Shown piece after piece: positions 1-64,000 of a DNA stretch of 64,000 nucleotides. The translations under genes were made by a program, and so were the position numbers. This DNA is from Methanosarcina barkeri 3 (GTDB lineage: Archaea; Halobacteriota; Methanosarcinia; Methanosarcinales; Methanosarcinaceae), in contig NZ_CP009517.1 of the NCBI RefSeq assembly GCF_000970305.1, forward strand, positions 2,914,001 through 2,978,000, in the 5' to 3' direction. Positions within the stretch are counted from its first letter, which is position 1; each line of letters begins with the position of its first letter. Under the pieces are notes generated by a model. That model was not told the DNA's origin. It was given only the letters and a program-made list of their open reading frames with translations, and did no database searches.

Positions 1-462
1 GCAGGTATGGAAATGACAGGCGGGCTCCTGCATATTAAAGGCAATGCCGGAGACCACGTGGGCTGTGCTTACAGAGGTAAATGGCACGGCATGAAAGGTG
101 GACGGATCCTTATAGAAGGCTCGGCACGCCACCAGCTAGGAGGCGGCATGGACGGAGGGGAAATTCTTGTAGAAGGCAATGTTGAAAGCTTCTGCGGAAT
201 CCGTCAGAATGGAGGTCTCATCTTCGTAAAAGGAAACGCTCTTCGTGGAGTAGGCGCTGAAATGGCAGGAGGCACCATAGTTATTGGGGGTAAAATTGAG
301 CGTTTCTCCCCTGGTTTTGAATTTGTGTCTATGGAAAATAGTGTCAAATCCGGTGAGACTGAGCTAATAGGCGAATTCAAGAAATTCATAGGAGACTATG
401 CAATTAGCAAGCGGGCAAAAGGAGCGCTTTACGTAATTGCAGACATAAACCCTGAACTTTGA
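1..462 (+). CDS. fmdC: Formylmethanofuran dehydrogenase subunit C, C-terminal part
   Basis: The frame is open from the window edge and ends with TGA. The 150 visible residues are rich in the spaced glycine repeats (GGxILVEG, GGLIFVKG, GGTIVIGG) of the beta-helix domain shared by FwdC/FmdC and the glutamate synthase C-terminal domain. Full subunits are about 270 residues, so roughly the first 120 lie outside the window. Subunit C is part of the complex that reduces CO2 onto methanofuran (or oxidises formylmethanofuran during methylotrophic growth). The C-D-B order matches the molybdenum-type fmdEFACDB operon of Methanosarcina, which is why fmd rather than fwd is preferred; the metal type is inferred from gene order. 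Confidence 0.93.
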   Translation, partial: AGMEMTGGLLHIKGNAGDHVGCAYRGKWHGMKGGRILIEGSARHQLGGGMDGGEILVEGNVESFCGIRQNGGLIFVKGNALRGVGAEMAGGTIVIGGKIERFSPGFEFVSMENSVKSGETELIGEFKKFIGDYAISKRAKGALYVIADINPEL

Positions 463-472
463 GGTGAGAAGC

Positions 473-862
473 ATGGAAGTAATACTCCTTACAGGAAGTA
501 CGATTAATGAAGGCAGGCTTGCCAAAGGTGGGGACAAATTTACTGACGACTACACTATGGAATGTGCATCGTGCTGGATTTCTCCAGTGGATTTTACATC
601 ACTCTGTTCCCCTGAGAAAGTAAAAGTAACGAGCGGGAATGGAAAACATTCTGTCGTAGTTTATACAAAATGTACGGACTCGGTCCAGCCAGGGCAGGTG
701 TTCATGCCGAGGGCTATTTGGGCGAATGTAATCGTCGACCCTGATACTCTTTCTACAGGTTCTCCCCTCTATAAGGGCGCTCCAGTGACGATTGAACCCA
801 CTGATGAAGAGGTTCTTAGCGCCGAAGATGTAGTATTGAAAGTTTATATCGGAGGGCAGTAA
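473..862 (+). CDS. fmdD: Formylmethanofuran dehydrogenase subunit D
   Basis: A 129-residue protein of the molybdopterin-dinucleotide-binding fold, corresponding to the C-terminal domain of larger molybdoenzymes that is a separate subunit here. The ATG at 473 is chosen over the in-frame GTG at 464 because a GAGGTGA Shine-Dalgarno (461-467) sits just before it and the product then starts MEVILLTGSTI, as family members do. The gene begins 10 bases after fmdC and ends 2 bases before fmdB, so the three genes are one transcript. It helps hold the pterin cofactor of subunit B. Length is normal for the family. Confidence 0.93.
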   Translation: MEVILLTGSTINEGRLAKGGDKFTDDYTMECASCWISPVDFTSLCSPEKVKVTSGNGKHSVVVYTKCTDSVQPGQVFMPRAIWANVIVDPDTLSTGSPLYKGAPVTIEPTDEEVLSAEDVVLKVYIGGQ

Positions 863-864
863 GT

Positions 865-2166
865 ATGATTTACAAAAACATAATCTGTCCGGTCTGCGGG
901 GCGTCCTGTGATGACATCCAGGTTGAATTCGGAGACGGAAAGATTGAAGCTAAAAACGCATGTAAAATGGGAAATGCCAAATTTCAGGAAGTTGTAAGTT
1001 CCCACAGACTCAGGCAGCCACTTAAAAAGAATGAAGGAAAATTGACACCCACAGTCTGGGATGAAGCTCTTGAGAAAGCTGCCGATATTCTTGTTTCGGC
1101 AAAGCGGCCCCTGCTTTTCATGGGCAGTGAGACCTCCTGCGAAGCACATGAAATAGGGCTCAAGATAGGGGAATACCTTGGTGCAATTGTCGATTCCAAT
1201 GCTACTATCTGTCATGGCCCAACTGCTATGGGAATCCAGGAATCCGGAAAAGTCGGTGCAACCGAAGGGCAGAAGAAAAACAGGGCCGACCTTTTAGTTT
1301 ACTGGGGAACCAATCCACTTGAATCCATGCCAAGACAGATGTCAAGGTATGCAGTTTTCCCAAGAGGTTACTGGACAAAACGCGGACGTTTTGACAGGAC
1401 AGTTATCACTGTAGATCCGAGAAAAACTCCAACTGCTGAAGCTTCCGACCTGCACGTACAGCTCAAACCTGGATCGGACTACGAACTGATTAGCGCACTT
1501 ATGACTTTACTTCACGGAAAAACTCCCCATCCGTCGGTAGAAGAGATTACCGGAGTTCCCATTCCTGTTATGGAAGAGATGCTTGATATGATGAAGAACT
1601 GCACTTTCGGAGCTATCTCAGTGGGACTCGGGCTTTCATCATCAATCGGAAAACACAGGAACGCCGAAATCGCCATGAACTTCGTAAAGGAAATGAATAA
1701 CTATTCCAAGTTCACCCTCGGAGCTCTCCGTGGCCACTGCAACGTAGCCGGCTTTAACCAGGTTGCTGCTTACATGTACGGCTATCCCTTCGGGCTTGAC
1801 TTCACACGCGGACACCCGCGTTACAATCCAGGAGAATTCACAACCGTGGACGTGCTGCGAGAAAAAGATGTGGATGCAGCTTTTGTAATGTGTGCTGACC
1901 TTGTCTGTCACATCCCTGCAGATTGCGCCTCTTATCTTGCTGAAATCCCTATGGTCTGCCTGGATATTGCTCCCTGCCCGACAGTAGCTGCTTCGGATAT
2001 CGTACTTCCCGGAGTCATTGATGCTATGGAATGTGACGGGACTTTCTACAGGCTCGATGATGTGGCAGTTCACTTTGAGCCTTTCACGACTTCGCCCTTC
2101 GAATTTACCAAGAGCAACGAAGACACCTTGAAGCAGTTGTTTGAGAAAATTAAAGCAAGAAAATAA
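865..2166 (+). CDS. fmdB: Formylmethanofuran dehydrogenase subunit B (catalytic, molybdopterin)
   Basis: A 433-residue molybdopterin oxidoreductase subunit. Cys8, Cys11, Cys15 and Cys33 form the N-terminal [4Fe-4S] motif. Cys116, in NATICHGPTAMG, matches the position that coordinates the metal (Cys or selenocysteine in FwdB/FmdB); it is a plain cysteine codon here. The enzyme catalyses reversible CO2 reduction to formylmethanofuran, the first step of CO2-based methanogenesis. It is the last gene of the fmd operon: a perfect hairpin follows, and the next gene is on the other strand. Length is normal. Mo rather than W use is inferred from operon order only. Confidence 0.95.
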   Translation: MIYKNIICPVCGASCDDIQVEFGDGKIEAKNACKMGNAKFQEVVSSHRLRQPLKKNEGKLTPTVWDEALEKAADILVSAKRPLLFMGSETSCEAHEIGLKIGEYLGAIVDSNATICHGPTAMGIQESGKVGATEGQKKNRADLLVYWGTNPLESMPRQMSRYAVFPRGYWTKRGRFDRTVITVDPRKTPTAEASDLHVQLKPGSDYELISALMTLLHGKTPHPSVEEITGVPIPVMEEMLDMMKNCTFGAISVGLGLSSSIGKHRNAEIAMNFVKEMNNYSKFTLGALRGHCNVAGFNQVAAYMYGYPFGLDFTRGHPRYNPGEFTTVDVLREKDVDAAFVMCADLVCHIPADCASYLAEIPMVCLDIAPCPTVAASDIVLPGVIDAMECDGTFYRLDDVAVHFEPFTTSPFEFTKSNEDTLKQLFEKIKARK

Positions 2167-2175
2167 TATTTTCCA

Positions 2176-2215
2176 TTTTTCTTTCTGCACATGAACTGAA
2201 AGAAAAACAATTTTT
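2176..2215 (+). terminator. Hairpin and T-run after fmdB
   Basis: A perfect 10-base inverted repeat (TTTTTCTTTC at 2176-2185, GAAAGAAAAA at 2198-2207) with a 12-base loop, followed by TTTTT at 2211-2215. It lies 9 bases past the fmdB stop, which fits the end of the operon. Archaeal termination needs mainly the T-run, so the role of the stem is inferred. Confidence 0.6.
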
Positions 2216-2330
2216 AAGGGAGGGGTTATTTCTCTCCCACTCCTTTTCTCGAAATTTACGCTGGCAAGCAACAGGTAGGAAAATAGAACATAGAAGTACT
2301 GCAAGTGATGGAGTATAAAAATGTACAGTC

Positions 2331-2999
2331 TTACTTCTGTGCTTCTAGAGCTCTTTGTCGCTTAACGAATCGAACTCCCATCTCAAAGGCCTTTTCACAG
2401 TCGTGAGGAAACACTTCTTTTCGCCTTTTTGCTTTTTCTTCGGGATCAAATCTATCTGAAACATACTTTGAATAGTCATCAAACTGATATGTATCGGCAC
2501 TATATAGTGATTCTGAGTATCCAAAGATTCTTTTCGTAAAATTTTCGTTTAGTTCTATGGTTTTTCTGAGACCGAACATATCGAAGTATTCTTCCTTTAC
2601 CCCCATTGTGTAGATAAAACCAACAGGAGTGTTTTTCGGATAGAGCGAGGGCAGATTATCGGAATACGTCAGGTATGGAAACACATAGCGTTCCATAAAC
2701 GACCTCATCTCACCTGTTGAGTTTCCAAGATAGATGGGTGAACCCAGGATCACTGCATCTGCATCTTTTAACTTCTCAAGCACAGGTGTTAGCTCATCCT
2801 TCATTGCACATTTTCCATAACTTTTTCCACCCTTTAATTTGCAGGAAAAACAACTTGTACAGCCTTTAAAGTTGAGGTCATAGAGATGGATTAACTCAAC
2901 TTCTGCACCTTCAGAATTTGCACCTTCAAGAGCTTTTTCCAGTAGAGTAGCTGTGTTCCATTTCTTTCGAGGGCTTCCGTTTATTGCTATTACTTTCAT
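2331..2999 (-). CDS. Iron-sulfur flavoprotein (flavodoxin-like, Isf family)
   Basis: A 222-residue protein starting MKVIAINGSPRKKWNTATLL, the FMN-binding N-terminus of the NADPH-dependent FMN reductase / flavodoxin-like fold. Cys47, Cys50, Cys53 and Cys64 make a compact CX2CX2CX10C cluster, the hallmark of the iron-sulfur flavoproteins described from Methanosarcina thermophila, which carry one [4Fe-4S] cluster and FMN and pass electrons between ferredoxin and small acceptors such as O2 or peroxide. The gap between the third and fourth cysteine is longer than in the type member. It is transcribed toward fmdB and away from the HxlR relic at 3279; HxlR regulators often neighbour flavin reductases, so that relic may once have controlled this gene. 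Confidence 0.85.
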   Translation of the reverse strand: MKVIAINGSPRKKWNTATLLEKALEGANSEGAEVELIHLYDLNFKGCTSCFSCKLKGGKSYGKCAMKDELTPVLEKLKDADAVILGSPIYLGNSTGEMRSFMERYVFPYLTYSDNLPSLYPKNTPVGFIYTMGVKEEYFDMFGLRKTIELNENFTKRIFGYSESLYSADTYQFDDYSKYVSDRFDPEEKAKRRKEVFPHDCEKAFEMGVRFVKRQRALEAQK

Positions 3000-3278
3000 G
3001 ATTTTTACCTCTTTTTTAATTCTTCTAAATTAGTTTTTTAATATCTCAAAAAGACTTCAATATGGCACTGTCAAGTATACGGAGGCTGACATTTCATAAG
3101 TTCAACAATAGTTAGAGAAATTTCGTAATCCAATATGCCCACAGTACAAATATTTATAGTTCGAGATAATCTTTTAGAACTTATCATACCTAGAGATTAA
3201 TATCTTACCTTGTTAATATATTAATTAGAAGAACTTTTGTAACAATGTATCCAATAAGTATGTATTGAGGAATTTTAC

Positions 3279-3574
3279 GTGAAATCTGAAAAAGAGTCGA
3301 AGTCAAACGTAAATGAGTATGTTGAAGTATTTGGAAGTAAGTGGAATCTCCTTATAATATCACATTTGCGAGAAATACTCTTCGATACACAGAACTACAC
3401 AAAAGAATGTATGGAATCAACGCTAAAACGATAACAACGTATCTCAGAAAGAACGAGGAAAGGCACTTTTTCCTGTTCTTGAGACGATGTCAGAATAGAG
3501 CAAAAAATCTCCTGGTAAAAATGACTAATAATGAAGAGACTCATAAAACAGAAATTAACTTTTATTTAAACTAA
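3279..3574 (+). pseudogene. Decayed HxlR-family transcriptional regulator
   Basis: A GTG at 3279 with a TGAGG site 8 bases upstream opens a frame reading YVEVFGSKWNLLIISHLRE, the start of an HxlR winged helix. That frame then loses similarity and stops at 3434. The recognition-helix part continues in another frame from about 3371 (LRYTELHKRMYGINAKTI, matching the HxlR LRFxELxRRIxGIxxKxLT pattern), after which similarity breaks down again. At least one frameshift, probably two, is needed to restore the domain, so this is a relic. A perfect palindrome TTAATATATTAA lies about 60 bases upstream between this relic and the divergent flavoprotein gene and could be its old operator. Confidence 0.7.
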
Positions 3575-3585
3575 ATACTAAAACT

Positions 3586-3974
3586 TTTGGGATTACGACA
3601 GTTCTCGATGATAAAATTAAAATGAATATGCAAGAAATGAAAAAAGTATCGTTATCTTCATCAAAAGTTAACTGCTTTACTAGAAAATAAATATCTTTTT
3701 TGATCCTTCTAGCTCCGATTCAAAACATTCTTGAGTCCGAAATTATTGATATTAGGATAATTGTCAATGAGAATTGGATTGACTCTGTATCCTTTTTATC
3801 CTTTCCTCCTTACAGGACTTTGCGTATATTTTTCCTTCGATATCGAGAGACTGTCATAACTGCGACCGTAGTTGAAGTCTAAGTAATTCTTTAATATGTG
3901 CGTGTGCATTTATTAACTTGCTAGAACTGGCTGAATCGTCAGTTAACAAAGCATTAAACAAGGAGTATGTGAAA
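3586..3974 (+). other. Gene-free stretch before the SIMPL gene
   Basis: No frame here has recognisable similarity, codon bias or a good ribosome site. One short frame downstream of the HxlR relic (3579-3690) may be more of the same debris. Confidence 0.4.
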
Positions 3975-4724
3975 ATGCCACAGGAAAATAAAAACGATAA
4001 GCTTTATTACGTTATCATTGCGCTATCAGTTGTTCTGGTGCTGATGTCAGCAACAACATATGCCATTTCACAGAGTGGGTCCGAAAAGAATACGGAAAAT
4101 ACTCTTTCTGTTAGTGGATATGCTGAACAGAAAATTATCCCTGACACGGCAACATTGAATATCGGTGCTGTAGTTCAATCTGAAACTGCAAAGGAAGCGG
4201 CAGATAAAAATGCAGTTCTTATGAGCGCTGTAATAGCAGAACTCAAAGCAATGGGATTGCAGGACAAGGAAATACGGACATCCTATGTTTCCGTGTCCCC
4301 GGTATACAATTATGACGTGAACAATACGCAAACAATCAAAGGTTACTCTGCGTCCAACAGTGTGCAGATCACAACCAAAAATCTTGACAACCTGAGTGAG
4401 ATCATTGACAGGTCTACAGCTGCCGGAGCTAATGATATTGGAAGCATTTCATTCTCGGTATCCGATGAAAAGCAAAAACAGCTTCGTGAAGAACTAATGA
4501 ATGAAGCAGTGGCAGATGCATCCTCTAAAGCCACTACGCTTGCTAAGAGCCTGGGGACTGAGATAACCAGTGTGCATACTTTGTCTGTAAGTGAAAACAA
4601 TGATTCCGGAGTAAATTACGAATACGATATGGCAACAACAGCAAAGGGAGCAGTGTCCACCCCAATTCAGCCAGGCGAATCTACTGTCTCAATGTCGGTA
4701 CAGGTTATGTACCACATTAAATAA
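3975..4724 (+). CDS. SIMPL-domain (DUF541) membrane-anchored protein
   Basis: A 249-residue protein with an N-terminal hydrophobic anchor (about residues 11-32) and then a SIMPL/DUF541 domain: TLSVSGYAEQKIIPDTATLN, then the periodic AADKNAVLMSAVIAELKAMG helix and the conserved GYSASNSVQI strand. These proteins fold into oligomeric outward-facing domains (BP26/YggE relatives); their biochemical role is poorly known and has been linked to oxidative stress in bacteria. The ATG at 3975 is chosen because AAGGAG (3959-3964) lies 10 bases upstream; the frame is open further upstream without a better site. The gene stands alone, and a strong hairpin follows the stop. Confidence 0.88.
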   Translation: MPQENKNDKLYYVIIALSVVLVLMSATTYAISQSGSEKNTENTLSVSGYAEQKIIPDTATLNIGAVVQSETAKEAADKNAVLMSAVIAELKAMGLQDKEIRTSYVSVSPVYNYDVNNTQTIKGYSASNSVQITTKNLDNLSEIIDRSTAAGANDIGSISFSVSDEKQKQLREELMNEAVADASSKATTLAKSLGTEITSVHTLSVSENNDSGVNYEYDMATTAKGAVSTPIQPGESTVSMSVQVMYHIK

Positions 4725-4768
4725 GGAATTCGGACTAAATAATTTAAGCACTGAAGTATATAATGATC

Positions 4769-4804
4769 AGAAGTTGCAGATAAAGAATGTTATTTGCAAC
4801 TTCT
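4769..4804 (+). other. Strong 15-bp hairpin after the SIMPL gene
   Basis: AGAAGTTGCAGATAA (4769-4783) pairs with TTATTTGCAACTTCT (4790-4804), fully complementary except one G-T pair, with a 6-base loop. No T-run follows directly, so it may be an RNA-stabilising 3' end or an element relic rather than a terminator. A second smaller palindrome (TTGCAAT / ATTGCAA) lies near 4890. The stretch from 4725 to 5193 holds no credible gene. Confidence 0.45.
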
Positions 4805-5193
4805 CAGACCAATGCGCATTCTATTTATTATCTATCGGTTGATGCCTATGGTCTTCTCTTTTTACTTTTTATATATGATTTTCTGAGATTGCAATTTAAT
4901 TGCAACAGAATGCAGCTAAAATAGGTAGAAAAAGTGTCCTTTAAAGATTCTCTTTTTAAGCACAGGAACGTAGAAACATAAAAAGTTAAAAAGTATTTTA
5001 TGCTCCTCCAATGTTTTTAGTAAGGAACTTTCACGGTTGAGCTCTGAAGCCAATAGCATAAGACATCAAACTGCCTATGTACTTCATTTTACCTGCAATG
5101 AAAGTTATATGAAACCTTCTGTAAATATGACCGTATTGTCCTGGAAGTGACTAAATTTTACAGCAGGAGTTACAAATTATGAAGTTACAAGTT

Positions 5194-5259
5194 ATGAAAA
5201 GCGAAGATACAAAGAAGTTATAAATTATGGAAAGTGAAAATACAAAGAAGTTACAAATT
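5194..5259 (+). repeat. 33-bp tandem duplication over the purN start
   Basis: Two copies with a period of 33 bases, each beginning with ATG (5194 and 5227). The first copy reads MKSEDTKKL and then stops, the second reads MESENTKKLQ and continues as PurN. They are in the same frame, so the upstream copy is now a 9-codon mini-frame ahead of the real start. Confidence 0.8.
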
Positions 5260-5844
5260 GCAATATTTGCTTCTCACACAGGAACCAATATGCAAGCGAT
5301 TATTGATGCTTGCAGAAGAGGGGATTTGAATGGGGACGTATGTGCTGTTATAAGTAATAACTCAAATTCGCAAGCTTTGGAGAAAGCAAGAACATCGGGA
5401 GTTCGTGCATATCATCTAAGTAATAAAACACATCCAGAAGAAGATGAACTAGATGAAGCAATATATAAAGTACTAACTGAAAGTGGCACAAATATAGTCG
5501 TCCTTGCAGGATACATGAAAAAGATAGGACCTAAGGTTTTGAAACATTACAAAGGACGTATACTCAACATTCATCCTTCACTCTTGCCCAAATACGGTGG
5601 CAAAGGAATGTACGGAAGTAACGTACACAGAGCGGTTATTGATGCAGGAGAGAAAATTACAGGGGTTACAATCCATTTGGTAGAAGAGGAATATGATACA
5701 GGAAAAATAATTAGGCAATGTGAAATTGAAGTTCTAGAAAGTGATACAATAGATACCCTGTCAAAAAGGGTACTTGAAAAAGAGAACTCCTTCTATGTAG
5801 AAACTTTGAAACTAATAAGCGAAAACGAAATTAAATTGCAGTGA
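5227..5844 (+). CDS. purN: Phosphoribosylglycinamide formyltransferase (PurN-type)
   Basis: A 205-residue formyltransferase of the GAR transformylase family. It shows the substrate-binding N-terminus (ASHTGTNMQAI, usually GSGTNLQAI), the catalytic Asn-His pair in LNIHPSLLPKYGG and the Asp in VEEEYDTGKII. It transfers the formyl group of 10-formyl-tetrahydrofolate to GAR, step 3 of purine synthesis. Length is close to the E. coli enzyme. The N-terminal glycine pair is altered, so substrate preference is not certain. The ribosome site is weak and the 5' end is duplicated. It is not next to other pur genes; purP lies 35 kb away. A folate-type formyl donor is notable because methanogens mainly use tetrahydrosarcinapterin. 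Confidence 0.82.
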   Translation: MESENTKKLQIAIFASHTGTNMQAIIDACRRGDLNGDVCAVISNNSNSQALEKARTSGVRAYHLSNKTHPEEDELDEAIYKVLTESGTNIVVLAGYMKKIGPKVLKHYKGRILNIHPSLLPKYGGKGMYGSNVHRAVIDAGEKITGVTIHLVEEEYDTGKIIRQCEIEVLESDTIDTLSKRVLEKENSFYVETLKLISENEIKLQ

Positions 5845-6083
5845 TCGAAATGGCAGTGAGTTTGTTGTTGTTTATGTTATATTACTTCTGTCAGGTGGTC
5901 TTGTTCTGCAATATAGCTGTCACTGAGCTGATACTATCTCGCATGGTATTATTACACATAAGGTTTTCATTGTCTGCCTTAAAGGTCACAACGCCGTTAT
6001 TTAATCCTGAACTACCTAACATATTTTACTGCCCAATTTATCGGTGCTGCTGCCAAAAGAATGTATCTGCATGAATTTGACTA

Positions 6084-6830
6084 TCAAAATTCCTGAACTT
6101 CTGAAGTTCGAGACATTATTGCATGATATTTGTATTCATAATACATTGATTTTACAAAAGTAGCCTCAAAATTGTATTTTTCGGCTATTTTTTTTATTGC
6201 ATTGGGGTTATGGGAAAAACCGAGAATGTCTTTTGGGTGATTGTTCAAGCTTGCAGATAACATAACTTTAAATTCAAAGCCAACTTTGCGTAAAATATTC
6301 AAGAAACCTGCGTTTTGTGAGAACAGCCCTATTTTCCATAATGGGTATAATCGGGGGTCCAGTATGTCGAACAACACAATTTTACCCCCTTTATTAAGGT
6401 AATTTGATGCATTAAAGATAAAACTGTCAATTTCCTGGGATGTCAAATATTGGACCACTCCAGCTGCGGTTATTCGGTCAAAGGAGCAATCAAGTTTCTC
6501 CCAGACAGTTTTGTCATCAGCCTGAATTAACGATATATTCCCATATTTTCTGTCCCTAACTTTTTTGCTTGCTTCATCAAGCATGGATGCTGAAAAGTCA
6601 ACCCCTACAAGGTGTTCATATTCCGGCGCATAGTAAACCAGAAGTTCACCTGCACCGCATCCAAAGTCAAGCAGGGTTTTACCACCATCCAGATGGAACA
6701 GTTTTTCCTTAGCTTCCATGGAAATAAATTCCTCAGCTGAAGATCTATGGCCACCGTCTCTCCGATCTGCGAAAAATTCGACCCAAAAATCCTTTAATTT
6801 GGATACGTTTTTTTCATTCTCCCCGAACAT
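6084..6830 (-). CDS. Class I SAM-dependent methyltransferase
   Basis: A 248-residue methyltransferase. The glycine-rich SAM motif I is TLLDFGCGAGELL (about residues 53-65), followed by the acidic LVGVDFSASMLDEA and post-motif strands FDRITAAGVVQYLTS and LNKGGKIVLFDIL. The substrate is unknown; the layout resembles UbiE/Coq5-like and antibiotic O-methyltransferases, which is as far as sequence reading allows. It is a single gene with a gene-free 460 bp region upstream and debris downstream (5845-6083, where no frame is convincing). Base composition is similar to its neighbours. Confidence 0.85.
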   Translation of the reverse strand: MFGENEKNVSKLKDFWVEFFADRRDGGHRSSAEEFISMEAKEKLFHLDGGKTLLDFGCGAGELLVYYAPEYEHLVGVDFSASMLDEASKKVRDRKYGNISLIQADDKTVWEKLDCSFDRITAAGVVQYLTSQEIDSFIFNASNYLNKGGKIVLFDILDPRLYPLWKIGLFSQNAGFLNILRKVGFEFKVMLSASLNNHPKDILGFSHNPNAIKKIAEKYNFEATFVKSMYYEYKYHAIMSRTSEVQEF

Positions 6831-7292
6831 AACTGCTATCCCAAATTTTACTTTTTTATATATTTTCCCAAATAATATTCCTAAAATGAGTTATTATTTT
6901 AAGGTTTATAAAGCTTATTCTGTGATTTAAACACAGTCTCACCACTTTTCTAATAGGAAAAGGTATGTTAACTAGTTATATCTTATTTAAAAGATTAATA
7001 ATTTTTAATTTTCGTGTTTAACAGCTTATGTTCCTTTTTTTGTATTTAAACTAAATTAGTAAAACATAGTACGTTTTCATTTTTTATCAGAAAAAAATTG
7101 CAATTCTTTTCGTTAGCATCATACTTTGCAGCTATCTATATTAAGTATGACCTAAACTCAAGTTTGAGTCTAAATTGGGATATAATTTTTTTTAAAATCC
7201 ATTATTGTCTTAATTATAGAAAAAGTAAAATAAACTCTAATTTAATAGCGAGTTTAAAAGAATCCTCTTTAAACTTATATTCTAAAGTTTGA
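6831..7292. other. Gene-free AT-rich stretch
   Basis: Between the divergently oriented methyltransferase and the 3' end of the cytochrome b5-like gene. Short frames occur but none has a ribosome site or recognisable content. It probably contains the methyltransferase promoter at its left end. Confidence 0.4.
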
Positions 7293-7754
7293 TTATTTCT
7301 TTAAAGTCCCTACAACAGGATAACCTTTTAATATTTTAGCTCCATGTGGTGTTTTGTCCATTTTTCCAGTAAGATCTGTCCCAGCATTGCATCCTTTATG
7401 ACTGCCATTTTTCCAAAGATCATCATCAGAGACATCATAGACCTGCCCTTCATAGGCAACGTACGCGACCCCGTTTTTACCATTGTACTCTGCAAGTTCT
7501 TCAAGTGTATATTCTTTTGTTTTCGATTTATCAGTCACATTCTGCGTTTCAGTTGTATTTTGTCTCTCAATTGCCTTTTCTCCAGTTGGAGTAGATACTT
7601 CAATTGGAGTTACAACCTCTTCTGGAGTTCCAGTTTCGTTTGGAGTTCCAGTTTCGTTTGGAACTACAGGTTCGTTTCCTGAACATCCTATTGCGAGGAA
7701 TGTGCTGAATAACAGTACCAATATAATAAGTGCTTTCCTCACTATTTCACCCAT
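7293..7754 (-). CDS. Lipoprotein with cytochrome b5-like heme-binding domain
   Basis: A 153-residue protein with a signal peptide ending in a lipobox (LAIGC, Cys24), a Thr/Glu/Pro-rich spacer of about 45 residues containing a perfect NETGTP NETGTP repeat, and a C-terminal cytochrome b5-like heme/steroid-binding domain (YTLEELAEYNGKNGVAYVAY to the end). The histidines in NGSHKGCNAG and TPHGAKI are the likely axial heme ligands by family comparison. It is expected to be anchored on the outer face of the membrane, perhaps in electron transfer. It is a single gene. Heme use is inferred; some members of this short family bind other ligands. Confidence 0.85.
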   Translation of the reverse strand: MGEIVRKALIILVLLFSTFLAIGCSGNEPVVPNETGTPNETGTPEEVVTPIEVSTPTGEKAIERQNTTETQNVTDKSKTKEYTLEELAEYNGKNGVAYVAYEGQVYDVSDDDLWKNGSHKGCNAGTDLTGKMDKTPHGAKILKGYPVVGTLKK

Positions 7755-7774
7755 ACAGTATAGTTATGTATCCT

Positions 7775-7920
7775 GAAATGATTTCGCAGATTCAAAACCA
7801 GTTGAAAGTTCAGTTAATAATACAAAAGCAAGCGATGAAAGTTCAGTTAATGATACAAAAGCAAGCGATGAAAGTTCAGTTAATGATACAAAAGCAAGCG
7901 ATACGGAAATGAAAAGTTAA
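7775..7920 (+). pseudogene. Tail of a repeat-rich secreted protein, with 33-bp tandem repeats
   Basis: Three 33-base units (7801-7833, 7834-7866, 7867-7899; the last two identical) read in frame as SSVNDTKASDE repeats and end at TAA 7918-7920. The frame is closed upstream by TGA at 7774, and no start or signal peptide is present, so this looks like the surviving C-terminal tail of a Ser/Asp/Asn-rich surface protein. The bases just upstream (TATCCTGAAATGATTTCGC) recur at about 27059 inside a mobile-element relic, suggesting that an element cut the gene. The rest of 7755-8209 holds nothing I recognise. Confidence 0.55.
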
Positions 7921-8209
7921 GTAAATTCTAGTATATTTCTAGCACATTATAGTTAGATAAAGTGGGATAAACTCAAAATCGAAGTAGAACGAATATAATG
8001 TGCTAAGAATTTGTAAATATTATTTTCTGCATATTTTATTGAATAATTTATAAAATTTTAATATATTGAGTAATTCTAATCACAATGATGAACACTAATT
8101 TGGAATAATTTTAATATCAGACGTTATCTTTTTATCATACTACTAACTAACCATTTGCCCGGAGAAATCATTTTTAATATATTAAAAAAGAATTTTCTTT
8201 CGTGGTAGC

Positions 8210-8872
8210 ATGCTGCTCTTTGGACACATTGGTGTTACACTGGGGATATTTTTTGTATTCTCATATGTTGCACCACAGTTAAAGACTATCATAGACAAAA
8301 GATACCTAGCTATTGGAGCTCTTTTGCCTGATTTGATAGACAAACCATTAGGAATGATTGTTTTTGCATCAACCATTTCAAACGGACGTATGATAAGTCA
8401 TACATTATTATTTTCCTTTACTATCTTCCTGATAGGCTTATACTTCTACGATAAAAGAAACGATATAGCAATTGTTTCCCTTGCTTCAGGTTCTTTTTTC
8501 CATCTTATGGAAGATCAGATGTGGAATACGCCAAATACCTTATTCTGGCCTCTGTTTGGATGGAGTTTTCCAAAAGATAATATTGCTGATGGAGTTGCAT
8601 TTTTATTAATGCTATTTAAAAAATCTTTTACACTTAACTTTTCGCAGGGTTTTGCTCTTGACCACACTTTCATTCCAGAACTACTAGGAATGATAGTAAT
8701 AGTTATTTTCACTTTAAATTGGTTAAAAAACAAATTGAGCAAAGCAAGCTCTGAAGATGAGGAAATAAAAAAAGAAATTACTAAAAAACCGACTATAGAA
8801 ACAAACGTGCTTTATATAGCAGGTTTCCTGGTGTTTGGACTACTTTCTGTAAGAGCGATTATAGCACTTTAA
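8210..8872 (+). CDS. Membrane-bound metal-dependent hydrolase (DUF457/YdjM-like)
   Basis: A 220-residue integral membrane protein. The His/Asp pattern of the YdjM/DUF457 family is visible: an early His (LFGHIGVTLGI), ALLPDLIDKPLG, RMISHTLLF and FFHLMEDQMW, which together would bind metal near the membrane surface. About five transmembrane segments are predicted by eye, the last one at the very C-terminus after a charged stretch (SEDEEIKKEITKK). The biochemical substrate of the family is unknown. Single gene; ATG start with a poor ribosome site, perhaps leaderless (AT-rich DNA just upstream). Confidence 0.75.
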   Translation: MLLFGHIGVTLGIFFVFSYVAPQLKTIIDKRYLAIGALLPDLIDKPLGMIVFASTISNGRMISHTLLFSFTIFLIGLYFYDKRNDIAIVSLASGSFFHLMEDQMWNTPNTLFWPLFGWSFPKDNIADGVAFLLMLFKKSFTLNFSQGFALDHTFIPELLGMIVIVIFTLNWLKNKLSKASSEDEEIKKEITKKPTIETNVLYIAGFLVFGLLSVRAIIAL

Positions 8873-9566
8873 GATTTTAACCGAGACTTATGGGATAAAT
8901 AAGATACAAAACTTTCAAATTCAAGAACTAAAACCTAAATTTACTTATTTACTTATTTATTTACTTATTTATTTACTTATTTATGTACTTATTTAGTTAC
9001 TTATTTATTAAAGTTTAGTATGTTTCAAATTTTATGCAAATTTGCTTTACTGCTTAGGTATGACTTTTCAGCATAAACTGATTTATCAATAAAATAGTAA
9101 ATCTTGATTTTTGTGATGAAGAGTAACTATACAAGGGATTATATTTGCTTAATTTTACATACTATCTTCTCTGAATTATACTGTATTTTTTTCAATCATT
9201 GACTTTACAATAACATAAGAAGTAATTTCTATTTTTTATAAAAAATTGCTCTTTTTGTCAGAGTTTTTTCACAAATACCGCGTTTGCTTTCTCAGTCATT
9301 CCATAATAAAGGAATACGCTTGTTCGTATAGAGGAATGGAATATAAGCGAATAAATATAAAATTCGAAAATTTGAAAAGTATTTTATGTTCTGCCACTAT
9401 CTTACTTAAAGAAATCGTGCAGTTAAGTTATAAGACCAGTAGCGCAAAATCCTGTATAATTATTTATGTTTTATTTTGCACAAACTCGAAGCTGCTTGAT
9501 TCTAAAATTAATTTAAATCAACGATAGAAGTTAGAATTATTAAGTAACTGATGAGGTCTGATTAAA
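8873..9566. other. Gene-free stretch with a TTTACTTA microsatellite
   Basis: Positions 8940-9011 consist of imperfect TTTACTTATTTA units (about 70 bases). The remainder is AT-rich. One 93-codon frame at 9246-9527 has unnatural composition (many Ser, Ile, Cys and Leu codons, no motif, no ribosome site) and is not called a gene. The promoter of the 9567 gene lies at the right end. Confidence 0.5.
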
Positions 9567-10571
9567 ATGATCAAAAGAAGGAATATTTGCAAATGGATAA
9601 TGCTTATCGTTTGTATTTCTTTCTTATTACTTGGTTCTGCAAGTGCAAATAATAGCGAATTAAATAACTCCGAATATAATGAAATCTCTGACCCTTCTAT
9701 AAAGGAATTTGCAAATGATCCCTCGTTTATAGCATACAGGGGAACTCTACCGGAAACAATTGATCAGAAGTGGGAAAATTCAATTGCAAATTGTTGGTTA
9801 AATCTTACCCGAATGGGTCCGTCTTATTCCGAATTTGACAGTTCTATAAAAAGCGTTGCTGCCAGTGATGTAATAATAGTCGAATTGGGCTCTGCCTATA
9901 AAGGAAAAGTAGACGACTCCAAAATTAATGAAATATATCAGAAAATTGAGGATTACTGCAAACAGAAGGAAGGTATAAGTGAGGTTCCTGTAGTCTTTAT
10001 GTGGGCCCATGATGAGGAGGATCTTCCATTACCGGATTATGGCCCTCAGATCTTTGAGGAAGTTAAAAATGAGTCCGGATTCATAGCCACTCGAGGAACA
10101 ATGCCTGTGATTACAGATGCAAGTGAAAAAGTGGAATGGGGAGAAACAGCAGGAAATTGCATTCATAGTTTCACAGATGAACTTGATCATTATATGTTAG
10201 AAAACAGTGGACCAGTGGTTGGTTATGGCTATAACTATAGGGGATATATATTTGTGGAGTTTGATAAAAAATCTCCTGAAAATGTTAATGAGTCAATAAT
10301 TGATGAAATTTATCTAATAATTGACGACCATAGTAAACAGGAAGGTGTAAGTGAAGTACCAGTAGTTTTTGAATGGGGAGAAGTGCCAAGACTTGATGAT
10401 TTACCAGCAGATGAGATACCAGATGTAAACGAGAGTAATGGCGTCAACTTATCAGGTAATGAAGAGGAGACTACTGGTAATAAGACAGCAAATCAAATCC
10501 CTGGATTTACTTCAACGTTGTCTGTTTTAGGGATTTTATCATTACTAGTTTTCAAGCATCCATATAGATAA
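9567..10571 (+). CDS. PGF-CTERM surface protein with two repeat domains
   Basis: A 334-residue secreted protein. A signal peptide (about residues 1-27, ending GSASA) is followed by two homologous domains of about 120 residues, each with an FIAxRGTxP start and an EVPVVFxW end (about residues 53-150 and 167-267). A short acidic linker leads to IPGFTSTLSVLGILSLLVF plus basic residues, the PGF-CTERM sorting signal cleaved by archaeosortase in methanogens. It is therefore probably lipid-anchored on the cell surface. Function is unknown; similar two-domain proteins are found in Methanosarcina. It is a single gene with ATG start. Confidence 0.78.
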   Translation: MIKRRNICKWIMLIVCISFLLLGSASANNSELNNSEYNEISDPSIKEFANDPSFIAYRGTLPETIDQKWENSIANCWLNLTRMGPSYSEFDSSIKSVAASDVIIVELGSAYKGKVDDSKINEIYQKIEDYCKQKEGISEVPVVFMWAHDEEDLPLPDYGPQIFEEVKNESGFIATRGTMPVITDASEKVEWGETAGNCIHSFTDELDHYMLENSGPVVGYGYNYRGYIFVEFDKKSPENVNESIIDEIYLIIDDHSKQEGVSEVPVVFEWGEVPRLDDLPADEIPDVNESNGVNLSGNEEETTGNKTANQIPGFTSTLSVLGILSLLVFKHPYR

Positions 10572-10692
10572 GGTCATTATTTCCCACTATACAGGTATTT
10601 CCCCAAAATAATAAGAAAAGTAACCGAAGAATAGCGTTAATAAGTATTGATATCTGGTCTTGTTTAAACGAAATGGTTAAGCCGGCGTTTTT

Positions 10693-11211
10693 ATGATCAC
10701 TGCAGAACAAAGCAACACTGATAACATATATATCCGAGAAGTTTCTTCTGAAAGTGATTTAGAAGAAAGCTTGAGGACTGTAAAGACTTCGTTCATAACT
10801 ATAGCAAAAAATTTTAATCTTACCGAAAAGGATAATCCTTCAAGTCCCGCTTTTACTAATATTACTAAGCTTAAAGAAATGAAAGTAAACGGCGTAAAAA
10901 TGTATGGTTTATATGTTGGAGCTAAACAGGAGGGTTTTGTGGCAATTGAGAAAGCAAAAGATGAGGTTTTTTATATGGAGAGACTAGCGGTTCATCCGGA
11001 TTCGAGACACAAAGGCTACGGAAGAAATCTGATAGACTTTGTAGTTGAATATGCTAAACAAAATGGGGGGAAGAAAGTCTCAATTGGAATCATAAATGAG
11101 AATGAAAAACTAAAGAACTGGTATAAGAAATATGGGTTTAAGGAGACGGGCTTAAAAAAGTTTGAACATATGTCTTTTACTGTTTGTTTTATGGAAAAGG
11201 TTCTTCTATAA
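10693..11211 (+). CDS. GNAT-family N-acetyltransferase
   Basis: A 172-residue acetyltransferase with the GNAT acetyl-CoA motif A: MERLAVHPDSRHKGYGRNLI (the R/Q-x-x-G-x-G/A loop is RHKGYG, about residues 109-114), followed by AKQNGGKKVSIGIINENEKL and the terminal WYKKYGFKETG hairpin. The N-terminal half that binds the acceptor is not distinctive, so the substrate (amino acid, peptide or small amine) is unknown. Single gene, transcribed toward the convergent DUF364 gene. Confidence 0.88.
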   Translation: MITAEQSNTDNIYIREVSSESDLEESLRTVKTSFITIAKNFNLTEKDNPSSPAFTNITKLKEMKVNGVKMYGLYVGAKQEGFVAIEKAKDEVFYMERLAVHPDSRHKGYGRNLIDFVVEYAKQNGGKKVSIGIINENEKLKNWYKKYGFKETGLKKFEHMSFTVCFMEKVLL

Positions 11212-11279
11212 ACACACGGAATCACTGGTTATTACTTCATCGGTGTTTCCCTTCCCACTTCACTCAAAAGGATTCTTTC

Positions 11280-11468
11280 TTATTCGCTTCTTCTGAACGC
11301 TACCTTTTCCCTGCAATGCTTGTGCAACTTCTTCGTGCCCTCTGCTTCGCTGCCCGAGTTCCGCTTCGGGAGCACGGTGTCTGTTTCGTTATTCTGTGCT
11401 TCGCTGCCCGAGTTCCGCTTCGGGAGCACGGCGTCTGTTTCGTTATTCTGTGCTCCGCTCAAACAGAT
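11280..11468 (-). repeat. Duplicated 3' end of the DUF364 gene with a 54-bp tandem repeat
   Basis: Two 54-base units (11344-11397 and 11398-11451, one difference) contain a CCCGA/TCGGG hairpin. Beyond them, 11280-11343 reads on the minus strand as EGTKKLHKHCREKVAFRRSE, a diverged copy of the C-terminus of the adjacent gene (GGTKKLHKYCGEKIAFRKQ). The 54-base units are in frame with this copy (18 residues each). So the end of the gene was duplicated downstream and a dispersed repeat lies between the copies. Confidence 0.8.
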
Positions 11469-12377
11469 TTATTTTTGGTTTATCTGTTTTCTAAATGCTA
11501 TCTTCTCGCCGCAGTACTTGTGAAGTTTTTTCGTCCCTCCTGCTTCACTGACAATGGTAAGCATCGTCATAGGATCAAGAATTCGGGTTCCCATTACTGC
11601 AGTAATTCCCCTCTCGAAAAACGGAGCAGGATAAAGAGGAGCGCTTGGACCGAGCAGGACAACTTCCCTTGCTGCACCCCTTAGGGGAATCAGTTTATCA
11701 AAAGTCCTGTTGGCAAGAGTACTTGCACTGAGAATGATTACATCCGATTCAGGGAGAATTTCTCTGGCTTTTTCTGAGGACAAAGTCCGAATGTCAGGAG
11801 ATTCGATTTCACGTTTTTCGAGGATTGTGAGCTTATTTGTTATTTTCAGGATTTTAGGGACAAGAGGACCAAAATATCCTACCATTGCAACCCTGTCTTC
11901 GGGCTTTATAAGATCGAGGATATCTATTTTTGATGGCGGGAAATTTTCAGGTTTGATGTCCCGCAGCATGTGAGAAAGAGCATTTGCAGTTGCAATTCCG
12001 ACTGCGGCTTCAAGAGGATTTTCCGACAGGGCAAGTTCAAGCAATTTATCCGCAGTTTTACCTTTCAGAAAGCCTGAAAACCCAAGAGCAGGACAGCCTG
12101 AAAACTCGTAAAGTGGGGTGCAGGCAACACCCCCGTAGTTCTCTTGAAGCAGGACTCCGGTATAGGCAAGCCCGATCCTGACATCCTTTACTTCAATTTC
12201 CTTAAGATCAGGGCCCAGGTCGCTTTTAAGAGCATTCACCAGGGAGGGCAGAATTTCAGTTCCTTTTTTAGTTTTTTCCACTTTATTTATTTCCGCCTTA
12301 TTTATTTCCGTCTTATTTATTTTCGCTGTATTTATTTTCACTTTATTTCTTTCCACTTTGTTTCCTTCCACTTTCAA
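11469..12377 (-). CDS. DUF364 / DUF4213 family protein
   Basis: A 302-residue protein with an N-terminal DUF4213-type domain (about residues 40-140) and a C-terminal Rossmann-like DUF364 domain (MVGYFGPLVPKI, SDVIILSASTLANRTFDKL, LLGPSAPLYPAPFFERGI). DUF364 has been described as a putative heavy-metal chelation domain; its reaction is unknown. The first 38 residues are low-complexity Lys/Asn/Ile repeats encoded by 15-base tandem units, so an internal GTG (KVEKTKK region) may be the true start. It follows modD at about 80 bases on the same strand, suggesting a joint role in metal handling, possibly molybdenum or tungsten; this is inference. Its 3' end is duplicated downstream. Confidence 0.78.
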   Translation of the reverse strand: MKVEGNKVERNKVKINTAKINKTEINKAEINKVEKTKKGTEILPSLVNALKSDLGPDLKEIEVKDVRIGLAYTGVLLQENYGGVACTPLYEFSGCPALGFSGFLKGKTADKLLELALSENPLEAAVGIATANALSHMLRDIKPENFPPSKIDILDLIKPEDRVAMVGYFGPLVPKILKITNKLTILEKREIESPDIRTLSSEKAREILPESDVIILSASTLANRTFDKLIPLRGAAREVVLLGPSAPLYPAPFFERGITAVMGTRILDPMTMLTIVSEAGGTKKLHKYCGEKIAFRKQINQK

Positions 12378-12456
12378 TCCATTTTTCCTATTCTTCTTTA
12401 TTTGCCGAGAATTTTATTTTTTCGGAAGATTCCTTTTTGGTACGCTACTACTTTTT

Positions 12457-13248
12457 TTAGATTCTTTCGATTTTCGTTGTAAAGTCAAGGGGATTTGCGT
12501 AATAGGGAGCGCTTATAACGATAATGTCTACAAAAGGAGCGTATTCCGGAATCATGGATGCTTTAATTCCTCCCACTGCAAGTTCAAGCTTCGGATTGAG
12601 CTTTTTAAGTTCAGGCCCGATTTCCCGTAGCTCTTTCGGAGAAAGATGGTCAAGAAGCATAATATCCGACATTCCAACGTATTTAAACGCTTCATCTCTA
12701 TTTCTGGGCTCGATTTCTATCTTTTTCATAGCCCTGAGTTTTCCAAGTTCTCCTGCAACTTCCAGATGGTTCTGGCTGATCTGGATGGAATCGCTTAGGG
12801 AGTTTCTATGGATGTCTCCTCCACCTGCACGGACGGCTTTAAGCTCAAATACCCGCGATCCGGGATGGGTCTTCCGACTTGTTGCAATGATAAAGTCAGG
12901 ATTTACCTTTCGGCCTGCGTTTACCATAGAGGCTGTTTCTGTGGCAATTGCACACATAATGGTGAGGAAAGTTTGAGACACCCTCCAGAATCTGAACAGG
13001 AGTTTTATGTCTCCTTCGGCTTCTAAAATTGAATCCTCAGGCTCGAAAGCCTTTCCATCTCGAAGATAATTCCGAATTTTCAGGCCTTTTCTCTCATAAT
13101 AATCTGCCAGGTCGCCGGCACAGGCACAGATTCCGCTTTCTCTTGAGATAATTCTCATTTTTCCCTTACCTTCAAGCTTGAGCAGCTCTGCGCTTTCATC
13201 CTGATAGGGACAATCTTCATAAAAATAAAGTTCAAAAAGGTCTATCAT
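12457..13248 (-). CDS. modD: ModD (NadC-like phosphoribosyltransferase family)
   Basis: A 263-residue homologue of nicotinate-nucleotide pyrophosphorylase of the ModD branch, which is found with molybdate genes and has no settled function. It shows the family signatures SRKTHPGSRVFELKAVRAGG, IHRNSLSDSIQISQNH and the barrel-end AVGGIKASMIPEYA. The start at ATG 13248 is chosen because GAGG lies 7 bases before it; an in-frame TTG at 13260 is less likely. The DUF364 gene follows in the same direction. A true NadC role is less likely because the active-site surroundings follow ModD. The Mo-type dehydrogenase at the window start shows the cell needs molybdopterin, but the genes are 10 kb apart. Confidence 0.8.
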   Translation of the reverse strand: MIDLFELYFYEDCPYQDESAELLKLEGKGKMRIISRESGICACAGDLADYYERKGLKIRNYLRDGKAFEPEDSILEAEGDIKLLFRFWRVSQTFLTIMCAIATETASMVNAGRKVNPDFIIATSRKTHPGSRVFELKAVRAGGGDIHRNSLSDSIQISQNHLEVAGELGKLRAMKKIEIEPRNRDEAFKYVGMSDIMLLDHLSPKELREIGPELKKLNPKLELAVGGIKASMIPEYAPFVDIIVISAPYYANPLDFTTKIERI

Positions 13249-13683
13249 GTTTTGCCTCAAAATTTCCTTAACAAATTTATGCTTTTTTTCATTTTTCTTT
13301 ACTGACGGTTTTTCGCATCAATCTAATATCAATTTCGTATCAATCTCGCATCAGTTTCGTATCAATCTCTTTGCTCCGATGCAGTTCGTTTTACTTCGGA
13401 TTCTATTAAGTCTGACTCTGATTACTTTCCTCTTATAATCCTGACATTTACAGCTTTGAATAAGCGCAATCTTCTTTTCCGAACTCCTTAAGGATTGCTG
13501 GGAAAAACTCAGCTCCATATTCATGTATGAACTTCTTACGATATGTTTGAACATACATAACGCTTAATATAAGTTTTTATAAAAAAGTACAGGAGAATAT
13601 AATTAAGAATTGTAGAAAAGTTTAGGTTGATTTCCAATTTAAAAATTTAAAAAGAAAGAAAGAAAGAAAGATTTAAATTCAAT
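13249..13683. other. Gene-free stretch with short repeats
   Basis: Contains imperfect repeats of TCGTATCAATCTCGCATCAG (13320-13375) and an AAAG microsatellite near 13653-13673. No supportable gene. The modD promoter must lie at the left end. Confidence 0.4.
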
Positions 13684-14325
13684 TTAAAGATCAAGCATTC
13701 TCTGCCTATACTTTTCCAATTCTTCAGTTCCTTTTTCTCTGGACATGCTGCTTGCTTCGTAAATTATGTAAGATGAAAGGACTTTCATTCCCATATATTC
13801 AAAAATGCAATGAGTTATTGACTCCAGATGCCTATTCAGATCTCCATGGGCTCCTTCCTCCGAATACATCGATTTCGGAGCTCCGGTAGTTGTAACAATC
13901 ATTGCGGATTTTCCTTTAAAAAGCCCGGTATCGTAGGCACTATTCGTAACCGGGTTGAACCCAAATCCAGGTGCCAGGACGCGGTCGATCCAGCCTTTCA
14001 TAATAGCTGGCATAAAAGTAAAATAAATAGGGAACTGGAAAATCAGAAGGTCTGCCCATTTCACTTTTTCCATTTCTTCCTTTATGTCAGGTGAAAAGGC
14101 CCCTGTCTTTACAGCTTTTATAGCTTCGAAAAAAGGGTTGAAGATTTCCAGGTTTTTCCTTTCAGGAAAATCCGAAGCTTTCAGAACAGGATGAAACTTC
14201 ATTGCATAAAGATCTGAGAGCTTTACTTCATGCCCCTTCTCCTGCAGGGCAGCAAGGGCCGTATCCTTTAAAGCGCCATTAAAAGATTTCGGTTCCGGGT
14301 GTGCGTAAACATAAAGAACTTTCAT
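13684..14325 (-). CDS. NAD(P)H dehydrogenase (quinone), flavodoxin-like fold
   Basis: A 213-residue protein of the NQO1/KefF/MdaB family: MKVLYVYAHPEPKSFNGAL is the FAD/FMN phosphate-binding start, and FQFPIYFTFMPAIMKGWIDR with VLAPGFGF is the signature around the flavin ring (usually FPLWWxxxPAILKGWxDR). These enzymes reduce quinones or similar acceptors by two electrons using NAD(P)H. The ATG at 14325 is preferred to one 33 bases upstream because GGGGGAGA lies 6-7 bases before it. Single gene. The paralogous gene at 42080 belongs to the same family. The physiological acceptor in a methanogen (methanophenazine or others) is unknown. Confidence 0.85.
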   Translation of the reverse strand: MKVLYVYAHPEPKSFNGALKDTALAALQEKGHEVKLSDLYAMKFHPVLKASDFPERKNLEIFNPFFEAIKAVKTGAFSPDIKEEMEKVKWADLLIFQFPIYFTFMPAIMKGWIDRVLAPGFGFNPVTNSAYDTGLFKGKSAMIVTTTGAPKSMYSEEGAHGDLNRHLESITHCIFEYMGMKVLSSYIIYEASSMSREKGTEELEKYRQRMLDL

Positions 14326-14593
14326 TTCATTCTCCCCCAAGTTATATATTAAATTCATTTTCCGGAATAAAAAAGTAAGGTTACTTAACTTTTGATGCGA
14401 CAGGAAATAAAGAACATGCTGAATCTATAGAATTAGTAAAATATGCATAAAATCAAGTTTTGAACGTAAATCTCATGCCTAACTCAATCCAGATTAAGAC
14501 AACTAAGGACACACTGAAAATATTAAAAGATTCTATCCCATAATCAGCCCTCTTGAGCGAACGAAGTGAGCGAAAAGGGCACCGTCCTCCCGA

Positions 14594-14645
14594 GACGGGA
14601 CTCGGGTGACGGGACTCGGGTGACGGGACTCGGGTGACGGAACTA
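14594..14645. repeat. 14-bp GC-rich tandem repeat
   Basis: Three exact copies of GACGGGACTCGGGT (14594-14607, 14608-14621, 14622-14635) and a partial fourth. Together with CCCGAG just upstream they can form alternative stems. The array lies between hisB and the convergent-side stretch with GAGCGAACGAAGTGAGCGA at about 14553. The rest of 14326-14670 holds no gene; this GC-rich island may act as the hisB 3' end. Confidence 0.8.
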
Positions 14646-14670
14646 GAAATTAGAGGGTTCCTTGGTTCCT

Positions 14671-15246
14671 TTATAGAGTTCCTTTAGTACTCTTTATTTC
14701 TTTACCTTCAATTTTTACAGCCCGTTTCATAGCATAGGCAAAAGCCTTGAAAAGAGCTTCGATCTTATGATGGTCATTATCACCATAGACACTCGCATGG
14801 ATGGTAATTTTTGCATTTGAGGCCAGAGTTTCGAAGAAGTGCTTTACAAGCTGGGTGCTGAATTGTCCTACCTGAGGCGCTGCAAATTCGGCTTTCAGAA
14901 CAAGATAGCTGCGTCCGCCTACATCCAGGGCAACCTCGGCAAGGGCTTCGTCCATGGGGATTCTGGCCTCTCCGAAACGGGCAGTCCCTGCCATATCCCC
15001 GAGTGTCTCTGCAAGCACTTTTCCGAGAACTATTCCTGTGTCTTCCACAAGGTGATGCTCATCCACGTACAGGTCACCATCCGCACGCACCTTGAGGTCA
15101 AATTCCGCATGCCTTGCAAAAGAAGTAAGCATATGGTCAAAAAACCCGATGCCTGTGTTGATATCGGCAATTCCAGTACCATCAAGGTTCAACTCAAGCT
15201 GGATATCAGTCTCTTTTGTTTTACGGGACATTCTGCCTGTTCTCAT
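14671..15246 (-). CDS. hisB: Imidazoleglycerol-phosphate dehydratase
   Basis: A 191-residue IGPD that dehydrates imidazole glycerol phosphate to imidazole acetol phosphate, step 6-7 of histidine synthesis. The manganese-binding histidine motifs are present: [23 protein letters not shown] near the middle, and [15 protein letters not shown] near the C-terminus. Length is normal for a monofunctional enzyme. ATG at 15246; a second ATG five codons in is possible. It is the third his gene on this strand (hisG, hisA, hisB), but 223 bases with a tandem repeat separate it from hisA, so it may have its own promoter. Confidence 0.96.
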
Positions 15247-15300
15247 ACAGCATCACATTCTCTTTAAATTTATAAATGCTTTCTGTCTGGCTGCGTGTAA

Positions 15301-15377
15301 ATTCATTCTCTTGTAAATTCATTCTCTTGTAAATTCATTCTCTTGTAAATTCATTCTCTTGTAAATTCATTCTCTAT
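15301..15377. repeat. 16-bp tandem repeat between hisA and hisB
   Basis: Four exact copies of ATTCATTCTCTTGTAA (15301-15364) and a partial fifth. The array lies upstream of hisB, where a promoter would be expected. Confidence 0.9.
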
Positions 15378-15469
15378 GATTATCCGGCAAATTGAAGAAG
15401 CATAATTGAAAAAGTGTAATTATGAAGAAATCTCTGCCAGGAAACAAAAGTAAAATTTAATTTCACATT

Positions 15470-16213
15470 TCACTCATGTCGAATTGTTTCAATCGCTGCT
15501 TCAAGTGTGAACCTGCCTGTGTAGAGAGCACTACCTACTACAACTCCTGCAGCCCCGGTTTTCTTCAGAACCTGCAGGTCTTGAAGAGAACTTACTCCTC
15601 CAGATGCAATTACAGGAATGTTGACAGATTCCACAAGTTCTTTTGTAGGGATAGGATTTACTCCCTGCATAAGGCCCTCAGTATCTATATTTGTAAAAAG
15701 TAGGCTGCCTGCACCAAGTTCTTCAAACTTCCTGCCCATTTCTACAGGAGTTTGTGAGCATTCCTCAGTCCAGCCTTTGATGGAGATTTTTCCGTTTTTT
15801 GCATCCAGAGCAACGGTCACACGTTCACATCCAAAGGAGTTTGAAAGATGTTTTACAAGCTCCGGGTTCTGCAGTGCAGCAGTTCCGAGAATTACCCGCG
15901 AAATTCCAAGTTCAAGTAGAGAAGCTGCATCCTCAAAGCTCCGAATACCTCCTCCAACCTGAATCCGAATTCCTTTTTCTCGGCATGCATTTACTATTTT
16001 TTCAATGATAGGGGCGTTTTTACGCTCTCCTTCAATTGCTCCGTCCAGGTCTACCAGGTGCAGAGTCTTTGCCCCTTTTCTAACCCAGTCAAGGGCAGCT
16101 TCAACAGGATCGTCAAGAGACACAATCTCACTGCCAGGCACACCCTGCACAAGTTGAACACACTTTCCGCCCTTCATATCCACTGCAGGAATCACTTCAA
16201 AAACCAAAGTCAC
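15470..16213 (-). CDS. hisA: ProFAR isomerase (HisA)
   Basis: A 247-residue (beta-alpha)8 barrel enzyme that isomerises ProFAR to PRFAR. It starts VIPAVDMKGGKCVQLVQG, with the catalytic Asp in AVDMKGG, the phosphate loops VGGGIRSFEDA and ASGGVSSLQDL, and the second-half Asp in FTNIDTEGLMQG. Length is normal. It lies 126 bases downstream of hisG, in the same direction, and is probably cotranscribed with it. Confidence 0.96.
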   Translation of the reverse strand: MTLVFEVIPAVDMKGGKCVQLVQGVPGSEIVSLDDPVEAALDWVRKGAKTLHLVDLDGAIEGERKNAPIIEKIVNACREKGIRIQVGGGIRSFEDAASLLELGISRVILGTAALQNPELVKHLSNSFGCERVTVALDAKNGKISIKGWTEECSQTPVEMGRKFEELGAGSLLFTNIDTEGLMQGVNPIPTKELVESVNIPVIASGGVSSLQDLQVLKKTGAAGVVVGSALYTGRFTLEAAIETIRHE

Positions 16214-16339
16214 ATCTCCGACATATCTTTGAGAAATCTCCTTTTATCTTTAAGAGATCTCACTCTACTAAATTTCCTTCTGTTAAATCGCCTTTTTGTT
16301 TGTCTTACCCGAAAAGCGCATTCTCCGGATTTTTCCCTT

Positions 16340-17209
16340 TCAGGGCATTATTCTTTCGATAGGCACGACAAGAACGTCACGAGCACCAACATTCTTCAGC
16401 TTGTTTACAATAGTAAAAATCAGGTCAGCATCCACAACAGCATGAACTGCAAGGATGGATTCTCCGGACAGTTTACTGGACTCAACCTTCATAACTGTCG
16501 GGCCTGACATTCCTGGAAGGACTTCTTTTACTGCCTGGAGGGAAGATTCGGGAACATTCATCATAAGATAACGCCGCTGCTTTGCATTAAGCACGCTTTC
16601 CAATGCAGTTTTGATGTCCAGAATTTTGTCCTTTGTCTTGAGGCTTTCTTTATTTGCAATCAAATAGACCGTTGAAGAAAAAACAGTGTCAATTGGCTTT
16701 AAATGGTTTATCATCAGAGTGGTTCCAGAGCTTGAGATGTCCACTATTGCATCAGCTATTCCCACATGTGGAGTCATTTCACAGGCTCCGCTGACCTTTA
16801 TAACCTCAACATTGACTCCAAGCTTTTTGAAGTACTGGTGCGTGATTTCCGGAAACTCGGTTGCAATCTTTCGGCCTTCAAGATTTTCAGCTTTCTTAAA
16901 ATCCGAGTCCTCAGGGACAGCCAGAACAAGGCTAGCCTTTCCGAACTTGAGGTCCAGGAGAGTTTCAACCTTTGCACCCCTTTCCGTAATCAGATCTATG
17001 CCTGTAATACCTACGTCCGCAGCCCCGTCCTGCACGTACTCAGGAATATCAGCAGCCCTGGCAAAGAGGATATGGATATCCGGATCGGTAGTTTTTGCGA
17101 AAAGTTTTCGACTTTCAGCCCCTCCACTTATAGGGAGTCCTGCATCTTTGAAAATAGAGATTGTGGGTTCGTAAAGGCGCCCTTTATTGGGTATTGCAAT
17201 GCGAATCAT
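16340..17209 (-). CDS. hisG: ATP phosphoribosyltransferase, long form (HisG)
   Basis: A 289-residue HisG that joins ATP and PRPP in the first step of histidine synthesis. It opens IRIAIPNKGRLYEPTISIFK; the PRPP loop is DAIVDISSSGTTL (about residue 151), and the last 75 residues form the C-terminal histidine-binding domain of the long form (VEIxG-type; here RDVLVVPIERIM at the end). The long form works without HisZ and is feedback-inhibited by histidine. Translation starts at ATG 17209, with AGAGGACATAACAG upstream. It heads the hisG-hisA-hisB series. Confidence 0.96.
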   Translation of the reverse strand: MIRIAIPNKGRLYEPTISIFKDAGLPISGGAESRKLFAKTTDPDIHILFARAADIPEYVQDGAADVGITGIDLITERGAKVETLLDLKFGKASLVLAVPEDSDFKKAENLEGRKIATEFPEITHQYFKKLGVNVEVIKVSGACEMTPHVGIADAIVDISSSGTTLMINHLKPIDTVFSSTVYLIANKESLKTKDKILDIKTALESVLNAKQRRYLMMNVPESSLQAVKEVLPGMSGPTVMKVESSKLSGESILAVHAVVDADLIFTIVNKLKNVGARDVLVVPIERIMP

Positions 17210-17680
17210 CTGTTATGTCCTCTATAAATAATATGCCGGGAGGTATTTTCCCGGGTAAACTCATCAAAGTAAAAACGTTTATCCAGAATACTCTAGTATG
17301 ATATAGACTTCACGGTAAGATCTCATAGAAGTTTTCTTCTAAGAGAGGCAAGTCTATAGATAAAAAGCCTACTCATTACGAATTAATTTGAGAACTAATC
17401 AGTAAACTTCCAGGATTGCAGGTAAAAAATCGTTTTTAGAAGGAATATTACTTTCAGTAATTAAGGTAGGGGAAAAATTATATATTCATAGTAATTTAAT
17501 AGGGAATAGTTTTCAGAATATATGTAAGAATATTTTATTAATGTTAGAACAACAAAAGAATTAATCATAACAGAATGCTAAGATAGCAGACTGATGAGAC
17601 AACTGACCGAAAAATAGTAAACCAATAACATTAACATTTAATAATAAAACTATTATCGATTTTGAAAAAAGAGGATCCAA
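17210..17680. other. Divergent promoter region of hisG and the MAT gene
   Basis: No gene. TTATATAT at 17477-17484 is a plausible TATA box for the rightward gene; transcription would start near 17508 and give an untranslated leader of about 170 bases before the ATG at 17681. An imperfect inverted arrangement around 17290-17345 lies nearer hisG. No known riboswitch class was recognised in the leader. Confidence 0.45.
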
Positions 17681-18877
17681 ATGGCCCGAAATATCAAAGT
17701 GGAGGAGCTCTTCCAGACCCCCATTGAGAAACAGAGGATAGAGCTTGTAGAACGCAAAGGGATAGGGCATCCTGATAGTATATCGGACGGACTGGCCGAA
17801 GCCGTAAGTCGCGCACTATGCAGGGAATACATAAGCAAATGTGGAGCCGTACTCCACCATAATACTGACGAAACCCAGATTGTAGCCGGGAGATCAAGTC
17901 CCAAGTTCGGGGGCGGAGAAATACTGCAGCCCATATATATTCTGCTTGTAGGCAGGGCAACAAAGGAGTTTGAAGGGGTAGAGCTTGCTACCGAGTCTGT
18001 GGCCCTACAAGCTGCCAGACGATATCTTAAGAATACCCTTGTAAATATGGATCTCGAAAGAGATGTCATCATGGACTGTAAACTCGGGACAGGGTCCTCA
18101 GACCTGAGGGATGTCTTCAAAAGAGACAGGGTTCCGGTTGCAAATGATACCTCGTTCGGGGTTGGTCATGCTCCGTTTTCCGAGCTTGAAAACCTCGTAT
18201 ATAACACAGAAAGGCAACTGCTCACAGACCTTAAGTCGCGCATGCCTGCAATCGGAGAAGATATGAAGGTTATGGGACTCAGGGATGGAGAAGATATAAC
18301 CCTTACAATATGCAGTGGCATGATTGGGAGATATATTGACGACTTTGATAGCTATATAAATATGACTCAGGAAATGCAGAGGTACGTTGAAGATCTCGCT
18401 TTCAAGTATACTGAGCGCGATGTGAAGGTCTGCATTAACACCGGAGATAATTTGAAAACACAATGTGTTTTCCTAACAGTTACAGGCACTTCAGCTGAAA
18501 TGGGGGATGACGGCTCGGTAGGGCGTGGAAACCGCTGCAATGGACTGATCACGCCAAACAGACCTATGAGCATGGAGGCAACCAGCGGAAAGAATCCCAT
18601 TAACCACATAGGCAAGATCTACAACCTCCTCTCAACCCAGATGGCCCGTGATATTGTAAAGCAGGTTCCCGAAGTCCAGGATGTTTACATCAGGCTGCTT
18701 TCCCAGATAGGGAAACCAATTGATCAGCCACTCGTAGCAAGTGCGCAGGTTATCCCTAAAGAAGGCACTTCTTTTGCAAAGGTCAAAGCCGAAGCGGAGG
18801 TTGTTATGGATGACTGGCTTTCCAATGTGACAAAGATTACCGAAATGGTAATTAAGGGAGAATTGAACACTTTTTAA
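17681..18877 (+). CDS. mat: S-adenosylmethionine synthetase, archaeal type
   Basis: A 398-residue archaeal methionine adenosyltransferase (COG1812), which makes SAM from methionine and ATP. The archaeal form is very diverged from bacterial MetK. Visible conserved segments are [20 protein letters not shown] (ATP site), [19 protein letters not shown], and the glycine-rich [20 protein letters not shown]. Length is close to the usual 400. The ATG is preceded by AGAGGATCC. SAM supplies the several methyltransferases in this window. Single gene with a long leader and a hairpin terminator. Confidence 0.96.
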
Positions 18878-18893
18878 ACAAAGCTAACATTGC

Positions 18894-18919
18894 TGAAAAG
18901 AACCCAAAAGTTCTTTTCA
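18894..18919 (+). terminator. Hairpin after the MAT gene
   Basis: TGAAAAGAAC (18894-18903) and GTTCTTTTCA (18910-18919) are perfectly complementary with a 6-base loop, starting 16 bases after the stop. A pyrimidine-rich stretch follows. Confidence 0.6.
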
Positions 18920-19301
18920 TAACCCTTTTACTGTAACTGCTTTTGACTTTAGCTTATTCTTAATAAGAAACTGCTCATTTTTAGAACTGATTGTTTTCAG
19001 ATTTAAATGCTCATTCTGACAGTTTTCCTGAGTGTGCTTTTCAGTTTAGAGCTAATTGTTTTTTTGGAGAAACAGGTTGTTTTTTAGAACTGGGAGAGTG
19101 ATGCCGAACTATGGGAGCACTTTTTAGAGCTCTTGAGTATTCTTTAGAATTAGTAATGACGGAGGCTATAGAATGAACTTACGTATGTAAAATTTTCGTA
19201 AAAATGCCCCTATAGCCAATATCTAGCGTAAAACATATATATCATCACCATATATGAGATGGTGCACTCAAGCAGTGCAACAGTGGAACAATATACATTG
19301 T
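18920..19301 (+). promoter_or_regulatory. Gene-free stretch with the tRNA-Tyr promoter
   Basis: The left part is made of diverged copies of a TTTTTAGAACTGATTG-like motif (18975, 19045, 19083, 19120, 19144). At the right end CATATATAT (19234-19242) or CCATATATG (19249-19257) are TATA-box candidates for the tRNA genes, about 45-65 bases upstream of tRNA-Tyr. A 6-base inverted repeat (TGCACT/AGTGCA) lies between them and the tRNA. Confidence 0.4.
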
Positions 19302-19420
19302 CCCGCCTTAACTCAGTGGTAGAGTGCGCGGCTGTAGTTCGGCTCGTGCGGGTAAAATTACTACCCGTACATTTCCGCGCAGGCACCGCGATGTCCCCGG
19401 TTCGAGTCTGGGAGGCGGGA
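19302..19420 (+). tRNA. tRNA-Tyr (GTA) with a 47-base intron
   Basis: The exons fold into a complete tRNA: acceptor CCCGCCT/AGGCGGG with C1-G72 and A73 (archaeal tyrosine identity), D stem ACTC/GAGT, anticodon stem CGCGG/CCGCG with loop CTGTAGA (anticodon GTA), T arm CCCGG TTCGAGT CTGGG. An insert at 19338-19384, after position 37 of the tRNA, is the canonical archaeal intron place; a bulge-helix-bulge should form there but was only checked roughly. CCA is not encoded (ACCTG follows). Confidence 0.93.
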
Positions 19421-19461
19421 CCTGAAATAAAACCCAGAATCGAAAAGCTTCAACGGGAACA

Positions 19462-19470
19462 TTTATATAT
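19462..19470 (+). promoter_or_regulatory. Archaeal TATA box for tRNA-Asp
   Basis: TTTATATAT, preceded by an A-rich BRE-like CGGGAAC, lies 64 bases before tRNA-Asp and 42 bases after tRNA-Tyr. It matches the consensus for stable RNA promoters of methanogens and implies that tRNA-Asp can be transcribed on its own with a leader of about 40 bases. Confidence 0.6.
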
Positions 19471-19533
19471 TAAAAAAGCGTTTATGTTTTGCTCGCAACG
19501 CGGGCGAAAAACAATAGCAAAAGGCACCGAAGT

Positions 19534-19606
19534 GTCCGGATAGTGTAGAGGCCTATCATGGAGCCCTGTCGAGGCTCCGACTCGGGTTCGAATCCCGGTC
19601 CGGGCG
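19534..19606 (+). tRNA. tRNA-Asp (GTC)
   Basis: Acceptor GTCCGGA/TCCGGGC with one T-G pair and discriminator G73 (aspartate identity); anticodon stem GAGCC/GGCTC with loop CTGTCGA (anticodon GTC); T arm with loop TTCGAAT. No intron. CCA is not encoded. The 73-base length is complete. Confidence 0.95.
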
Positions 19607-19623
19607 TTATGGATCAATTTAAA

Positions 19624-19662
19624 GCTCGATTGACGCCAATCGAGCAAAATAAACCTTTTTTA
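19624..19662 (+). terminator. Terminator after tRNA-Asp
   Basis: A perfect 9-base stem GCTCGATTG/CAATCGAGC with a 4-base loop (19624-19645), followed by a T-run (19656-19662). Confidence 0.75.
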
Positions 19663-19776
19663 TAACTTATTTCTTTAAAATAATTCATTTTATACAAGTT
19701 TTTCTTAAAATTAGTTTGTAGGCAGTGCCTTCAACACAAATAAAAAAGTTTTTTATAAAGATTTCATATTCACAAT

Positions 19777-19998
19777 ATGAATCTTTTAACTCCTGAAAAT
19801 ATCATTATTCTTTTTATTTCCACTATAAGCTTGACAATAATCTTCTTGCTTATCACTAACGCTTATTTTTTCAGAGAACTTCATCATCTGAAAGTAATAT
19901 TTTCCTACACACTGAACACGATTAAAAAACTAGATCCTGAATTCGGAACTGAATCACACATTGAGAAAATGTTAGCCAAATTCGATAACGAAAAATAA
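19777..19998 (+). CDS. Small membrane protein, unrecognised
   Basis: A 73-residue product with one strong transmembrane segment (about residues 8-32, IIILFISTISLTIIFLLI) and a charged C-terminal tail ending HIEKMLAKFDNEK. TTTATAAAG at 19751-19759 is a good TATA box at the right distance for a leaderless message starting at the ATG. No family was recognised. It could be a small membrane component or a relic; coding character of the tail (normal amino acid mix) favours a real gene. Confidence 0.5.
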   Translation: MNLLTPENIIILFISTISLTIIFLLITNAYFFRELHHLKVIFSYTLNTIKKLDPEFGTESHIEKMLAKFDNEK

Positions 19999-20065
19999 AA
20001 CGAAATTCTTCTCAATTTATGTGTTAAATTAAGTGAACTCAGTTCCAAAATCTAATGGTAAATAA

Positions 20066-20287
20066 TCAGAAATTGATGTAAATAGACCACTTGTTTTGTC
20101 CATGTATAACGGTGGAGTAGGAAGTGGGAATTCCAATCACTACGGAGACCACGCTGTTACATGTAGGGGTTATAAAAAAGTGGGTTCAAATGTTTATGTT
20201 TACATACATGATGGGTGGGATACAAAGATTCATTATATTACTTTTGGAAATTGGGATGATGTAGCAGCAACGAGGGTGAGGACTTAA
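20066..20287 (+). pseudogene. C-terminal fragment of a C39-like peptidase
   Basis: From 20066 the frame reads EIDVNRPLVLSMYNGG, then HYGDHAVTCRGYKKVGSNVY and IHDGWDTKIHYITFG, the His-containing second half of a C39-type (papain-like) domain. TAA at 20063-20065 closes the frame and nothing upstream in other frames restores the N-terminal Cys half, so this is a 5'-truncated relic. The fragment at 56942-57330 belongs to the same family (FADIRNEIDNNRPL). Confidence 0.7.
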
Positions 20288-20320
20288 TCACCCGATATAA
20301 CTTTTTTGGGATAGGTAACT

Positions 20321-21385
20321 ATGGATCTCTCACGAGTTAATACAAAATTAATAATTATATTATTGTTAATTTTTATCGCTTCGATACTTTATACTTTCAA
20401 TGCAAAGTATAGTGAAATACATCCCGAAGAATATCTTGACAATATTAGCAACAATTCAACAAATGCTGACTTGCATTCTGGAGAGCCAGTAAAAAAAAAT
20501 CTTGATAATATTGACAATAATCCAATAGATGTTGAGATCTACCCAGGAGATTCAATACAGAATGCAATCAATTCTGTAAATTCCGGTGGTACCGTTATTG
20601 TTTACCCAGGATTATATAAGGAAAATTTGGTTGTAGACAAACCGCTGAAGGTTATAAGCTCAAATGAAGGAGAATCCACATATGCTGTTATTCAGGCGGC
20701 TGACCCTGAAAAAGATGTATTCCACATAACTGCGGATAATGTGACAATCAGCGGCTTCAATATAACTGGGTCACAGGGTAAATCTGGCATATATTGTAGT
20801 GGGTCTGATGGCAACATAACTGGAAATAAACTAAGTCATAACAATTATGGAGTTTGCCTTAATGATTCAAATAGGAACATCCTGGAAAAGAATGAAGTGA
20901 ATAACAATTCACTTGGAATTTATCTAAAAAATTCTGATAACAACCAATTAAGAAATAATGACATTTTAGGTGTTGGAATATTTGCTGGATCAGAGAATAA
21001 TGCAACAGGAATTTATCTTGAAGAGTCTGATGATAATAAATTAATGAGTAACACCGTATCGAAGTTATTGGACGGTGTGAGATTCATTAAATCTTCTTAT
21101 AATGAGCTAAATAATAACTCAATTTTATATAACTATTTCAGCCTTAGTCTCGTTAACTCAAATAATAATAAAGTTTTGAATAATACTATTGTGAGACGTG
21201 GATATTCATATTCGGTTAATCTTGTCGATTCTCAAAATAACACATTAAAAGGTAATATTGGAGATTCGAATACTGAATTTAGAGTAATATATGACGTTTT
21301 AAACAGTACAAATATCGCTTTAAACAGTGCAAATAATACATTGGAAGGTGAGATACTTAATGCAGGTGAACCACGAACCATATAA
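20321..21385 (+). CDS. NosD-like right-handed beta-helix surface protein
   Basis: A 354-residue protein with an N-terminal membrane anchor or signal (residues 11-27), a linker with two similar EPVKKNLDNIDNN-type segments, and then a pectate-lyase-like beta-helix built of repeats such as NVTISGFNITGS, NRNILEKNEVNNNSLGIYL and NNQLRNNDI (CASH/NosD type). The start of the helix, SIQNAINSVNSGGTVIVYPG, is the usual opening of archaeal NosD-like domains. Such proteins are abundant on Methanosarcina surfaces and may bind carbohydrate. It is a short member, with no PGF-CTERM. Single gene. Confidence 0.82.
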   Translation: MDLSRVNTKLIIILLLIFIASILYTFNAKYSEIHPEEYLDNISNNSTNADLHSGEPVKKNLDNIDNNPIDVEIYPGDSIQNAINSVNSGGTVIVYPGLYKENLVVDKPLKVISSNEGESTYAVIQAADPEKDVFHITADNVTISGFNITGSQGKSGIYCSGSDGNITGNKLSHNNYGVCLNDSNRNILEKNEVNNNSLGIYLKNSDNNQLRNNDILGVGIFAGSENNATGIYLEESDDNKLMSNTVSKLLDGVRFIKSSYNELNNNSILYNYFSLSLVNSNNNKVLNNTIVRRGYSYSVNLVDSQNNTLKGNIGDSNTEFRVIYDVLNSTNIALNSANNTLEGEILNAGEPRTI

Positions 21386-21424
21386 TTAAAGCCTAAATTT
21401 GACATAAACACTATAGCGATTATT

Positions 21425-21639
21425 ATGCATGAAAATACCACGATACAGATAACAAAGAAAAATAGAGATGAGCTGCACAAAATCGGTTCTATGGGTGATG
21501 ATACAATAAAGTTATTGAAGACCTGATAAACGAACATAAAGAGCGTGAATACAGATTAAAGATAGACCGAATTGCGGAAGAAGCAAAAAAACACTTTAAA
21601 GAACACCGTGAAGAATACGTGAGCGTGGATGACCTTTAA
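21425..21639 (+). pseudogene. RelB-like antitoxin with a one-base deletion
   Basis: The ATG at 21425 opens MHENTTIQITKKNRDELHKI, an antitoxin-like N-terminus, but the frame ends after about 34 codons. One missing base at 21502/21503 (GATGAT-ACAATAAAG) explains it: the next frame continues NKVIEDLINEHKEREYRLKI to EEYVSVDDL and stops at 21639, overlapping the toxin start by 11 bases as in intact pairs. Restoring the base gives a protein of about 71 residues. Either the antitoxin is dead, or expression needs frameshifting, or the base is a sequencing error. Confidence 0.75.
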
Positions 21640-21895
21640 AGTCTTCATTAACGCAAAAGTTCTTGATGGCCTGCCACAAGGTAGAAAAAAACAAGTTGCT
21701 GAAGCTTTAAAAGATCTAAAAAACGGGTTTCAGGGCGGTAATAAGTGCAGAATAGAAGGTTATAAAGAAGATGTGTACCGCCTTCGAATCGGGAATTACA
21801 GGGCGTTCTATGCCGTTGATTTCGAAGAGAATGCAATTGTTGTTTTTGACATCCTGACACAAGAGCAAGCCCATAAGAAGTACGACCGCCTGTAA
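21629..21895 (+). CDS. RelE/ParE-family toxin
   Basis: An intact 88-residue toxin of the RelE/ParE fold: FKVFINAKVLDGLPQGRKKQ, then the core strand YRLRIGNYRAFYAVDFEENA and the C-terminal HKKYDRL. RelE-like toxins cleave mRNA on the ribosome; ParE-like ones poison gyrase, and the sequence alone does not decide. The basic residues of the R-I-G-N-Y-R strand, typical of RelE, are kept. It overlaps the antitoxin frame, implying translational coupling. With a frameshifted antitoxin, the toxin should be poorly translated or otherwise silent. Confidence 0.85.
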   Translation: MTFKVFINAKVLDGLPQGRKKQVAEALKDLKNGFQGGNKCRIEGYKEDVYRLRIGNYRAFYAVDFEENAIVVFDILTQEQAHKKYDRL

Positions 21896-21957
21896 TTCTC
21901 ACTTTCTACTTTTCTGAAAAAAATGTGGATTTGCACTTACATGATGAAGCAATTTTA

Positions 21958-22050
21958 GGGATTCCGTTGCAAAAATTTGACTGTTATACAAAATAAGTGA
22001 AAAACTTCACAATTAGAAAAAGTTACTTATTCTGGTTCCGTTGCAACAAT
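21958..22050 (+). repeat. Small element copy with IS6-like ends
   Basis: Bounded by GGATTCCGTTGCAAAAA (21958-21974... left) and GGTTCCGTTGCAACAAT (22034-22050), with an interior (TTATACAAAATAAGTG, AATTAGAAAAAGTTA) that matches the interiors of the copies at 23310 and 24011. The ends resemble the IS6/IS26-family terminus (GGxxCTGTTGCAAA). No coding capacity. No gene lies between 21896 and 22163. Confidence 0.6.
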
Positions 22051-22163
22051 CCAATTTTTCAGGATACTTCAATATACGAACTCTTTGAGATAAAAAGTTT
22101 GTATTTTATCCCTGATAGAATATGCATAGATCTACAAAGCGAAATTATTTTGGGATAAAACAC

Positions 22164-22703
22164 TTAAATTCCCCTTCTAAGAATTCCCCACTCAGTAAGT
22201 CTCTTTTCAATATCTCTCATTTCATAATCTGTAAAACTTAAACTCTGGTAGTGCCTCAATGACGTTACTGGGTCGTGTCCCTGTCTACTGTAAATTTCAA
22301 TTTCCGGTATTCCGGCTTTAAGCATCCATGACTCTATTGTTTTCCTGGGAGTCTTCGGGCCGACTTTCGGGCTTATATCTGCTTTCTCAGACCACCTGCT
22401 AAGGTTATCCCACCAACTTGTACGATCCGGTGGTCTCCTGCCTTCCTGAAATGCCTTAATCAGATATGGAAAAGTAGTGGGAAGTTTGTCAATAGTGCGC
22501 TTTGGTGCTTTCTGTTTGACCTTCTTGTGGGCTTCCTTTGGGAGTATTATTTGATTCCTGCTCTCAATGTACCAGGATGGATTATAATATAATCTTTGTA
22601 ATTCGACATAGCGAAGCCCCGTAATTGTGTTAAGCTCAAAGATAGGCTTAAACTTTGCAGGTATCGCCTTAACAAATCGATCATACTCTTCGACAGTTAA
22701 CAC
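22164..22703 (-). CDS. Tyrosine recombinase (integrase) catalytic domain
   Basis: A 179-residue catalytic domain of an archaeal-type tyrosine recombinase. TGLRYVELQRL carries the first catalytic Arg; PRKTIESWMLKAG carries the second Arg (the canonical His three places before it is replaced, here KTPR); RQGHDP and the LRHYQSLS segment carry His and the nucleophilic Tyr. Only a GTG at 22703 is available as start; the frame is open about 90 bases further upstream without ATG, GTG or TTG. The N-terminal DNA-binding domain usual in such enzymes is absent, so it may be 5'-truncated. It marks an old integration event in this zone. Confidence 0.75.
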   Translation of the reverse strand: MLTVEEYDRFVKAIPAKFKPIFELNTITGLRYVELQRLYYNPSWYIESRNQIILPKEAHKKVKQKAPKRTIDKLPTTFPYLIKAFQEGRRPPDRTSWWDNLSRWSEKADISPKVGPKTPRKTIESWMLKAGIPEIEIYSRQGHDPVTSLRHYQSLSFTDYEMRDIEKRLTEWGILRRGI

Positions 22704-23020
22704 TTTAGTGCCGTCTGCTGTTATTAATCCATATTCTATAAAAATCCCTTCAAAAAGTAGTATACCAACGTTCCATAAATAAGTTGGTGTTTTTTATACT
22801 TTATCTTCTAAATCAGTATTAAAAAGATACTTGATTTTTACTTGCGGCTGTCGTTTTTGCTTTGTCGTTATAATCAGAAATACCAACGTTCTATGAAAAC
22901 GTTCATATTAAGTAAATGCACAAAATCTGTGTATAAGTAAACAGAGAATTTACAGAAAATCGGTACACTACCTTTTTGACTATAGTTTCCTCTTTTTCTC
23001 AGTTCACCTGAGTCAAGAAC
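22704..23020. other. Gene-free stretch with TACCAACGTTC repeats
   Basis: Two similar sites, TACCAACGTTCCAT (22763-22776) and TACCAACGTTCTAT (22881-22894), occur upstream of the integrase. The first also forms an ACCAAC/GTTGGT inverted repeat. They could be attachment or operator sites; no gene is visible. Confidence 0.45.
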
Positions 23021-23269
23021 TCAGTAGTGAGTTTTACGATAAGTAAGATAATCAGCCAATGCTTTGTTAAAGTTAACATCTAGAAATTCAAGCGCGCTAG
23101 GTATGATAAAGCTGAACTCTGATTTATCATCTTTCTCAGAACTTATTTTCACATCATAATTATTATAAAAATTCACAATAAAGTATCCGCGCCGTGCATT
23201 TCGTGCATGTTGAATTATCTTTTCACGATTCTTCGCGTACATTTGTCGAGCCATTTTTTCAGGTAACAT
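23021..23269 (-). CDS. Unrecognised small protein
   Basis: An 82-residue product, basic in its first third (ARQMYAKNREKIIQHARNAR), with YFIVNFYNNYDVKIS and a C-terminal YLTYRKTHY. The first third could be a nucleic-acid-contacting helix. No family was recognised. The start ATG at 23269 has no clear ribosome site. It lies between two recombinase genes on the same strand, so it may belong to the same mobile element. It could also be a fragment. Confidence 0.4.
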   Translation of the reverse strand: MLPEKMARQMYAKNREKIIQHARNARRGYFIVNFYNNYDVKISSEKDDKSEFSFIIPSALEFLDVNFNKALADYLTYRKTHY

Positions 23270-23309
23270 GGTATCACTGTTTGTTGGGCTTCCTATTAGT
23301 CCTTTTTCC

Positions 23310-23458
23310 GTTGTGGTGCAAAAAATCTGGCTTTGTTACAAAATCAGTGTAAACTTTCATAATTAGGAAAGTTAATCTATCTCATCAGCTGAAAAGATGG
23401 TATATAAAGGTAAGAATCATAGTATCAAACTGCGAAAATATCATTTTTGCACCACAAC
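23310..23458 (+). repeat. 149-bp element with 15-bp terminal inverted repeats
   Basis: GTTGTGGTGCAAAAA (23310-23324) and TTTTTGCACCACAAC (23444-23458) are exact inverted repeats. The interior contains CTGGCTTTGTTACAAAATCA and AATTAGGAAAGTTAAT. A shorter copy lies inverted at 24011-24134, so the segment between them is flanked by long inverted repeats (over 50 of 57 bases identical at the outer ends). Confidence 0.8.
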
Positions 23459-23485
23459 CGCATATTACTTTCTTTGTTTTTCTTT

Positions 23486-23707
23486 TTATTCTATTGTATC
23501 CTTAGAAAGGATTTTTCGCAACGGAACCTGCTTAGGTATGGATAAATTTATACATCTCCCAGGTGCTCTCGTTACACGTGTGACAACTTTAGCGGCTGGA
23601 AAACTCTGTTTGCATCTTTCACAATTGTACTTCCTGATCCTCCTGCTATGTTGAACTTCTGAACTGTCACAGCAAGGACAAGCTTTTATGAATCGTTTTT
23701 CAACCAT
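23486..23707 (-). CDS. Zinc-ribbon protein next to the recombinase relic
   Basis: A 73-residue protein whose N-terminal half is a zinc ribbon: ACPCCDSSEVQHSRRIRKYN followed by CERCKQSF, i.e. two CxxC knuckles of the kind found in InsA-like and other transposition proteins. The second half (RAPGRCINLSIPKQVPLRKI) is unrecognised and overlaps an IS6-like end (CGCAACGGAACC at 23519). The ATG lies 9 bases after the recombinase stop on the same strand, so the two were an operon. It may be a DNA-binding accessory of the recombinase; this is inference from position. Confidence 0.6.
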   Translation of the reverse strand: MVEKRFIKACPCCDSSEVQHSRRIRKYNCERCKQSFPAAKVVTRVTRAPGRCINLSIPKQVPLRKILSKDTIE

Positions 23708-23716
23708 TCTAACCCC

Positions 23717-24010
23717 TCATTCCCATTTTATAATGTTTGTAACAGGATTGTCGAATTCATCGAGTTCCCTTTGAATGTCTGTAGTGGTTATCTTCAGGTA
23801 TGCCGTGGTAGTAGCCAAATTCTTGTGCTCAAGATACTTGGAGACTTTTGCAAGCTTAAATCCCTCTTTAGGAGATGTGTAGCTCTGAACCGTCTCATTG
23901 TATGCGTGCCAATTTTCTTGTCTATATCTGCTTGGCAAAGTCCGTTTAGCTTCTTGTAAACACAATACCTGTTCGCCTGCTTGTCTTTGTTTGAAAATAT
24001 AACATAACTG
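23717..24010 (-). pseudogene. Frameshifted tyrosine recombinase, C-terminal half
   Basis: Two frames together give a XerC/D-like catalytic domain. One reads SYVIFSNKDKQANRYCVYKK, then GTHTMRRFRATHLLKR with the HxxR box (His-Thr-Met-Arg). The other carries on FKLAKVSKYLEHKNLATTTA followed by YLKITTTDI with the second His and the Tyr. The shift lies near 23865. Upstream, the gene is cut off by the small element at 24011-24134, so the N-terminal half is missing as well. It is followed by the zinc-ribbon gene. Confidence 0.75.
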
Positions 24011-24134
24011 GTTCTGGTGCAAAAATGATATTTCCGCAGTTTGATACACATTCCCGGCAATGAAAATGATTAACTTTCCTAATTATAAAGGTCTACACTA
24101 ATTTTGTAACAAAGCCAGATTTTTTGCATCAATT
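24011..24134 (-). repeat. Second copy of the small element, inverted
   Basis: GTTCTGGTGCAAAAA at the left and TTTTTGCATCAA at the right bound a copy that is the inverse of 23310-23458, with an internal deletion of about 30 bases. Outer halves agree closely (for example ATTAACTTTCCTAATTATAA against the other copy's complement). It interrupts the recombinase gene. Confidence 0.75.
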
Positions 24135-24141
24135 AGAATAG

Positions 24142-24330
24142 TTACCGCCAAGCCATCTTGTCAAGTATCCTGATTAAGTTATTTGCCTCATCAAAGGATA
24201 AGTCAGTCCAGCTCTTTTTGCAATATTCTTTGCAATACTGGTCAATTTTTTTATGCCTCTCCATATAATTAAGAGACTTTATTACTAAATTTTTTTGCTT
24301 AAATGTTATCGAAGAATCTGTAAACTCCAT
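24142..24330 (-). CDS. Small unrecognised protein
   Basis: A 62-residue product, Lys-rich, with two Cys (YCKEYCKKS) and a C-terminal helix DLSFDEANNLIRILDKMAWR. An excellent AAGGAGT site lies 6 bases before the ATG, which makes it one of the best supported small genes of this zone. No family was recognised; the C-terminal helix resembles short segments in proteins that assemble on DNA, but this is only an impression. It lies upstream of, and in the same direction as, the recombinase relic. Confidence 0.6.
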   Translation of the reverse strand: MEFTDSSITFKQKNLVIKSLNYMERHKKIDQYCKEYCKKSWTDLSFDEANNLIRILDKMAWR

Positions 24331-24909
24331 AAATACTCCTTATGTCATTTTTCAGTAGCTTGATCACTCGAAAAATAGAAAACACTAAACCAATATATCT
24401 TTTAACAATCGTATATAGAACTTATATTATATGTATACATGTATTACTAAAATATTAATATGAGGGACTCAGTACCAAAATCCGGTGATGAACATAAAAT
24501 CAAAATCACTGGATTTTATAATTGGTTATAATCCTTGAGATACAACTTAGAGGTTGAAGTCTTTAGATGTCGAATATTGATTTTGATGAAAACTGGATTC
24601 TTCTTGTGAATTCAGATTTTCAATCAAAAAAATGCAAAAATCACTAGATTTGGGAATATAGTCGAAAATCGGGGAAATGTTCAGAAATTGAGAGTTGAAT
24701 TTACAACAAAAGAAAAAAGATTTCGATTTTTGTTCTAATGTCATTATATGGATGATTCTGATCAGTTGTTAAAAAGAAACATTATAGATGATCAGAGGAT
24801 TTATATGATTGGAAAAGATACAAAGAAAAGAAAGAAATCAATTGGTGATAATCAATATACAGTTGATTCATCTATTCTCGGGCTAATAATATCAATGTAA
24901 TTTATGGTA
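24331..24909. other. Gene-poor stretch
   Basis: The only frame with a ribosome site (GAGG before ATG 24805) is a 31-codon rightward frame ending at 24900, rich in Lys at its start (KDTKKRKKS); it could be a relic. Repeated fragments such as AAAATCACT-GGATTT/ AAAATCACTAGATTT (about 24510 and 24640) suggest diverged duplications. Nothing else is supported. Confidence 0.35.
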
Positions 24910-25218
24910 TCACCTTTCCATCAATACTATTTTTATGAACTCTTTTAAAATTTCCTGTTTTTTTTCATCTCCTTGGAATCTTTTCGTAATATAAGATCCC
25001 ATGTCATCGTCTGTCATTTTGATAAGAGAATTCATATCATCATTTGAAATTGATACAATTCGTCCTAACCTGCGTATTATAAATCCCTTTATATTACTGC
25101 TGTATTCAATAGCATTTGAGCCAGGCAGTATTAAAAACTTTTTATTTGATTTAGATGAAATTTCTTTTAATTTAGACATTCTTAAATCAATTTCGTTTGG
25201 TGTTTCTTCGTTCATGTC
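24910..25218 (-). CDS. Unrecognised cytosolic protein
   Basis: About 102 residues from ATG 25218 (AAGG 5 bases upstream); an open frame extends further upstream without a good site. The content is MDMNEETPNEIDLRMSKLKE, a predicted alpha/beta stretch FLILPGSNAIEYSSNIKGFI, and an acidic mid part (SNDDMNSLIKMTDDDMGSYI). No family was recognised. It lies in the mobile zone just outside the left inverted repeat at 25362. It may be the remainder of a longer protein. Confidence 0.4.
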   Translation of the reverse strand, partial: DMNEETPNEIDLRMSKLKEISSKSNKKFLILPGSNAIEYSSNIKGFIIRRLGRIVSISNDDMNSLIKMTDDDMGSYITKRFQGDEKKQEILKEFIKIVLMER

Positions 25219-25361
25219 CATGTATACCTTAAACAAAATTGTTGCTCTATCCTTCCCAATAACACAATATATGACAAACAACTATAATAAACCAAGTACC
25301 GTATCCCTTGATAAATATAATAGAAAATAGAAGAAAGCAATTTGAAACCCCTGGATTCAAA

Positions 25362-25494
25362 AAGCCCTGATGGAGATTCTGGTAATTATTCTGTATGATA
25401 CATAAATTTAAACAAAATCTATGTATTTTTGCCGTTTTCACCCTAATTTTGAGCTAAAATTGAGGCTAAAACTGGAAAAATGCATAGGTTTTAC
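25362..25494 (+). repeat. Left arm of a 133-175 bp inverted repeat
   Basis: Nearly all of these 133 bases recur inverted at 27981-28155 (about 90 percent by eye), for example TTCTGGTAATTATTCTGTAT and GGCTAAAACTGG. Just inside is a palindrome AGGTTTTA/TAAAACCT. The region 25282-25916 has no gene apart from this arm. Confidence 0.85.
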
Positions 25495-25916
25495 AATAAA
25501 ACCTATGTAAAAAATATGGAGTAAATTTTTAGACGATTTGAAAACCGGGTTCAACGTAGCTTTGAAACTTTCGACCTTAAAACATGTTTTGAAGCTAAGC
25601 TATTTTTGATACAATTAATTTAAAGTAATTTATAATAATATTACAGATTGAACGGGAAAGGGCAATGTTGCTAATTTACTGTAAATTCTAAATCAAAACT
25701 TTGTTTACAGCAAGCAATTTGGTTCTATTGATGTGATTTTTTCTATCAAATAACTTCTTGAGATTTGTGATCATACTGAACTTATGTTACACTGTCTTTT
25801 TTGTTATCGTGTGATTCTGAGAACTCTATTTGGACAACGCCCGCCCTATGTTATTGCTTTAGCGATTATTGAGTTTATTCACGGATATTATAATTAGAAA
25901 AGAAGAAGGAAAAAAT

Positions 25917-26783
25917 ATGATAGCTGAAAAAATCAGTGAAACAACAAAAAGACATTTTCCAATGGAATTAGGGATCAATGAAAAGTGTGCCAATCTCGAT
26001 GACGTTTTCATTCACTACGTCGAAATCGGAAAAGGTGACCCTATAATTTTTATTCATGGCACAGGTTTAGACTGTCGAATGTGGGAAGATCAGTTAATGT
26101 ACTTTAGTAAAAAATATCATACTGTTGCATACGATATGCGAGGATTCGGGCTCTCAGGTCGGTTAAATGGAGGGAAATATTCTACTTCATCTGATTTAAA
26201 TAAACTAATGGATTTGTTGCAAATTAATTCATCTAATGTAGTGGCTCATTCAAGAGGTGGACGTACTGCCATCACTTTCGCACTTGAGCACCCTGAGAAA
26301 GTAAAATCACTGGTACTTGGGGGAGCGGGTATAAATGGACTTCCTTTATCTAATGAGTTTAAAGAAATCAAATATGAGGTCGCCTTAATTGCCCAGAAGT
26401 TGGGAATTGATAATGCAAAAAGGGTTTGGATTAATTCTGCTCTGTTTGCTTCTGCATTAAAAAACGAGGTTGTAATGAAGAAACTAAGAGAAATGCTTAA
26501 TGACTACGAACCTTGGCATTGGTTAAATCAAGACACGGAAGTTCGAATTAAGCCAGAAGCGATTGAGCGACTAGAAGATATTGCGGTTCCTACACTGGTT
26601 ATCTTAGGAACTTTAGATATACCTTATATCCAAAATACTGCAAATACTCTTGCTGAAAGGATTCCAAATGCTCAGCTTGAGATAATAAAAGATGCTGGGC
26701 ATATGAACAATATGGAACAACCACAGTTATTCAATTCATTGGTCTCAAAATTCCTAAATTCATTGCCAACTTATAGTAAATAA
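25917..26783 (+). CDS. Alpha/beta hydrolase
   Basis: A 288-residue alpha/beta-fold hydrolase. The oxyanion segment IIFIHGTGLDCRMW, the nucleophile elbow VVAHSRGGRTA (Ser in AHSRGG), the acid in ILGTLDIPY and the His in DAGHMNNMEQP are all in the expected places, so the triad looks intact. The start is ATG 25917 with AGAAGGA 6-7 bases upstream. The family includes haloperoxidase-like, esterase and lactonase members; the substrate is unknown. The amino acid style resembles Firmicutes proteins. It lies between the arms of the inverted repeat with a GNAT gene, which suggests acquired cargo. Confidence 0.85.
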   Translation: MIAEKISETTKRHFPMELGINEKCANLDDVFIHYVEIGKGDPIIFIHGTGLDCRMWEDQLMYFSKKYHTVAYDMRGFGLSGRLNGGKYSTSSDLNKLMDLLQINSSNVVAHSRGGRTAITFALEHPEKVKSLVLGGAGINGLPLSNEFKEIKYEVALIAQKLGIDNAKRVWINSALFASALKNEVVMKKLREMLNDYEPWHWLNQDTEVRIKPEAIERLEDIAVPTLVILGTLDIPYIQNTANTLAERIPNAQLEIIKDAGHMNNMEQPQLFNSLVSKFLNSLPTYSK

Positions 26784-26785
26784 TC

Positions 26786-27224
26786 TAGGACTTACGCAGT
26801 CTAAGACTTTACACATGTTTTTTAATAATATTTATAATCTCTCTATAAATTTAATTTGCATCTTGGTTTACTTAAATACTCCGTTATTCCCACTCTTTGA
26901 ATTTTCATTTTACTTTCAAACCAGGACATAAACCAGGACATCTAATTTCTGAACTTTTGGGCAGCGTAATGACTTTTCTGTAAATTTGCTTTGTAGTTTA
27001 TCCGAAGGTTTCATAATATAACCTATAGATATTCTAAAAATTTTAAATTTCTGTTCTATCCTGAAATGATTTCGCCTATTGGTTCTGTGTAGTTGACGGG
27101 GTTTATCCTCTAAATAAATATCGCTTGATGCTGGAAATATTCCCCAGGCCCCATAGACTACACAGTACCTATTGAATGAAATATTTTAATATTATACATA
27201 AATGATTCAACCGAGTAAGTCCTA
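26786..27224. mobile_element. 439-bp non-coding element with inverted ends
   Basis: TAGGACTTAC (26786-26795) and GTAAGTCCTA (27215-27224) are exact inverted ends. Inside, GGTTCTGTGTAGT (about 27079) and ACTACACAGTACC (about 27156) form a second nested inverted pair flanked by CCTATTG-like bases. There is no coding frame. The element sits exactly between the hydrolase stop (3 bases away) and the ribosome site of the GNAT gene. It looks like an IS-derived MITE or a decayed IS; I cannot name the family. Confidence 0.65.
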
Positions 27225-27247
27225 AATTGTTAGGAGGGATAAAAGAG

Positions 27248-27826
27248 ATGAATAAACAGTTAGAAGATAAAGTCCAACTTTTACTTGCAAATGAAGAGGA
27301 TTTAGCATTATTTCAAAAGGAATTACAGGAAGCTTTCATGAATGCGCTAATAGAAAATTTAGGTGATGCAGAAGCTGGTCCTATTCCATCAGATGAAGAT
27401 ATTCAGCAGTCTTTTCATGCGCCTGAAGCAGTCACTTACCACATTTCACTGAACGGTGAAAATGTGGGAGGCGTAGTATTAAAAATTAACAACAAAACAC
27501 ATCGCAATCGGGTCGATTTGCTCTATATTTCGTCAAAAACGCACAATCGTGGAATTGGTTCGGCAGCGTGGCAGGCAATTGAGGCGCAGTATCCAGAAAC
27601 AAAAGTATGGGAGCTCTTTACACCTTATTTTGAAAAACGTAACATTCATTTTTATGTGAATAAATGCGGATTTCACATTGTTGAGTTTTATAATAAGTTT
27701 AACCCTGATCCACATCAGCCTCGTGTAAACGAGCATCAAAACAATTCGAGACCATTAGAAGAATACGAATTTTTTAGATTTGAAAAAGTGATGAAAATGA
27801 AAACTCGACAGAAAATTGAAAACTAA
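27248..27826 (+). CDS. GNAT-family N-acetyltransferase
   Basis: A 192-residue acetyltransferase. Residues 60-130 carry the GNAT core: [20 protein letters not shown], then [20 protein letters not shown] with the acetyl-CoA loop (HNRGIG), and [15 protein letters not shown] near the end. A strong GGAGG (27233-27237) precedes the ATG at 27248. The substrate is unknown. Closest in style to Firmicutes GNATs. It shares the inverted-repeat-bounded segment with the hydrolase, and the two may have entered together. Confidence 0.85.
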
Positions 27827-27980
27827 AGAAATATGCAGATTCTTTTAATAATATGGGTGATAATTTTTGCAACACAACCTGTTAGTTCCTTTTAGAATAT
27901 AATCTAGGAAATGTTGTACGAATAATTTGAAATAAATATATTCTACAGTTTTTATTTTCACTAATGCGTGAGCTTTACGT

Positions 27981-28155
27981 TAAAACCTATGCATTTTCCC
28001 AGTTTTAGCCTTAATTTTAGCTCAAAATCAGGGTGAAAACAGCAAGAATACGTAGAATTTGTTTAAATCTATGTATCATATAGAATAATACTAGAATCAT
28101 ACAGAATAATTACCAGAATCATACAGAATAATTACCAGAATCTGCACCAGGGCTT
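27981..28155 (-). repeat. Right arm of the inverted repeat, with 22-bp tandem units
   Basis: The inverse copy of 25362-25494. It is longer because a 22-base piece (ACAGAATAATTACCAGAATC) is repeated two to three times between 28081 and 28142. The flanks 27827-27980 and 28156-28352 hold no gene; an IS6-like end (TTTTTGCAACACAACC, 27865-27880) lies to the left. Confidence 0.85.
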
Positions 28156-28352
28156 AAACGATATCGGTAACTAAATCATGAAATTATATCTTCGTCATAT
28201 TCCTAAATGACATAATGATAAATTTATAGCAGGATCTTGAGATAGAACATAAAAGGAGTACTTTTTGTACTTCCTTTTGTTCGATTTATTTCAAGTTATG
28301 AGCTTGTCGTTTCTGAATCTATACTACACTTTCTTCAGATAATCTGCAGTAT

Positions 28353-28550
28353 TCATCGTCTGTGAGATTTCCGACTTTCTTGCCTCATCCATTCTATACT
28401 TTCTTCATATAGTCTATGATATTCGTCGCCTGTAGGACTTCTGTCTTTCTTCAAGCAGAATTGGATAACACTTAACAAAACCTGAAGTATTATCCTCCAT
28501 AAAAAAATAAAGAAAATTATGTTTCCAAGATAAAGTATCTCTTCCATCAT
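28353..28550 (-). CDS. Small single-pass membrane protein
   Basis: About 65 residues from ATG 28550: a hydrophobic segment (ILYLGNIIFFIFLWRIILQV, continuing LLSVI) and a charged tail ending RLYEESIEWMRQESRKSHRR. Just downstream (28320-28360) the DNA repeats a diverged copy of the coding region for the tail (TCGTCTGTGAGATTTCCGAC against TCGCCTGTAGGACTTCTGTC), so the gene end was partly duplicated. GGAAG lies 11 bases upstream, a bit far. No family was recognised. Confidence 0.45.
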   Translation of the reverse strand: MMEEILYLGNIIFFIFLWRIILQVLLSVIQFCLKKDRSPTGDEYHRLYEESIEWMRQESRKSHRR

Positions 28551-28797
28551 TTTCTTAATGCTTCCTTTTTTCTCACATAGCCTGTATCTTACCCACAAAA
28601 TGGATAAATAAAAAAGATATAGGTCTCCCGCGTATAACAGTAGAGTTTATTAGCTTCGCCTTGTATTCTTGTGAGTTTTCTTTTGCCTTAACAAATATGC
28701 TATAGACCTATCTGAGTTTATATAAGTTCTCATACTCTAAGAACACTAAGTAAAGTAAACGTAACAGATACAAAAATGGAATAATTAATTCATGACA

Positions 28798-28916
28798 TAA
28801 CTAGTTTCTGTAAGGAATCATAATTAGTTCCTGTGAAAGAAGCGGAATTAGTTCCTGTAAAAGAAGCGGAATTAGTTCCTGTAAAAGAAGTGTAATTAGT
28901 TCCTGAGAAAGAAAGT
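28798..28916 (+). repeat. 24-bp tandem repeat ahead of a coiled-coil gene
   Basis: Five units of (T/G)AATTAGTTCCTGTAAAAGAAG-type sequence, in frame with the downstream gene (ELVPVKEA per unit). In three units GAA has become TAA, a stop. So this is a repetitive N-terminal extension that no longer belongs to the gene, or a repeat that spread upstream of it. The rest of 28599-28934 has no gene. Confidence 0.8.
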
Positions 28917-28934
28917 AGATTGGAAGAATGCAAA

Positions 28935-29561
28935 ATGGAGACTGAAGCTGCCGTATCTGATGATTCCAGGAAAGAGTTAGATAGCATACAGCGAAAGTTA
29001 GAAGACACTATAGAAAAAATGGAGCTTGAAGCTCTTGCTTTTATTGAAGCTACCAAAAAATTCACCTCTGAATGGATTAAAAGAGAAATTGAAATATCAG
29101 TTAACTCTCCAGAAAACGCAGCTTTTCCTGAAAACTTAAGACTTCATAACAAAAACACAGGAGAATCAAACTTAAACCTGAAAGAGCTGTCCCTCAAAAT
29201 TTCAGGTATTGTAGAGACTCATCTTAATCACGGCGATTATTGGATTCATAAAAATGCACTATTTCAGCCGGATAGTTCAAGGGACTACATTGAATATAAA
29301 AAAGAGAAAATTCTAAAGGAACTGACATTAAGCGTTCGAAGAATCCTTGGCTGTGCTACCGAAATTTTCTGGGAAGAAGGGGAGCCTGAGAATAAAGCCT
29401 GGGTAAAAGAGATGGGAAAAAGAAAATATGTATGCTTTCTCAGGTTTTCGGATGAAATGACAGCCTCTCTTAATCATTATTTTGAGCTGCTTGAAGAACT
29501 TATAATTTTGAACCATAAAATAAAAGAAGAAATTTTGCGGATGGAAAGACAGAAGGTCTGA
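28935..29561 (+). CDS. Uncharacterised coiled-coil protein
   Basis: A 208-residue cytosolic protein. Residues 10-60 are predicted coiled coil (KELDSIQRKLEDTIEKMELE), the middle is mixed, and the last 40 residues are again helical (FELLEELIILNHKIKEEILR). There are no enzyme motifs. ATG 28935 is used; an in-frame TTG at 28920 is possible. The stop is 38 bases before the M24 peptidase gene, so cotranscription is likely. I do not recognise the family; similar proteins may be limited to Methanosarcina. Confidence 0.6.
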   Translation: METEAAVSDDSRKELDSIQRKLEDTIEKMELEALAFIEATKKFTSEWIKREIEISVNSPENAAFPENLRLHNKNTGESNLNLKELSLKISGIVETHLNHGDYWIHKNALFQPDSSRDYIEYKKEKILKELTLSVRRILGCATEIFWEEGEPENKAWVKEMGKRKYVCFLRFSDEMTASLNHYFELLEELIILNHKIKEEILRMERQKV

Positions 29562-29599
29562 CAATAAGACCTTTATGCACAAAGCCAGAATTACCTTGC

Positions 29600-30769
29600 A
29601 TGACAGAACCAGAGTTCAGCATAAAGAAAAACCTTGAAGAAGCAGGAACAGATGCCTATCTTATGATAGGTAACCTTCATAATTCCGATATTTATTATGT
29701 AACTCGCTTCCTGGCTTCCGACGATTTCGCATATCTGCAAACAGCAGCCGAAAAAGAGATACTTTTTATTTCGGATATGGAAAAAGGTAGAGCTGAAATC
29801 GAGTCAAGAGTTTCGACAATAAGAACATTGCAGGACCTGGGCTACAGGGAGAAGATGAAGGAAAAGAAAGATCCGTCTATCGCCTATGCAGCCTGCATAT
29901 CCGAGCTGCTTACAGGAGAAGGAATTAAGAAAATCTCAGTGCCTTACGATTTCCCGGTATTCGAATCGAATTATCTCACTGAAGCAGGTTTTTCCGTAAT
30001 CCCGATAAAAAGCCCTTTCAGAAAAATCAGGAGCTCGAAAAGACCGGAAGAGCTTGAAGCCATAAAATATGCCCAGATGGCCGGAGAAAAGGCTATGGAA
30101 GCTGCTATAGCCTTGATATCAGGAGCGAAAGAAAGGGATGGTTTTCTCTATCACTCAGGGGAGGTATTGACAGGAGCTAAAGTGCTTTCGGTTATAGATC
30201 ATACTCTTCTTAATTATGGGTGTGAAGCCGAAGAGACAATCGTTTCATGCGGCAAGGATACGGCAAACCCCCATGGGACTACTGAGGGCCCACTGAGGGC
30301 AAATGTCCCAATTATCCTGGATATTTTCCCGCGAAGCAAAACGAAGCGTTATTTTGCGGACATGACGCGCACAGTCCTGCATGGAAAAGCTTCGGAAGAG
30401 CTCAAAAAAATGTACGAAACCGTACTTGGAGCCCAGAAAAAAGGCTTTGAAATGGTCAAGCCAGGAGTAAAGACATCCGATGTGCATAATGCTGTCTGCG
30501 ACTTCTTCGAAGCGCATGGCTATGACACATACCGAAGTGGTGCAAAGGTAGGTTTTATTCACTCAACAGGACATGGAGTAGGGCTCGATGTACATGAACT
30601 TCCAGGAGTCGGAGAAAACGGGGTTCCACTTGAGGTAGGCAATGTAATCACTCTCGAACCTGGACTATACTACCCTGAGATCGGAGGAATACGAATTGAG
30701 GATATGGTCCTGGTCACGGAAAAAGGATGTCAGAACTTTACAAGGTTGGAAAAGAGATTTGTAGTATAA
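29600..30769 (+). CDS. M24 family metallopeptidase (Xaa-Pro dipeptidase-like)
   Basis: A 389-residue protein with a creatinase-like N-terminal domain (residues 1-150) and a pita-bread M24 domain. The two-metal ligands are in LDIFPRSKTKRYFADMTRT (two Asp), HSTGHGVGLDVHE (His), TLEPGLY (Glu) and GGIRIEDMVLV (Glu). It should cleave Xaa-Pro bonds or process peptides in the cytosol. Length is normal for PepQ-like enzymes. It follows the coiled-coil gene and is followed, after a repeat, by another M24 peptidase gene (map). Confidence 0.9.
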   Translation: MTEPEFSIKKNLEEAGTDAYLMIGNLHNSDIYYVTRFLASDDFAYLQTAAEKEILFISDMEKGRAEIESRVSTIRTLQDLGYREKMKEKKDPSIAYAACISELLTGEGIKKISVPYDFPVFESNYLTEAGFSVIPIKSPFRKIRSSKRPEELEAIKYAQMAGEKAMEAAIALISGAKERDGFLYHSGEVLTGAKVLSVIDHTLLNYGCEAEETIVSCGKDTANPHGTTEGPLRANVPIILDIFPRSKTKRYFADMTRTVLHGKASEELKKMYETVLGAQKKGFEMVKPGVKTSDVHNAVCDFFEAHGYDTYRSGAKVGFIHSTGHGVGLDVHELPGVGENGVPLEVGNVITLEPGLYYPEIGGIRIEDMVLVTEKGCQNFTRLEKRFVV

Positions 30770-31130
30770 CAGATTTACAATTGAAAGGATTTATTATACT
30801 TTTATATTTCAATAACAATATTTAACCTGCTCAAATAGGATATATTCCGTTAAAAGAAAAAGTCTTCTCTGAAATTGAAAAAATATTTGTTAAAATCAAG
30901 TATCCGTCTGAAATGAAAAGCACCTGTTCAAAAGAATCTGTTCAAAAGAACCTATTCAAAAGAACCTATTCAAAAGAACCTATTCAAAAGAACCTGTTCA
31001 AAAGAACCTGTTCAAGTCAATTAGAAACTCACATAAGGAACACACTCAGGATAACTGTCAAAGTTCCAGTACTTATATAAAAATACAATAACAACATTCA
31101 CAAGAAATAACAGCATTCACAAGGGGTAAC
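30770..31130. repeat. Gene-free stretch with a 14-bp tandem repeat
   Basis: Six units of CTGTTCAAAAGAAC (with a CTATTC variant) from 30924 to 31007, plus a partial unit. TTATATAAAAA at 31073-31083 is a good TATA box for the map gene. Confidence 0.75.
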
Positions 31131-32021
31131 ATGACCGATAATGTGCACAATAAGCAAGATATCCTTGAGAAGTACAGGGAAGCAGGCAGAATTCTGAAAA
31201 TTGTCAGGGCTGAAGCCGTGGAAATGGTCAGAGTAGGAAACACTCTGCTGCAAGTTGCGGAATTTGTTGAAAATCGGACTATAGAGCTTGGAGGCAGACC
31301 TGCTTTCCCATGCAATATTTCAAGAAATCAAGAGGCTGCACATGCAACCCCTAAGCTGGGAGATACCGACGTTTTTGGAAAAGATATGGTTAAGCTGGAT
31401 CTCGGGGTCCATGTGGATGGATACATTGCGGATTCGGCTGTGACTGTTGACTTATCAGGAAATCCCGACATCACGAAAGCTGCCGAAGAGGCTCTTGCCG
31501 CAGCCATTGACCTTGCAAAGCCGGGAATTTCTACAGGGGAACTAGGAGCTGCAATCGAGAGCAGTATTCGCAGCTACGGACTGAACCCGATAATGAACCT
31601 GACAGGTCACGGGCTTTCCCAGTACGAAGCTCACGATGATCCCTCTGTTCCTAACCGGCATATGGAAGGAGGATTAATTCTAAAAGAAGGAGATGTGCTC
31701 GCAATCGAGCCCTTTGCAACGGATGGAGTTGGTGCTGTCCATGATGGAAACTGGTCAGAGATATACAGCCTTATAAGGAAAAAGCCAGTCCGTTTGCCTG
31801 CAGTCCGAAATGTCCTGAAACAGGTTGAAGAATACAGGGAGCTGCCTTTTGCAAAACGCTGGCTTAAACCCGAAAAACTGGATTTTGCATTACTTCAGCT
31901 TGAAAAAGCAGGGATTCTTCACTCCTATCCTGTGCTTCTCGAAAGTGCAGGAGGACTTGTGGCCCAAGCAGAACACACCATAATAATAACCCAGGATGGC
32001 TGCGAGGTTACAACAAAGTAA
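31131..32021 (+). CDS. map: Methionine aminopeptidase, type II
   Basis: A 296-residue archaeal type II MAP, which removes the initiator Met. Substrate His is in NQEAAHATPK; the metal ligands lie in LDLGVHVDGYIADSAV, NLTGHGLSQYEAH, IEPFATDGVGAV and the final AQAEHTIIIT. The insert LPAVRNVLKQVEEYRELPFA (winged-helix-like subdomain) marks type II. Length is normal for archaea. Promoter TATA lies at 31073. Low-complexity AAATAAATCGAAAAT repeats follow the stop (32022-32222). Confidence 0.95.
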   Translation: MTDNVHNKQDILEKYREAGRILKIVRAEAVEMVRVGNTLLQVAEFVENRTIELGGRPAFPCNISRNQEAAHATPKLGDTDVFGKDMVKLDLGVHVDGYIADSAVTVDLSGNPDITKAAEEALAAAIDLAKPGISTGELGAAIESSIRSYGLNPIMNLTGHGLSQYEAHDDPSVPNRHMEGGLILKEGDVLAIEPFATDGVGAVHDGNWSEIYSLIRKKPVRLPAVRNVLKQVEEYRELPFAKRWLKPEKLDFALLQLEKAGILHSYPVLLESAGGLVAQAEHTIIITQDGCEVTTK

Positions 32022-32222
32022 AACCCGAAAGTAAAGAGAAAACGAAATTGACAATAAAGAGAAAACAAAATAGAGAAATAAACGAAGATAAATAGAAAAT
32101 AAATCGAAAATAAATCGAAAAAATTAAAAGTAAATAGAAAATAAATTGAAAATGAACCGGGAATAAAGAAGAGGGAGAATTTAAAGGTTAGCAAAAAGCC
32201 AGAACATAGAAAAAAACATGAG

Positions 32223-33122
32223 TTGAGCGCCTTGAAAACATACAATCTTTTTTTAACCGGTTTTCTGTTAATAACTCTTTTTATGCCTGCATTTATGGCA
32301 GAGCCCTGTACTGCTGCCTTTGTCCCCAGCAATAACATCACAGTAGAAAGGAATGGAATGACCTGGGGGTATCAAGAACAAATTACAGGCAACGAATCTG
32401 TTGTTTTCAGGAGTTTCATAGACCTGGAAGCAGGAGACAGTGATAAATTTGTTAATGCATGGGAAATCCTGAAAGCGGAAAATATTCTCAGAAATAAAAT
32501 GGAAGAATCCGTAAAAGCCAAACCTGATGTGAAACTTAATGGCACTTCGGAGTTTGTCAATGTAACAGATATTGACTACTTAGTCTCGGAAGATGCTCTG
32601 GGCAAGACTGAAAAAGAATCATTAATTACTAGTTCTGCAACTGTAAGCTACACTTTCGAAAAACAGATTGATCAGGATACGAATATCTGGTTTATGGGTA
32701 CCCCGAACTCAAATGTCACAATCAATCTGCCTGCAGGCTTTGATGTCGAAAGGACAGAAGGACTGAGTAACGAAAGTAAGGAATCCGAGAACAACTATAC
32801 GGTGCTTAAAGGCAGTTTCAGTCCGGAAAAAAACATAACCATCTGGATTTCTGAAAATGAAACCTATAAAGCCGAGATGCAGGAAAGAGAAAAAATAATT
32901 GCGCAAAATGCAGAAAACAAAACTGAAGAAAGCAAAACTAATGAAACAGTAAACAAAATTGCAGAAAATAAAACTATAGAAAATAAAACCAACGAAATCG
33001 TAAATAAAAACGAAATTGTTGAAAAGACCGGAAAAGCAGTAGAAGCCAGGAAAGTTTCTGAATATATCAAAAACTTCTATACATGGTTTTGTCAGATAGT
33101 CCAAAAAGTTAATCTGGTTTAA
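32223..33122 (+). CDS. Secreted or membrane-anchored hypothetical protein
   Basis: A 299-residue protein with a signal peptide (about residues 8-30, LFLTGFLLITLFMPAFMAEP), a beta-rich domain with several potential N-glycosylation sites (NVT, NES, NYT), and a Lys/Glu/Asn-rich tail of repeated ENKT(E/I)E-type units (about residues 220-265), ending in an amphipathic stretch YIKNFYTWFCQIVQKVNLV. The start is unsure: only TTG at 32223 or 32232 precede the signal peptide. It is 16 bases upstream of the DUF1805 gene. The family was not recognised. Confidence 0.65.
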   Translation: MSALKTYNLFLTGFLLITLFMPAFMAEPCTAAFVPSNNITVERNGMTWGYQEQITGNESVVFRSFIDLEAGDSDKFVNAWEILKAENILRNKMEESVKAKPDVKLNGTSEFVNVTDIDYLVSEDALGKTEKESLITSSATVSYTFEKQIDQDTNIWFMGTPNSNVTINLPAGFDVERTEGLSNESKESENNYTVLKGSFSPEKNITIWISENETYKAEMQEREKIIAQNAENKTEESKTNETVNKIAENKTIENKTNEIVNKNEIVEKTGKAVEARKVSEYIKNFYTWFCQIVQKVNLV

Positions 33123-33138
33123 GGCTGTTCTGAAAATT

Positions 33139-33426
33139 ATGCTTATTAAACAGATTCAGCTTGAAAATGGGTGTGCTCTTGGCCTCCGCTTTGAGATGCA
33201 AAAATACCCTCTTCTGGTTATAAGGGCAGAGAAAGGCTTCCTTATGTGCGGATACCTGAATGTAAGTGCTGCAGAGTCGCTTGGGGACACGGCAGCGAAG
33301 GTAAAAGGCGTACAGAGTTTTGAAGATATGCTCAAAGCCCAGGTCGTTGAAGTTACCCGGTTTGCCAGGGAAATTGGGGTTGAAACCGGAATGACTGGAA
33401 GGGAAGCTCTGGAAAGGATGTTTTGA
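33139..33426 (+). CDS. DUF1805 (YunC-like) protein
   Basis: A 95-residue member of DUF1805: GLRFEMQKYPLLVIRAEKGF, then LMCGYLNVSAAESLGDTAAK with the conserved CGYLN motif, and VKGVQSFEDMLKAQV. The fold is known from structural genomics; the role is not. The length is complete. It follows the secreted-protein gene by 16 bases. A 316-base gene-free stretch comes next (33427-33742); this stretch contains short inverted AAACAGGTTTTT-like motifs but nothing identifiable. Confidence 0.85.
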   Translation: MLIKQIQLENGCALGLRFEMQKYPLLVIRAEKGFLMCGYLNVSAAESLGDTAAKVKGVQSFEDMLKAQVVEVTRFAREIGVETGMTGREALERMF

Positions 33427-33742
33427 AGGAAAAACGACTGCCTTTAATTACTGCCTTTAATTAATCATAGTAAGGCAAAGTCTCAATGTTTACTGATTTT
33501 GCATTTCAAACACGATCTTAAATAAATAGTTACACTTGGCTTTAAAATCTCAACTGCCTTCGTTACATTTAATGATGAACAGATATCTGAGAGCTTATAT
33601 CGGGTCACGACGGCAGAATTAAACGATTTTTTGACCTTGAAACATCAAATCACATTCGCTTCAGAGCTATGGTTTTTTCACAGGTCCAAAAACAGGTTTT
33701 TTAAGTTGAAATCTTGTTTTCTGCTACTATTAAACGAAAAAT

Positions 33743-34009
33743 ATGCTTGAGCATTTATATACACTACCTGACAACAGACTAATTATTAAATATACTGAAC
33801 CAGTTTGTAACTTTGATAAAATTGTTGATAACCTAGAGTTAAAAAATCAAAATCTTCGCAAAACCTGTGACCTTCTTCTCCCAAAACTCATTTCAGGAGA
33901 AATCGACGTTTCGGATCTGGATATTCGCATAGAGAATGAGTATCAGGAGCGTAATTTTAATTTAGGGGAGCCACAAGATGAGAAAGGATTCAGATTTAAG
34001 GTGGTTTGA
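33743..34009 (+). pseudogene. C-terminal fragment of a type I restriction specificity subunit (HsdS)
   Basis: An 88-residue frame whose centre, LELKNQNLRKTCDLLLPKLI followed by SGEIDVSDLDI, is the conserved C-terminal coiled-coil end of HsdS subunits. The two target-recognition domains (about 300 residues) are missing, and no hsdM lies upstream. So this is a relic of a type I restriction-modification locus. Its last 32 bases overlap the next gene. Confidence 0.8.
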
Positions 34010-34532
34010 CTTAAAAAAGACTCTTCAGGAAGCAGATAAAAAAGAACTCATCGATACTATCCAGAATCTTTACAGGCTTTCTGAGGAGAACAGACGATAT
34101 TTGCTTGCAGGAAACATAGAACCAAAAGCTGAATCTGGAGTACTGGAAGCTTACCGAGAAATAATAAAAAATGAGTTTTTTCCGGAAAAGGGGCATGGAA
34201 CGCTCAGGTATTCTGTGGCTGAAAAGGCAATTGATAATTACTGGAAAGCATCAAAGGACCTTGAAGGGAAATTAGAGCTGATGCTTTTCTATGTTGAAAA
34301 TGGGGTGGATTTTACCAACGAATATGGGGATATAAATGAGGAATTCTACGATAAAATTGTTGACATGCTCGAAAAATTCTGTATTTTCTTAAAAAAATCG
34401 GAAGGAAAAATCCTTTATCCCAGGTTCAAAAAAAGGCTCTTTGAGATAAGAAAAAAGTCAGAAGGAATAGGCTGGGGATTTGAGGACGACGTAGAGTTAC
34501 TTATTGAATATGTTGAAGATTTCTTTGAATAA
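33978..34532 (+). CDS. Helical protein, possibly DUF6155 family
   Basis: A 184-residue mostly helical protein. The first 45 residues (WFDLKKTLQEADKKELIDTI, NLYRLSEENRRYL) match the N-terminus of the chimeric gene at 35133. The overall pattern resembles DUF6155, a family of unknown function, but I could not verify this. GGGGAG lies 8 bases before the ATG, a strong site. It overlaps the hsdS fragment and precedes the toxin-antitoxin pair, so it seems to be accessory cargo in the restriction locus. Confidence 0.6.
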   Translation: MRKDSDLRWFDLKKTLQEADKKELIDTIQNLYRLSEENRRYLLAGNIEPKAESGVLEAYREIIKNEFFPEKGHGTLRYSVAEKAIDNYWKASKDLEGKLELMLFYVENGVDFTNEYGDINEEFYDKIVDMLEKFCIFLKKSEGKILYPRFKKRLFEIRKKSEGIGWGFEDDVELLIEYVEDFFE

Positions 34533-34597
34533 TCCTACGTGGAACCTTCATAGCCACTTATAAATATCATCTAGACGCAAAATATCAATGTGGGAAC

Positions 34598-34804
34598 ATG
34601 ACCGAAACAGAATTACTAAAGAAAATTTCAGATGACCTGGATTTCCTGAAAGCAAAAGTTCTCGAAATCGAAAAAAGCCTTGAGTTAATTGACAGTGAGC
34701 TGCACCCTGTAAGAGAAGAATACCTTGAGAGACTGGACGAGATCAAAAAAGAAGGGACTATTTCGGGAAGCGAATTTGAAAAGAAATTCGGGGTAAAGCT
34801 TTGA
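34598..34804 (+). CDS. RelB-like antitoxin
   Basis: A 68-residue protein, nearly all helix, with ELLKKISDDLDFLKAKVLEI and the C-terminal GTISGSEFEKKFGVKL. Size, acidic helical composition and the overlap of its stop with the toxin start identify it as the antitoxin of the pair. It would bind and neutralise the toxin and probably repress the operon. TTATAAATAT at about 34559 is a good TATA box, giving a short leader before ATG 34598. It looks intact, in contrast to the antitoxin at 21425. Confidence 0.8.
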   Translation: MTETELLKKISDDLDFLKAKVLEIEKSLELIDSELHPVREEYLERLDEIKKEGTISGSEFEKKFGVKL

Positions 34805-35073
34805 GATATTCCTATGAACTCAGCAGGCACCTTTCAAGAGATTTGGAAAAAATTCAGAAAAAAGACAAAGAGCGTTTTGAAATCCTGCTGAACAAAATGA
34901 GAGAAATCCTTGACGATCCTCATCGTTTCAAACCATTAAGGCATGATATGAAAGGTTTGAGACGAGTGCATATTGATAAGTCATTTGTTCTTGTTTTTGA
35001 GATTATTGAACCAGAAAATAAAGTTATATTCTGGGACTTTGCGCATCACGACGACGTTTACAGAACATCCTGA
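34801..35073 (+). CDS. RelE-family mRNA interferase toxin
   Basis: A 90-residue toxin with the typical archaeal RelE end VHIDKSFVLVFEI and FWDFAHHDDVYRT, after the KPLRHDMKGLRRVH strand. The start is TTG 34801, overlapping the antitoxin stop (TTGA), so translation is coupled; no in-frame ATG exists nearby. It should cleave ribosome-bound mRNA. It lies inside the decayed restriction locus, a usual place for such modules. Confidence 0.85.
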   Translation: MRYSYELSRHLSRDLEKIQKKDKERFEILLNKMREILDDPHRFKPLRHDMKGLRRVHIDKSFVLVFEIIEPENKVIFWDFAHHDDVYRTS

Positions 35074-35132
35074 AATTGAGAAAATCGCCTGATGTTTATC
35101 AATGTATTTTTTGAAAAAAAGAAGCAATTAGG

Positions 35133-35636
35133 GTGAATTCTGGTAAAAACGTGACAGAAGAAGCAACTTTAAAATGGTCTGAATTGAAGAACTCATTGCA
35201 AGAAGCAGACCAGAAAGAACTTATCAACCTACTGCACGATTTGTACAAAGATTCCGCTGACAATCACAGGTTCATCACTGCCAGGTACGCGAAAAAAGAA
35301 GATGAGAGAGCAATAATGGAAAATTTAACTGAAGAAGAACTTTCTCTCTTTGACAAGCTAAAAAAACCTGATCTAACTGAAAAAGAGAAAAGCCAGGTAA
35401 AGAAAGTTACAAAAGAACTGCTATCCAAACTAAAAGCTGAGAAACTGGTTCTGGACTGGCGGAAAAAGCAACAGGCAATGGCCGCAGTTAAAAAAGAAAT
35501 TGAAGATGAACTTGATAAAGGGCTGCCCGAATCATATAATCCCAAAGCGTATGAAGAGAAATGTGATATAGTCTTCCAGCACATTTATGATTCTTATGTT
35601 GGTGACAACCATAGCATTTATGAGGCAACAGCTTAA
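35133..35636 (+). CDS. Chimera: helical N-terminus fused to a type I restriction HsdR tail
   Basis: A 167-residue protein in two unrelated parts. Residues 12-60 (LKWSELKNSLQEADQKELIN) copy the N-terminus of the gene at 33978. From about residue 64, NLTEEELSLFDKLKKPDLTE, then KLVLDWRKKQQAMAAVKKEI and KCDIVFQHIYDSYVG, it is the C-terminal tail of a type I restriction R subunit (DUF3387-type end), without nuclease or helicase domains. It probably arose by deletion in the old locus. The GTG start has a weak AGGGTG context. It may be a relic rather than functional. Confidence 0.7.
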   Translation: MNSGKNVTEEATLKWSELKNSLQEADQKELINLLHDLYKDSADNHRFITARYAKKEDERAIMENLTEEELSLFDKLKKPDLTEKEKSQVKKVTKELLSKLKAEKLVLDWRKKQQAMAAVKKEIEDELDKGLPESYNPKAYEEKCDIVFQHIYDSYVGDNHSIYEATA

Positions 35637-35869
35637 AAATGAGTTATGAAAGAGTTATGAAAGAGTTCATAATCAACAATTCTAAAACTTATTTCTCAGT
35701 TATTCTCTTTTCTAAAATCCGATAAAAAAAATAACAACTACTACCAACCCCATCAGTTACTTTTAATAACTACTTTCACGTTTCACGCACGGGTTTTTAT
35801 ATTAGATCCTTACTGTTATGGTACGAATCTTATTTCAAATTATAATTATCAACCAATTTCCGATCACCA

Positions 35870-36937
35870 ATGTTATACGCTTTTGAACTTTCTGGAGAAC
35901 ATGAAGAACTGCCCGCTGCCGAAATATTTGCCTGCCTCAAAATCGAGGGACTTGATTTTCGGCCCCATACTATTGTTGACCAGTGCCTTGTGGTAGAGAT
36001 AACCGGCAAAGAAGAGGACGTGGAAGAAACCCTTCAAGGCCCGATAACCGACAGGCTAGCAATGACCCACCATATCCTGAAGGTTGTTGGGATTTCCGAA
36101 AATAATCCAGATGCAATCCTGAAACTTGCAGAAGCCTTTGATCCATCAGGCTACATCAAGGAAGGACAAAGTTTTGTGGTCAGGGCAAAACGAATTAAAC
36201 ACAGTGTAGATTTTCCAGGGGAGTTTCTGGAACAGAAAGTCGGAGGATGCATTTACAGGAAAGGCTTTCGAGCAAACCTGAAAAACCCGGACGTCGAATT
36301 CAGGGTGATCCTGAGTGAAAAAGCAATTTTCGGAACTCTTCTGTCCTCTATTGACAGAAGTGCATATGAAGCCAGAAACCCCCAGAACAAACCGTTTTTT
36401 CATCCTGGTGTCCTTATGCCGAGAGTTGCACGTGCCCTTGCAAATCTGTCAGGAATAAAGCCAGGAGAACTTTTTATGGACCCTTTCTGCGGCACTGCAG
36501 GAATTCTTGTTGAAGCCGGGCTTATGGGAGCAAGGGTTATAGGAATCGATGCTCAGGAAAAACTTGTTAAGGGTGCCCTCATGAACCTTGAAGCCTTCAA
36601 ACTGGATTATGTCCTGATGGAAGGAGACGCTTGCAGGGTTCCTTTAAAGGAAGAAACAATAAATGCAGTAGTTACTGACCCACCCTACGGAAGATCGGCA
36701 GCAATTCTCGGAGGGTCACTGGAAGAACTTTATTCCTGTGCTCTTAGTGAGATCGAGCGTGTCCTTAAGCCAGGAGGCATCGCAGTTGTAGTTTCGGATA
36801 AAGCTGCAGCGGAATATGGAGAAAAAGCAGGGCTTAAGGTTCTTAATATCTATTCCCAGAGAGTGCATAGAAGCCTTACCCGGACAATAACTGTTTTTCA
36901 AAAAGAACTGAAGAACGAAAACGGAAAGCAGGAATGA
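35870..36937 (+). CDS. trmG10: tRNA (guanine(10)-N2)-dimethyltransferase (TrmG10)
   Basis: A 355-residue protein with an N-terminal THUMP domain (about residues 45-155) and a C-terminal Rossmann methyltransferase. SAM motif I is MDPFCGTAGILVEAG (residues 203-217), and the catalytic motif is TDPPYG (269-274), as in N2-guanine methyltransferases. It adds two methyl groups to G10 in tRNA. Length is normal. ATG 35870 has no ribosome site, and AATTATAATTATC upstream suggests a short leader. Single gene. A 100-base heptamer array follows. Confidence 0.9.
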   Translation: MLYAFELSGEHEELPAAEIFACLKIEGLDFRPHTIVDQCLVVEITGKEEDVEETLQGPITDRLAMTHHILKVVGISENNPDAILKLAEAFDPSGYIKEGQSFVVRAKRIKHSVDFPGEFLEQKVGGCIYRKGFRANLKNPDVEFRVILSEKAIFGTLLSSIDRSAYEARNPQNKPFFHPGVLMPRVARALANLSGIKPGELFMDPFCGTAGILVEAGLMGARVIGIDAQEKLVKGALMNLEAFKLDYVLMEGDACRVPLKEETINAVVTDPPYGRSAAILGGSLEELYSCALSEIERVLKPGGIAVVVSDKAAAEYGEKAGLKVLNIYSQRVHRSLTRTITVFQKELKNENGKQE

Positions 36938-36960
36938 AGAATCAAACCTGCATTCAGCAG

Positions 36961-37060
36961 GTAACCTGTAACCTGTAACCTGTAACCTGTAACCTGTAAC
37001 CTGTAACCTGTAACCTGTAACCTGTAACCTGTAACCTGTAACCTGTAACCTGTAACCTGT
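36961..37060. repeat. 7-bp tandem array, about 14 copies
   Basis: GTAACCT repeated without a break for 100 bases (14.3 units), with no base change. It lies between the TrmG10 gene and the next gene; the rest of 36938-37295 has no gene. Perfect uniformity suggests recent expansion. Confidence 0.95.
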
Positions 37061-37295
37061 TTTTCGCAATAGTTTTATTGATCGCGCTTTTGCTGGAACA
37101 CATTATCAATGACGCGAAATAATATTGCAAGCTGCATCTTCACTTATTAACAGGGGAAGTTGTACAAACTGGAAAGAATTGTAAAAATTGAATAAAGTCG
37201 CAAAAACCTGGAAAAATTACAAAACTGGTAATCTTTTCTACCTGCAAGTTGTATAAAGATTACGAGGAAGTAATTGATCTGCAAAGAGTGATCCT

Positions 37296-38555
37296 ATGGC
37301 ATTGCCCCCGTTAAAAGACCGAAGCCGTGGATATGAATTTGCGGCAAGCGAATACAATCTTATTTTTAAGGTGGAAAATACGGGTTATGTCCGGTACAAA
37401 GATAAACGGAAAGGAACCTTCTATCTTGATCCCTCACCTTATTATAATGACCCTAAAAGCCAGATTTACGCGGTAAAAAGCGGGGAATTTCCACCAAAGG
37501 ACAAATTAATAGAAGTTACTGTGACGGAAACCGAAACATTTTATGAGCTTAAAGGGCAGGAAATTGGTCCGGTTTTAATTAAATACGTAATTGGCTGGAA
37601 ATACATAAATCCGAATAAAATTCGGGGTAAGGACTTAGCAAGTACTGAAGAGTTTTTGGAGTTTTTATCAACTCCTGTGAAAAACCCCAACTTTTACAAT
37701 ATTGAGGATTTTCGGTACTGTTTGGGTATGTGTGCAATCTCAGCCCCTCAAATAACAGACCTTGAGAAAGGCGGAATAAACACCGTAGCCCTGGATACAC
37801 ACCGAGATAGGCAGAAATGGGCTGCGTTTAAGCGAATATTAAGAATTGTCCCTCTAGAATTTCGGCAGCCGTCTTCCAAGAATTTTTATAAGTTTCTTGA
37901 AAGCAGTGAGGAAACTTATCCTCTTAACAGCCGTGAAGTAAATTTATCTTATTTTGATGTAACCGATGTGCCTATTCACCTTCCGATTCCTTTGAACATG
38001 GCATTTAAAACACATGGAGAATATAAAAAGAATTTTGAAGAATACCTGCCTGTAGCAAGGGCATACATGATTAATTCTCTACTTTTCCAGCCATATGTTC
38101 CTGAAAAAGTCGAAAAAAGAATGGAAGATGCAATGTACTTTATTCTGGATGAAATATCTTCAAGTGAAGATATTCCATATTATCAGGACATCGGATCGGT
38201 TATTCCGAAATTAGCCACTTCTTTTGCCAGACTTAATTTTAAGTCCTGGGTAACACTTAATGATTTGAAAACAAGTACAGGACTCTGGTCAGATGTAATG
38301 GAAGGGTCAAGACATAACGTAAGTGAACTTAATAAAATATCAACAGACTATCTGTATAGATTGCCTTCTGAAGCAGAAGTCCTGCTTAAAGAAATAACAG
38401 AATTGGACGATGCAGGAATGCCTCTTTTATTAAATACTGTCAAGAGTAATACAAAACTGTTTGATTTTACTTTTGATAATGCTTTAAGGAAACTAAAGGT
38501 AAATGGATTTATATATTTCCCAAATGGCGAAAAAATAGGGCTTATTCACTACTAA
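37296..38555 (+). CDS. Unrecognised 419-residue protein
   Basis: An intact cytosolic protein with no signal peptide or membrane segment. The N-terminal 100 residues look beta-rich (EYNLIFKVENTGYVRYKDKR), followed by ELKGQEIGPVLIKYVIGWKY, a Cys pair (RYCLGMCAIS), a helical centre (VARAYMINSLLFQPYVPEKV), and a C-terminal part resembling a winged helix (LLNTVKSNTKLFDFTFDNAL, RKLKVNGFIYFPNGEKIG). A DNA-related role is possible from the last domain, but this is a guess. The start follows GGTCGATC-poor DNA with no clear ribosome site. Coding character is normal throughout. Confidence 0.65.
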   Translation: MALPPLKDRSRGYEFAASEYNLIFKVENTGYVRYKDKRKGTFYLDPSPYYNDPKSQIYAVKSGEFPPKDKLIEVTVTETETFYELKGQEIGPVLIKYVIGWKYINPNKIRGKDLASTEEFLEFLSTPVKNPNFYNIEDFRYCLGMCAISAPQITDLEKGGINTVALDTHRDRQKWAAFKRILRIVPLEFRQPSSKNFYKFLESSEETYPLNSREVNLSYFDVTDVPIHLPIPLNMAFKTHGEYKKNFEEYLPVARAYMINSLLFQPYVPEKVEKRMEDAMYFILDEISSSEDIPYYQDIGSVIPKLATSFARLNFKSWVTLNDLKTSTGLWSDVMEGSRHNVSELNKISTDYLYRLPSEAEVLLKEITELDDAGMPLLLNTVKSNTKLFDFTFDNALRKLKVNGFIYFPNGEKIGLIHY

Positions 38556-38559
38556 TTTT

Positions 38560-38615
38560 CTATTACTATTTTCCGTTATTATTTTCCGTTACTATTTTCT
38601 GTTACTATTTTCTTT
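38560..38615. repeat. Imperfect 15-bp T-rich repeat
   Basis: Four units of (A/T)TTACTATTTTCCG-type sequence right after the stop of the 419-residue protein gene; being T-rich it may also serve as terminator. Confidence 0.6.
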
Positions 38616-38829
38616 TTACTCTATCGATATTTATCGGTTTGACAATTATTCAGCTTATGTAAAGTCAATTTACCGTCAACGATTTCAACTTAATTTAGAT
38701 TCGAACACCAACAAGTGGAAAAAAAGGAATAAATAGTTAGTAATTGAAGAAATTAATTTAGGAAGTACGATCGAAAAAGTAAAATCAAAGTGAAATTCGA
38801 AACATTAAAAATCCATATAAAGGCATTTT

Positions 38830-39639
38830 TTACTCATGAGAGGTCAGTTCTTCCAGCACTTCTGCCATAACCCTATGCCTGAGGATACGTTTCTGGTTCT
38901 GCTCACTTGCTCTCCTGATAGAGTAACTATCTTCAATCCATTCTATTTTCTCGTCATAATTAACTTTCAGCAAGGTCAATCCATATGCAGGAGCTGGTTC
39001 GATTCCTTCTTCATAAATATCCGGGTTCAGCATCTGGAGCAGCCAATCATTATCACGTACTCCTTTTCCTATCATGGAAAGAGCAGTTACAATTTTCCGG
39101 ACCATATTCCAGAGAAAACTATTTCCAACAACATCGATTTTTATAAGCTCTCCATCTACACGAGCATCGATCCTTTCTATGGTTCGGATCGTACTTTTTT
39201 CTCCATTGGTTCGTGAAAAATTTTCAAAATCATGCGTCCCAAGCAGCAACTTTGAAGCTTCCCGGATTTTGGAGATATTATGCTCTCTTCCACTCATTAC
39301 ATAACGGTAGTGTCTGGAAACCGCATCTCTCCTGGCATCAAAGCTTCGTGACACTTCTGCGTGAGCCCAGACCCATATTCCTGAAGGGAGTTCGGAGTTT
39401 ATTACTCTTGGAATTGTCAGGTTCGGCTTATCCGTATCAAAAGCGATAACCTGCCCAAGGGCATGAACTCCGGCATCAGTTCTGCCGGCACAGGTATAAT
39501 TTGCAGACTTAGGGCTTTCTATAATCCCGAGATTCCGGAGAGCCTTGAAGAGTTCTCCCTCCACGGTCTCGATATTAGGCTGGATCTGGGAGCCGTGAAA
39601 CTCGGTGCCTATGTATGCAAGTTTTAAAGCGACTCTCAT
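38830..39639 (-). CDS. truA: tRNA pseudouridine synthase A
   Basis: A 269-residue TruA. The catalytic Asp is in CAGRTDAGVHALGQV (Asp55). The N-terminal start VALKLAYIGTEFHGSQIQ and the C-terminal FLWNMVRKIVTAL are family hallmarks. It makes pseudouridine at tRNA positions 38-40. Length is normal. It starts 8 bases after the stop of the membrane-anchored regulator gene and is cotranscribed with it. Confidence 0.95.
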   Translation of the reverse strand: MRVALKLAYIGTEFHGSQIQPNIETVEGELFKALRNLGIIESPKSANYTCAGRTDAGVHALGQVIAFDTDKPNLTIPRVINSELPSGIWVWAHAEVSRSFDARRDAVSRHYRYVMSGREHNISKIREASKLLLGTHDFENFSRTNGEKSTIRTIERIDARVDGELIKIDVVGNSFLWNMVRKIVTALSMIGKGVRDNDWLLQMLNPDIYEEGIEPAPAYGLTLLKVNYDEKIEWIEDSYSIRRASEQNQKRILRHRVMAEVLEELTSHE

Positions 39640-39647
39640 AAGAATCT

Positions 39648-40565
39648 CTACTTGGCTTTTTTCTTATAATAGACTTCTCTTACAATCAGCACGACTACTA
39701 TAAAAACACACCCTAACAGGAACCAGAACCCAGGGTGAAGAGAAAGCGTATCATAAAGACCGTGAACCCCGCTTGCATGAGTTAACCCTTCAGGCGGGAT
39801 AGAAGAGCAACCATGTACAGAGTTTAAACCATCAGGTGAGGACACTGGTACTTCAGCAACTACGTGAGTCGAACCAGCTTCCAATCCAGAAGACACATTT
39901 CCTGTTCCGGCTCCCAGGGCCTCAGTGCTTGCATTAGAACCTACTTCGGGCACTTGCTGGTCGAGAGCTATTTTCGGACTTGCATTATTGCTCTCGTTTA
40001 TTCCCATGATCATTTGATCTGGAGAAGAATTATCAAATGACTCCATTGTCTTCATTCTTAAAGGAGCAGTTGCATCAATTACCCTTTTTGCCTTCATATA
40101 AGCTGAAAAATACTCTATGCCCGCGGCTGCAAAAAAGGCAGCTACTATTACTCCGAGGTACTTTTGCAGCAGGCTTACGAGAGAGAGTTTGTCTATAGAG
40201 CTTTTCGAAGGAACAAGGACAATAAGTTTTTCAACTGACTCATAGATCTTTACCTGCCTTCCTTTCTGGCTCCATTTTATTTGTTTGACCTTTATAAGAT
40301 CGGATTCGATAAGGGAGTCAAGATTATACTTGACAGTAGTAAGGGGAAGCTCCAGCTCCTCTGCAATGCTGGTTGCAGACATGCTTTTTTTCCCAAGCAA
40401 CTCAAGAATCTTCATTGATGTTTCATTAGAAAGAATCTGAGTGATCTTTCTTGATTCCCCATTTACAGGGAGAACAAGCACTCTACTTCCCTGCTCCATT
40501 TGTTCAGGAACCTGAAGTGGTTCGCCTGCTTCCGATAAGCCCTCTTGATCTTCAAATCCGTCCAT
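39648..40565 (-). CDS. Membrane-anchored winged-helix regulator
   Basis: A 305-residue protein. After an acidic start, residues 40-120 form an ArsR-like winged helix (ITQILSNETSMKILELLGKK, then SMSATSIAEELELPLTTVKY). A first transmembrane segment (LGVIVAAFFAAAGIEYF) follows, then a Ser/Gly/Asn-rich loop of about 110 residues, and a second segment at the C-terminus (FWFLLGCVFIVVVLIV) with a basic end. DNA-binding proteins fixed in the membrane like this may sense outside signals. ATG 40565 is chosen for the AAGGAAG site; upstream in-frame starts are weaker. The target is unknown; purP is divergent, 188 bases away. Confidence 0.8.
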   Translation of the reverse strand: MDGFEDQEGLSEAGEPLQVPEQMEQGSRVLVLPVNGESRKITQILSNETSMKILELLGKKSMSATSIAEELELPLTTVKYNLDSLIESDLIKVKQIKWSQKGRQVKIYESVEKLIVLVPSKSSIDKLSLVSLLQKYLGVIVAAFFAAAGIEYFSAYMKAKRVIDATAPLRMKTMESFDNSSPDQMIMGINESNNASPKIALDQQVPEVGSNASTEALGAGTGNVSSGLEAGSTHVVAEVPVSSPDGLNSVHGCSSIPPEGLTHASGVHGLYDTLSLHPGFWFLLGCVFIVVVLIVREVYYKKKAK

Positions 40566-40753
40566 GATTGCTTCCTTGATTAAAAACCTGTCTATTTTTA
40601 ACTCAGAGTATACCTTAGTTTGCACGAATCAATATAAAGTTTTATTTTTATGGCAAAATATTCATTCACTACTAAGTCCGGATATAGAATTCAGACCTTA
40701 ACCTTAAATAGAACATTGCATATACTAATCTAAATTTTCCGCTGGTACCAATC

Positions 40754-41824
40754 ATGATCACAAAACAGCAGGTTCTTGAATTTCTGAAAAATTACGATTT
40801 AGAAAACATTACAATTGCAACAATTTGCTCCCACTCGAGCCTTCAGATTTTTGACGGAGCTCGGAAAGAAGGCTTCAGAACCCTGGGAATCTGCGTCGGC
40901 AAGCCTCCGAAATTTTATGAGGCTTTTCCCAAAGCAAAACCCGATGAGTATCTTATCGTCGATAGCTATGCCGATATAATGAATAAGGCTGAGGAGCTTA
41001 GAAAGAAAAACACCATCATTATTCCACATGGTTCAGTAGTTGCTTACCTTGGTACGGAAAATTTTGCAGAGATGGCCGTACCCACTTTCGGAAACCGAGC
41101 TGTGCTAGAATGGGAGTCGGATAGGGATAAGGAGCGTGAGTGGCTTCTTGGGGCAGGCATTCATATGCCTGGGAAAATCGATGATCCTCACGACATCAAT
41201 GGGCCTGTAATGGTCAAGTATGACGGGGCAAAAGGAGGAAAAGGTTTCTTCGTTGCAAAAACCTACGAAGAGTTCAACGAACTTATAGATCGGACCCAGA
41301 AATACACGATTCAGGAATTTATTACCGGAACCCGTTACTACCTGCACTATTTCTACTCCCCGATCCGAAACGAAGGATATACTTTAAGCCAGGGCAGCCT
41401 TGAACTTCTGAGCATGGACCGCAGGGTAGAATCCAATGCGGACGAGATTTTCAGGCTCGGCTCACCCAGAGAACTCATAGAAGCAGGAATCCGTCCGACA
41501 TATGTAGTCACAGGAAACGTTCCCCTTGTAGCAAGAGAATCCCTCTTACCTCTCATCTTCTCTCTTGGAGAAAGGGTAGTTGAAGAATCTCTTGGCCTCT
41601 TTGGCGGGATGATAGGAGCTTTCTGTCTTGAAACCGTCTTTACGGATACGCTTGAGATTAAAGTCTTTGAGATCTCGGCCAGAATTGTTGCAGGGACAAA
41701 TCTTTATGTTTCAGGTTCTCCTTATGCCGACCTGATAGAAGAAGACCTCTCAACCGGAAGAAGGATAGCCAGGGAAATAAAAATAGCAGCTCAGACAGGC
41801 CAGCTGGATAAGATAATATCCTGA
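40754..41824 (+). CDS. purP: FAICAR synthetase (5-formaminoimidazole-4-carboxamide ribotide synthetase)
   Basis: A 356-residue PurP, the archaeal enzyme that formylates AICAR with formate and ATP, step 9 of purine synthesis. It has an ATP-grasp fold: PVMVKYDGAKGGKGFFVAKT is the nucleotide clamp, and TIQEFITGTRYYLHYFYSP, AFCLETVFTD and VFEISARIVAGTNLYV line the active site. Length is normal. Archaea with PurP often lack the PurH transformylase half. It is transcribed away from the regulator gene and stands alone. Confidence 0.94.
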   Translation: MITKQQVLEFLKNYDLENITIATICSHSSLQIFDGARKEGFRTLGICVGKPPKFYEAFPKAKPDEYLIVDSYADIMNKAEELRKKNTIIIPHGSVVAYLGTENFAEMAVPTFGNRAVLEWESDRDKEREWLLGAGIHMPGKIDDPHDINGPVMVKYDGAKGGKGFFVAKTYEEFNELIDRTQKYTIQEFITGTRYYLHYFYSPIRNEGYTLSQGSLELLSMDRRVESNADEIFRLGSPRELIEAGIRPTYVVTGNVPLVARESLLPLIFSLGERVVEESLGLFGGMIGAFCLETVFTDTLEIKVFEISARIVAGTNLYVSGSPYADLIEEDLSTGRRIAREIKIAAQTGQLDKIIS

Positions 41825-41929
41825 TATCGTGAGCAAGTAATAGTACCTTCAAGAAAGTGAACTCTTAAAGATGTAATTTGATAATTTTAAGTGTTCAAGC
41901 TCTAAAAACTAAATGGTACTATTTAACTT

Positions 41930-42062
41930 TTTAATTTTTAACTTTTAACTTTTTTCTTGATTTTTAACTTTTAACTTTTTTCCTTAAATCTTTAATTTTT
42001 TCCTTAAATCCTTAATTTTTTTCTCTTAATTATTAATCTTTTTTTTAAGTGTTAATTTTGAT
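41930..42062. repeat. T-rich low-complexity stretch
   Basis: Imperfect repeats of TTTTTAACTTTTAAC and TTTTTCCTTAAATC fill most of the DNA between the convergent purP and quinone reductase genes. Confidence 0.6.
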
Positions 42063-42079
42063 GTTTCAAACAAGTTTTT

Positions 42080-42679
42080 TCAGAACTTATGAGGGAAATA
42101 CATATCTACTGTTTCCTTCACTTCTTTTAACCAACCTAACCGTTCTTCAAGCTTACTGGTAACTATAACCCCAAACATTTTTCTATGAAAGTTTTTTACT
42201 CCACAGAAATCGAAAACGCAGTTTTTCCATAATATTTCAAGCGGATCCCCAAACATTTGCAGTTCCCGTTCTCTCAGTGTGTTTGATGTGTTGAATACTA
42301 AAGCCGTTTCTGCTTTTAACAGTCCTGTTGGTATTCCTTCGCCACTATCTCCTTCTTTAAACTCATATGCTACTCCAGCACGTATTACCCTATCTATCCA
42401 TCCTTTTAAAATCGCAGGCGGCTGTCCCCACCAATTAGGATGAACTATAACAATCCCTTCAGCCTTGCTAATTTCGTTGCAGTGTTCTGTTATTATTCCT
42501 TCTAAAGAAGCGCCTTTAGGGATTTCCTGACCTGAGAGAATCGGATCAAATTTTTCCTCATAAAGATCGTGAAATAAAACTTCATGCCCGTTACTTGCAA
42601 GGGTTTCTATAACGGTATTTGCAATCGCATGATTAAAACTACCTTTACTTGGATGTCCAAGAATTACCAGTATATTCAT
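42080..42679 (-). CDS. NAD(P)H dehydrogenase (quinone), flavodoxin-like fold
   Basis: A 199-residue protein of the KefG/MdaB type: ILVILGHPSKGSFNHAIANT at the start and VHPNWWGQPPAILKGWIDR with VIRAGVAYEF around the flavin. The WWGQPPAILKGWIDR motif is closer to the family consensus than in the paralogue at 13684. It likely uses FAD or FMN to reduce quinone-like compounds with NAD(P)H. The ATG at 42679 is preceded by GGAAGG. Single gene, physiological acceptor unknown. Confidence 0.87.
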   Translation of the reverse strand: MNILVILGHPSKGSFNHAIANTVIETLASNGHEVLFHDLYEEKFDPILSGQEIPKGASLEGIITEHCNEISKAEGIVIVHPNWWGQPPAILKGWIDRVIRAGVAYEFKEGDSGEGIPTGLLKAETALVFNTSNTLRERELQMFGDPLEILWKNCVFDFCGVKNFHRKMFGVIVTSKLEERLGWLKEVKETVDMYFPHKF

Positions 42680-42869
42680 CGAATTTTGCCTTCCTATCCT
42701 GTGAATATATGCTTTACTGATGATGTCACATATCTACGTGAGCTTTAGACTTTTCCAGATATCGTCCTCATATGGAAGAAAAAGATTGTGAAAAGATCAA
42801 AGTGGGGATTTTTATTTTAAGTTTGGGGAAATAAATTATTTTAAATAGTTTTCAGTCCGATACTATTTG

Positions 42870-44207
42870 ATGCAAAAAATAGAGAATAAAGAACTCAGTC
42901 CTGCTTTTGGAGGAAAAATCACAGGGAAGCTGCGTGTACTTGGAAGTGAAGAGAATCCCGGGAAGGGACTTTTGTCGATTGGAAATTACATGGCACTCGA
43001 TCACTCTCGGGGAGCAGCCGTTTACCTTGATGCCCTGAAGCCTCATGCTATTTTGATTTGCGGGAAAAGAGGATACGGAAAATCCTATACTATGGGCTGT
43101 TTGCTTGAAGAACTTGCTTTTCTTGAGCCTACAATTAAGAAAAAACTTGCATCCGTTGTTATTGACACTATGGGAATTTTCTGGACACTGAAATATCCAA
43201 ACGCTTTTGAAGCGCAGAGGCTTAAAAACCTGGATCTCACTCCAGCAGGACTAGAGATAGAGATTTTCGTGCCTGAGGGCAAGGTCGAAGCTTACAGAAA
43301 ACGGAATATCGATGTAAAGCCGTTTTCCATTCCGATAAGAGGACTTTCAGGAAGCCAGTGGTGCAGGATCTTTAACATCGAGGAAGTTTCTCCTCCTGGG
43401 GTTTTGCTGGTAAGGGCAATCGAATCCCTCAGGGAAAAAGGAGAAGCATATTCTTTTGAGGAAATTCTCAGCGAGATTGCACGGGATCCTCACTCTGACG
43501 AAGCTTCAAAAGGAGCTGCAGAGAACTATTTCAGGGCAGTAAATTCCTGGGGCCTATTCTCAAAAGAAGGGATAAAACTGTCAGATATCGTATCAGGGGG
43601 AAGAACAACTATCCTTGATGTGAGTACGCTTGAAGACGAAAACATCTGCGCTGCAGCAGTATCAATTATTGCAGGCAGGCTTTATGAAGCAAGACTTGAG
43701 GCAAGAAGAACCTATGAAAAAAAACTTATGGGGGAAAAAACCGATGAAGAAGAATTTCCCATGGTCTGGCTCTTTATAGATGAAGCTCACATTTTCATAC
43801 CCGCAAAGACTGAAGGCCTTGCCTCAAAAGTGCTTATTAACCGCTGCCTCAGACAGGGCCGGCAGCCTGGTCTCTCCCTTGTCCTGGCAACCCAGAGACC
43901 TGCAAGTCTGCACCCTGATGTGGTTTCCCAGAGTGACCTTTTGATCTGTCATCGTCTTACGGCAAGTGATGATATTCTTGCTCTGGAAGCTTCACGGCCT
44001 CTTTATATGCAGGAAAATCTCCAGGCATATATTAAGAAAATGGGAAGTGAAAGAGGGGCTGCTCTGATAGTGGACGACCATTCAGAGTCAGTTCATCTTG
44101 TGCGTATCCGTCCGAGACTAAGCTGGCATGGAGGAGGAGAACCAAGTGCTCTTGAGTCACATAATGAAGAAAAAAACGACAGAAATACTTTTCAACTACA
44201 AAAGTAA
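42870..44207 (+). CDS. HerA/VirB4-like DUF87 ATPase
   Basis: A 445-residue ATPase of the HerA-FtsK class. Walker A is ILICGKRGYGKSYTMG, Walker B is VWLFIDEAHIF, and the sensor/arginine part ATQRPASLHPDVVSQSDLLI is typical. The N-terminal HAS barrel is short (residues 10-55). HerA proteins drive DNA end processing with NurA, but no nurA gene lies nearby, so this may be a different HerA-like ATPase. ATG 42870 is used; TTG 42867 is directly before it. Single gene with normal coding character. Substrate DNA or protein unknown. Confidence 0.85.
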   Translation: MQKIENKELSPAFGGKITGKLRVLGSEENPGKGLLSIGNYMALDHSRGAAVYLDALKPHAILICGKRGYGKSYTMGCLLEELAFLEPTIKKKLASVVIDTMGIFWTLKYPNAFEAQRLKNLDLTPAGLEIEIFVPEGKVEAYRKRNIDVKPFSIPIRGLSGSQWCRIFNIEEVSPPGVLLVRAIESLREKGEAYSFEEILSEIARDPHSDEASKGAAENYFRAVNSWGLFSKEGIKLSDIVSGGRTTILDVSTLEDENICAAAVSIIAGRLYEARLEARRTYEKKLMGEKTDEEEFPMVWLFIDEAHIFIPAKTEGLASKVLINRCLRQGRQPGLSLVLATQRPASLHPDVVSQSDLLICHRLTASDDILALEASRPLYMQENLQAYIKKMGSERGAALIVDDHSESVHLVRIRPRLSWHGGGEPSALESHNEEKNDRNTFQLQK

Positions 44208-44394
44208 CTCATTCTGTAAATTTCCCTGGGAAACTCAGGAGTCAGAGGATTTGAATTGTTAACTAATTTTTGGCCCTGTTAGAAAATAATATAAATATTA
44301 CCTGTGATACTTCAACCCTGTGAATGCAGCTAAACTCAGGCTGCAAAAATTCTAATGTAGTTGCACTTAATTGCAGCAAAAGACCGGTGATGTT

Positions 44395-44883
44395 ATGAGA
44401 GGAAGAGCCTGGAAATTCGGAAATGACGTAGATACGGATGCAGTAATTCCCGGAAGGTACCTGATTTACAATACCCCTGAAGAGCTTGCAAAGTACACGT
44501 TTGAAGGCGTACGCCCCGAATTCGCAAAAAACGTTCATGAAAATGATATAGTGGTCGCGGGAAATAATTTTGGCTGCGGCTCCTCGCGCGAGCATGCGCC
44601 TCTTGCCCTGAAAGGAGCAAAGGTAGCCTGCGTAATTGCAAAATCCTTTGCAAGGATCTTTTTCAGGAACGCAATAAATATCGGAGTTCCTGTCCTGGAA
44701 TGCCCTGACACTGACAGGATTGATGACGGAGATGAACTTGAAGTAGATCTTGCCACAGGAGTTATAGGAAATAAGACAAAAGGTGAGACCTACCAGGCAA
44801 CCCCTCTCCCTGATTTCGTGCGTGAAATCGTGGATGAGGGAGGACTTATAGAATATGCCAGGAAACTGGTCTCTGGACGCTAA
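44395..44883 (+). CDS. 3-isopropylmalate / homoaconitate isomerase small subunit
   Basis: A 162-residue swivel-domain subunit: [20 protein letters not shown], then [20 protein letters not shown]. It pairs with an Fe-S large subunit not in this window. The loop after the start is YLIY (Tyr22-Tyr25); in the M. jannaschii pair YLRT marks isopropylmalate isomerase and YLVY the broad homoaconitase used in coenzyme B synthesis, so homoaconitase (HacB) is favoured. The ATG at 44395 has GGTGATG just upstream. The next gene, a matching dehydrogenase, follows after 95 bases. Confidence 0.88.
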
Positions 44884-44978
44884 AAAACAGGAAATCTGTC
44901 CTGAGACAGCCCTGTCCGCGTTTGAGATCTCGCAATAAAAAAGGCAATTTTGCCTGTAAATTACAATGGAGTATAAAT

Positions 44979-46106
44979 ATGACGCAGTATAAGATTCCGG
45001 TCCTCCCGGGTGACGGGATAGGCCCAGAAATTATCGCCGAAGGCAGAAAGGTCATAGATGCCGCTGGCGAAAGATTCGGTTTTGATGTAGAGTGGATTGA
45101 ATACCCGCATGGAGCAGACCATTATCTTGAGACGGGAGAACTGATTTCGGAAGAGACCTTAAAAGAATTATCCGGATACCCTGTTATTTACCTTGGTTCC
45201 ATCGGAGACCCAAGGATTGCTCCAGGTGTCCTTGAAAAGGGAATCTTATTAACTGCACGCTTTTACTTTGACGAATATGTCAACCTTCGTCCGATAAAAC
45301 TTCTTGACGGAGTATGGACTCCCCTCAAAGACAAAACTTCAAAAGATATCGATTTCGTGGTTGTCAGGGAAAACACCGAGGACTTCTACGTAGGAGTAGG
45401 CGGCAGGGCAAAAAAAGGAGCAAGTAAAGACCTTCTTGAAGTAAAAAGAACGCTCTACTCCGCAAAATTCGGTCTTGATATCGAGACCGACAGCGAAGAA
45501 ATAGGATACCAGATAGGCCTTATCTCCAAAGAAGGCACAAAAAGGGTTATCGAGTACGCCTTTGACCTTGCCGAGAACCGGAAAAAACATGTTTCATCCG
45601 TTGATAAGGCAAATGTGCTTTCCGATATCTACGGCTTCTGGAGAGAGGAGTTCAATGCAGTTTCTGCAAAACATCCCGGTGTTACTACAGACTTTAACTT
45701 CGTTGATGCCATCACAATGTGGTTTGTGAAAAATCCGGAATGGTTCGATGTTGTCGTAACCCCTAACATGTTCGGAGACATTATTACTGATCTCGGAGCC
45801 ATGATCCAGGGCGGCCTCGGCCTTGCTCCCGGTGGAAATATCAATCCGAAAGGCACAAGCATGTTCGAGCCGATTCACGGTTCAGCCCCGAAGTACAAAG
45901 GACAGAACAAAGTGAACCCTATTGCCACAATCTGGGCAGGTGCAATGCTCATAGAACAGCTAGGAGAAAAGGAAGCCGCAGACACGATAGTCAATGCAAT
46001 CCAGAAAAACATCCTGGATGACAAAGTAAAAACCTACGACATGGGCGGCAAGAGTACAACCTCAGATGTCGGAGACGACATTGCAAGGATAATAAAGGGA
46101 GAATAA
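44979..46106 (+). CDS. Isopropylmalate / homoisocitrate dehydrogenase
   Basis: A 375-residue beta-decarboxylating dehydrogenase: [29 protein letters not shown], the catalytic Tyr/Lys region and [20 protein letters not shown]. It oxidises 3-isopropylmalate (leucine) or homoisocitrate (coenzyme B 2-oxoacid chain). The partner small isomerase subunit upstream, with a YLIY loop, favours the latter (AksF), but leucine synthesis cannot be excluded. The start at ATG 44979 has TGGAG 8-9 bases before it; an open frame further upstream is ignored. T-rich DNA after the stop probably terminates transcription. Confidence 0.88.
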
Positions 46107-46243
46107 CCCTTCCTTTCGCTTTTTTTCACTATTTCTGCTTCGTTATTCTTTTTTCGTACTTCTTTTTCATTATTGCCGTACACGAAGCTCATAATCTGGA
46201 ACTATAGAATAAATTTAAATATGTTTGTTGCGTATAATATCAT

Positions 46244-46405
46244 ATGAAAATTTTTAATATGGTGATTGGGACATCAAATTTGTTTGATATGAAATGTGAG
46301 TACACATCGAAATGCACTGCATATAAAGATGATTCTTACACATGTACGGAAGCACTGGACAAAAGCTACTGCGGAATTTATAAACTTTTCTTGAAAGATG
46401 CCTGA
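46244..46405 (+). CDS. Small cysteine-rich protein
   Basis: A 53-residue frame from ATG 46244 with four cysteines in 26 residues: MKCEYTSKCTAYKDDSYTCT followed by EALDKSYCGIY. The CX5C...CX8C spacing suggests a metal site or a disulfide-stabilised mini-domain. TTTAAATA (46213-46220) is a candidate TATA box. An inner ATG (46289, giving MKCEYTSK) would make a 38-residue form. There is no clear ribosome site. Short Cys-rich proteins like this are known from methanogens, but I cannot name a family. Confidence 0.55.
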   Translation: MKIFNMVIGTSNLFDMKCEYTSKCTAYKDDSYTCTEALDKSYCGIYKLFLKDA

Positions 46406-46815
46406 AATATTATCCACAGAACCATATTTCGAGTACTGAGAGTTACCAGTTAAGCTGAAAAAACTTCTGTTTTCTTGTTTTATTAATATAATTTTTGTAG
46501 TAAAACCTGTGCATAGACTTTGCAGCAAACTAGAATCAGACTCAAGAGCTCTGTAATAAAACAGGTCTTTAATACTACATGGAAAAAAATTAGATTGGCG
46601 CTACAACCTCCAGCTAAAGCCGGGTTGTTTTTACGCTTTGTTATATTAAAACAAAAAGCCTCAAAGTTAAATATTGAATATTCTACCTAATAGTCAGTTA
46701 AATTTTTTATCAGATATCATTTGGTTTTTATCAGATATTGTTTAGTTTTTAATCAGATATGATTTGGTTTTTATCAGAAATTATTTGATTTTTGTCAGAT
46801 ATTGTTTGGTTTTTG
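46406..46815. other. Gene-free stretch with imperfect 23-bp repeats
   Basis: From about 46703 to 46826 there are five diverged units of TTTTTATCAGATATNATTTGG type, running into the end of the ABC ATPase gene at 46816. The left part contains an imperfect inverted pair near 46600-46620 (CAACCTCCAGC / GCCGGGTTG). No gene is seen. Confidence 0.6.
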
Positions 46816-47427
46816 TCAAACATTGTTTATGTCTTTTAGATAAATGGTATCGTGGCATAACTTATTAATTAAATTCCTGTCATGGCTTACGACCAGTACT
46901 CCGATGTTAAGTTCTTCGACAATGTTTAAAACAATGTTCCAGATTTGAGCTTGGGTAATGGCGTCTACCATTGTAGTAATTTCATCAGCTACTAAAAATC
47001 TGGTTTTAGGGCTTAGAGCTCTTGCAAGGGCAAACCTCTGGAGTTCTCCTCCGGAAAGCTCATTGGGCCATCGGTTAAGCCAGTTGTTTTTTATTCCAAA
47101 GGCCTCTAAAATATCCTGTGACACAAGATGTCCTTCGTTTAGAATATCTTTCATCCTCCATTTCGGATTTACAGCTTTTTCAGGATGTTGAAAGACAAGC
47201 TGGACGGGATTATAACCTTTTGATGGAATTTCGTTTCCATCCATACTTACTTTTCCCTGGTACTTAATCTCATAGCCTGCCAAAATTTTACATAGAGTTG
47301 ATTTACCGCTTCCACTGTCCCCTATGAGGCCCAGTACCTCCCCGCTGTGCAAAGAAATATTAACATCTTTTAAAACCGGATTATTTATTTTATACTCGAA
47401 ACTTATGTTCTCACCTTTAAGATGCAT
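46816..47427 (-). CDS. ABC importer ATPase (DppF/NikE type)
   Basis: A 203-residue ABC ATPase: Walker A LIGDSGSGKSTLC, Q-loop LVFQHPEKAVNPKWRM, signature ELSGGELQRFALARAL and Walker B FLVADEIT with the H-loop VSHDRN. It lacks the C-terminal oligopeptide-binding extension, so it is a short NikE-like form. It overlaps the upstream ATPase gene by 11 bases and is the last gene of the transporter operon. The second ATPase, two permeases and two binding proteins lie upstream. Cargo is peptide or nickel by family; not resolved. Confidence 0.9.
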   Translation of the reverse strand: MHLKGENISFEYKINNPVLKDVNISLHSGEVLGLIGDSGSGKSTLCKILAGYEIKYQGKVSMDGNEIPSKGYNPVQLVFQHPEKAVNPKWRMKDILNEGHLVSQDILEAFGIKNNWLNRWPNELSGGELQRFALARALSPKTRFLVADEITTMVDAITQAQIWNIVLNIVEELNIGVLVVSHDRNLINKLCHDTIYLKDINNV

Positions 47428-48430
47428 TATTACACCTCACCACCCCTCCGTTGACCTGTTTCAATTGAGGAATTCCCCTGGAACATATAGCTTTCTTTTT
47501 GGAACATCTGTCATAAAAGATACATCCGTCAATGACTTCATCCTGCATCGGTTGATGGCCTTTGATTGCCTGAAACTTATTCTGGGGAAGAGCATTCCAG
47601 AGTGCACGGGTATACGGGTGCCTCAGGTTTTCACCATTGTTTTTAAAGTCTTCAACATTCGCTACTTCCAGAACCGTACCTGCGTAAAATACTGCGATTT
47701 TATGGGAGATTTTTAGTGCAGCCTCGATATCGTGAGTTATGAGTATCACTGCACACCCCTTATCTGCCATGTCTTTGAAGTAACTCAGGGTCTCATTCAA
47801 AGTTTTATCATCTAAGCCAGGGGTTGGTTCATCTGCAATTATGAGTTTTGAAGAGCTTATTACGGCAGTGGAGACCAGAACTCTTCTGGTCATTCCTCCT
47901 GATAGCTCATGAGGAAGCATTCCTTCTACTTCGGGTTTTAAACCGTACCTCTGAAAAACTTCTCCCTGAAGTTTCTTCATTAAACCCTCTTTTTCCTTTT
48001 CAACACTTCCTATTACCTGATTCGAGATTTTCATTAAAGGGTCAAGATAGGTTATAGCTTGCGGGATCAGGGCTATTTCTTTGCCTCTCAGTTCTTCTTT
48101 TCTTTCCTGGGTAAGTTTTTTACCATCATATTCCATCTTACCATCCAGTTTTGCATTCAAAGGCAAAATTCCTAAAATCGCATGAGCCAGAAGACTTTTA
48201 CCCGATCCGCTTGACCCTACGATAGCTAAAATTTCACCTTTATAAGCCTGGATACTCAAGTTAGAAATTACTTTCAGCTCAGTCTGCCTGAGTCCTGACA
48301 TATATTGAGTGAACGAAAGTGAAAGATCTTCGACTGTCAACAGAGCTTCATTTTTTTTCCGTTCTCTAGCAACTGCTTCAAGTCCAGTGGATAACTCTTT
48401 TTTAGGGTTTATTTCAGCTTTACTTCCCAC
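47417..48430 (-). CDS. ABC importer ATPase (DppD/NikD type)
   Basis: A 337-residue ABC ATPase with Walker A IVGSSGSGKSLLAH, signature ELSGGMTRRVLVS, Walker B LIIADEPTPGLD and H-loop LITHDIEA. The last 60 residues are the Opp/Dpp C-terminal extension (YTRALWNALPQ; GCIFYDRCSKKKAICSRG, with cysteines that may bind an Fe-S cluster in this class). The first 30 residues are charged and not conserved; a later start is possible. It overlaps the DppF-type gene. A 16-base tandem repeat separates it from the permease upstream. Confidence 0.9.
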   Translation of the reverse strand: MGSKAEINPKKELSTGLEAVARERKKNEALLTVEDLSLSFTQYMSGLRQTELKVISNLSIQAYKGEILAIVGSSGSGKSLLAHAILGILPLNAKLDGKMEYDGKKLTQERKEELRGKEIALIPQAITYLDPLMKISNQVIGSVEKEKEGLMKKLQGEVFQRYGLKPEVEGMLPHELSGGMTRRVLVSTAVISSSKLIIADEPTPGLDDKTLNETLSYFKDMADKGCAVILITHDIEAALKISHKIAVFYAGTVLEVANVEDFKNNGENLRHPYTRALWNALPQNKFQAIKGHQPMQDEVIDGCIFYDRCSKKKAICSRGIPQLKQVNGGVVRCNNAS

Positions 48431-48468
48431 ACTTCACACTCTCCAGATATAGATTTAACATATTTTTG

Positions 48469-48580
48469 TCCAGTACACTTTTTATCCAGTACGTTTCTAA
48501 TCCAGTACGTTTCTAATCCAGTACGTTTCTAATCCAGTACATTTCTAATCAAGTACACCTCTAGGTCAGCACCATTTTTT
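48469..48580. repeat. 16-bp tandem repeat inside the ABC operon
   Basis: Four near-exact units TCCAGTACGTTTCTAA (48485-48548) with degenerate flanking units. It lies in the 186-base gap between the permease and the ATPase genes. Confidence 0.85.
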
Positions 48581-48616
48581 ATCCAGCATATTTCCAGTCT
48601 AATAACGGAAGAAAAA

Positions 48617-49474
48617 TTATTCATGAGCAATTTTCGGATTTATCAACTTTCCTAAGTTTTCTCCAATCATATCAAATGCCAGGACTACAATTAACAGGGA
48701 TAATCCAGGGAAAAACGCAAGCCACCAGTATCCTGCTGAAAGGTACCTCATAGATTCGGAAAGAATTATGCCGATTGCCGGTTCATGTGGTGAAAGCCCG
48801 AATCCCAGGAATGTGACTGAAGCTTCGTGTAAAATCGCATGTGGAAACATTAAAATTGTGCCCAAAAGTATCTGGGGGACCAGATGAGGTAGAATGTGTC
48901 TTGTAGCTATCCACCATTTTGACCTGCCAAGATTCCTGGAGATATGAATATATTCCTGGGTTTTCAACTGCTTGGTTTCTGCTCTTACGACCCTTGTTAA
49001 GCTCGGCCAATGCGTTAATGCAACTCCGGTGATAACTCCTGCTGCTCCCCCTCCGATTCCTATGGAAATAAGAACTATTAAAAGCAGATGAGGAATTGAA
49101 AGAAAGAGGTCTACTAACCACGACACAAAGGAGTCTGCAGTTTTTCCCGCACTTGAAAGTAATCCCAGAATTACGGTCAATAGAGTGCTAATTGTGGAAG
49201 CGAGCCCTCCAACCAATATACTTAGACCCAGTCCTTCCAGAGTCCTTATAAACATGTCTCTTCCCATCCAGTCCGTTCCGAACGGATGTTCCAGAGAAGG
49301 GGCAAGGTTTTTAGAGCCGAAATTTGTCTGTAGCGGTTCCTCACCTAAAAACACGCTGGAAACCACAATTGCAAGCAATAAAAGTGAAGTGGAACCTATT
49401 ACCAGAAGCGTTTTCTGCCTGAGGTTTAATCCTCCGAATAGTCCCCTGTTAACTGTCACAACAGCAGTACTCAT
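48617..49474 (-). CDS. ABC importer permease (DppC/NikC type)
   Basis: A 285-residue permease with six transmembrane segments. The first spans about residues 23-46; the conserved N-terminal HPFGTDWMGRDMFIRTLEGL is the OppC/DppC signature, and the EAA loop lies at the residues SVTFLGFGLSPHEPAIG. It overlaps the upstream permease gene by 4 bases (ATGA), indicating coupled translation. Together they form the membrane channel of the importer. Confidence 0.93.
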   Translation of the reverse strand: MSTAVVTVNRGLFGGLNLRQKTLLVIGSTSLLLLAIVVSSVFLGEEPLQTNFGSKNLAPSLEHPFGTDWMGRDMFIRTLEGLGLSILVGGLASTISTLLTVILGLLSSAGKTADSFVSWLVDLFLSIPHLLLIVLISIGIGGGAAGVITGVALTHWPSLTRVVRAETKQLKTQEYIHISRNLGRSKWWIATRHILPHLVPQILLGTILMFPHAILHEASVTFLGFGLSPHEPAIGIILSESMRYLSAGYWWLAFFPGLSLLIVVLAFDMIGENLGKLINPKIAHE

Positions 49475-50463
49475 ACCAATGCCTCCTGTTGTTTTATCCT
49501 GGGGTCAATAAATTCATAGATAATATCAGCAATCAGGTTTCCAAAGAAAACAAATAAAGTACTGAAGATGACTATTCCCAAAAGCAGCGGTACATCGGAT
49601 TTCAATCCTGCTGATACTGCAGTCTGTCCGATTCCGGGATACGAGAATACCTGTTCAACAAGGACTGTGCCTCCGAACAATTCACTGAACCCTAAAAACT
49701 GCAGAGTAATGGCCGGAAGTGCAACGTTTCGAACTCCATGCCTCAAAATCAGATCCAGCCCTTTTTCACCTCTTGCTTTTGCAAATAAGACATAATCACT
49801 GGATAGAACTTCGATTAATTTTTCTCGAGTGAACATTGTAATTTTGGCAATGTCTAATAAACTCAAAGTTATCGCAGGGAGAATTAAACGCTTAAGCCAA
49901 TCAAAAAACGTCACATTGTCGGCTGTAACCCCTATAGGTACACTTAATCCTATTGGGAACCAGCCCAGATATACCGAAAACACTATCAAAAGCAGCAGTG
50001 CTAGCCAGAACGTAGGTGCAGCAGCCAGAGCATAACAATAAGTTTTTATTGCCTTATCAACCCACGTACCTTGATTCGCGCCCGCTATAATTCCTAAAGC
50101 AAACCCCAGAATTCCTGAAAGCAGCCAGGAAATCCCCATCAGGATTAGAGAAGCTGTAAATCGTTCTTCAATGACGTCAATAACTGGAGTTCTATAAATT
50201 AGAGAAGTCCCAAAGTCTCCTTTAAGAATATCTCCGGCCCAGTTGAGGAATTTTTCCTGTGGAGGAGTGTTAACCCCCCAGTACGCTTCAAGTTTAGCTT
50301 TGTGCTCTGCGGTTACTGGCATCTCCCCAATATAGGCTCTAACGGGATCTATAGGCGAATACTGGATAAGCATGAAACTTGCAAAACAAACTATAATCAA
50401 AAGGCTTGTCAACCTGAGTGCCTTTTTTCCGATGAAACTCGCTATTTTTTCATTGTTTGACAC
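49471..50463 (-). CDS. ABC importer permease (DppB/NikB type)
   Basis: A 330-residue permease with six transmembrane segments: residues 14-32 anchor, then a large external loop with MLIQYSPIDPVRAYIGEMPV, and further segments. The EAA-type cytoplasmic loop is YVLFARAKGE-like (DYVLFAKARGEKGLDLILRH). Overlaps the partner permease. The binding-protein gene lies 262 bases upstream. Confidence 0.93.
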   Translation of the reverse strand: MSNNEKIASFIGKKALRLTSLLIIVCFASFMLIQYSPIDPVRAYIGEMPVTAEHKAKLEAYWGVNTPPQEKFLNWAGDILKGDFGTSLIYRTPVIDVIEERFTASLILMGISWLLSGILGFALGIIAGANQGTWVDKAIKTYCYALAAAPTFWLALLLLIVFSVYLGWFPIGLSVPIGVTADNVTFFDWLKRLILPAITLSLLDIAKITMFTREKLIEVLSSDYVLFAKARGEKGLDLILRHGVRNVALPAITLQFLGFSELFGGTVLVEQVFSYPGIGQTAVSAGLKSDVPLLLGIVIFSTLFVFFGNLIADIIYEFIDPRIKQQEALV

Positions 50464-50725
50464 GCTACTCCCTCATACATAATTATTCTATAGTGGTGTC
50501 CGTTTTAACGTGAATACTGACCTGTGAACTATTTCTGGGGATTATTCAAGGTTTTTTTATTTTTTAAGCCAGAATAGAGTTAAGTCCTGGAAAACAAACA
50601 TTTTAGTACCTTTTATAGTCAGTTATTAAACTCGACTGTTGATAGCAATAAAGGAAAAAGTGAGTAACTGAGCCTGCAAGATCAGAATTAAAGGCTCGGT
50701 TATCCGTTAATTATCGGATAAAGTC

Positions 50726-52438
50726 TCACTTGGAAGTCGAGTTTGCTGTGTCTACTCTTTTCCACTCATAGATATTTCCTAAAACATCTGCTCCTGCGTT
50801 TCTTTGCGGAGTACCAATATCCAGGGTTTCATCTGCCATGTAGAGGTAATCAATTGTTACCAGCCATAACCAGGTAGCATCTCCTGCTGGCCCAAAACCG
50901 GTACTTCCGTCATATGCAGCTAACTTCCAGTATTTTGTAGCCTGGTCCTGATCTGTGGACCTCAGAGCTGTTTCCAGATATCCGTCTACAATAGAATTAT
51001 TATAAAGGCCAGGGTTCCTGTAGGTATCATCAGCCTCTTTGCTGTGGTACTGCTGGTAGAGATTAAAGGTATCTATACTGCTGTAAGCGTATAATACAGC
51101 TGAACTATACTGGTTAGCGTAGATTTCGTCCCAACTTGCTCCTACAAGGTCTATTTTTATTCCTAATTGTTTAGCCTGTTCGCTTACAGCTACTGATAGA
51201 GCTTGCCTTGTCTGGTCAGTAGCAGAGTAGTATAACTTAAATTCGGCTTCAGTTCCGTTCTTTTCCCGAATTCCATCACCGTCGGTGTCTTTCCAGCCTG
51301 CGTTTTCCAGTATTTTTTGGGCTTCCTCGGGATTTGAATCGTTAATTTTCGCTTCAGGGTTCCCGAAATCCCGCTGGTCTACTCCGGTATATTCTACGGC
51401 TCCTTTTCCGTATATGACTCCGTCAAGCAGGGCTTTTCTGTCGATACCAATGTTTAAGGCTTTTCGAATTGTTATGTCTGCTGTGACATTATTGCCGATT
51501 GGGTCTCCCTGAAGGCTTTTTTTGCCTGTGTTATACTGCATAGGGAAGGATAGTCCCTGAGCCCTTGCTGCCGGAAGATCTACTAACTTATACCCATCTA
51601 CAGTCTGATTTGCATGGCTAATCTCAATTTCAGCTATGTCCACATCCCCGGATTTTACTGCTGCAAACGCAGTATCTTTATCCAAAAACAGCATGGTTAT
51701 TTTTTTGAAATATGGCTTTTTTCCATAGTAATTTTCATTTAATTCCAAGATTGCCTGCTGCCCCTTGTCCCACTCTACAAGTTTATAAGGCCCGGATCCT
51801 ATCGGATTGGTTCCGTAGGTTTCTTTTTTATATGCATGTTCCGGCACAATCCCAACGTATCTGAGTCTCCATATGAAACTGGACTGAGGCTCTTTCAGTT
51901 TGAATTCAACTGCAGTGTTGTTTACTGCAGTGGCTTTTTCGAGATTACTCATATCCAGTTCGGAGTTGCTTCCAATTGCGGTATTAAACGTAAATGCCAC
52001 ATCTTCTGCGGTTAAGTTTTTACCGTCCGTGAACCTGACATCATCTCTAATATGCACAGTCCAGGTATCACCATCCGAACTGACAGAGTAATTCGTAGCA
52101 AGATCGTTTATTATGCTTCCATTGTCAGCTGACTTAAAAAGAGTGCTCTGTATAAGTGGCTCAAAATTCACATGCCCGCACCCCCATCCTAGAAGAGGGT
52201 CAAATCCTGTTTCGGGCTCACCGGTATGCGAATTTACATTCACCACAAGTTCATCAGAGCCTTTAGAAGCTGGTTCATCCGAGTCCTCGGAAACGAGTTT
52301 ATCCGAGCTCCCTGAAATCGATCCATCAGAAACATGGGATGACAAGCTAATCGGATCGCCCATTGATGTAAAAATGAGGATAACCGATATGATTATGACT
52401 CCTGCCCCTATCAGTAGATATTGCTGATTTTTCTGAAT
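50726..52438 (-). CDS. ABC importer binding protein, family 5, with ATT start
   Basis: A family-5 binding protein (peptide/nickel type) of about 570 residues. Core motifs: TWTVHIRDDVRFTDGKNLTA, GSGPYKLVEWDKGQQAI and RKALNIGIDRKALLDGVIYG. The only ATG (52363) follows the membrane anchor. Upstream in frame, codons 52364-52438 read (I)QKNQQYLLIGAGVIIISVIL, an N-terminal signal-anchor, preceded by ATT at 52436-52438 with GAGGAGGT 7-8 bases before it; no ATG, GTG or TTG is in that part, and a stop lies at 52457. So ATT (Ile codon) is the likely start. There is no lipobox Cys. The Ser/Asp/Glu-rich spacer (residues 35-60) carries SDEPASKGSDE-type repeats. Confidence 0.88.
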   Translation of the reverse strand: MQKNQQYLLIGAGVIIISVILIFTSMGDPISLSSHVSDGSISGSSDKLVSEDSDEPASKGSDELVVNVNSHTGEPETGFDPLLGWGCGHVNFEPLIQSTLFKSADNGSIINDLATNYSVSSDGDTWTVHIRDDVRFTDGKNLTAEDVAFTFNTAIGSNSELDMSNLEKATAVNNTAVEFKLKEPQSSFIWRLRYVGIVPEHAYKKETYGTNPIGSGPYKLVEWDKGQQAILELNENYYGKKPYFKKITMLFLDKDTAFAAVKSGDVDIAEIEISHANQTVDGYKLVDLPAARAQGLSFPMQYNTGKKSLQGDPIGNNVTADITIRKALNIGIDRKALLDGVIYGKGAVEYTGVDQRDFGNPEAKINDSNPEEAQKILENAGWKDTDGDGIREKNGTEAEFKLYYSATDQTRQALSVAVSEQAKQLGIKIDLVGASWDEIYANQYSSAVLYAYSSIDTFNLYQQYHSKEADDTYRNPGLYNNSIVDGYLETALRSTDQDQATKYWKLAAYDGSTGFGPAGDATWLWLVTIDYLYMADETLDIGTPQRNAGADVLGNIYEWKRVDTANSTSK

Positions 52439-53107
52439 ATAGACACCTCCTCTATTTTACCAGAGTCCAGAACATTTAAGCAAAAATTGGATTGCCAAGT
52501 AAAGGTTTTTTAAATCTGTCCAGATGACCGGAATCTTATATTAAATAACATTTTCCTAATAAAAATATGATATAAAATATTACTTTTGTCAGTAAAGTTA
52601 AGATAACACAATTAAAACAATTTACTATAAATACATTCCGAAATTTATGTGTTACTAATTATTAGTATTAAGGAGTTTAGTAATACTAAATAAAAAAACT
52701 TTATGCGTTTTTTAAATCTGAAAATTATCGATGCATTGTGTAATGAAAAAGTATAATTTTAGCGACACTAAAAGATAGTTAAAAGTAGATAAATATGTTA
52801 AGATGAGACGATATTTAAGAATAATATATAAGAATATTATGTTTAAAAACATGAAAACATGGTAAAATATTAGAACATGTGCAAAATATGAAAAATGTGT
52901 AAAAAATAAAAATATGAGAATATGTGTAAAAAATAAAAATATGAGAATATGTGCAAAAAATAAAAACACAAATTTCAATTAAACTTTGCCAAAAAAGTAA
53001 CACTGAGGAATTTTGTACCCTCAGCTTAATTAAGAACTTTAAGGAACAGTTCTCAGCCTTGCTAAAAGACTTTCGTGACTGTTCTTCGTTGAAATCCAGA
53101 TTTCAGC
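52439..53107. other. Gene-free AT-rich stretch between the two binding-protein genes
   Basis: Contains imperfect 28-base repeats of AAAATATGAGAATATGTG (52880-52965). The 52363-52438 gene promoter should lie at its left end. The TTATAAAT-like motif at 52626 (reverse direction) is a candidate. No gene is seen. Confidence 0.5.
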
Positions 53108-54793
53108 TTAGTTTCCTGTGCGTTTCCACTCCAGGATATTACCGAAGATATTGGCACCGTGAGGCTGGATTTTGGGAGTTCCGATATCTATGTCCTCGTC
53201 CATAATGTACAGGTAATCAATAGTTGCAATCCAGAGCCATGTAGCATCTCCTTTTTCAGAAAATCCTGTTGTTCCATCCCAGGCAGCCAGCTGCCAGTTT
53301 TTATTGGCAGTGTCCTGATCAGTGCTGGTTATGGCTGTCCTTAGATAGTCATCCACGACCGAATTGTTGTACATTATTATATTGTTGTAGTTTGAAGGGT
53401 CGTAGCTTTTGCTGTAGTATTTCAGGTATAAGTCAGTTGGATCCAGTGTGCCAAAACCGAAAACTACAGGAGTTGAATGCGCCAGAGTGTCAATCTCATC
53501 CCAGCTCTTACCTTCAACTTTGATGTTTATTCCCAGTTTTTTAGCTTCCTCGCCCAATGCGACGGCTAATGCTTGCCTTTCCTGGGCACTTGAAGGATAC
53601 AGTAAGGTGAATTCCGCTTTCAACCCATTCTTTTCAAGAATACCGTCACCATCGGCATCTTTCCAGCCGCCGTCCGCTAAAATCTTCTTTGCTTCGTCTA
53701 CTTTTCCGTCTTCGAATATAGCTTCTTTATTGCCCCAGGGCAGTTTGTCAACTCCAGTAAATTCCTCTTCACCCTGCCCGTTTAACGCTCCATCGATTAA
53801 AGCCTGCCTGTCTATTCCGATATTCAGGGCTTTTCTTATCGCAGGATCGGAGGTTACATTATTCCCGATTGAGTAGCCATTTTCCGTTTTCTTTCCCGTA
53901 TCAGGCTGCATTGGGAAAGTTATTCCCCGAGCATCAATGGAACTGAGAGATACCATTTTCATTCCATCTACTTTCTGATTAGCATAGGAAGAAGGAATTT
54001 CAGCCAGGTCAACTTGCCCTGATTTGGCAGCAGCAAAAGCCGTGTCGGACTGCATAAAGAGTAAAGTTATTTTTTTGAAGTACGGCTTCTGACCATAATA
54101 GTCCGGATTTGCTTCAAAGATCGCCTGCTGGCCTTTATCCCATTCTACAAATCGATATGGGCCCGACCCGATCGGATGTTCTCCGTAAGTCTCATTATAA
54201 GCATGTTCAGGTACAATTCCGAGAGCTACAAGCTTGTGAATAAAAGTCGCCTGCGGATCATCTAATTTGAATTCAACCGTGTAGTTATCAAGTGCTACCG
54301 CATTTTTCAAAACTGAGAGGTCGACTCCACTCGAATTTGCCGCAGTATTAAATGTAAATGCCACATCTTTAGCCGTTAAAGGCACTCCGTCATGGAATTT
54401 AACATCGTCCCTTATTTTAACAGTCCAGGTCAACCCATCGTCACTAACAGAATAGTTTGTTGCCAAATCCGTAATAAGAGACCCATTACTGTCCTTTTTT
54501 AAAAGAGTACTTTGAACCAGCGGTTCACGACTATAACCCCATCCGGTAATTGGGTTAAAACCTGTTTCCGGCTCTCCGCCATGAGTTCCTACGGCTGCCA
54601 CCAGTTCATCCGAGCCCTGGGAAGTCGATTCATCCGAGTTTTCGGAAGTTAAATTATCCGAACCTCCGGAAACCGATCCATCCGACATCATGGAAGCCGA
54701 ATTTGCTGGCTCATTACTCGGCATAAAAGCAACAGCAGCCGCAATAATTATGGCTATTGCCCCTATTAAGATATATTGCTGATTTTTCTTAAT
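53108..54793 (-). CDS. ABC importer binding protein, family 5, second copy with ATT start
   Basis: A paralogue of the previous protein, about 561 residues: TWTVKIRDDVKFHDGVPLTA, GSGPYRFVEWDKGQQAIFEA and RKALNIGIDRQALIDGALNG. As in its sister, the first ATG (54724) lies after the anchor. Upstream in frame, (I)KKNQQYILIGAIAIIIAAAV is encoded, its first codon is ATT (54791-54793), and TAA is directly in front of it. AGGAGGAG ends 5 bases before ATT. No other start codon is available. Both copies share KNQQYxLIGA right after the ATT, so the codon is preserved between paralogues. Duplicate binding proteins may bring different cargo to the same permease. Confidence 0.88.
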   Translation of the reverse strand: MKKNQQYILIGAIAIIIAAAVAFMPSNEPANSASMMSDGSVSGGSDNLTSENSDESTSQGSDELVAAVGTHGGEPETGFNPITGWGYSREPLVQSTLLKKDSNGSLITDLATNYSVSDDGLTWTVKIRDDVKFHDGVPLTAKDVAFTFNTAANSSGVDLSVLKNAVALDNYTVEFKLDDPQATFIHKLVALGIVPEHAYNETYGEHPIGSGPYRFVEWDKGQQAIFEANPDYYGQKPYFKKITLLFMQSDTAFAAAKSGQVDLAEIPSSYANQKVDGMKMVSLSSIDARGITFPMQPDTGKKTENGYSIGNNVTSDPAIRKALNIGIDRQALIDGALNGQGEEEFTGVDKLPWGNKEAIFEDGKVDEAKKILADGGWKDADGDGILEKNGLKAEFTLLYPSSAQERQALAVALGEEAKKLGINIKVEGKSWDEIDTLAHSTPVVFGFGTLDPTDLYLKYYSKSYDPSNYNNIIMYNNSVVDDYLRTAITSTDQDTANKNWQLAAWDGTTGFSEKGDATWLWIATIDYLYIMDEDIDIGTPKIQPHGANIFGNILEWKRTGN

Positions 54794-55060
54794 TTAAACT
54801 CCTCCTTCCTCGTAGTTATATTAAATTATTGAAACAGTATTACCTAACAGTAGTGTTTTCAGTAATTTCAACCCAGTTAAATAACACTTTACTAAGAAAA
54901 CATAACAATATTGCAATACATTCTTTGTAAAAAATAAGACAAACAAGACTAATCTCGTTTTGTTATAAATACATTTCTAAATATATGTAACATCAATATA
55001 GTAAATTTATAAAATTAGATAATACAAAATAATATTTTTATTCATTTGTCAATTCTGGAT

Positions 55061-55168
55061 TGAATTTAATTTCTTAGTGAAGAAAAACGATTGAAACTCT
55101 CGTCAACCTTATCATGCTCGAGGGACATTTATTCGTGAGCAAGATCCAATAAAACAAGGATTTGAAAC
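55061..55168 (+). CRISPR. CRISPR remnant: degenerate repeat, spacer, and near-intact repeat
   Basis: The repeat at 55131-55168 (ATTCGTGAGCAAGATCCAAT then AAAACAAGGATTTGAAAC) equals the Methanosarcina-type repeat with one extra T. Upstream, a decayed repeat ends AAAACGATTGAAAC at 55097, leaving a 33-base spacer-like piece (55098-55130). All copies in 55-58 kb are in the same direction. The stretch 54794-55060 has no gene. Confidence 0.75.
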
Positions 55169-55185
55169 TGATATATGTGACAGTG

Positions 55186-55815
55186 ATGACGAAAAAAAGA
55201 ACAAAGCAAGCTTCCATTTATGATAATGTTTCAATTGATGCCAAAGACGAAATAGACATTGAATGGAAAGGGCCTTATTCATGGCCAAAATTCGAGACTG
55301 AATCAAATCTTCCTCCGATTCCTAAGCACCCTGGGGTCTACTTGCAGACTTCTGTATATGAAAATGGATACATAGTCTATGCAGCTGGATATACACGCCG
55401 ACCTATACCGCAACGTTTCCGTGAACATACAAAAAAATACCTTAGTGGAGATTATACAATTTTAGACATGGATGCCATGAAGCACGGAGTACGAAAAGAG
55501 ATATGGCATGGGTGGGGAGTTGCACGCCAGAGACGCGATGAGTACGAGCACAGGAAAAGCGAGCTGGTAGAAGCTGCAGGAAAACAGCTAGCAGAATTTA
55601 GCATTTTCGTAGCAGACATAGGTACTGAGCCTAGGATTCTTGAGCGAATAGAAGGCGCAATCATGTATACCCTATACGAAAATACCAATCCCTTCCGTGA
55701 TATTCCAGACAGAGGAATGCAGCTTTCTCCAAGATGGAAAATGGAAAGCCCAATTACGGCATTTATACATTCCTCTGTTGAACTATACGGGATTCCAAAA
55801 CAACTTGAAATATAA
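55186..55815 (+). CDS. GIY-YIG-like nuclease domain protein
   Basis: A 209-residue protein. PPIPKHPGVYLQTSVYENGY then IVYAAGYTRRPIPQRFREHT matches the GIY-YIG layout (GVYL for GIY, YAAG for YIG, and the catalytic Arg and His), and RILERIEGAIMYTLYENTNP places the metal-binding Glu. The rest (KEIWHGWGVARQRRDEYEHR) is unrecognised. Could be an endonuclease of a mobile or defence locus. The start at ATG 55186 is preferred; a TTG at 55162 lies inside the CRISPR repeat that directly precedes the gene. The next gene is on the other strand. Confidence 0.65.
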   Translation: MTKKRTKQASIYDNVSIDAKDEIDIEWKGPYSWPKFETESNLPPIPKHPGVYLQTSVYENGYIVYAAGYTRRPIPQRFREHTKKYLSGDYTILDMDAMKHGVRKEIWHGWGVARQRRDEYEHRKSELVEAAGKQLAEFSIFVADIGTEPRILERIEGAIMYTLYENTNPFRDIPDRGMQLSPRWKMESPITAFIHSSVELYGIPKQLEI

Positions 55816-56075
55816 AAAGTAATTTTTCGCGCTTACTATACGGATAAAATCTCTTCCTACTGTCTTCAATTTAAGAAATTAATCAAGTTTGTAAGGTTTG
55901 CGCCACGTTCCATACTGGCCTCCATCAGGCAGGAAGATCGTTAAGAGTGAACGGGGAAGCAAGGCTAAACTCCTAACATGAAATACACTAATTCTTAACA
56001 GTAAATACTTTAAAGATGTTTACCAAAACTCTACCAAAGAACCAGAGTAAAATAATTAAATTGCTCTAGAGTTTT

Positions 56076-56099
56076 ATTTGTGAGCAAGATCCACTAAAA
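56076..56099 (+). CRISPR. Half CRISPR repeat
   Basis: ATTTGTGAGCAAGATCCACT then AAAA equals the first 24 bases of the repeat with one change. The 3' part is replaced by unrelated DNA that ends at the membrane-protein gene. The stretch 55816-56075 has no gene. Confidence 0.7.
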
Positions 56100-56110
56100 T
56101 TATAAGCCCG

Positions 56111-56680
56111 TTATTGCAACCTTTTTCTGGATATATTGTTTCCGGTTTTTTTGCTAGCCAGAAAGCCAAGTACCGGAAGAGCCATAGAAATTAGAAATAA
56201 TGTTCCAAGGGCCCAGTTAAGCCATGATAATTCTGGATGTTTTACCCAATAATAAGAAAGGGCTGAAAGAAGAAATGATTGGGTGAGGACTTCTATCATG
56301 CCACCAATTCCACTTTTGCTTGGAGTCAGTTTTGTATATATGAATCCCTCGATTGAACCGGGAGCTGGTGCAAAAGTCGAAACTATGCCAATTACGACAA
56401 GAGTCGCCCACATAACAAGCCAGCCGTTATTTTCCAGAAAGAAAACATCCCTAAGCAGATAGAATATAAAACCGAAGAGAATACCTCTTATAGGCTGAAA
56501 TAGAGGACCTGCTCTAACAAGCGGGTCATCGGATTGTCTCATAAAAGATCTGAGAACAGGGCTGGCATGCCGCTCAGAGTATTTAAAAAAGTAGAATGCA
56601 CCAGCTCCTACTATGAAATAAGTGAGTGTATGAACAATGGCTGCTTTTATGACGATATCCCACATGCTTGGTTGAACCAA
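56111..56680 (-). CDS. Integral membrane protein, unrecognised
   Basis: A 189-residue protein with four to five transmembrane segments (about residues 12-30, 60-78, 84-104, 125-142, 150-170). FKYSERHASPVLRSFMRQSD is an inner loop; the C-terminus is basic (KKTGNNISRKRLQ). GSIEGFIYTKLTPSKSG lies between membrane parts. No enzymatic motif. It lies between two CRISPR repeat fragments, reading opposite to the repeats. ATG 56680; downstream its stop is only 12 bases from the half repeat at 56076-56099. Function unknown. Confidence 0.65.
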   Translation of the reverse strand: MVQPSMWDIVIKAAIVHTLTYFIVGAGAFYFFKYSERHASPVLRSFMRQSDDPLVRAGPLFQPIRGILFGFIFYLLRDVFFLENNGWLVMWATLVVIGIVSTFAPAPGSIEGFIYTKLTPSKSGIGGMIEVLTQSFLLSALSYYWVKHPELSWLNWALGTLFLISMALPVLGFLASKKTGNNISRKRLQ

Positions 56681-56832
56681 AATAGTGATAATTGCTTTAT
56701 TCTCTTTATATAATTTTCCATAATTGTTATAAAGAGAATTCCCAATAGGGTGAAAAAACCTATAAACTCCGTTTATATTCAGTTCTTTTTAGCTAGCCGT
56801 TCGATAAACAGAGTAAGAAAAATATATATCAG

Positions 56833-56941
56833 ATTCGTGAACAAGATCCAATAAAACAAGGATTGAAACTTCTTCTGCAGGCCTTTGTTAATCCATATCT
56901 CATCATTCGTGAGCAAGATACACTAAAACAAGGATTGAAAC
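56833..56941 (+). CRISPR. Two-repeat CRISPR mini-array
   Basis: Two 37-base repeats (56833-56869 and 56905-56941; three differences) flank one 35-base spacer (56870-56904). The repeats read ATTCGTGAGCAAGATCCACT followed by AAAACAAGGATTGAAAC, the type used by Methanosarcina. There is no leader-like sequence next to it and no cas gene anywhere in this window. The second repeat runs directly into the C39 peptidase frame. Confidence 0.85.
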
Positions 56942-57330
56942 AATACTGTGTGCCAGCAAGTGCAGCAATGATTACTGCTTACTATAAAGGAAGTAGTCCT
57001 TCCCAAAGTTCTATATATAAAACAATGCAAGGAGTAGCTCCTCACGGAATTGATAACTCTCGTGCATTACTCTATTATAAATCAAGTAACGGATTAAATA
57101 AGCCTAATTCATTTTCCTCGTTTGATGTTAGGTATTTTGCTGATATTCGTAACGAAATTGACAATAATAGACCCTTGCAGAGTAATACTGCAACACATGA
57201 TCGAGTTTGCGTTGGATACCAATATAATGGTCTTCTAACTTCTTATTTGCGTTTCAATAATCTGTGGACGATTGGTCATTCTGATTGGGAAGCATTTGGT
57301 TCTGAAAGTGATCGCATATATGTGAAGTGA
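56942..57330 (+). pseudogene. C39-like peptidase truncated at a CRISPR repeat
   Basis: The frame reads from the CRISPR repeat (which itself translates as IREQDTLKQGLK) straight into QYCVPASAAMITAYYKGSSP, the Cys box of a C39-type peptidase (Q-x-x-C-x-P-A-S). The His box is THDRVCVGYQYNG, and the Asn region NNLWTIGHSDWEAFG follows. The signal peptide and N-terminal prodomain that secreted members have are absent, because the repeat takes their place. A TTG at 56863 in the first repeat could start a 155-residue chimeric protein, but no ribosome site supports it. Another fragment of this family lies at 20066. Confidence 0.7.
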
Positions 57331-57353
57331 AGAGTTTTAACTCTTCATTTTTT
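57329..57353 (+). terminator. Hairpin after the C39 fragment
   Basis: GAAGAGTT (57329-57336) and AACTCTTC (57339-57346) with a 2-base loop, then a T-run to 57353. It overlaps the stop codon of the peptidase frame and precedes the UPF0228 gene. Confidence 0.6.
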
Positions 57354-57366
57354 AGGTGTGAAGGAT

Positions 57367-57750
57367 ATGAATAAAATCAAAAAGGGAATAGCTGTTGTTA
57401 TTGTTCTTCTGATTCTTGTAGTAATTTATGTGTTTATTCATCTTCCCATGTATCAAGAACCAGAAGTAAGCGGTTTAATTATCAATTTTAAAAATGGAAC
57501 TACTGAGCCGGAAGTTAAAGCCATTCTTGAAAATTGCAACATGCCTGTGAACTATACTATAGACTATAATACAACAAGTTTTCAAGATGATCACTATTTG
57601 GTGGGAAAGCCCATTTTTTGTCATATTCAGTTTGTCGATATATCCGGCAATAGTGCTATAATCACGGAGAAGGATGCAATTATAATAAAAAATAAGCTTG
57701 AAACGAATAAGAAAGTTTGGTCCGTATACTTTGATTATGTTAAATATTAA
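57367..57750 (+). CDS. UPF0228 family protein
   Basis: A 127-residue protein with an N-terminal anchor (about residues 6-24) and HLPMYQEPEVSGLIINFKNG, then TTEPEVKAILENCNMPVNYT, the core of UPF0228, a family known from Methanosarcina and of unknown function. Full members seem longer, so the C-terminus may be shortened or altered (IFCHIQFVDISGNSA). The ATG at 57367 is used with AGGTG 8-9 bases upstream; GTG 57358 is an alternative. The 3' end touches IS6-like repeats. It probably belongs to an older surface-protein neighbourhood with the C39 peptidase. Confidence 0.75.
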   Translation: MNKIKKGIAVVIVLLILVVIYVFIHLPMYQEPEVSGLIINFKNGTTEPEVKAILENCNMPVNYTIDYNTTSFQDDHYLVGKPIFCHIQFVDISGNSAIITEKDAIIIKNKLETNKKVWSVYFDYVKY

Positions 57751-57752
57751 AG

Positions 57753-57786
57753 GGCTCCGTTGCAAAAAAGGTTCTGTTGCAAAAAA
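57753..57786 (+). repeat. Tandem IS6-like ends
   Basis: GGCTCCGTTGCAAAAAA (57753-57769) and GGTTCTGTTGCAAAAAA (57770-57786) lie side by side directly after the UPF0228 stop. They match the ends of the small elements at 21958 and 23310 and the IS6/IS26-like terminus. No transposase remains. Confidence 0.7.
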
Positions 57787-57996
57787 TAAACTGCTTGATG
57801 TTGGTTTTTCAGTTTCGAACTACGCAGTTGGACTGAAAAATTAACAGAACTGGACCGTTAACTGTTTGAAATGTGACCTTTAATCCACAGTGTTTGTCTA
57901 TTTGATCTTGTTCCTCAAGTGAATAAGTCCTGCAAGTTTGAGATTATCTGAGCATTTACTGAGAATAAGGAAAAACGACCCTGAAGAACAGCATAC

Positions 57997-58087
57997 GTCA
58001 CTAAAAAGAATTGAAACTTTATTATTTTTGCACTTGAACTCTGCACAAATGCCGAAAATCCGTACTAACCATTAAAAAGGATTGAAA
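57997..58087 (+). CRISPR. Degenerate CRISPR repeat ends
   Basis: GTCACTAAAAAGAATTGAAA (57997-58016) and ACCATTAAAAAGGATTGAAA (58068-58087) resemble the 3' half of the repeat; their ends are 70 bases apart, near the expected repeat-plus-spacer period of 72. So the old array probably reached this far. The remaining 57787-58147 has no gene. Confidence 0.45.
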
Positions 58088-58147
58088 TTAAAAAAGACTA
58101 AAAACAGTATAGAAACTTTTTTCATATCATAGAGTAATCTCTGAAAT

Positions 58148-58771
58148 GTGAAACCCTCTATCATTGAAGTACATGACAAGTCTGCCAATGTCTACGATAA
58201 TATGAGTGTACTGATAGAATATCATGGGCATGAAGTGCTTTTTGGGCTAACTTATGAATATTTATCTCCTGGGAATAGTGTCCTTGATGTCGGTATTGGT
58301 ACAGGGCTCAGTTCATATTTGTTTTATAAGGCCGGTCTCAAGGTATACGGGATTGATGGCTCGAAAAAGATGCTCGATATATGCAAGAAAAAAGGATTCG
58401 CTACGGAACTTAAGTTGTGCGATTTGGTAGTAGATAGATGGCCCTATGAGGACGCAAAGTTCGAAAATACAATAGTATGTGGAGTATTCCATTTCTTTGA
58501 GAAACTGGACAGATTTTTTGAAGAAGCAAATCGCGTGACGAAAATTGGAGGTATCTTCAGCTTTACTGTTATGGTATCGGAAGAAGGCCTTTTGAGCTAT
58601 ACGGATATCGGTTCAGGTCTCTCCATATACTATCATAATGATTTTCAGATAATCGAACTGTTAAACAAATGTGGTTTTGAGATATTAAAGTATGTTACAT
58701 TTTTTGTTTATAAAACACCTGATAAAAAAGAAAAGTCAATGTTTAGAGGGTATCTCGCAAAAAAGATTTGA
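58148..58771 (+). CDS. Class I SAM-dependent methyltransferase
   Basis: A 207-residue methyltransferase: motif I NSVLDVGIGTGLSSYLFYKA (residues 44-63), acidic YGIDGSKKMLDICKKKGF, motif IV TIVCGVFHFFEKLDRFFEEA and the VTKIGGIFSFTVM strand. The substrate is unknown; the short size and absent C-terminal domain match small-molecule methyltransferases. GTG 58148 is the start (the nearby ATG runs into TGA). Single gene just past the CRISPR relic. Confidence 0.83.
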   Translation: MKPSIIEVHDKSANVYDNMSVLIEYHGHEVLFGLTYEYLSPGNSVLDVGIGTGLSSYLFYKAGLKVYGIDGSKKMLDICKKKGFATELKLCDLVVDRWPYEDAKFENTIVCGVFHFFEKLDRFFEEANRVTKIGGIFSFTVMVSEEGLLSYTDIGSGLSIYYHNDFQIIELLNKCGFEILKYVTFFVYKTPDKKEKSMFRGYLAKKI

Positions 58772-59251
58772 AAACTCTTCGTAATACAAACTCTTTCATT
58801 AAAATTAAATTAAAGTTAAATTAAAATTAAAGTTAGCATTTACAGGAAAAATTCGTTAGGTTTGATTAGAAGTACTCATAACCAGGTCCGCAGATTATAG
58901 ATCCATTTTTGAAATGCGTAAAATTCGCACACATGAAATATGTGGGAGATAGGTTTTTTCAATCTTTCATACATGAGACGTCTGCAAGATCGATTCGAAA
59001 TTTTTAGAAATTTATCGATAGATGAATGTTTAGAGACAATCAAGAGTTTTCCCTACTTCTGTAACGAAAGAAATTAATTTACACTTCATTGACTTTGTCC
59101 ATTTCGCGAAAATTGTTGAATAGTACTGAATAGTATCTAAGATTAGCAAAAATTAATGAATATTGAGAAATTAATGGATATTAGCAGAAGTTAGCGGACG
59201 TTAACAGAAATTTAAAGGTGTTAGCGGACGTTTATTCTGGGGAATAACTCT
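58772..59251. other. Gene-free stretch
   Basis: Holds short direct repeats (TTAGCGGACGTT at 59189 and 59221; TTAATGAATATT/TTAATGGATATT near 59150-59176) but no gene. ATTAAATTAAAGTTAAATTA repeats lie near 58800. Confidence 0.45.
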
Positions 59252-59818
59252 ATGAAAGACACGTTTAAAAAGATATACCAATTAAAGCTTTCAATAAAAG
59301 GTATCAGCCCTAAAATCTGGCGACGGATCCAGGTGCCGGAAAATTATACTTTTCTGGACCTTCATAAAGCTATACAGGCCGTAATGGATTGGGAAGATTA
59401 CCATTTGCATGAATTCGAAATACAAAACCCAAAAACCGGGGAGCTTGACAAAATAGGGGAAGCAGATGACGATTGTGAAACATTCTGTGACCCACTTGTG
59501 CCGGAAAATAAAGCCAAGCTCTCTAAATACTTCACTCCGGAAAATAAGTTTGCTCTTTACAGGTATGATTTCGGGGACAACTGGGAGATAAAAGTCCGGT
59601 TTGAGGAAGTCCTTCCGAAAAAACAAGGAAGGAAATATCCGGTCTGCACTGCAGGAAAAAGAGCAACAGCCCCTGAGGACATTGGAGGAATACTGGGCTA
59701 TGAAGAGATGCTCGAGATCCTGAAAGACCCCGAACACGAGGAATACGAACAAACAGTAGCGTGGCTGGGGAAAAATTTCGACCCGGAGTATTTTAACCCA
59801 AAAGACATTTCTTTTTGA
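59252..59818 (+). CDS. Plasmid pRiA4b ORF-3-like protein
   Basis: A 188-residue protein of family PF07929: YQLKLSIKGISPKIWRRIQV, then FLDLHKAIQAVMDWEDYHLH and FALYRYDFGDNWEIKVRFEE, which is the classic order of this domain. The function is unknown; it is widespread in bacteria and some archaea and often lies on mobile DNA. It appears complete. ATG 59252; GGGGAATAACTCT upstream gives a ribosome site. Single gene. Confidence 0.9.
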   Translation: MKDTFKKIYQLKLSIKGISPKIWRRIQVPENYTFLDLHKAIQAVMDWEDYHLHEFEIQNPKTGELDKIGEADDDCETFCDPLVPENKAKLSKYFTPENKFALYRYDFGDNWEIKVRFEEVLPKKQGRKYPVCTAGKRATAPEDIGGILGYEEMLEILKDPEHEEYEQTVAWLGKNFDPEYFNPKDISF

Positions 59819-60009
59819 TCTGAGAAAGTTGGAAGCCGGTAAGTATATTCCTATCTAGCCGCAAAAATTTAGATTCAAACTTTTTGTAACTAAAGGAGTT
59901 TGAAAAAGCTTTCCAAGCTTTTTCTTGCTGAGACAGGCGACGTCGATTTCTTCATATCAGGAGTTTCGGCGATAATCCTCAGCAACTTCAAATAATGACG
60001 AAGTTCATG

Positions 60010-60459
60010 TTATAACCTTATCTTAAGGCCTTTTATATTCATAATTTTGTCTATTTCAGACTTGTCTTCACTAAAAATAAAACTCTGTTCTTCATGAGCT
60101 GTATTTACTAACCAAGGTTTTCCATTCTTATAAAAACTCAAATCTTCGGGTAAATCTGGATACATCCAACTGTAAAGTGAATTTGAAACCTTTTTGACTA
60201 TTTCTCTGGCTTCCGGGCTGGTATGGTAATGGTAAATATATGCAGTGTGTCCAAGCAGTTTTGTGCCTGCCCATTCCGATTGCTCCTTCATTTCTATTAA
60301 ATAATCATTTAACTTTTCTAATAAGAACTTAGCATTATCGTTTAAATCTGAGTAGTATTTTTTATGTACAACAAGGATAAATTCATCACATAAATCAAAA
60401 GCCAAGTCTACCAAACGCCTATAAACATCATTTTTAGGTTCGGAAATAATACTAATCAT
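60010..60459 (-). CDS. Unrecognised cytosolic protein
   Basis: A 149-residue protein starting MISIISEPKNDVYRRLVDLA. It has DEFILVVHKKYYSDLNDNAK, EWAGTKLLGHTAYIYHYHTS and a C-terminal half with SLYSWMYPDLPEDLSFY. AAGGAGAAA lies 3-10 bases before ATG 60459, so this start is preferred over one 10 codons upstream. The pattern of helices suggests a compact helical protein. No family was recognised. Confidence 0.6.
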   Translation of the reverse strand: MISIISEPKNDVYRRLVDLAFDLCDEFILVVHKKYYSDLNDNAKFLLEKLNDYLIEMKEQSEWAGTKLLGHTAYIYHYHTSPEAREIVKKVSNSLYSWMYPDLPEDLSFYKNGKPWLVNTAHEEQSFIFSEDKSEIDKIMNIKGLKIRL

Positions 60460-60733
60460 AAGTTTCTCCTTCATAAAAGATTCATACACAGATCATATCA
60501 TGCAAATACAATTAAATTACTAATTATCCAAAGCAATTTTTTTGAATTATACAGAATATCATCTTTGCCAGAATGTCGTGTGTAAAATTATTTAACTGTG
60601 GGGCACTTAATTAATTTTCCTTTGTATTTACTTTTGCTGGTTCTTATGTTTTGTCAAGAAAAACTTCTCCAGTAAAACTAAAACCAAAACCTAAAATAAC
60701 CCAAAAAGTCATTACTTAACAGGGTGAAAAATT

Positions 60734-61216
60734 ATGACCACTGAACTCGAAACTCAGGAATGTTGTCCTCGATTTGACCCCGCCCCCTGGGACGGAAAAT
60801 TGTTTGAATGGAAAAATAAAAGATTCATCAAGGACTCGGTTACCACACAGTTTTACATGCCTCTGAATTTTGGAGAGGTAATAATGAGGATGAACGAGAA
60901 AGTTGCCAGGGCAGGTGCAGAAATGCCGGACTGGCTCTGTTTGTCGGACCACACCTCGGAAAGCAATATGGACCTTTATCTGGCTGTTGATAAAGAAGTG
61001 GAAGGCGCCGAAAACGTAACACTGAATGGGAAATTTTTGAGCAAAGTCTATGAGGGAGACTTCGAAAAAACAGCAGAATGGTGCCAGGACTTTGAAGCCT
61101 ATGCAAAAAGCCAGAGCCTGGAAGTCAAGAAATGGTACATGTGGTATACTACTTGTCCGGCCTGTGCCGAAAAATACGGGAAAAATTATGTAGTGATTAT
61201 TTCCGAAATAGAATAA
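60734..61216 (+). CDS. Conserved hypothetical protein with CxxC
   Basis: A 160-residue protein: CCPRFDPAPWDGKLFEWKNK, then RFIKDSVTTQFYMPLNFGEV and a C-terminal CPACAEKYGKNYVVIISEI with a CxxC knuckle. This layout is familiar from conserved proteins of methanogens and clostridia, but I cannot give the function. The CC pair at the start and CPAC at the end could bind a metal together. The start ATG 60734 has AGGGTG 8-9 bases upstream. Single gene between an unrecognised gene and a methyltransferase. Confidence 0.65.
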   Translation: MTTELETQECCPRFDPAPWDGKLFEWKNKRFIKDSVTTQFYMPLNFGEVIMRMNEKVARAGAEMPDWLCLSDHTSESNMDLYLAVDKEVEGAENVTLNGKFLSKVYEGDFEKTAEWCQDFEAYAKSQSLEVKKWYMWYTTCPACAEKYGKNYVVIISEIE

Positions 61217-61449
61217 AAGTAAAGTAATAATACCGGCGCTTGTTAGCTAGCCCTATCTTGACACACAAACTTTTTCACAAGCTTTTTAAAAAGGTCTGAC
61301 AGAAAAAGACGTAAAAGCGTGATCACAACCTTGTTGCGAAAAGGATTGACCCAAAACCCTTAGCAATATTTAGGTTTGAGAACCTTATCCCCAAACCCTA
61401 TAGGCGTGATAAACCGGCGCAACGGTTTCTACAATCTTCTTTTTTTCAG

Positions 61450-62529
61450 TTGCCTTTAAATCCAATAACCTATCTACTACTCCTGATCGACGTGGCACGG
61501 AGAAAACAATTTGAGAAGCCCCTGCATGGGGATAAGGAAAGCCTGCGCTTTGCAACCCCTGAGCCAATTGCCCGTTACAGGGCGCAGCGTTTGAGATGTA
61601 AGGTCCTGGCTGACATTAGCTGCGGTATAGGAGGACAAACTGTCTTTTTTGCCCAGCAGTGCGAGCTCGTATATGCAGTAGAAATAGACCCCAAAAAAAT
61701 CGAGTATGCAAAACAGAACTGTGCAATGTACGGACTTGATAACGTAAAATTCATTTGCGGGGACGCCCTTGACCCGAAAGTCACAGAGCAGATCCCGGCT
61801 GTTGATGTGATATTTTCCGATCCTTTCCGGCCGGCCGAAGAAAACGAAAGGCACGTTTCAAGCCTTGAGCCGGGAATTCCGAATGTACTGGCTGCTTACG
61901 GTGAAAAAACCCGAAATTTTGCCTTTGAAGCTCCGCCCCAGATGCCGCCGGAACGGATTCTTTTTGACTGCGAAAAAGAGTACATCTCGCTGGACGGGCA
62001 GCTCAACCGCCTTACCCTTTACTTCGGAGGGCTAAAGCAGTATGACCGTATAGCTGTGGCTCTGCCTGCAGGCGAAGGGCTGATTCCGAAATACGGACTT
62101 CCGCAGGTAAAGGGAACTGATAAAATGAAACTCTGCGCTTATGAGCCAGAACCGTCCGTAGTTGCAGCCGAACTGTTGCCTGAACTTGCAGAATCCATGA
62201 TGCAGATGGCAGGGCCTCTTATGGGAGGTTTTGAACTTTTCAGAGTTGACAAAAAAAGACTTTTATTGACATCGGATGCCCTGATAAAGCAGTCCATGAT
62301 CAAAAATCATTATCTGGTGCTAAAAGTCTGCCCATTTGAACCAAAAGAGATCAATAAATTCTTGAAAGGCCAGAATATAGGGAGCGTTGTCCTCAGAGCA
62401 GGCGTGAAGCCCGAAGAATACTGGGAAGTGCGAAATACGGTTGAAAAAGGCCTCGAAGGGAATAAAACCGTGCACCTGTTTGTAAAAGATGGAACTGCAA
62501 TCCTTTGCGAAGTTATCTTTAACGATTGA
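61450..62529 (+). CDS. RNA methyltransferase-like protein (THUMP-like C-terminus)
   Basis: A 359-residue SAM methyltransferase: RYRAQRLRCKVLADISCGIG is motif I (normally DLCCGIGGD), followed by VYAVEIDPKKIEYAKQNCAM and the catalytic-loop equivalent VIFSDPFRPAEENERH. The C-terminal 90 residues (LLLTSDALIKQSMIKNHYLV) match the THUMP-like domain seen in this class, so an RNA substrate is likely. The start is unsure: TTG 61450 has no ribosome site and the frame is open back to 61303. A longer or different start is possible. Convergent with alaS. Confidence 0.78.
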   Translation: MPLNPITYLLLLIDVARRKQFEKPLHGDKESLRFATPEPIARYRAQRLRCKVLADISCGIGGQTVFFAQQCELVYAVEIDPKKIEYAKQNCAMYGLDNVKFICGDALDPKVTEQIPAVDVIFSDPFRPAEENERHVSSLEPGIPNVLAAYGEKTRNFAFEAPPQMPPERILFDCEKEYISLDGQLNRLTLYFGGLKQYDRIAVALPAGEGLIPKYGLPQVKGTDKMKLCAYEPEPSVVAAELLPELAESMMQMAGPLMGGFELFRVDKKRLLLTSDALIKQSMIKNHYLVLKVCPFEPKEINKFLKGQNIGSVVLRAGVKPEEYWEVRNTVEKGLEGNKTVHLFVKDGTAILCEVIFND

Positions 62530-62568
62530 TTGAAAAACAATTGAAAATAATTAAAAAAATGAAAGGAA

Positions 62569-62640
62569 AGAAAAAGATAGGGAAGAAAAAGATAGGGAAG
62601 AAAAAGATAGGGAAGGAATTGCCGGGAATTAAAAACCCGG
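62569..62640. repeat. 15-bp tandem repeat and hairpin between convergent genes
   Basis: Three units of GAAGAAAAAGATAGG (62569-62611) and then CCGGG/CCCGG (62622-62626 and 62636-62640). The hairpin could serve as the 3' end of alaS. Confidence 0.7.
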
Positions 62641-62700
62641 TATCTTCAGGCTACCTGTAGACTTCCTTTTTTCAGGCTTACCTGTACTTACTTTTTAGGC

Positions 62701-64000
62701 TTATTTGCAAGCTTCTTTTACGAGTTCAAGCCCACGGGTAAGGGCATCCTGAATTCTTGAAGGATCAGTTCCACCACCCATAGCAAGAGCAGGTTTTCCG
62801 CCTCCGCCTCCGCTCACAAGCTTCGACATCTCGCGAACAAGGCTGCCTGCATTGACTCCACAGCTTAAGGCTTTTTGTCCGGCAGAAGCTACGAGTTTAA
62901 CCCCTTCGGCATCACTTGCCAGAAGAGTTACCACATCTTCATATTTCAGGAGCTCAGTAGCGGTCTTCTGGAGTTCAAGAGAATCGGCTTCGGGAATGAA
63001 TTCGGCAATAACCTTGAGGCCTGCAACCTCTGAAGCTCCTCCAAGCAGCCTGTAAACCCTGGCACGAGCAATCTCTTCCTTAAGTTTCTCGTTTTCTTTC
63101 TTGAGGTCTTTCCATTCCCCAAAGAAACGCTCAACACTTGCAGGAAGCTGCTCTGGGGGCACACTCAGAGTCTTTGCGGAATCGGTCAGGAGAGAGTCTA
63201 TCTTTTGCATGGCACGTACGGCTGCAACTCCTGCTGCAAACTCAACCCTTTCAACTCCATCCTGGATCCTCTCAGTCCTCAGGATTTTGATCGGGCCGAC
63301 AACTCCTGTACTGACGCAGTGCGTACCTGCACAGGCCTCAACATCGTCTCCGACCTTTACAACCCTGATTTTTTCTCCCGGAGGCACTCCACCCTGGTAG
63401 AGCCCAAAGCCGTATTCCTGCTCGGCTTCAGTCCTTGGCATCCACTCCGTAATAACACGCTTATTTTCCATAACCATGCGGTTTGCCAGGAGCTCTATCT
63501 GTTTCAGTTCTTCAGGGGAGATATGTTTGTAATGCGAAAGGTCAAGCCTCGAATGGTCCTCAAACTTCTGGGCACCGGCCTGCCAGATGTGTTTTCCAAG
63601 GACTTTTCTGGCTGCATCGTTTACAATATGGGTTGCTGTGTGATGCCTTGCAAGAGTCATCCTGCGCCTTTCGTCTACTTTGCCATTGACAATATCACCT
63701 TTGCGGACATCAAGATTCCCATCAGAGTTCTCTACGGTGTGTACTATTACACCGTCATAGACCTGGACGTCCACCACCCTGTATACCGCATACCCGGTAG
63801 TGATTGTTCCCATATCTGCAGGCTGCCCTCCGCCTTCAGCATAGAAAAAGGTGTTATCCAGTACTATGTTGTTGTCAAAGACATCCAGAACAACAGCCTC
63901 GAATTCCAGGCGTGTGGGTTCATCATAGAAGCTACGCTTTGTCTTCGGAAGGTGTTTAAGCCTATCTGCAAACGGAACGACTTCTTCTTCCTTTTCTTCA
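62701..64000 (-). CDS. alaS: Alanyl-tRNA synthetase, C-terminal part
   Basis: The frame is open to the window edge (433 codons visible of about 920). It carries the end of the catalytic half, the editing domain with HHTATHIVNDAARKVLG and CAGTHCVSTGVVG (zinc ligands His, His, Cys, His), the coiled coil (DLKKENEKLKEEIARARVYR) and the glycine-rich C-Ala domain (LVSGGGGGKPALAMGGGTDP). It charges tRNA-Ala and clears mischarged Ser and Gly. Alternative in-frame ATG codons such as 63813 are internal. Archaeal type by the sequence around the editing site. Confidence 0.96.
   Translation of the reverse strand, partial: EEKEEEVVPFADRLKHLPKTKRSFYDEPTRLEFEAVVLDVFDNNIVLDNTFFYAEGGGQPADMGTITTGYAVYRVVDVQVYDGVIVHTVENSDGNLDVRKGDIVNGKVDERRRMTLARHHTATHIVNDAARKVLGKHIWQAGAQKFEDHSRLDLSHYKHISPEELKQIELLANRMVMENKRVITEWMPRTEAEQEYGFGLYQGGVPPGEKIRVVKVGDDVEACAGTHCVSTGVVGPIKILRTERIQDGVERVEFAAGVAAVRAMQKIDSLLTDSAKTLSVPPEQLPASVERFFGEWKDLKKENEKLKEEIARARVYRLLGGASEVAGLKVIAEFIPEADSLELQKTATELLKYEDVVTLLASDAEGVKLVASAGQKALSCGVNAGSLVREMSKLVSGGGGGKPALAMGGGTDPSRIQDALTRGLELVKEACK

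Follow-up and report, generated by a model that had tools for sequence, protein, structure and literature searches.

Where do two tandem genes for ABC transporter binding proteins begin, when neither has an ATG, GTG or TTG codon ahead of the segment that encodes its membrane anchor? The genes lie in a window of 64,000 nucleotides (the whole stretch of DNA that was analysed) from a Methanosarcina genome whose complete chromosome measures 4,560,446 bases. An initial sequence-only reading of this DNA, made without database searches, placed both starts at ATT. Comparative evidence from orthologues and outgroups, described below, strongly supports the view that both genes start at AUU.

Two paralogous binding-protein genes with putative ATT starts

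The features of the locus that bear on this question are as follows.

53108..54793, minus strand: binding protein P0002, upstream gene; 561 aa, SBP_bac_5, with YntA as its nearest solved relative
54791..54793, minus strand: ATT, putative start codon of P0002; ATT/ATC/ATA in orthologues, ATG in outgroups
54801..54805, minus strand: GGAGG Shine-Dalgarno core of P0002, exactly 7 nt ahead of the ATT
50726..52438, minus strand: binding protein P0001, downstream gene; 570 aa, SBP_bac_5
52436..52438, minus strand: ATT, putative start codon of P0001; ATT/ATC/ATA in orthologues, ATG in outgroups
52446..52450, minus strand: GGAGG Shine-Dalgarno core of P0001, exactly 7 nt ahead of the ATT
50463-49471 and 49474-48617, minus strand: two permeases with canonical starts; NCBIfam Opp/Nik families, below equivalog cut-offs
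48430-47417 and 47427-46816, minus strand: two ATPases with canonical starts; NCBIfam Opp/Nik families, below equivalog cut-offs

When the coordinates were re-read, the first in-frame ATG, GTG or TTG was found at 52363 in P0001 (codon 26) and at 54724 in P0002 (codon 24). Both positions lie beyond a hydrophobic stretch of 17 residues that starts at residue 8 and has a mean hydropathy of 2.9, in keeping with the original observation that no canonical start precedes the anchor. The strong Shine-Dalgarno sequence that had been placed 5-8 bases before each ATT has the same spacing in the two genes, and the TAA reported to abut the ATT of the upstream gene is found at 54794-54796 (minus strand). 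The shared N-terminus, first noticed as KNQQYxLIGA, reads KNQQY(L/I)LIGA within a common I(Q/K)KNQQY(L/I)LIGA. A pattern search for this motif in other proteins gave many scattered matches, often a recurring sequence, AAAAATCAACAGCAT.

P0001 and P0002 are paralogues with 61 % identity. They match SBP_bac_5 (PF00496) with 246.2 and 263.5 bits, respectively, against a Pfam gathering score of 32.4, and their scores with the NikA equivalog TIGR02294 (177.6 and 142.7 bits) are below the NCBIfam cut-off of 393. The closest protein of known structure is YntA of Yersinia pestis (PDB 4ofl, 406 bits), a member of the same family with full-length similarity over residues 72-559. By sequence similarity, then, the proteins are nearest to nickel-binding YntA, which goes beyond the generic binding proteins of the sequence-only reading. 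They differ from YntA in being encoded in two tandem copies and in having an anchor mostly without the lipobox cysteine, and nickel remains a putative ligand here. The permease and ATPase genes follow downstream of the pair, together spanning 46816..50463 on the minus strand. Elsewhere in this genome, the family-5 binding proteins that could be read, in a reading limited to six, have ATG before the signal.

Conservation of the AUH codon among orthologues

The gene or its paralogue is present in 24 of the 31 Methanosarcina genomes. We counted starts for both paralogues in Methanosarcina and its sister genus g4 (G034, G035), which gave 48 readable copies in 26 genomes. Alignment of orthologues, a check proposed along with the initial observation, places AUH (AUU, AUC or AUA) at the homologous codon in every one of these copies: 37 have ATT, ten ATC and one ATA, and ATG, GTG and TTG are absent (0/48). 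Among the 42 copies tabulated in full, GGAGG occupies positions -12 to -8 and the first two start positions are A and T without exception. The codon before the start is TAA, TAG or TGA in 20/48 copies (16/42 in the main table), which rules out in-frame reading from further upstream there. In the 42-copy table, variation in codons 2-7 (KKNQQY) is mostly third-position and synonymous, which argues that coding begins at the AUH codon. The AUU starts postulated from the window alone are borne out by this comparison, in which homology and protein conservation begin at AUH, neither the Shine-Dalgarno core nor the first two bases of the codon vary, stops frequently precede it, and outgroups have ATG at the same place.

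Outgroups and direction of change

In Methanosarcinaceae outside Methanosarcina and g4, among them Methanolobus, Methanomethylovorans and Methanococcoides, ATG is found at the corresponding place in 14/14 copies, mostly preceding a lipoprotein signal. The Methanolobus leader, GAGGAGTTTGTATGAAAAAG, aligns base for base with the Methanosarcina pattern, GGAGGAGTTNNNATHAAGAAA. The three Methanobacteriales relatives examined also start with ATG. In a tree of the 42 proteins, the two paralogues form separate halves, each with full support, and g4 nests within one of the two. Since the outgroups have ATG and g4 falls within one half of the paralogue tree, AUG was most simply lost before both the duplication and the split of the genus: the change from AUG to AUH would have taken place in an ancestor that preceded the duplication and the divergence of Methanosarcina from its sister genus. 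No reversion to AUG was seen among the 48 readable copies. The sequence-only reading can thus be extended, as the AUH state appears to be ancestral to the genus, to include AUC and AUA, and to be older than the gene duplication. The position, age and conservation of the AUH start can be regarded as established by this comparison, and initiation at AUH, together with that age and conservation, is highly probable.

The anchors themselves also vary. A lipobox (SGC) is found in most outgroup copies; the cysteine is absent from most Methanosarcina copies, which have the hydrophobic anchor only (L041-L063), and SGC is kept in some Methanosarcina paralogues.

A possible role for the unusual start

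We propose that the ordinary initiator Met-tRNA starts both genes at AUH, which is AUU here, presumably with methionine. The perfect Shine-Dalgarno sequence seven bases upstream would position the ribosome, and the AU of the codon would pair with the anticodon, leaving a mismatch at the third base. With initiator Met-tRNA the same protein is made from AUG or AUH, so the codon acts only through how often or when initiation succeeds. A poor start codon may in this way lower or regulate the output of binding protein. That the AUH start limits expression, as was suggested at the outset, is plausible.

The discriminating agent would most likely be the archaeal fidelity factor aIF1, by analogy with other systems. 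In Sulfolobus, aIF1 favours discrimination against non-canonical starts (PMC6237735). We looked for an extra or unusual aIF1 in Methanosarcina and found one unremarkable copy, the same number that relatives have, so its role is argued by analogy only. The regulatory step taken by itself is a tentative proposal, drawn from bacterial analogues. With the same caution, it may be that the start is kept non-canonical on purpose throughout the genus, so that synthesis of nickel-uptake binding proteins depends on initiation fidelity, that is, on the state of aIF1 or of the ribosome pool.

Constraint on the start codon and other AUH starts

The main rival to this proposal accepts the same AUH start and denies the regulatory step alone: a chance change from AUG to AUH was fixed, the strong Shine-Dalgarno sequence compensates for it, and the codon now drifts without a regulatory role. 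We consider this possible, if somewhat doubtful, and two kinds of evidence bear on it, the substitution pattern at the start and the behaviour of other AUH starts in the genome.

By parsimony on the 42-copy tree, the Shine-Dalgarno core GGAGG and the A and T of the start have undergone no change. The third start base has changed five times, always within A, C and T; the three bases before the start have changed 9-10 times each, and conserved fourfold sites 8.7 times on average. Of these fourfold sites, 9/58 are likewise without G. We simulated the third start base on the tree with rates fitted to the fourfold sites and 42 tips. A neutral third base left all tips without G with P ~0.15; taken by itself, the lack of G at this base does not differ significantly from what neutral drift would give. 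With a preference for AUG (equilibrium frequency 80 %) and the neutral rate, G-free tips were obtained in 0/600 runs. This rules out an ordinary start that prefers AUG, except one that evolves far more slowly than a neutral site, and the near-zero probability of the observed pattern under such a preference speaks against mere tolerance of AUH.

We also surveyed 1.264 Mb (28 %) of the same genome, comprising 659 coding frames, for ATT, ATC or ATA behind GGAGG where the first canonical start lies at least 15 codons further on and orthologues confirm the place. Four such frames were found, two of which are the P0001 and P0002 genes, so that the arrangement seen in this pair goes beyond chance. 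AUH starts seem to be tolerated elsewhere in the genome, as the rival explanation would have it: within the surveyed part, a universal-stress-protein gene (G000:C1:3018975, outside the window; L250-L262) and an HD-domain gene (G000:C1:1065795, outside the window; L270-L272) have ATA where relatives have ATG. At the homologous position, the stress-protein gene has ATA in six species and ATG in seven others, and the HD-domain gene has ATA in two and ATG in one. There, however, AUH alternates with ATG, whereas the binding-protein genes never do so, with no ATG among 48 copies of two paralogues.

Several details of the survey deserve mention in their own right. The ATA/ATG set of the universal-stress-protein gene constitutes a natural series for AUA initiation. 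In the HD-domain gene, ATA TCT stands against ATG TAT in a close relative, both behind GGAGGTCTAACTC, and its leader is adjoined by a near-duplicate of that leader. At G000:C1:2563066 (outside the window), GGAGGAATGAAAAATAAAAATAATTAGG, the ATG frame stops after six codons and the signal-peptide frame continues in another frame, perhaps reflecting a frameshift in the A-rich start region.

Alternative readings of the conserved codon

Initiation at AUH has also to be weighed against readings in which the codon is not a start at all. The third base varies among isoleucine codons only, as selection for isoleucine would yield, and the codon could then be read as isoleucine in a longer or differently started product, through frameshifting, stop read-through or RNA processing. 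We regard this as very improbable: the preceding codon varies freely and is often a stop, the upstream gene has no out-of-frame ATG, GTG or TTG at useful spacing between the Shine-Dalgarno sequence and the codon, and outgroups carry ATG exactly at that codon. It is hardly credible that the proteins start without an anchor at the ATG codons inside the frames (52363 and 54724); these are the first canonical codons and automatic annotation would pick them, but they have no strong Shine-Dalgarno sequence and orthologues do not keep their place, whereas every copy conserves the protein sequence of the anchor encoded upstream of them. An error of sequencing or assembly at the start, for which no support was found, is refuted by the orthologues: 26 genomes, of which several are complete, share this state, and the probability of an error is negligible.

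Leaders of the two genes

Each binding-protein gene is preceded, ~170-215 bases before its start codon, by a promoter-like element.

54964..54988, minus strand: 25-base promoter-like element ACATATATTTAGAAATGTATTTATA before P0002, including a TATA-box-like TTTATA
52626..52650, minus strand: 25-base promoter-like element ACATAAATTTCGGAATGTATTTATA before P0001

Within three mismatches, the element has only two matches genome-wide, one ahead of each binding-protein gene. It contains ACAT and ATGT halves beside the TATA box (ACATANATTTNGRAATGTATTTATA) and is possibly an operator. The 101-nt regions around the two starts fold no better than shuffled sequences (z -0.28 and 0.27), giving no sign of occlusion of the start codons by RNA structure, and no riboswitch or other known RNA was found in the leaders with Rfam. 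Two further arrangements were considered and rejected. Reading the leader in the window by eye revealed no candidate for a short upstream ORF with reinitiation, and an upstream in-frame start is ruled out by the stop codon directly before the start in the copies that have one. The only Rfam match lies further upstream of the gene pair, at 55131-55168 on the plus strand, where one CRISPR repeat of family DR7 scores 42.5 bits.

Proteomic evidence

In a published proteome of M. barkeri MS, the adjacent OppA pair MSBRM_0219/0220 was detected and found to be strongly and similarly regulated, and growth conditions changed the abundances of such transporters by a factor of more than 130 (PMC10846266). 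In genome G003, family-5 genes stand next to each other at exactly two places, one pair at 256-260 kb and the other at 1.18 Mb. With ribosomal protein L13 (MSBRM_0477) at 593 kb in this genome, interpolation puts MSBRM_0219/0220 at ~270 kb and 0900/0901 at ~1.12 Mb. The published proteome probably contains both products, MSBRM_0219/0220 being linked to them by gene position and not by accession, in a paper that does not give N-termini. Such detection speaks for live genes, and says nothing of the start position. In M. mazei Ribo-seq, the part of the report that deals with small ORFs gives their starts only as ATG, TTG, GTG and CTG (PMC11456600).

Comparison with bacterial infC and sigR

The initial observation had invoked AUU initiation of bacterial infC, and as a way of working the comparison is apt. 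The gene infC, which encodes initiation factor IF3, starts with ATT in E. coli and with ATC in Streptomyces, and IF3 represses the non-canonical starts of infC and sigR in bacteria (PMC5472188). In common with the binding-protein genes, infC has an AUU or AUC start whose third base depends on the lineage and a non-canonical codon kept instead of AUG (PMC5472188). The difference is that infC is autoregulated and its product is itself the fidelity factor, whereas the genes described here encode a transport protein in an archaeon that has aIF1, not IF3.

Streptomyces sigR starts with GTC, or GTT in 2/34 species, behind AGGAGGTG, and in other genera there is no evidence of this odd start (PMC5472188). 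It resembles the present genes in its extended Shine-Dalgarno sequence and in a genus-wide non-canonical start with a varying third base (PMC5472188). It differs in being bacterial and in that its repression by IF3 was demonstrated by experiment, whereas the start described here is known from sequence alone. Three traits that mark starts of the infC and sigR kind are found here as well: a start other than ATG, GTG or TTG in 48/48 copies (against outgroup ATG in 14/14), a Shine-Dalgarno sequence at normal spacing in 42/42, and, according to the tree and parsimony, maintenance of the start across the genus despite sequence divergence.

Implications for gene control in Methanosarcina

Our literature search found no archaeal case of infC/sigR-type control, and a review of archaeal recoding states that elongation and termination were the only stages for which non-canonical events had been demonstrated (PMC8211752). 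Gene finders limited to ATG, GTG and TTG would place the starts of these proteins beyond the anchor, so that membrane attachment would be lost from the annotation, and other Methanosarcina genes may be misannotated likewise. The AUH start of the two paralogues is ancient and genus-wide, and the genus includes M. acetivorans and M. mazei, which have working genetics and in which one base change would suffice to probe initiation fidelity as a means of archaeal control. If the proposal is true, it would add to archaeal gene control a layer of the kind that infC and sigR show in bacteria.
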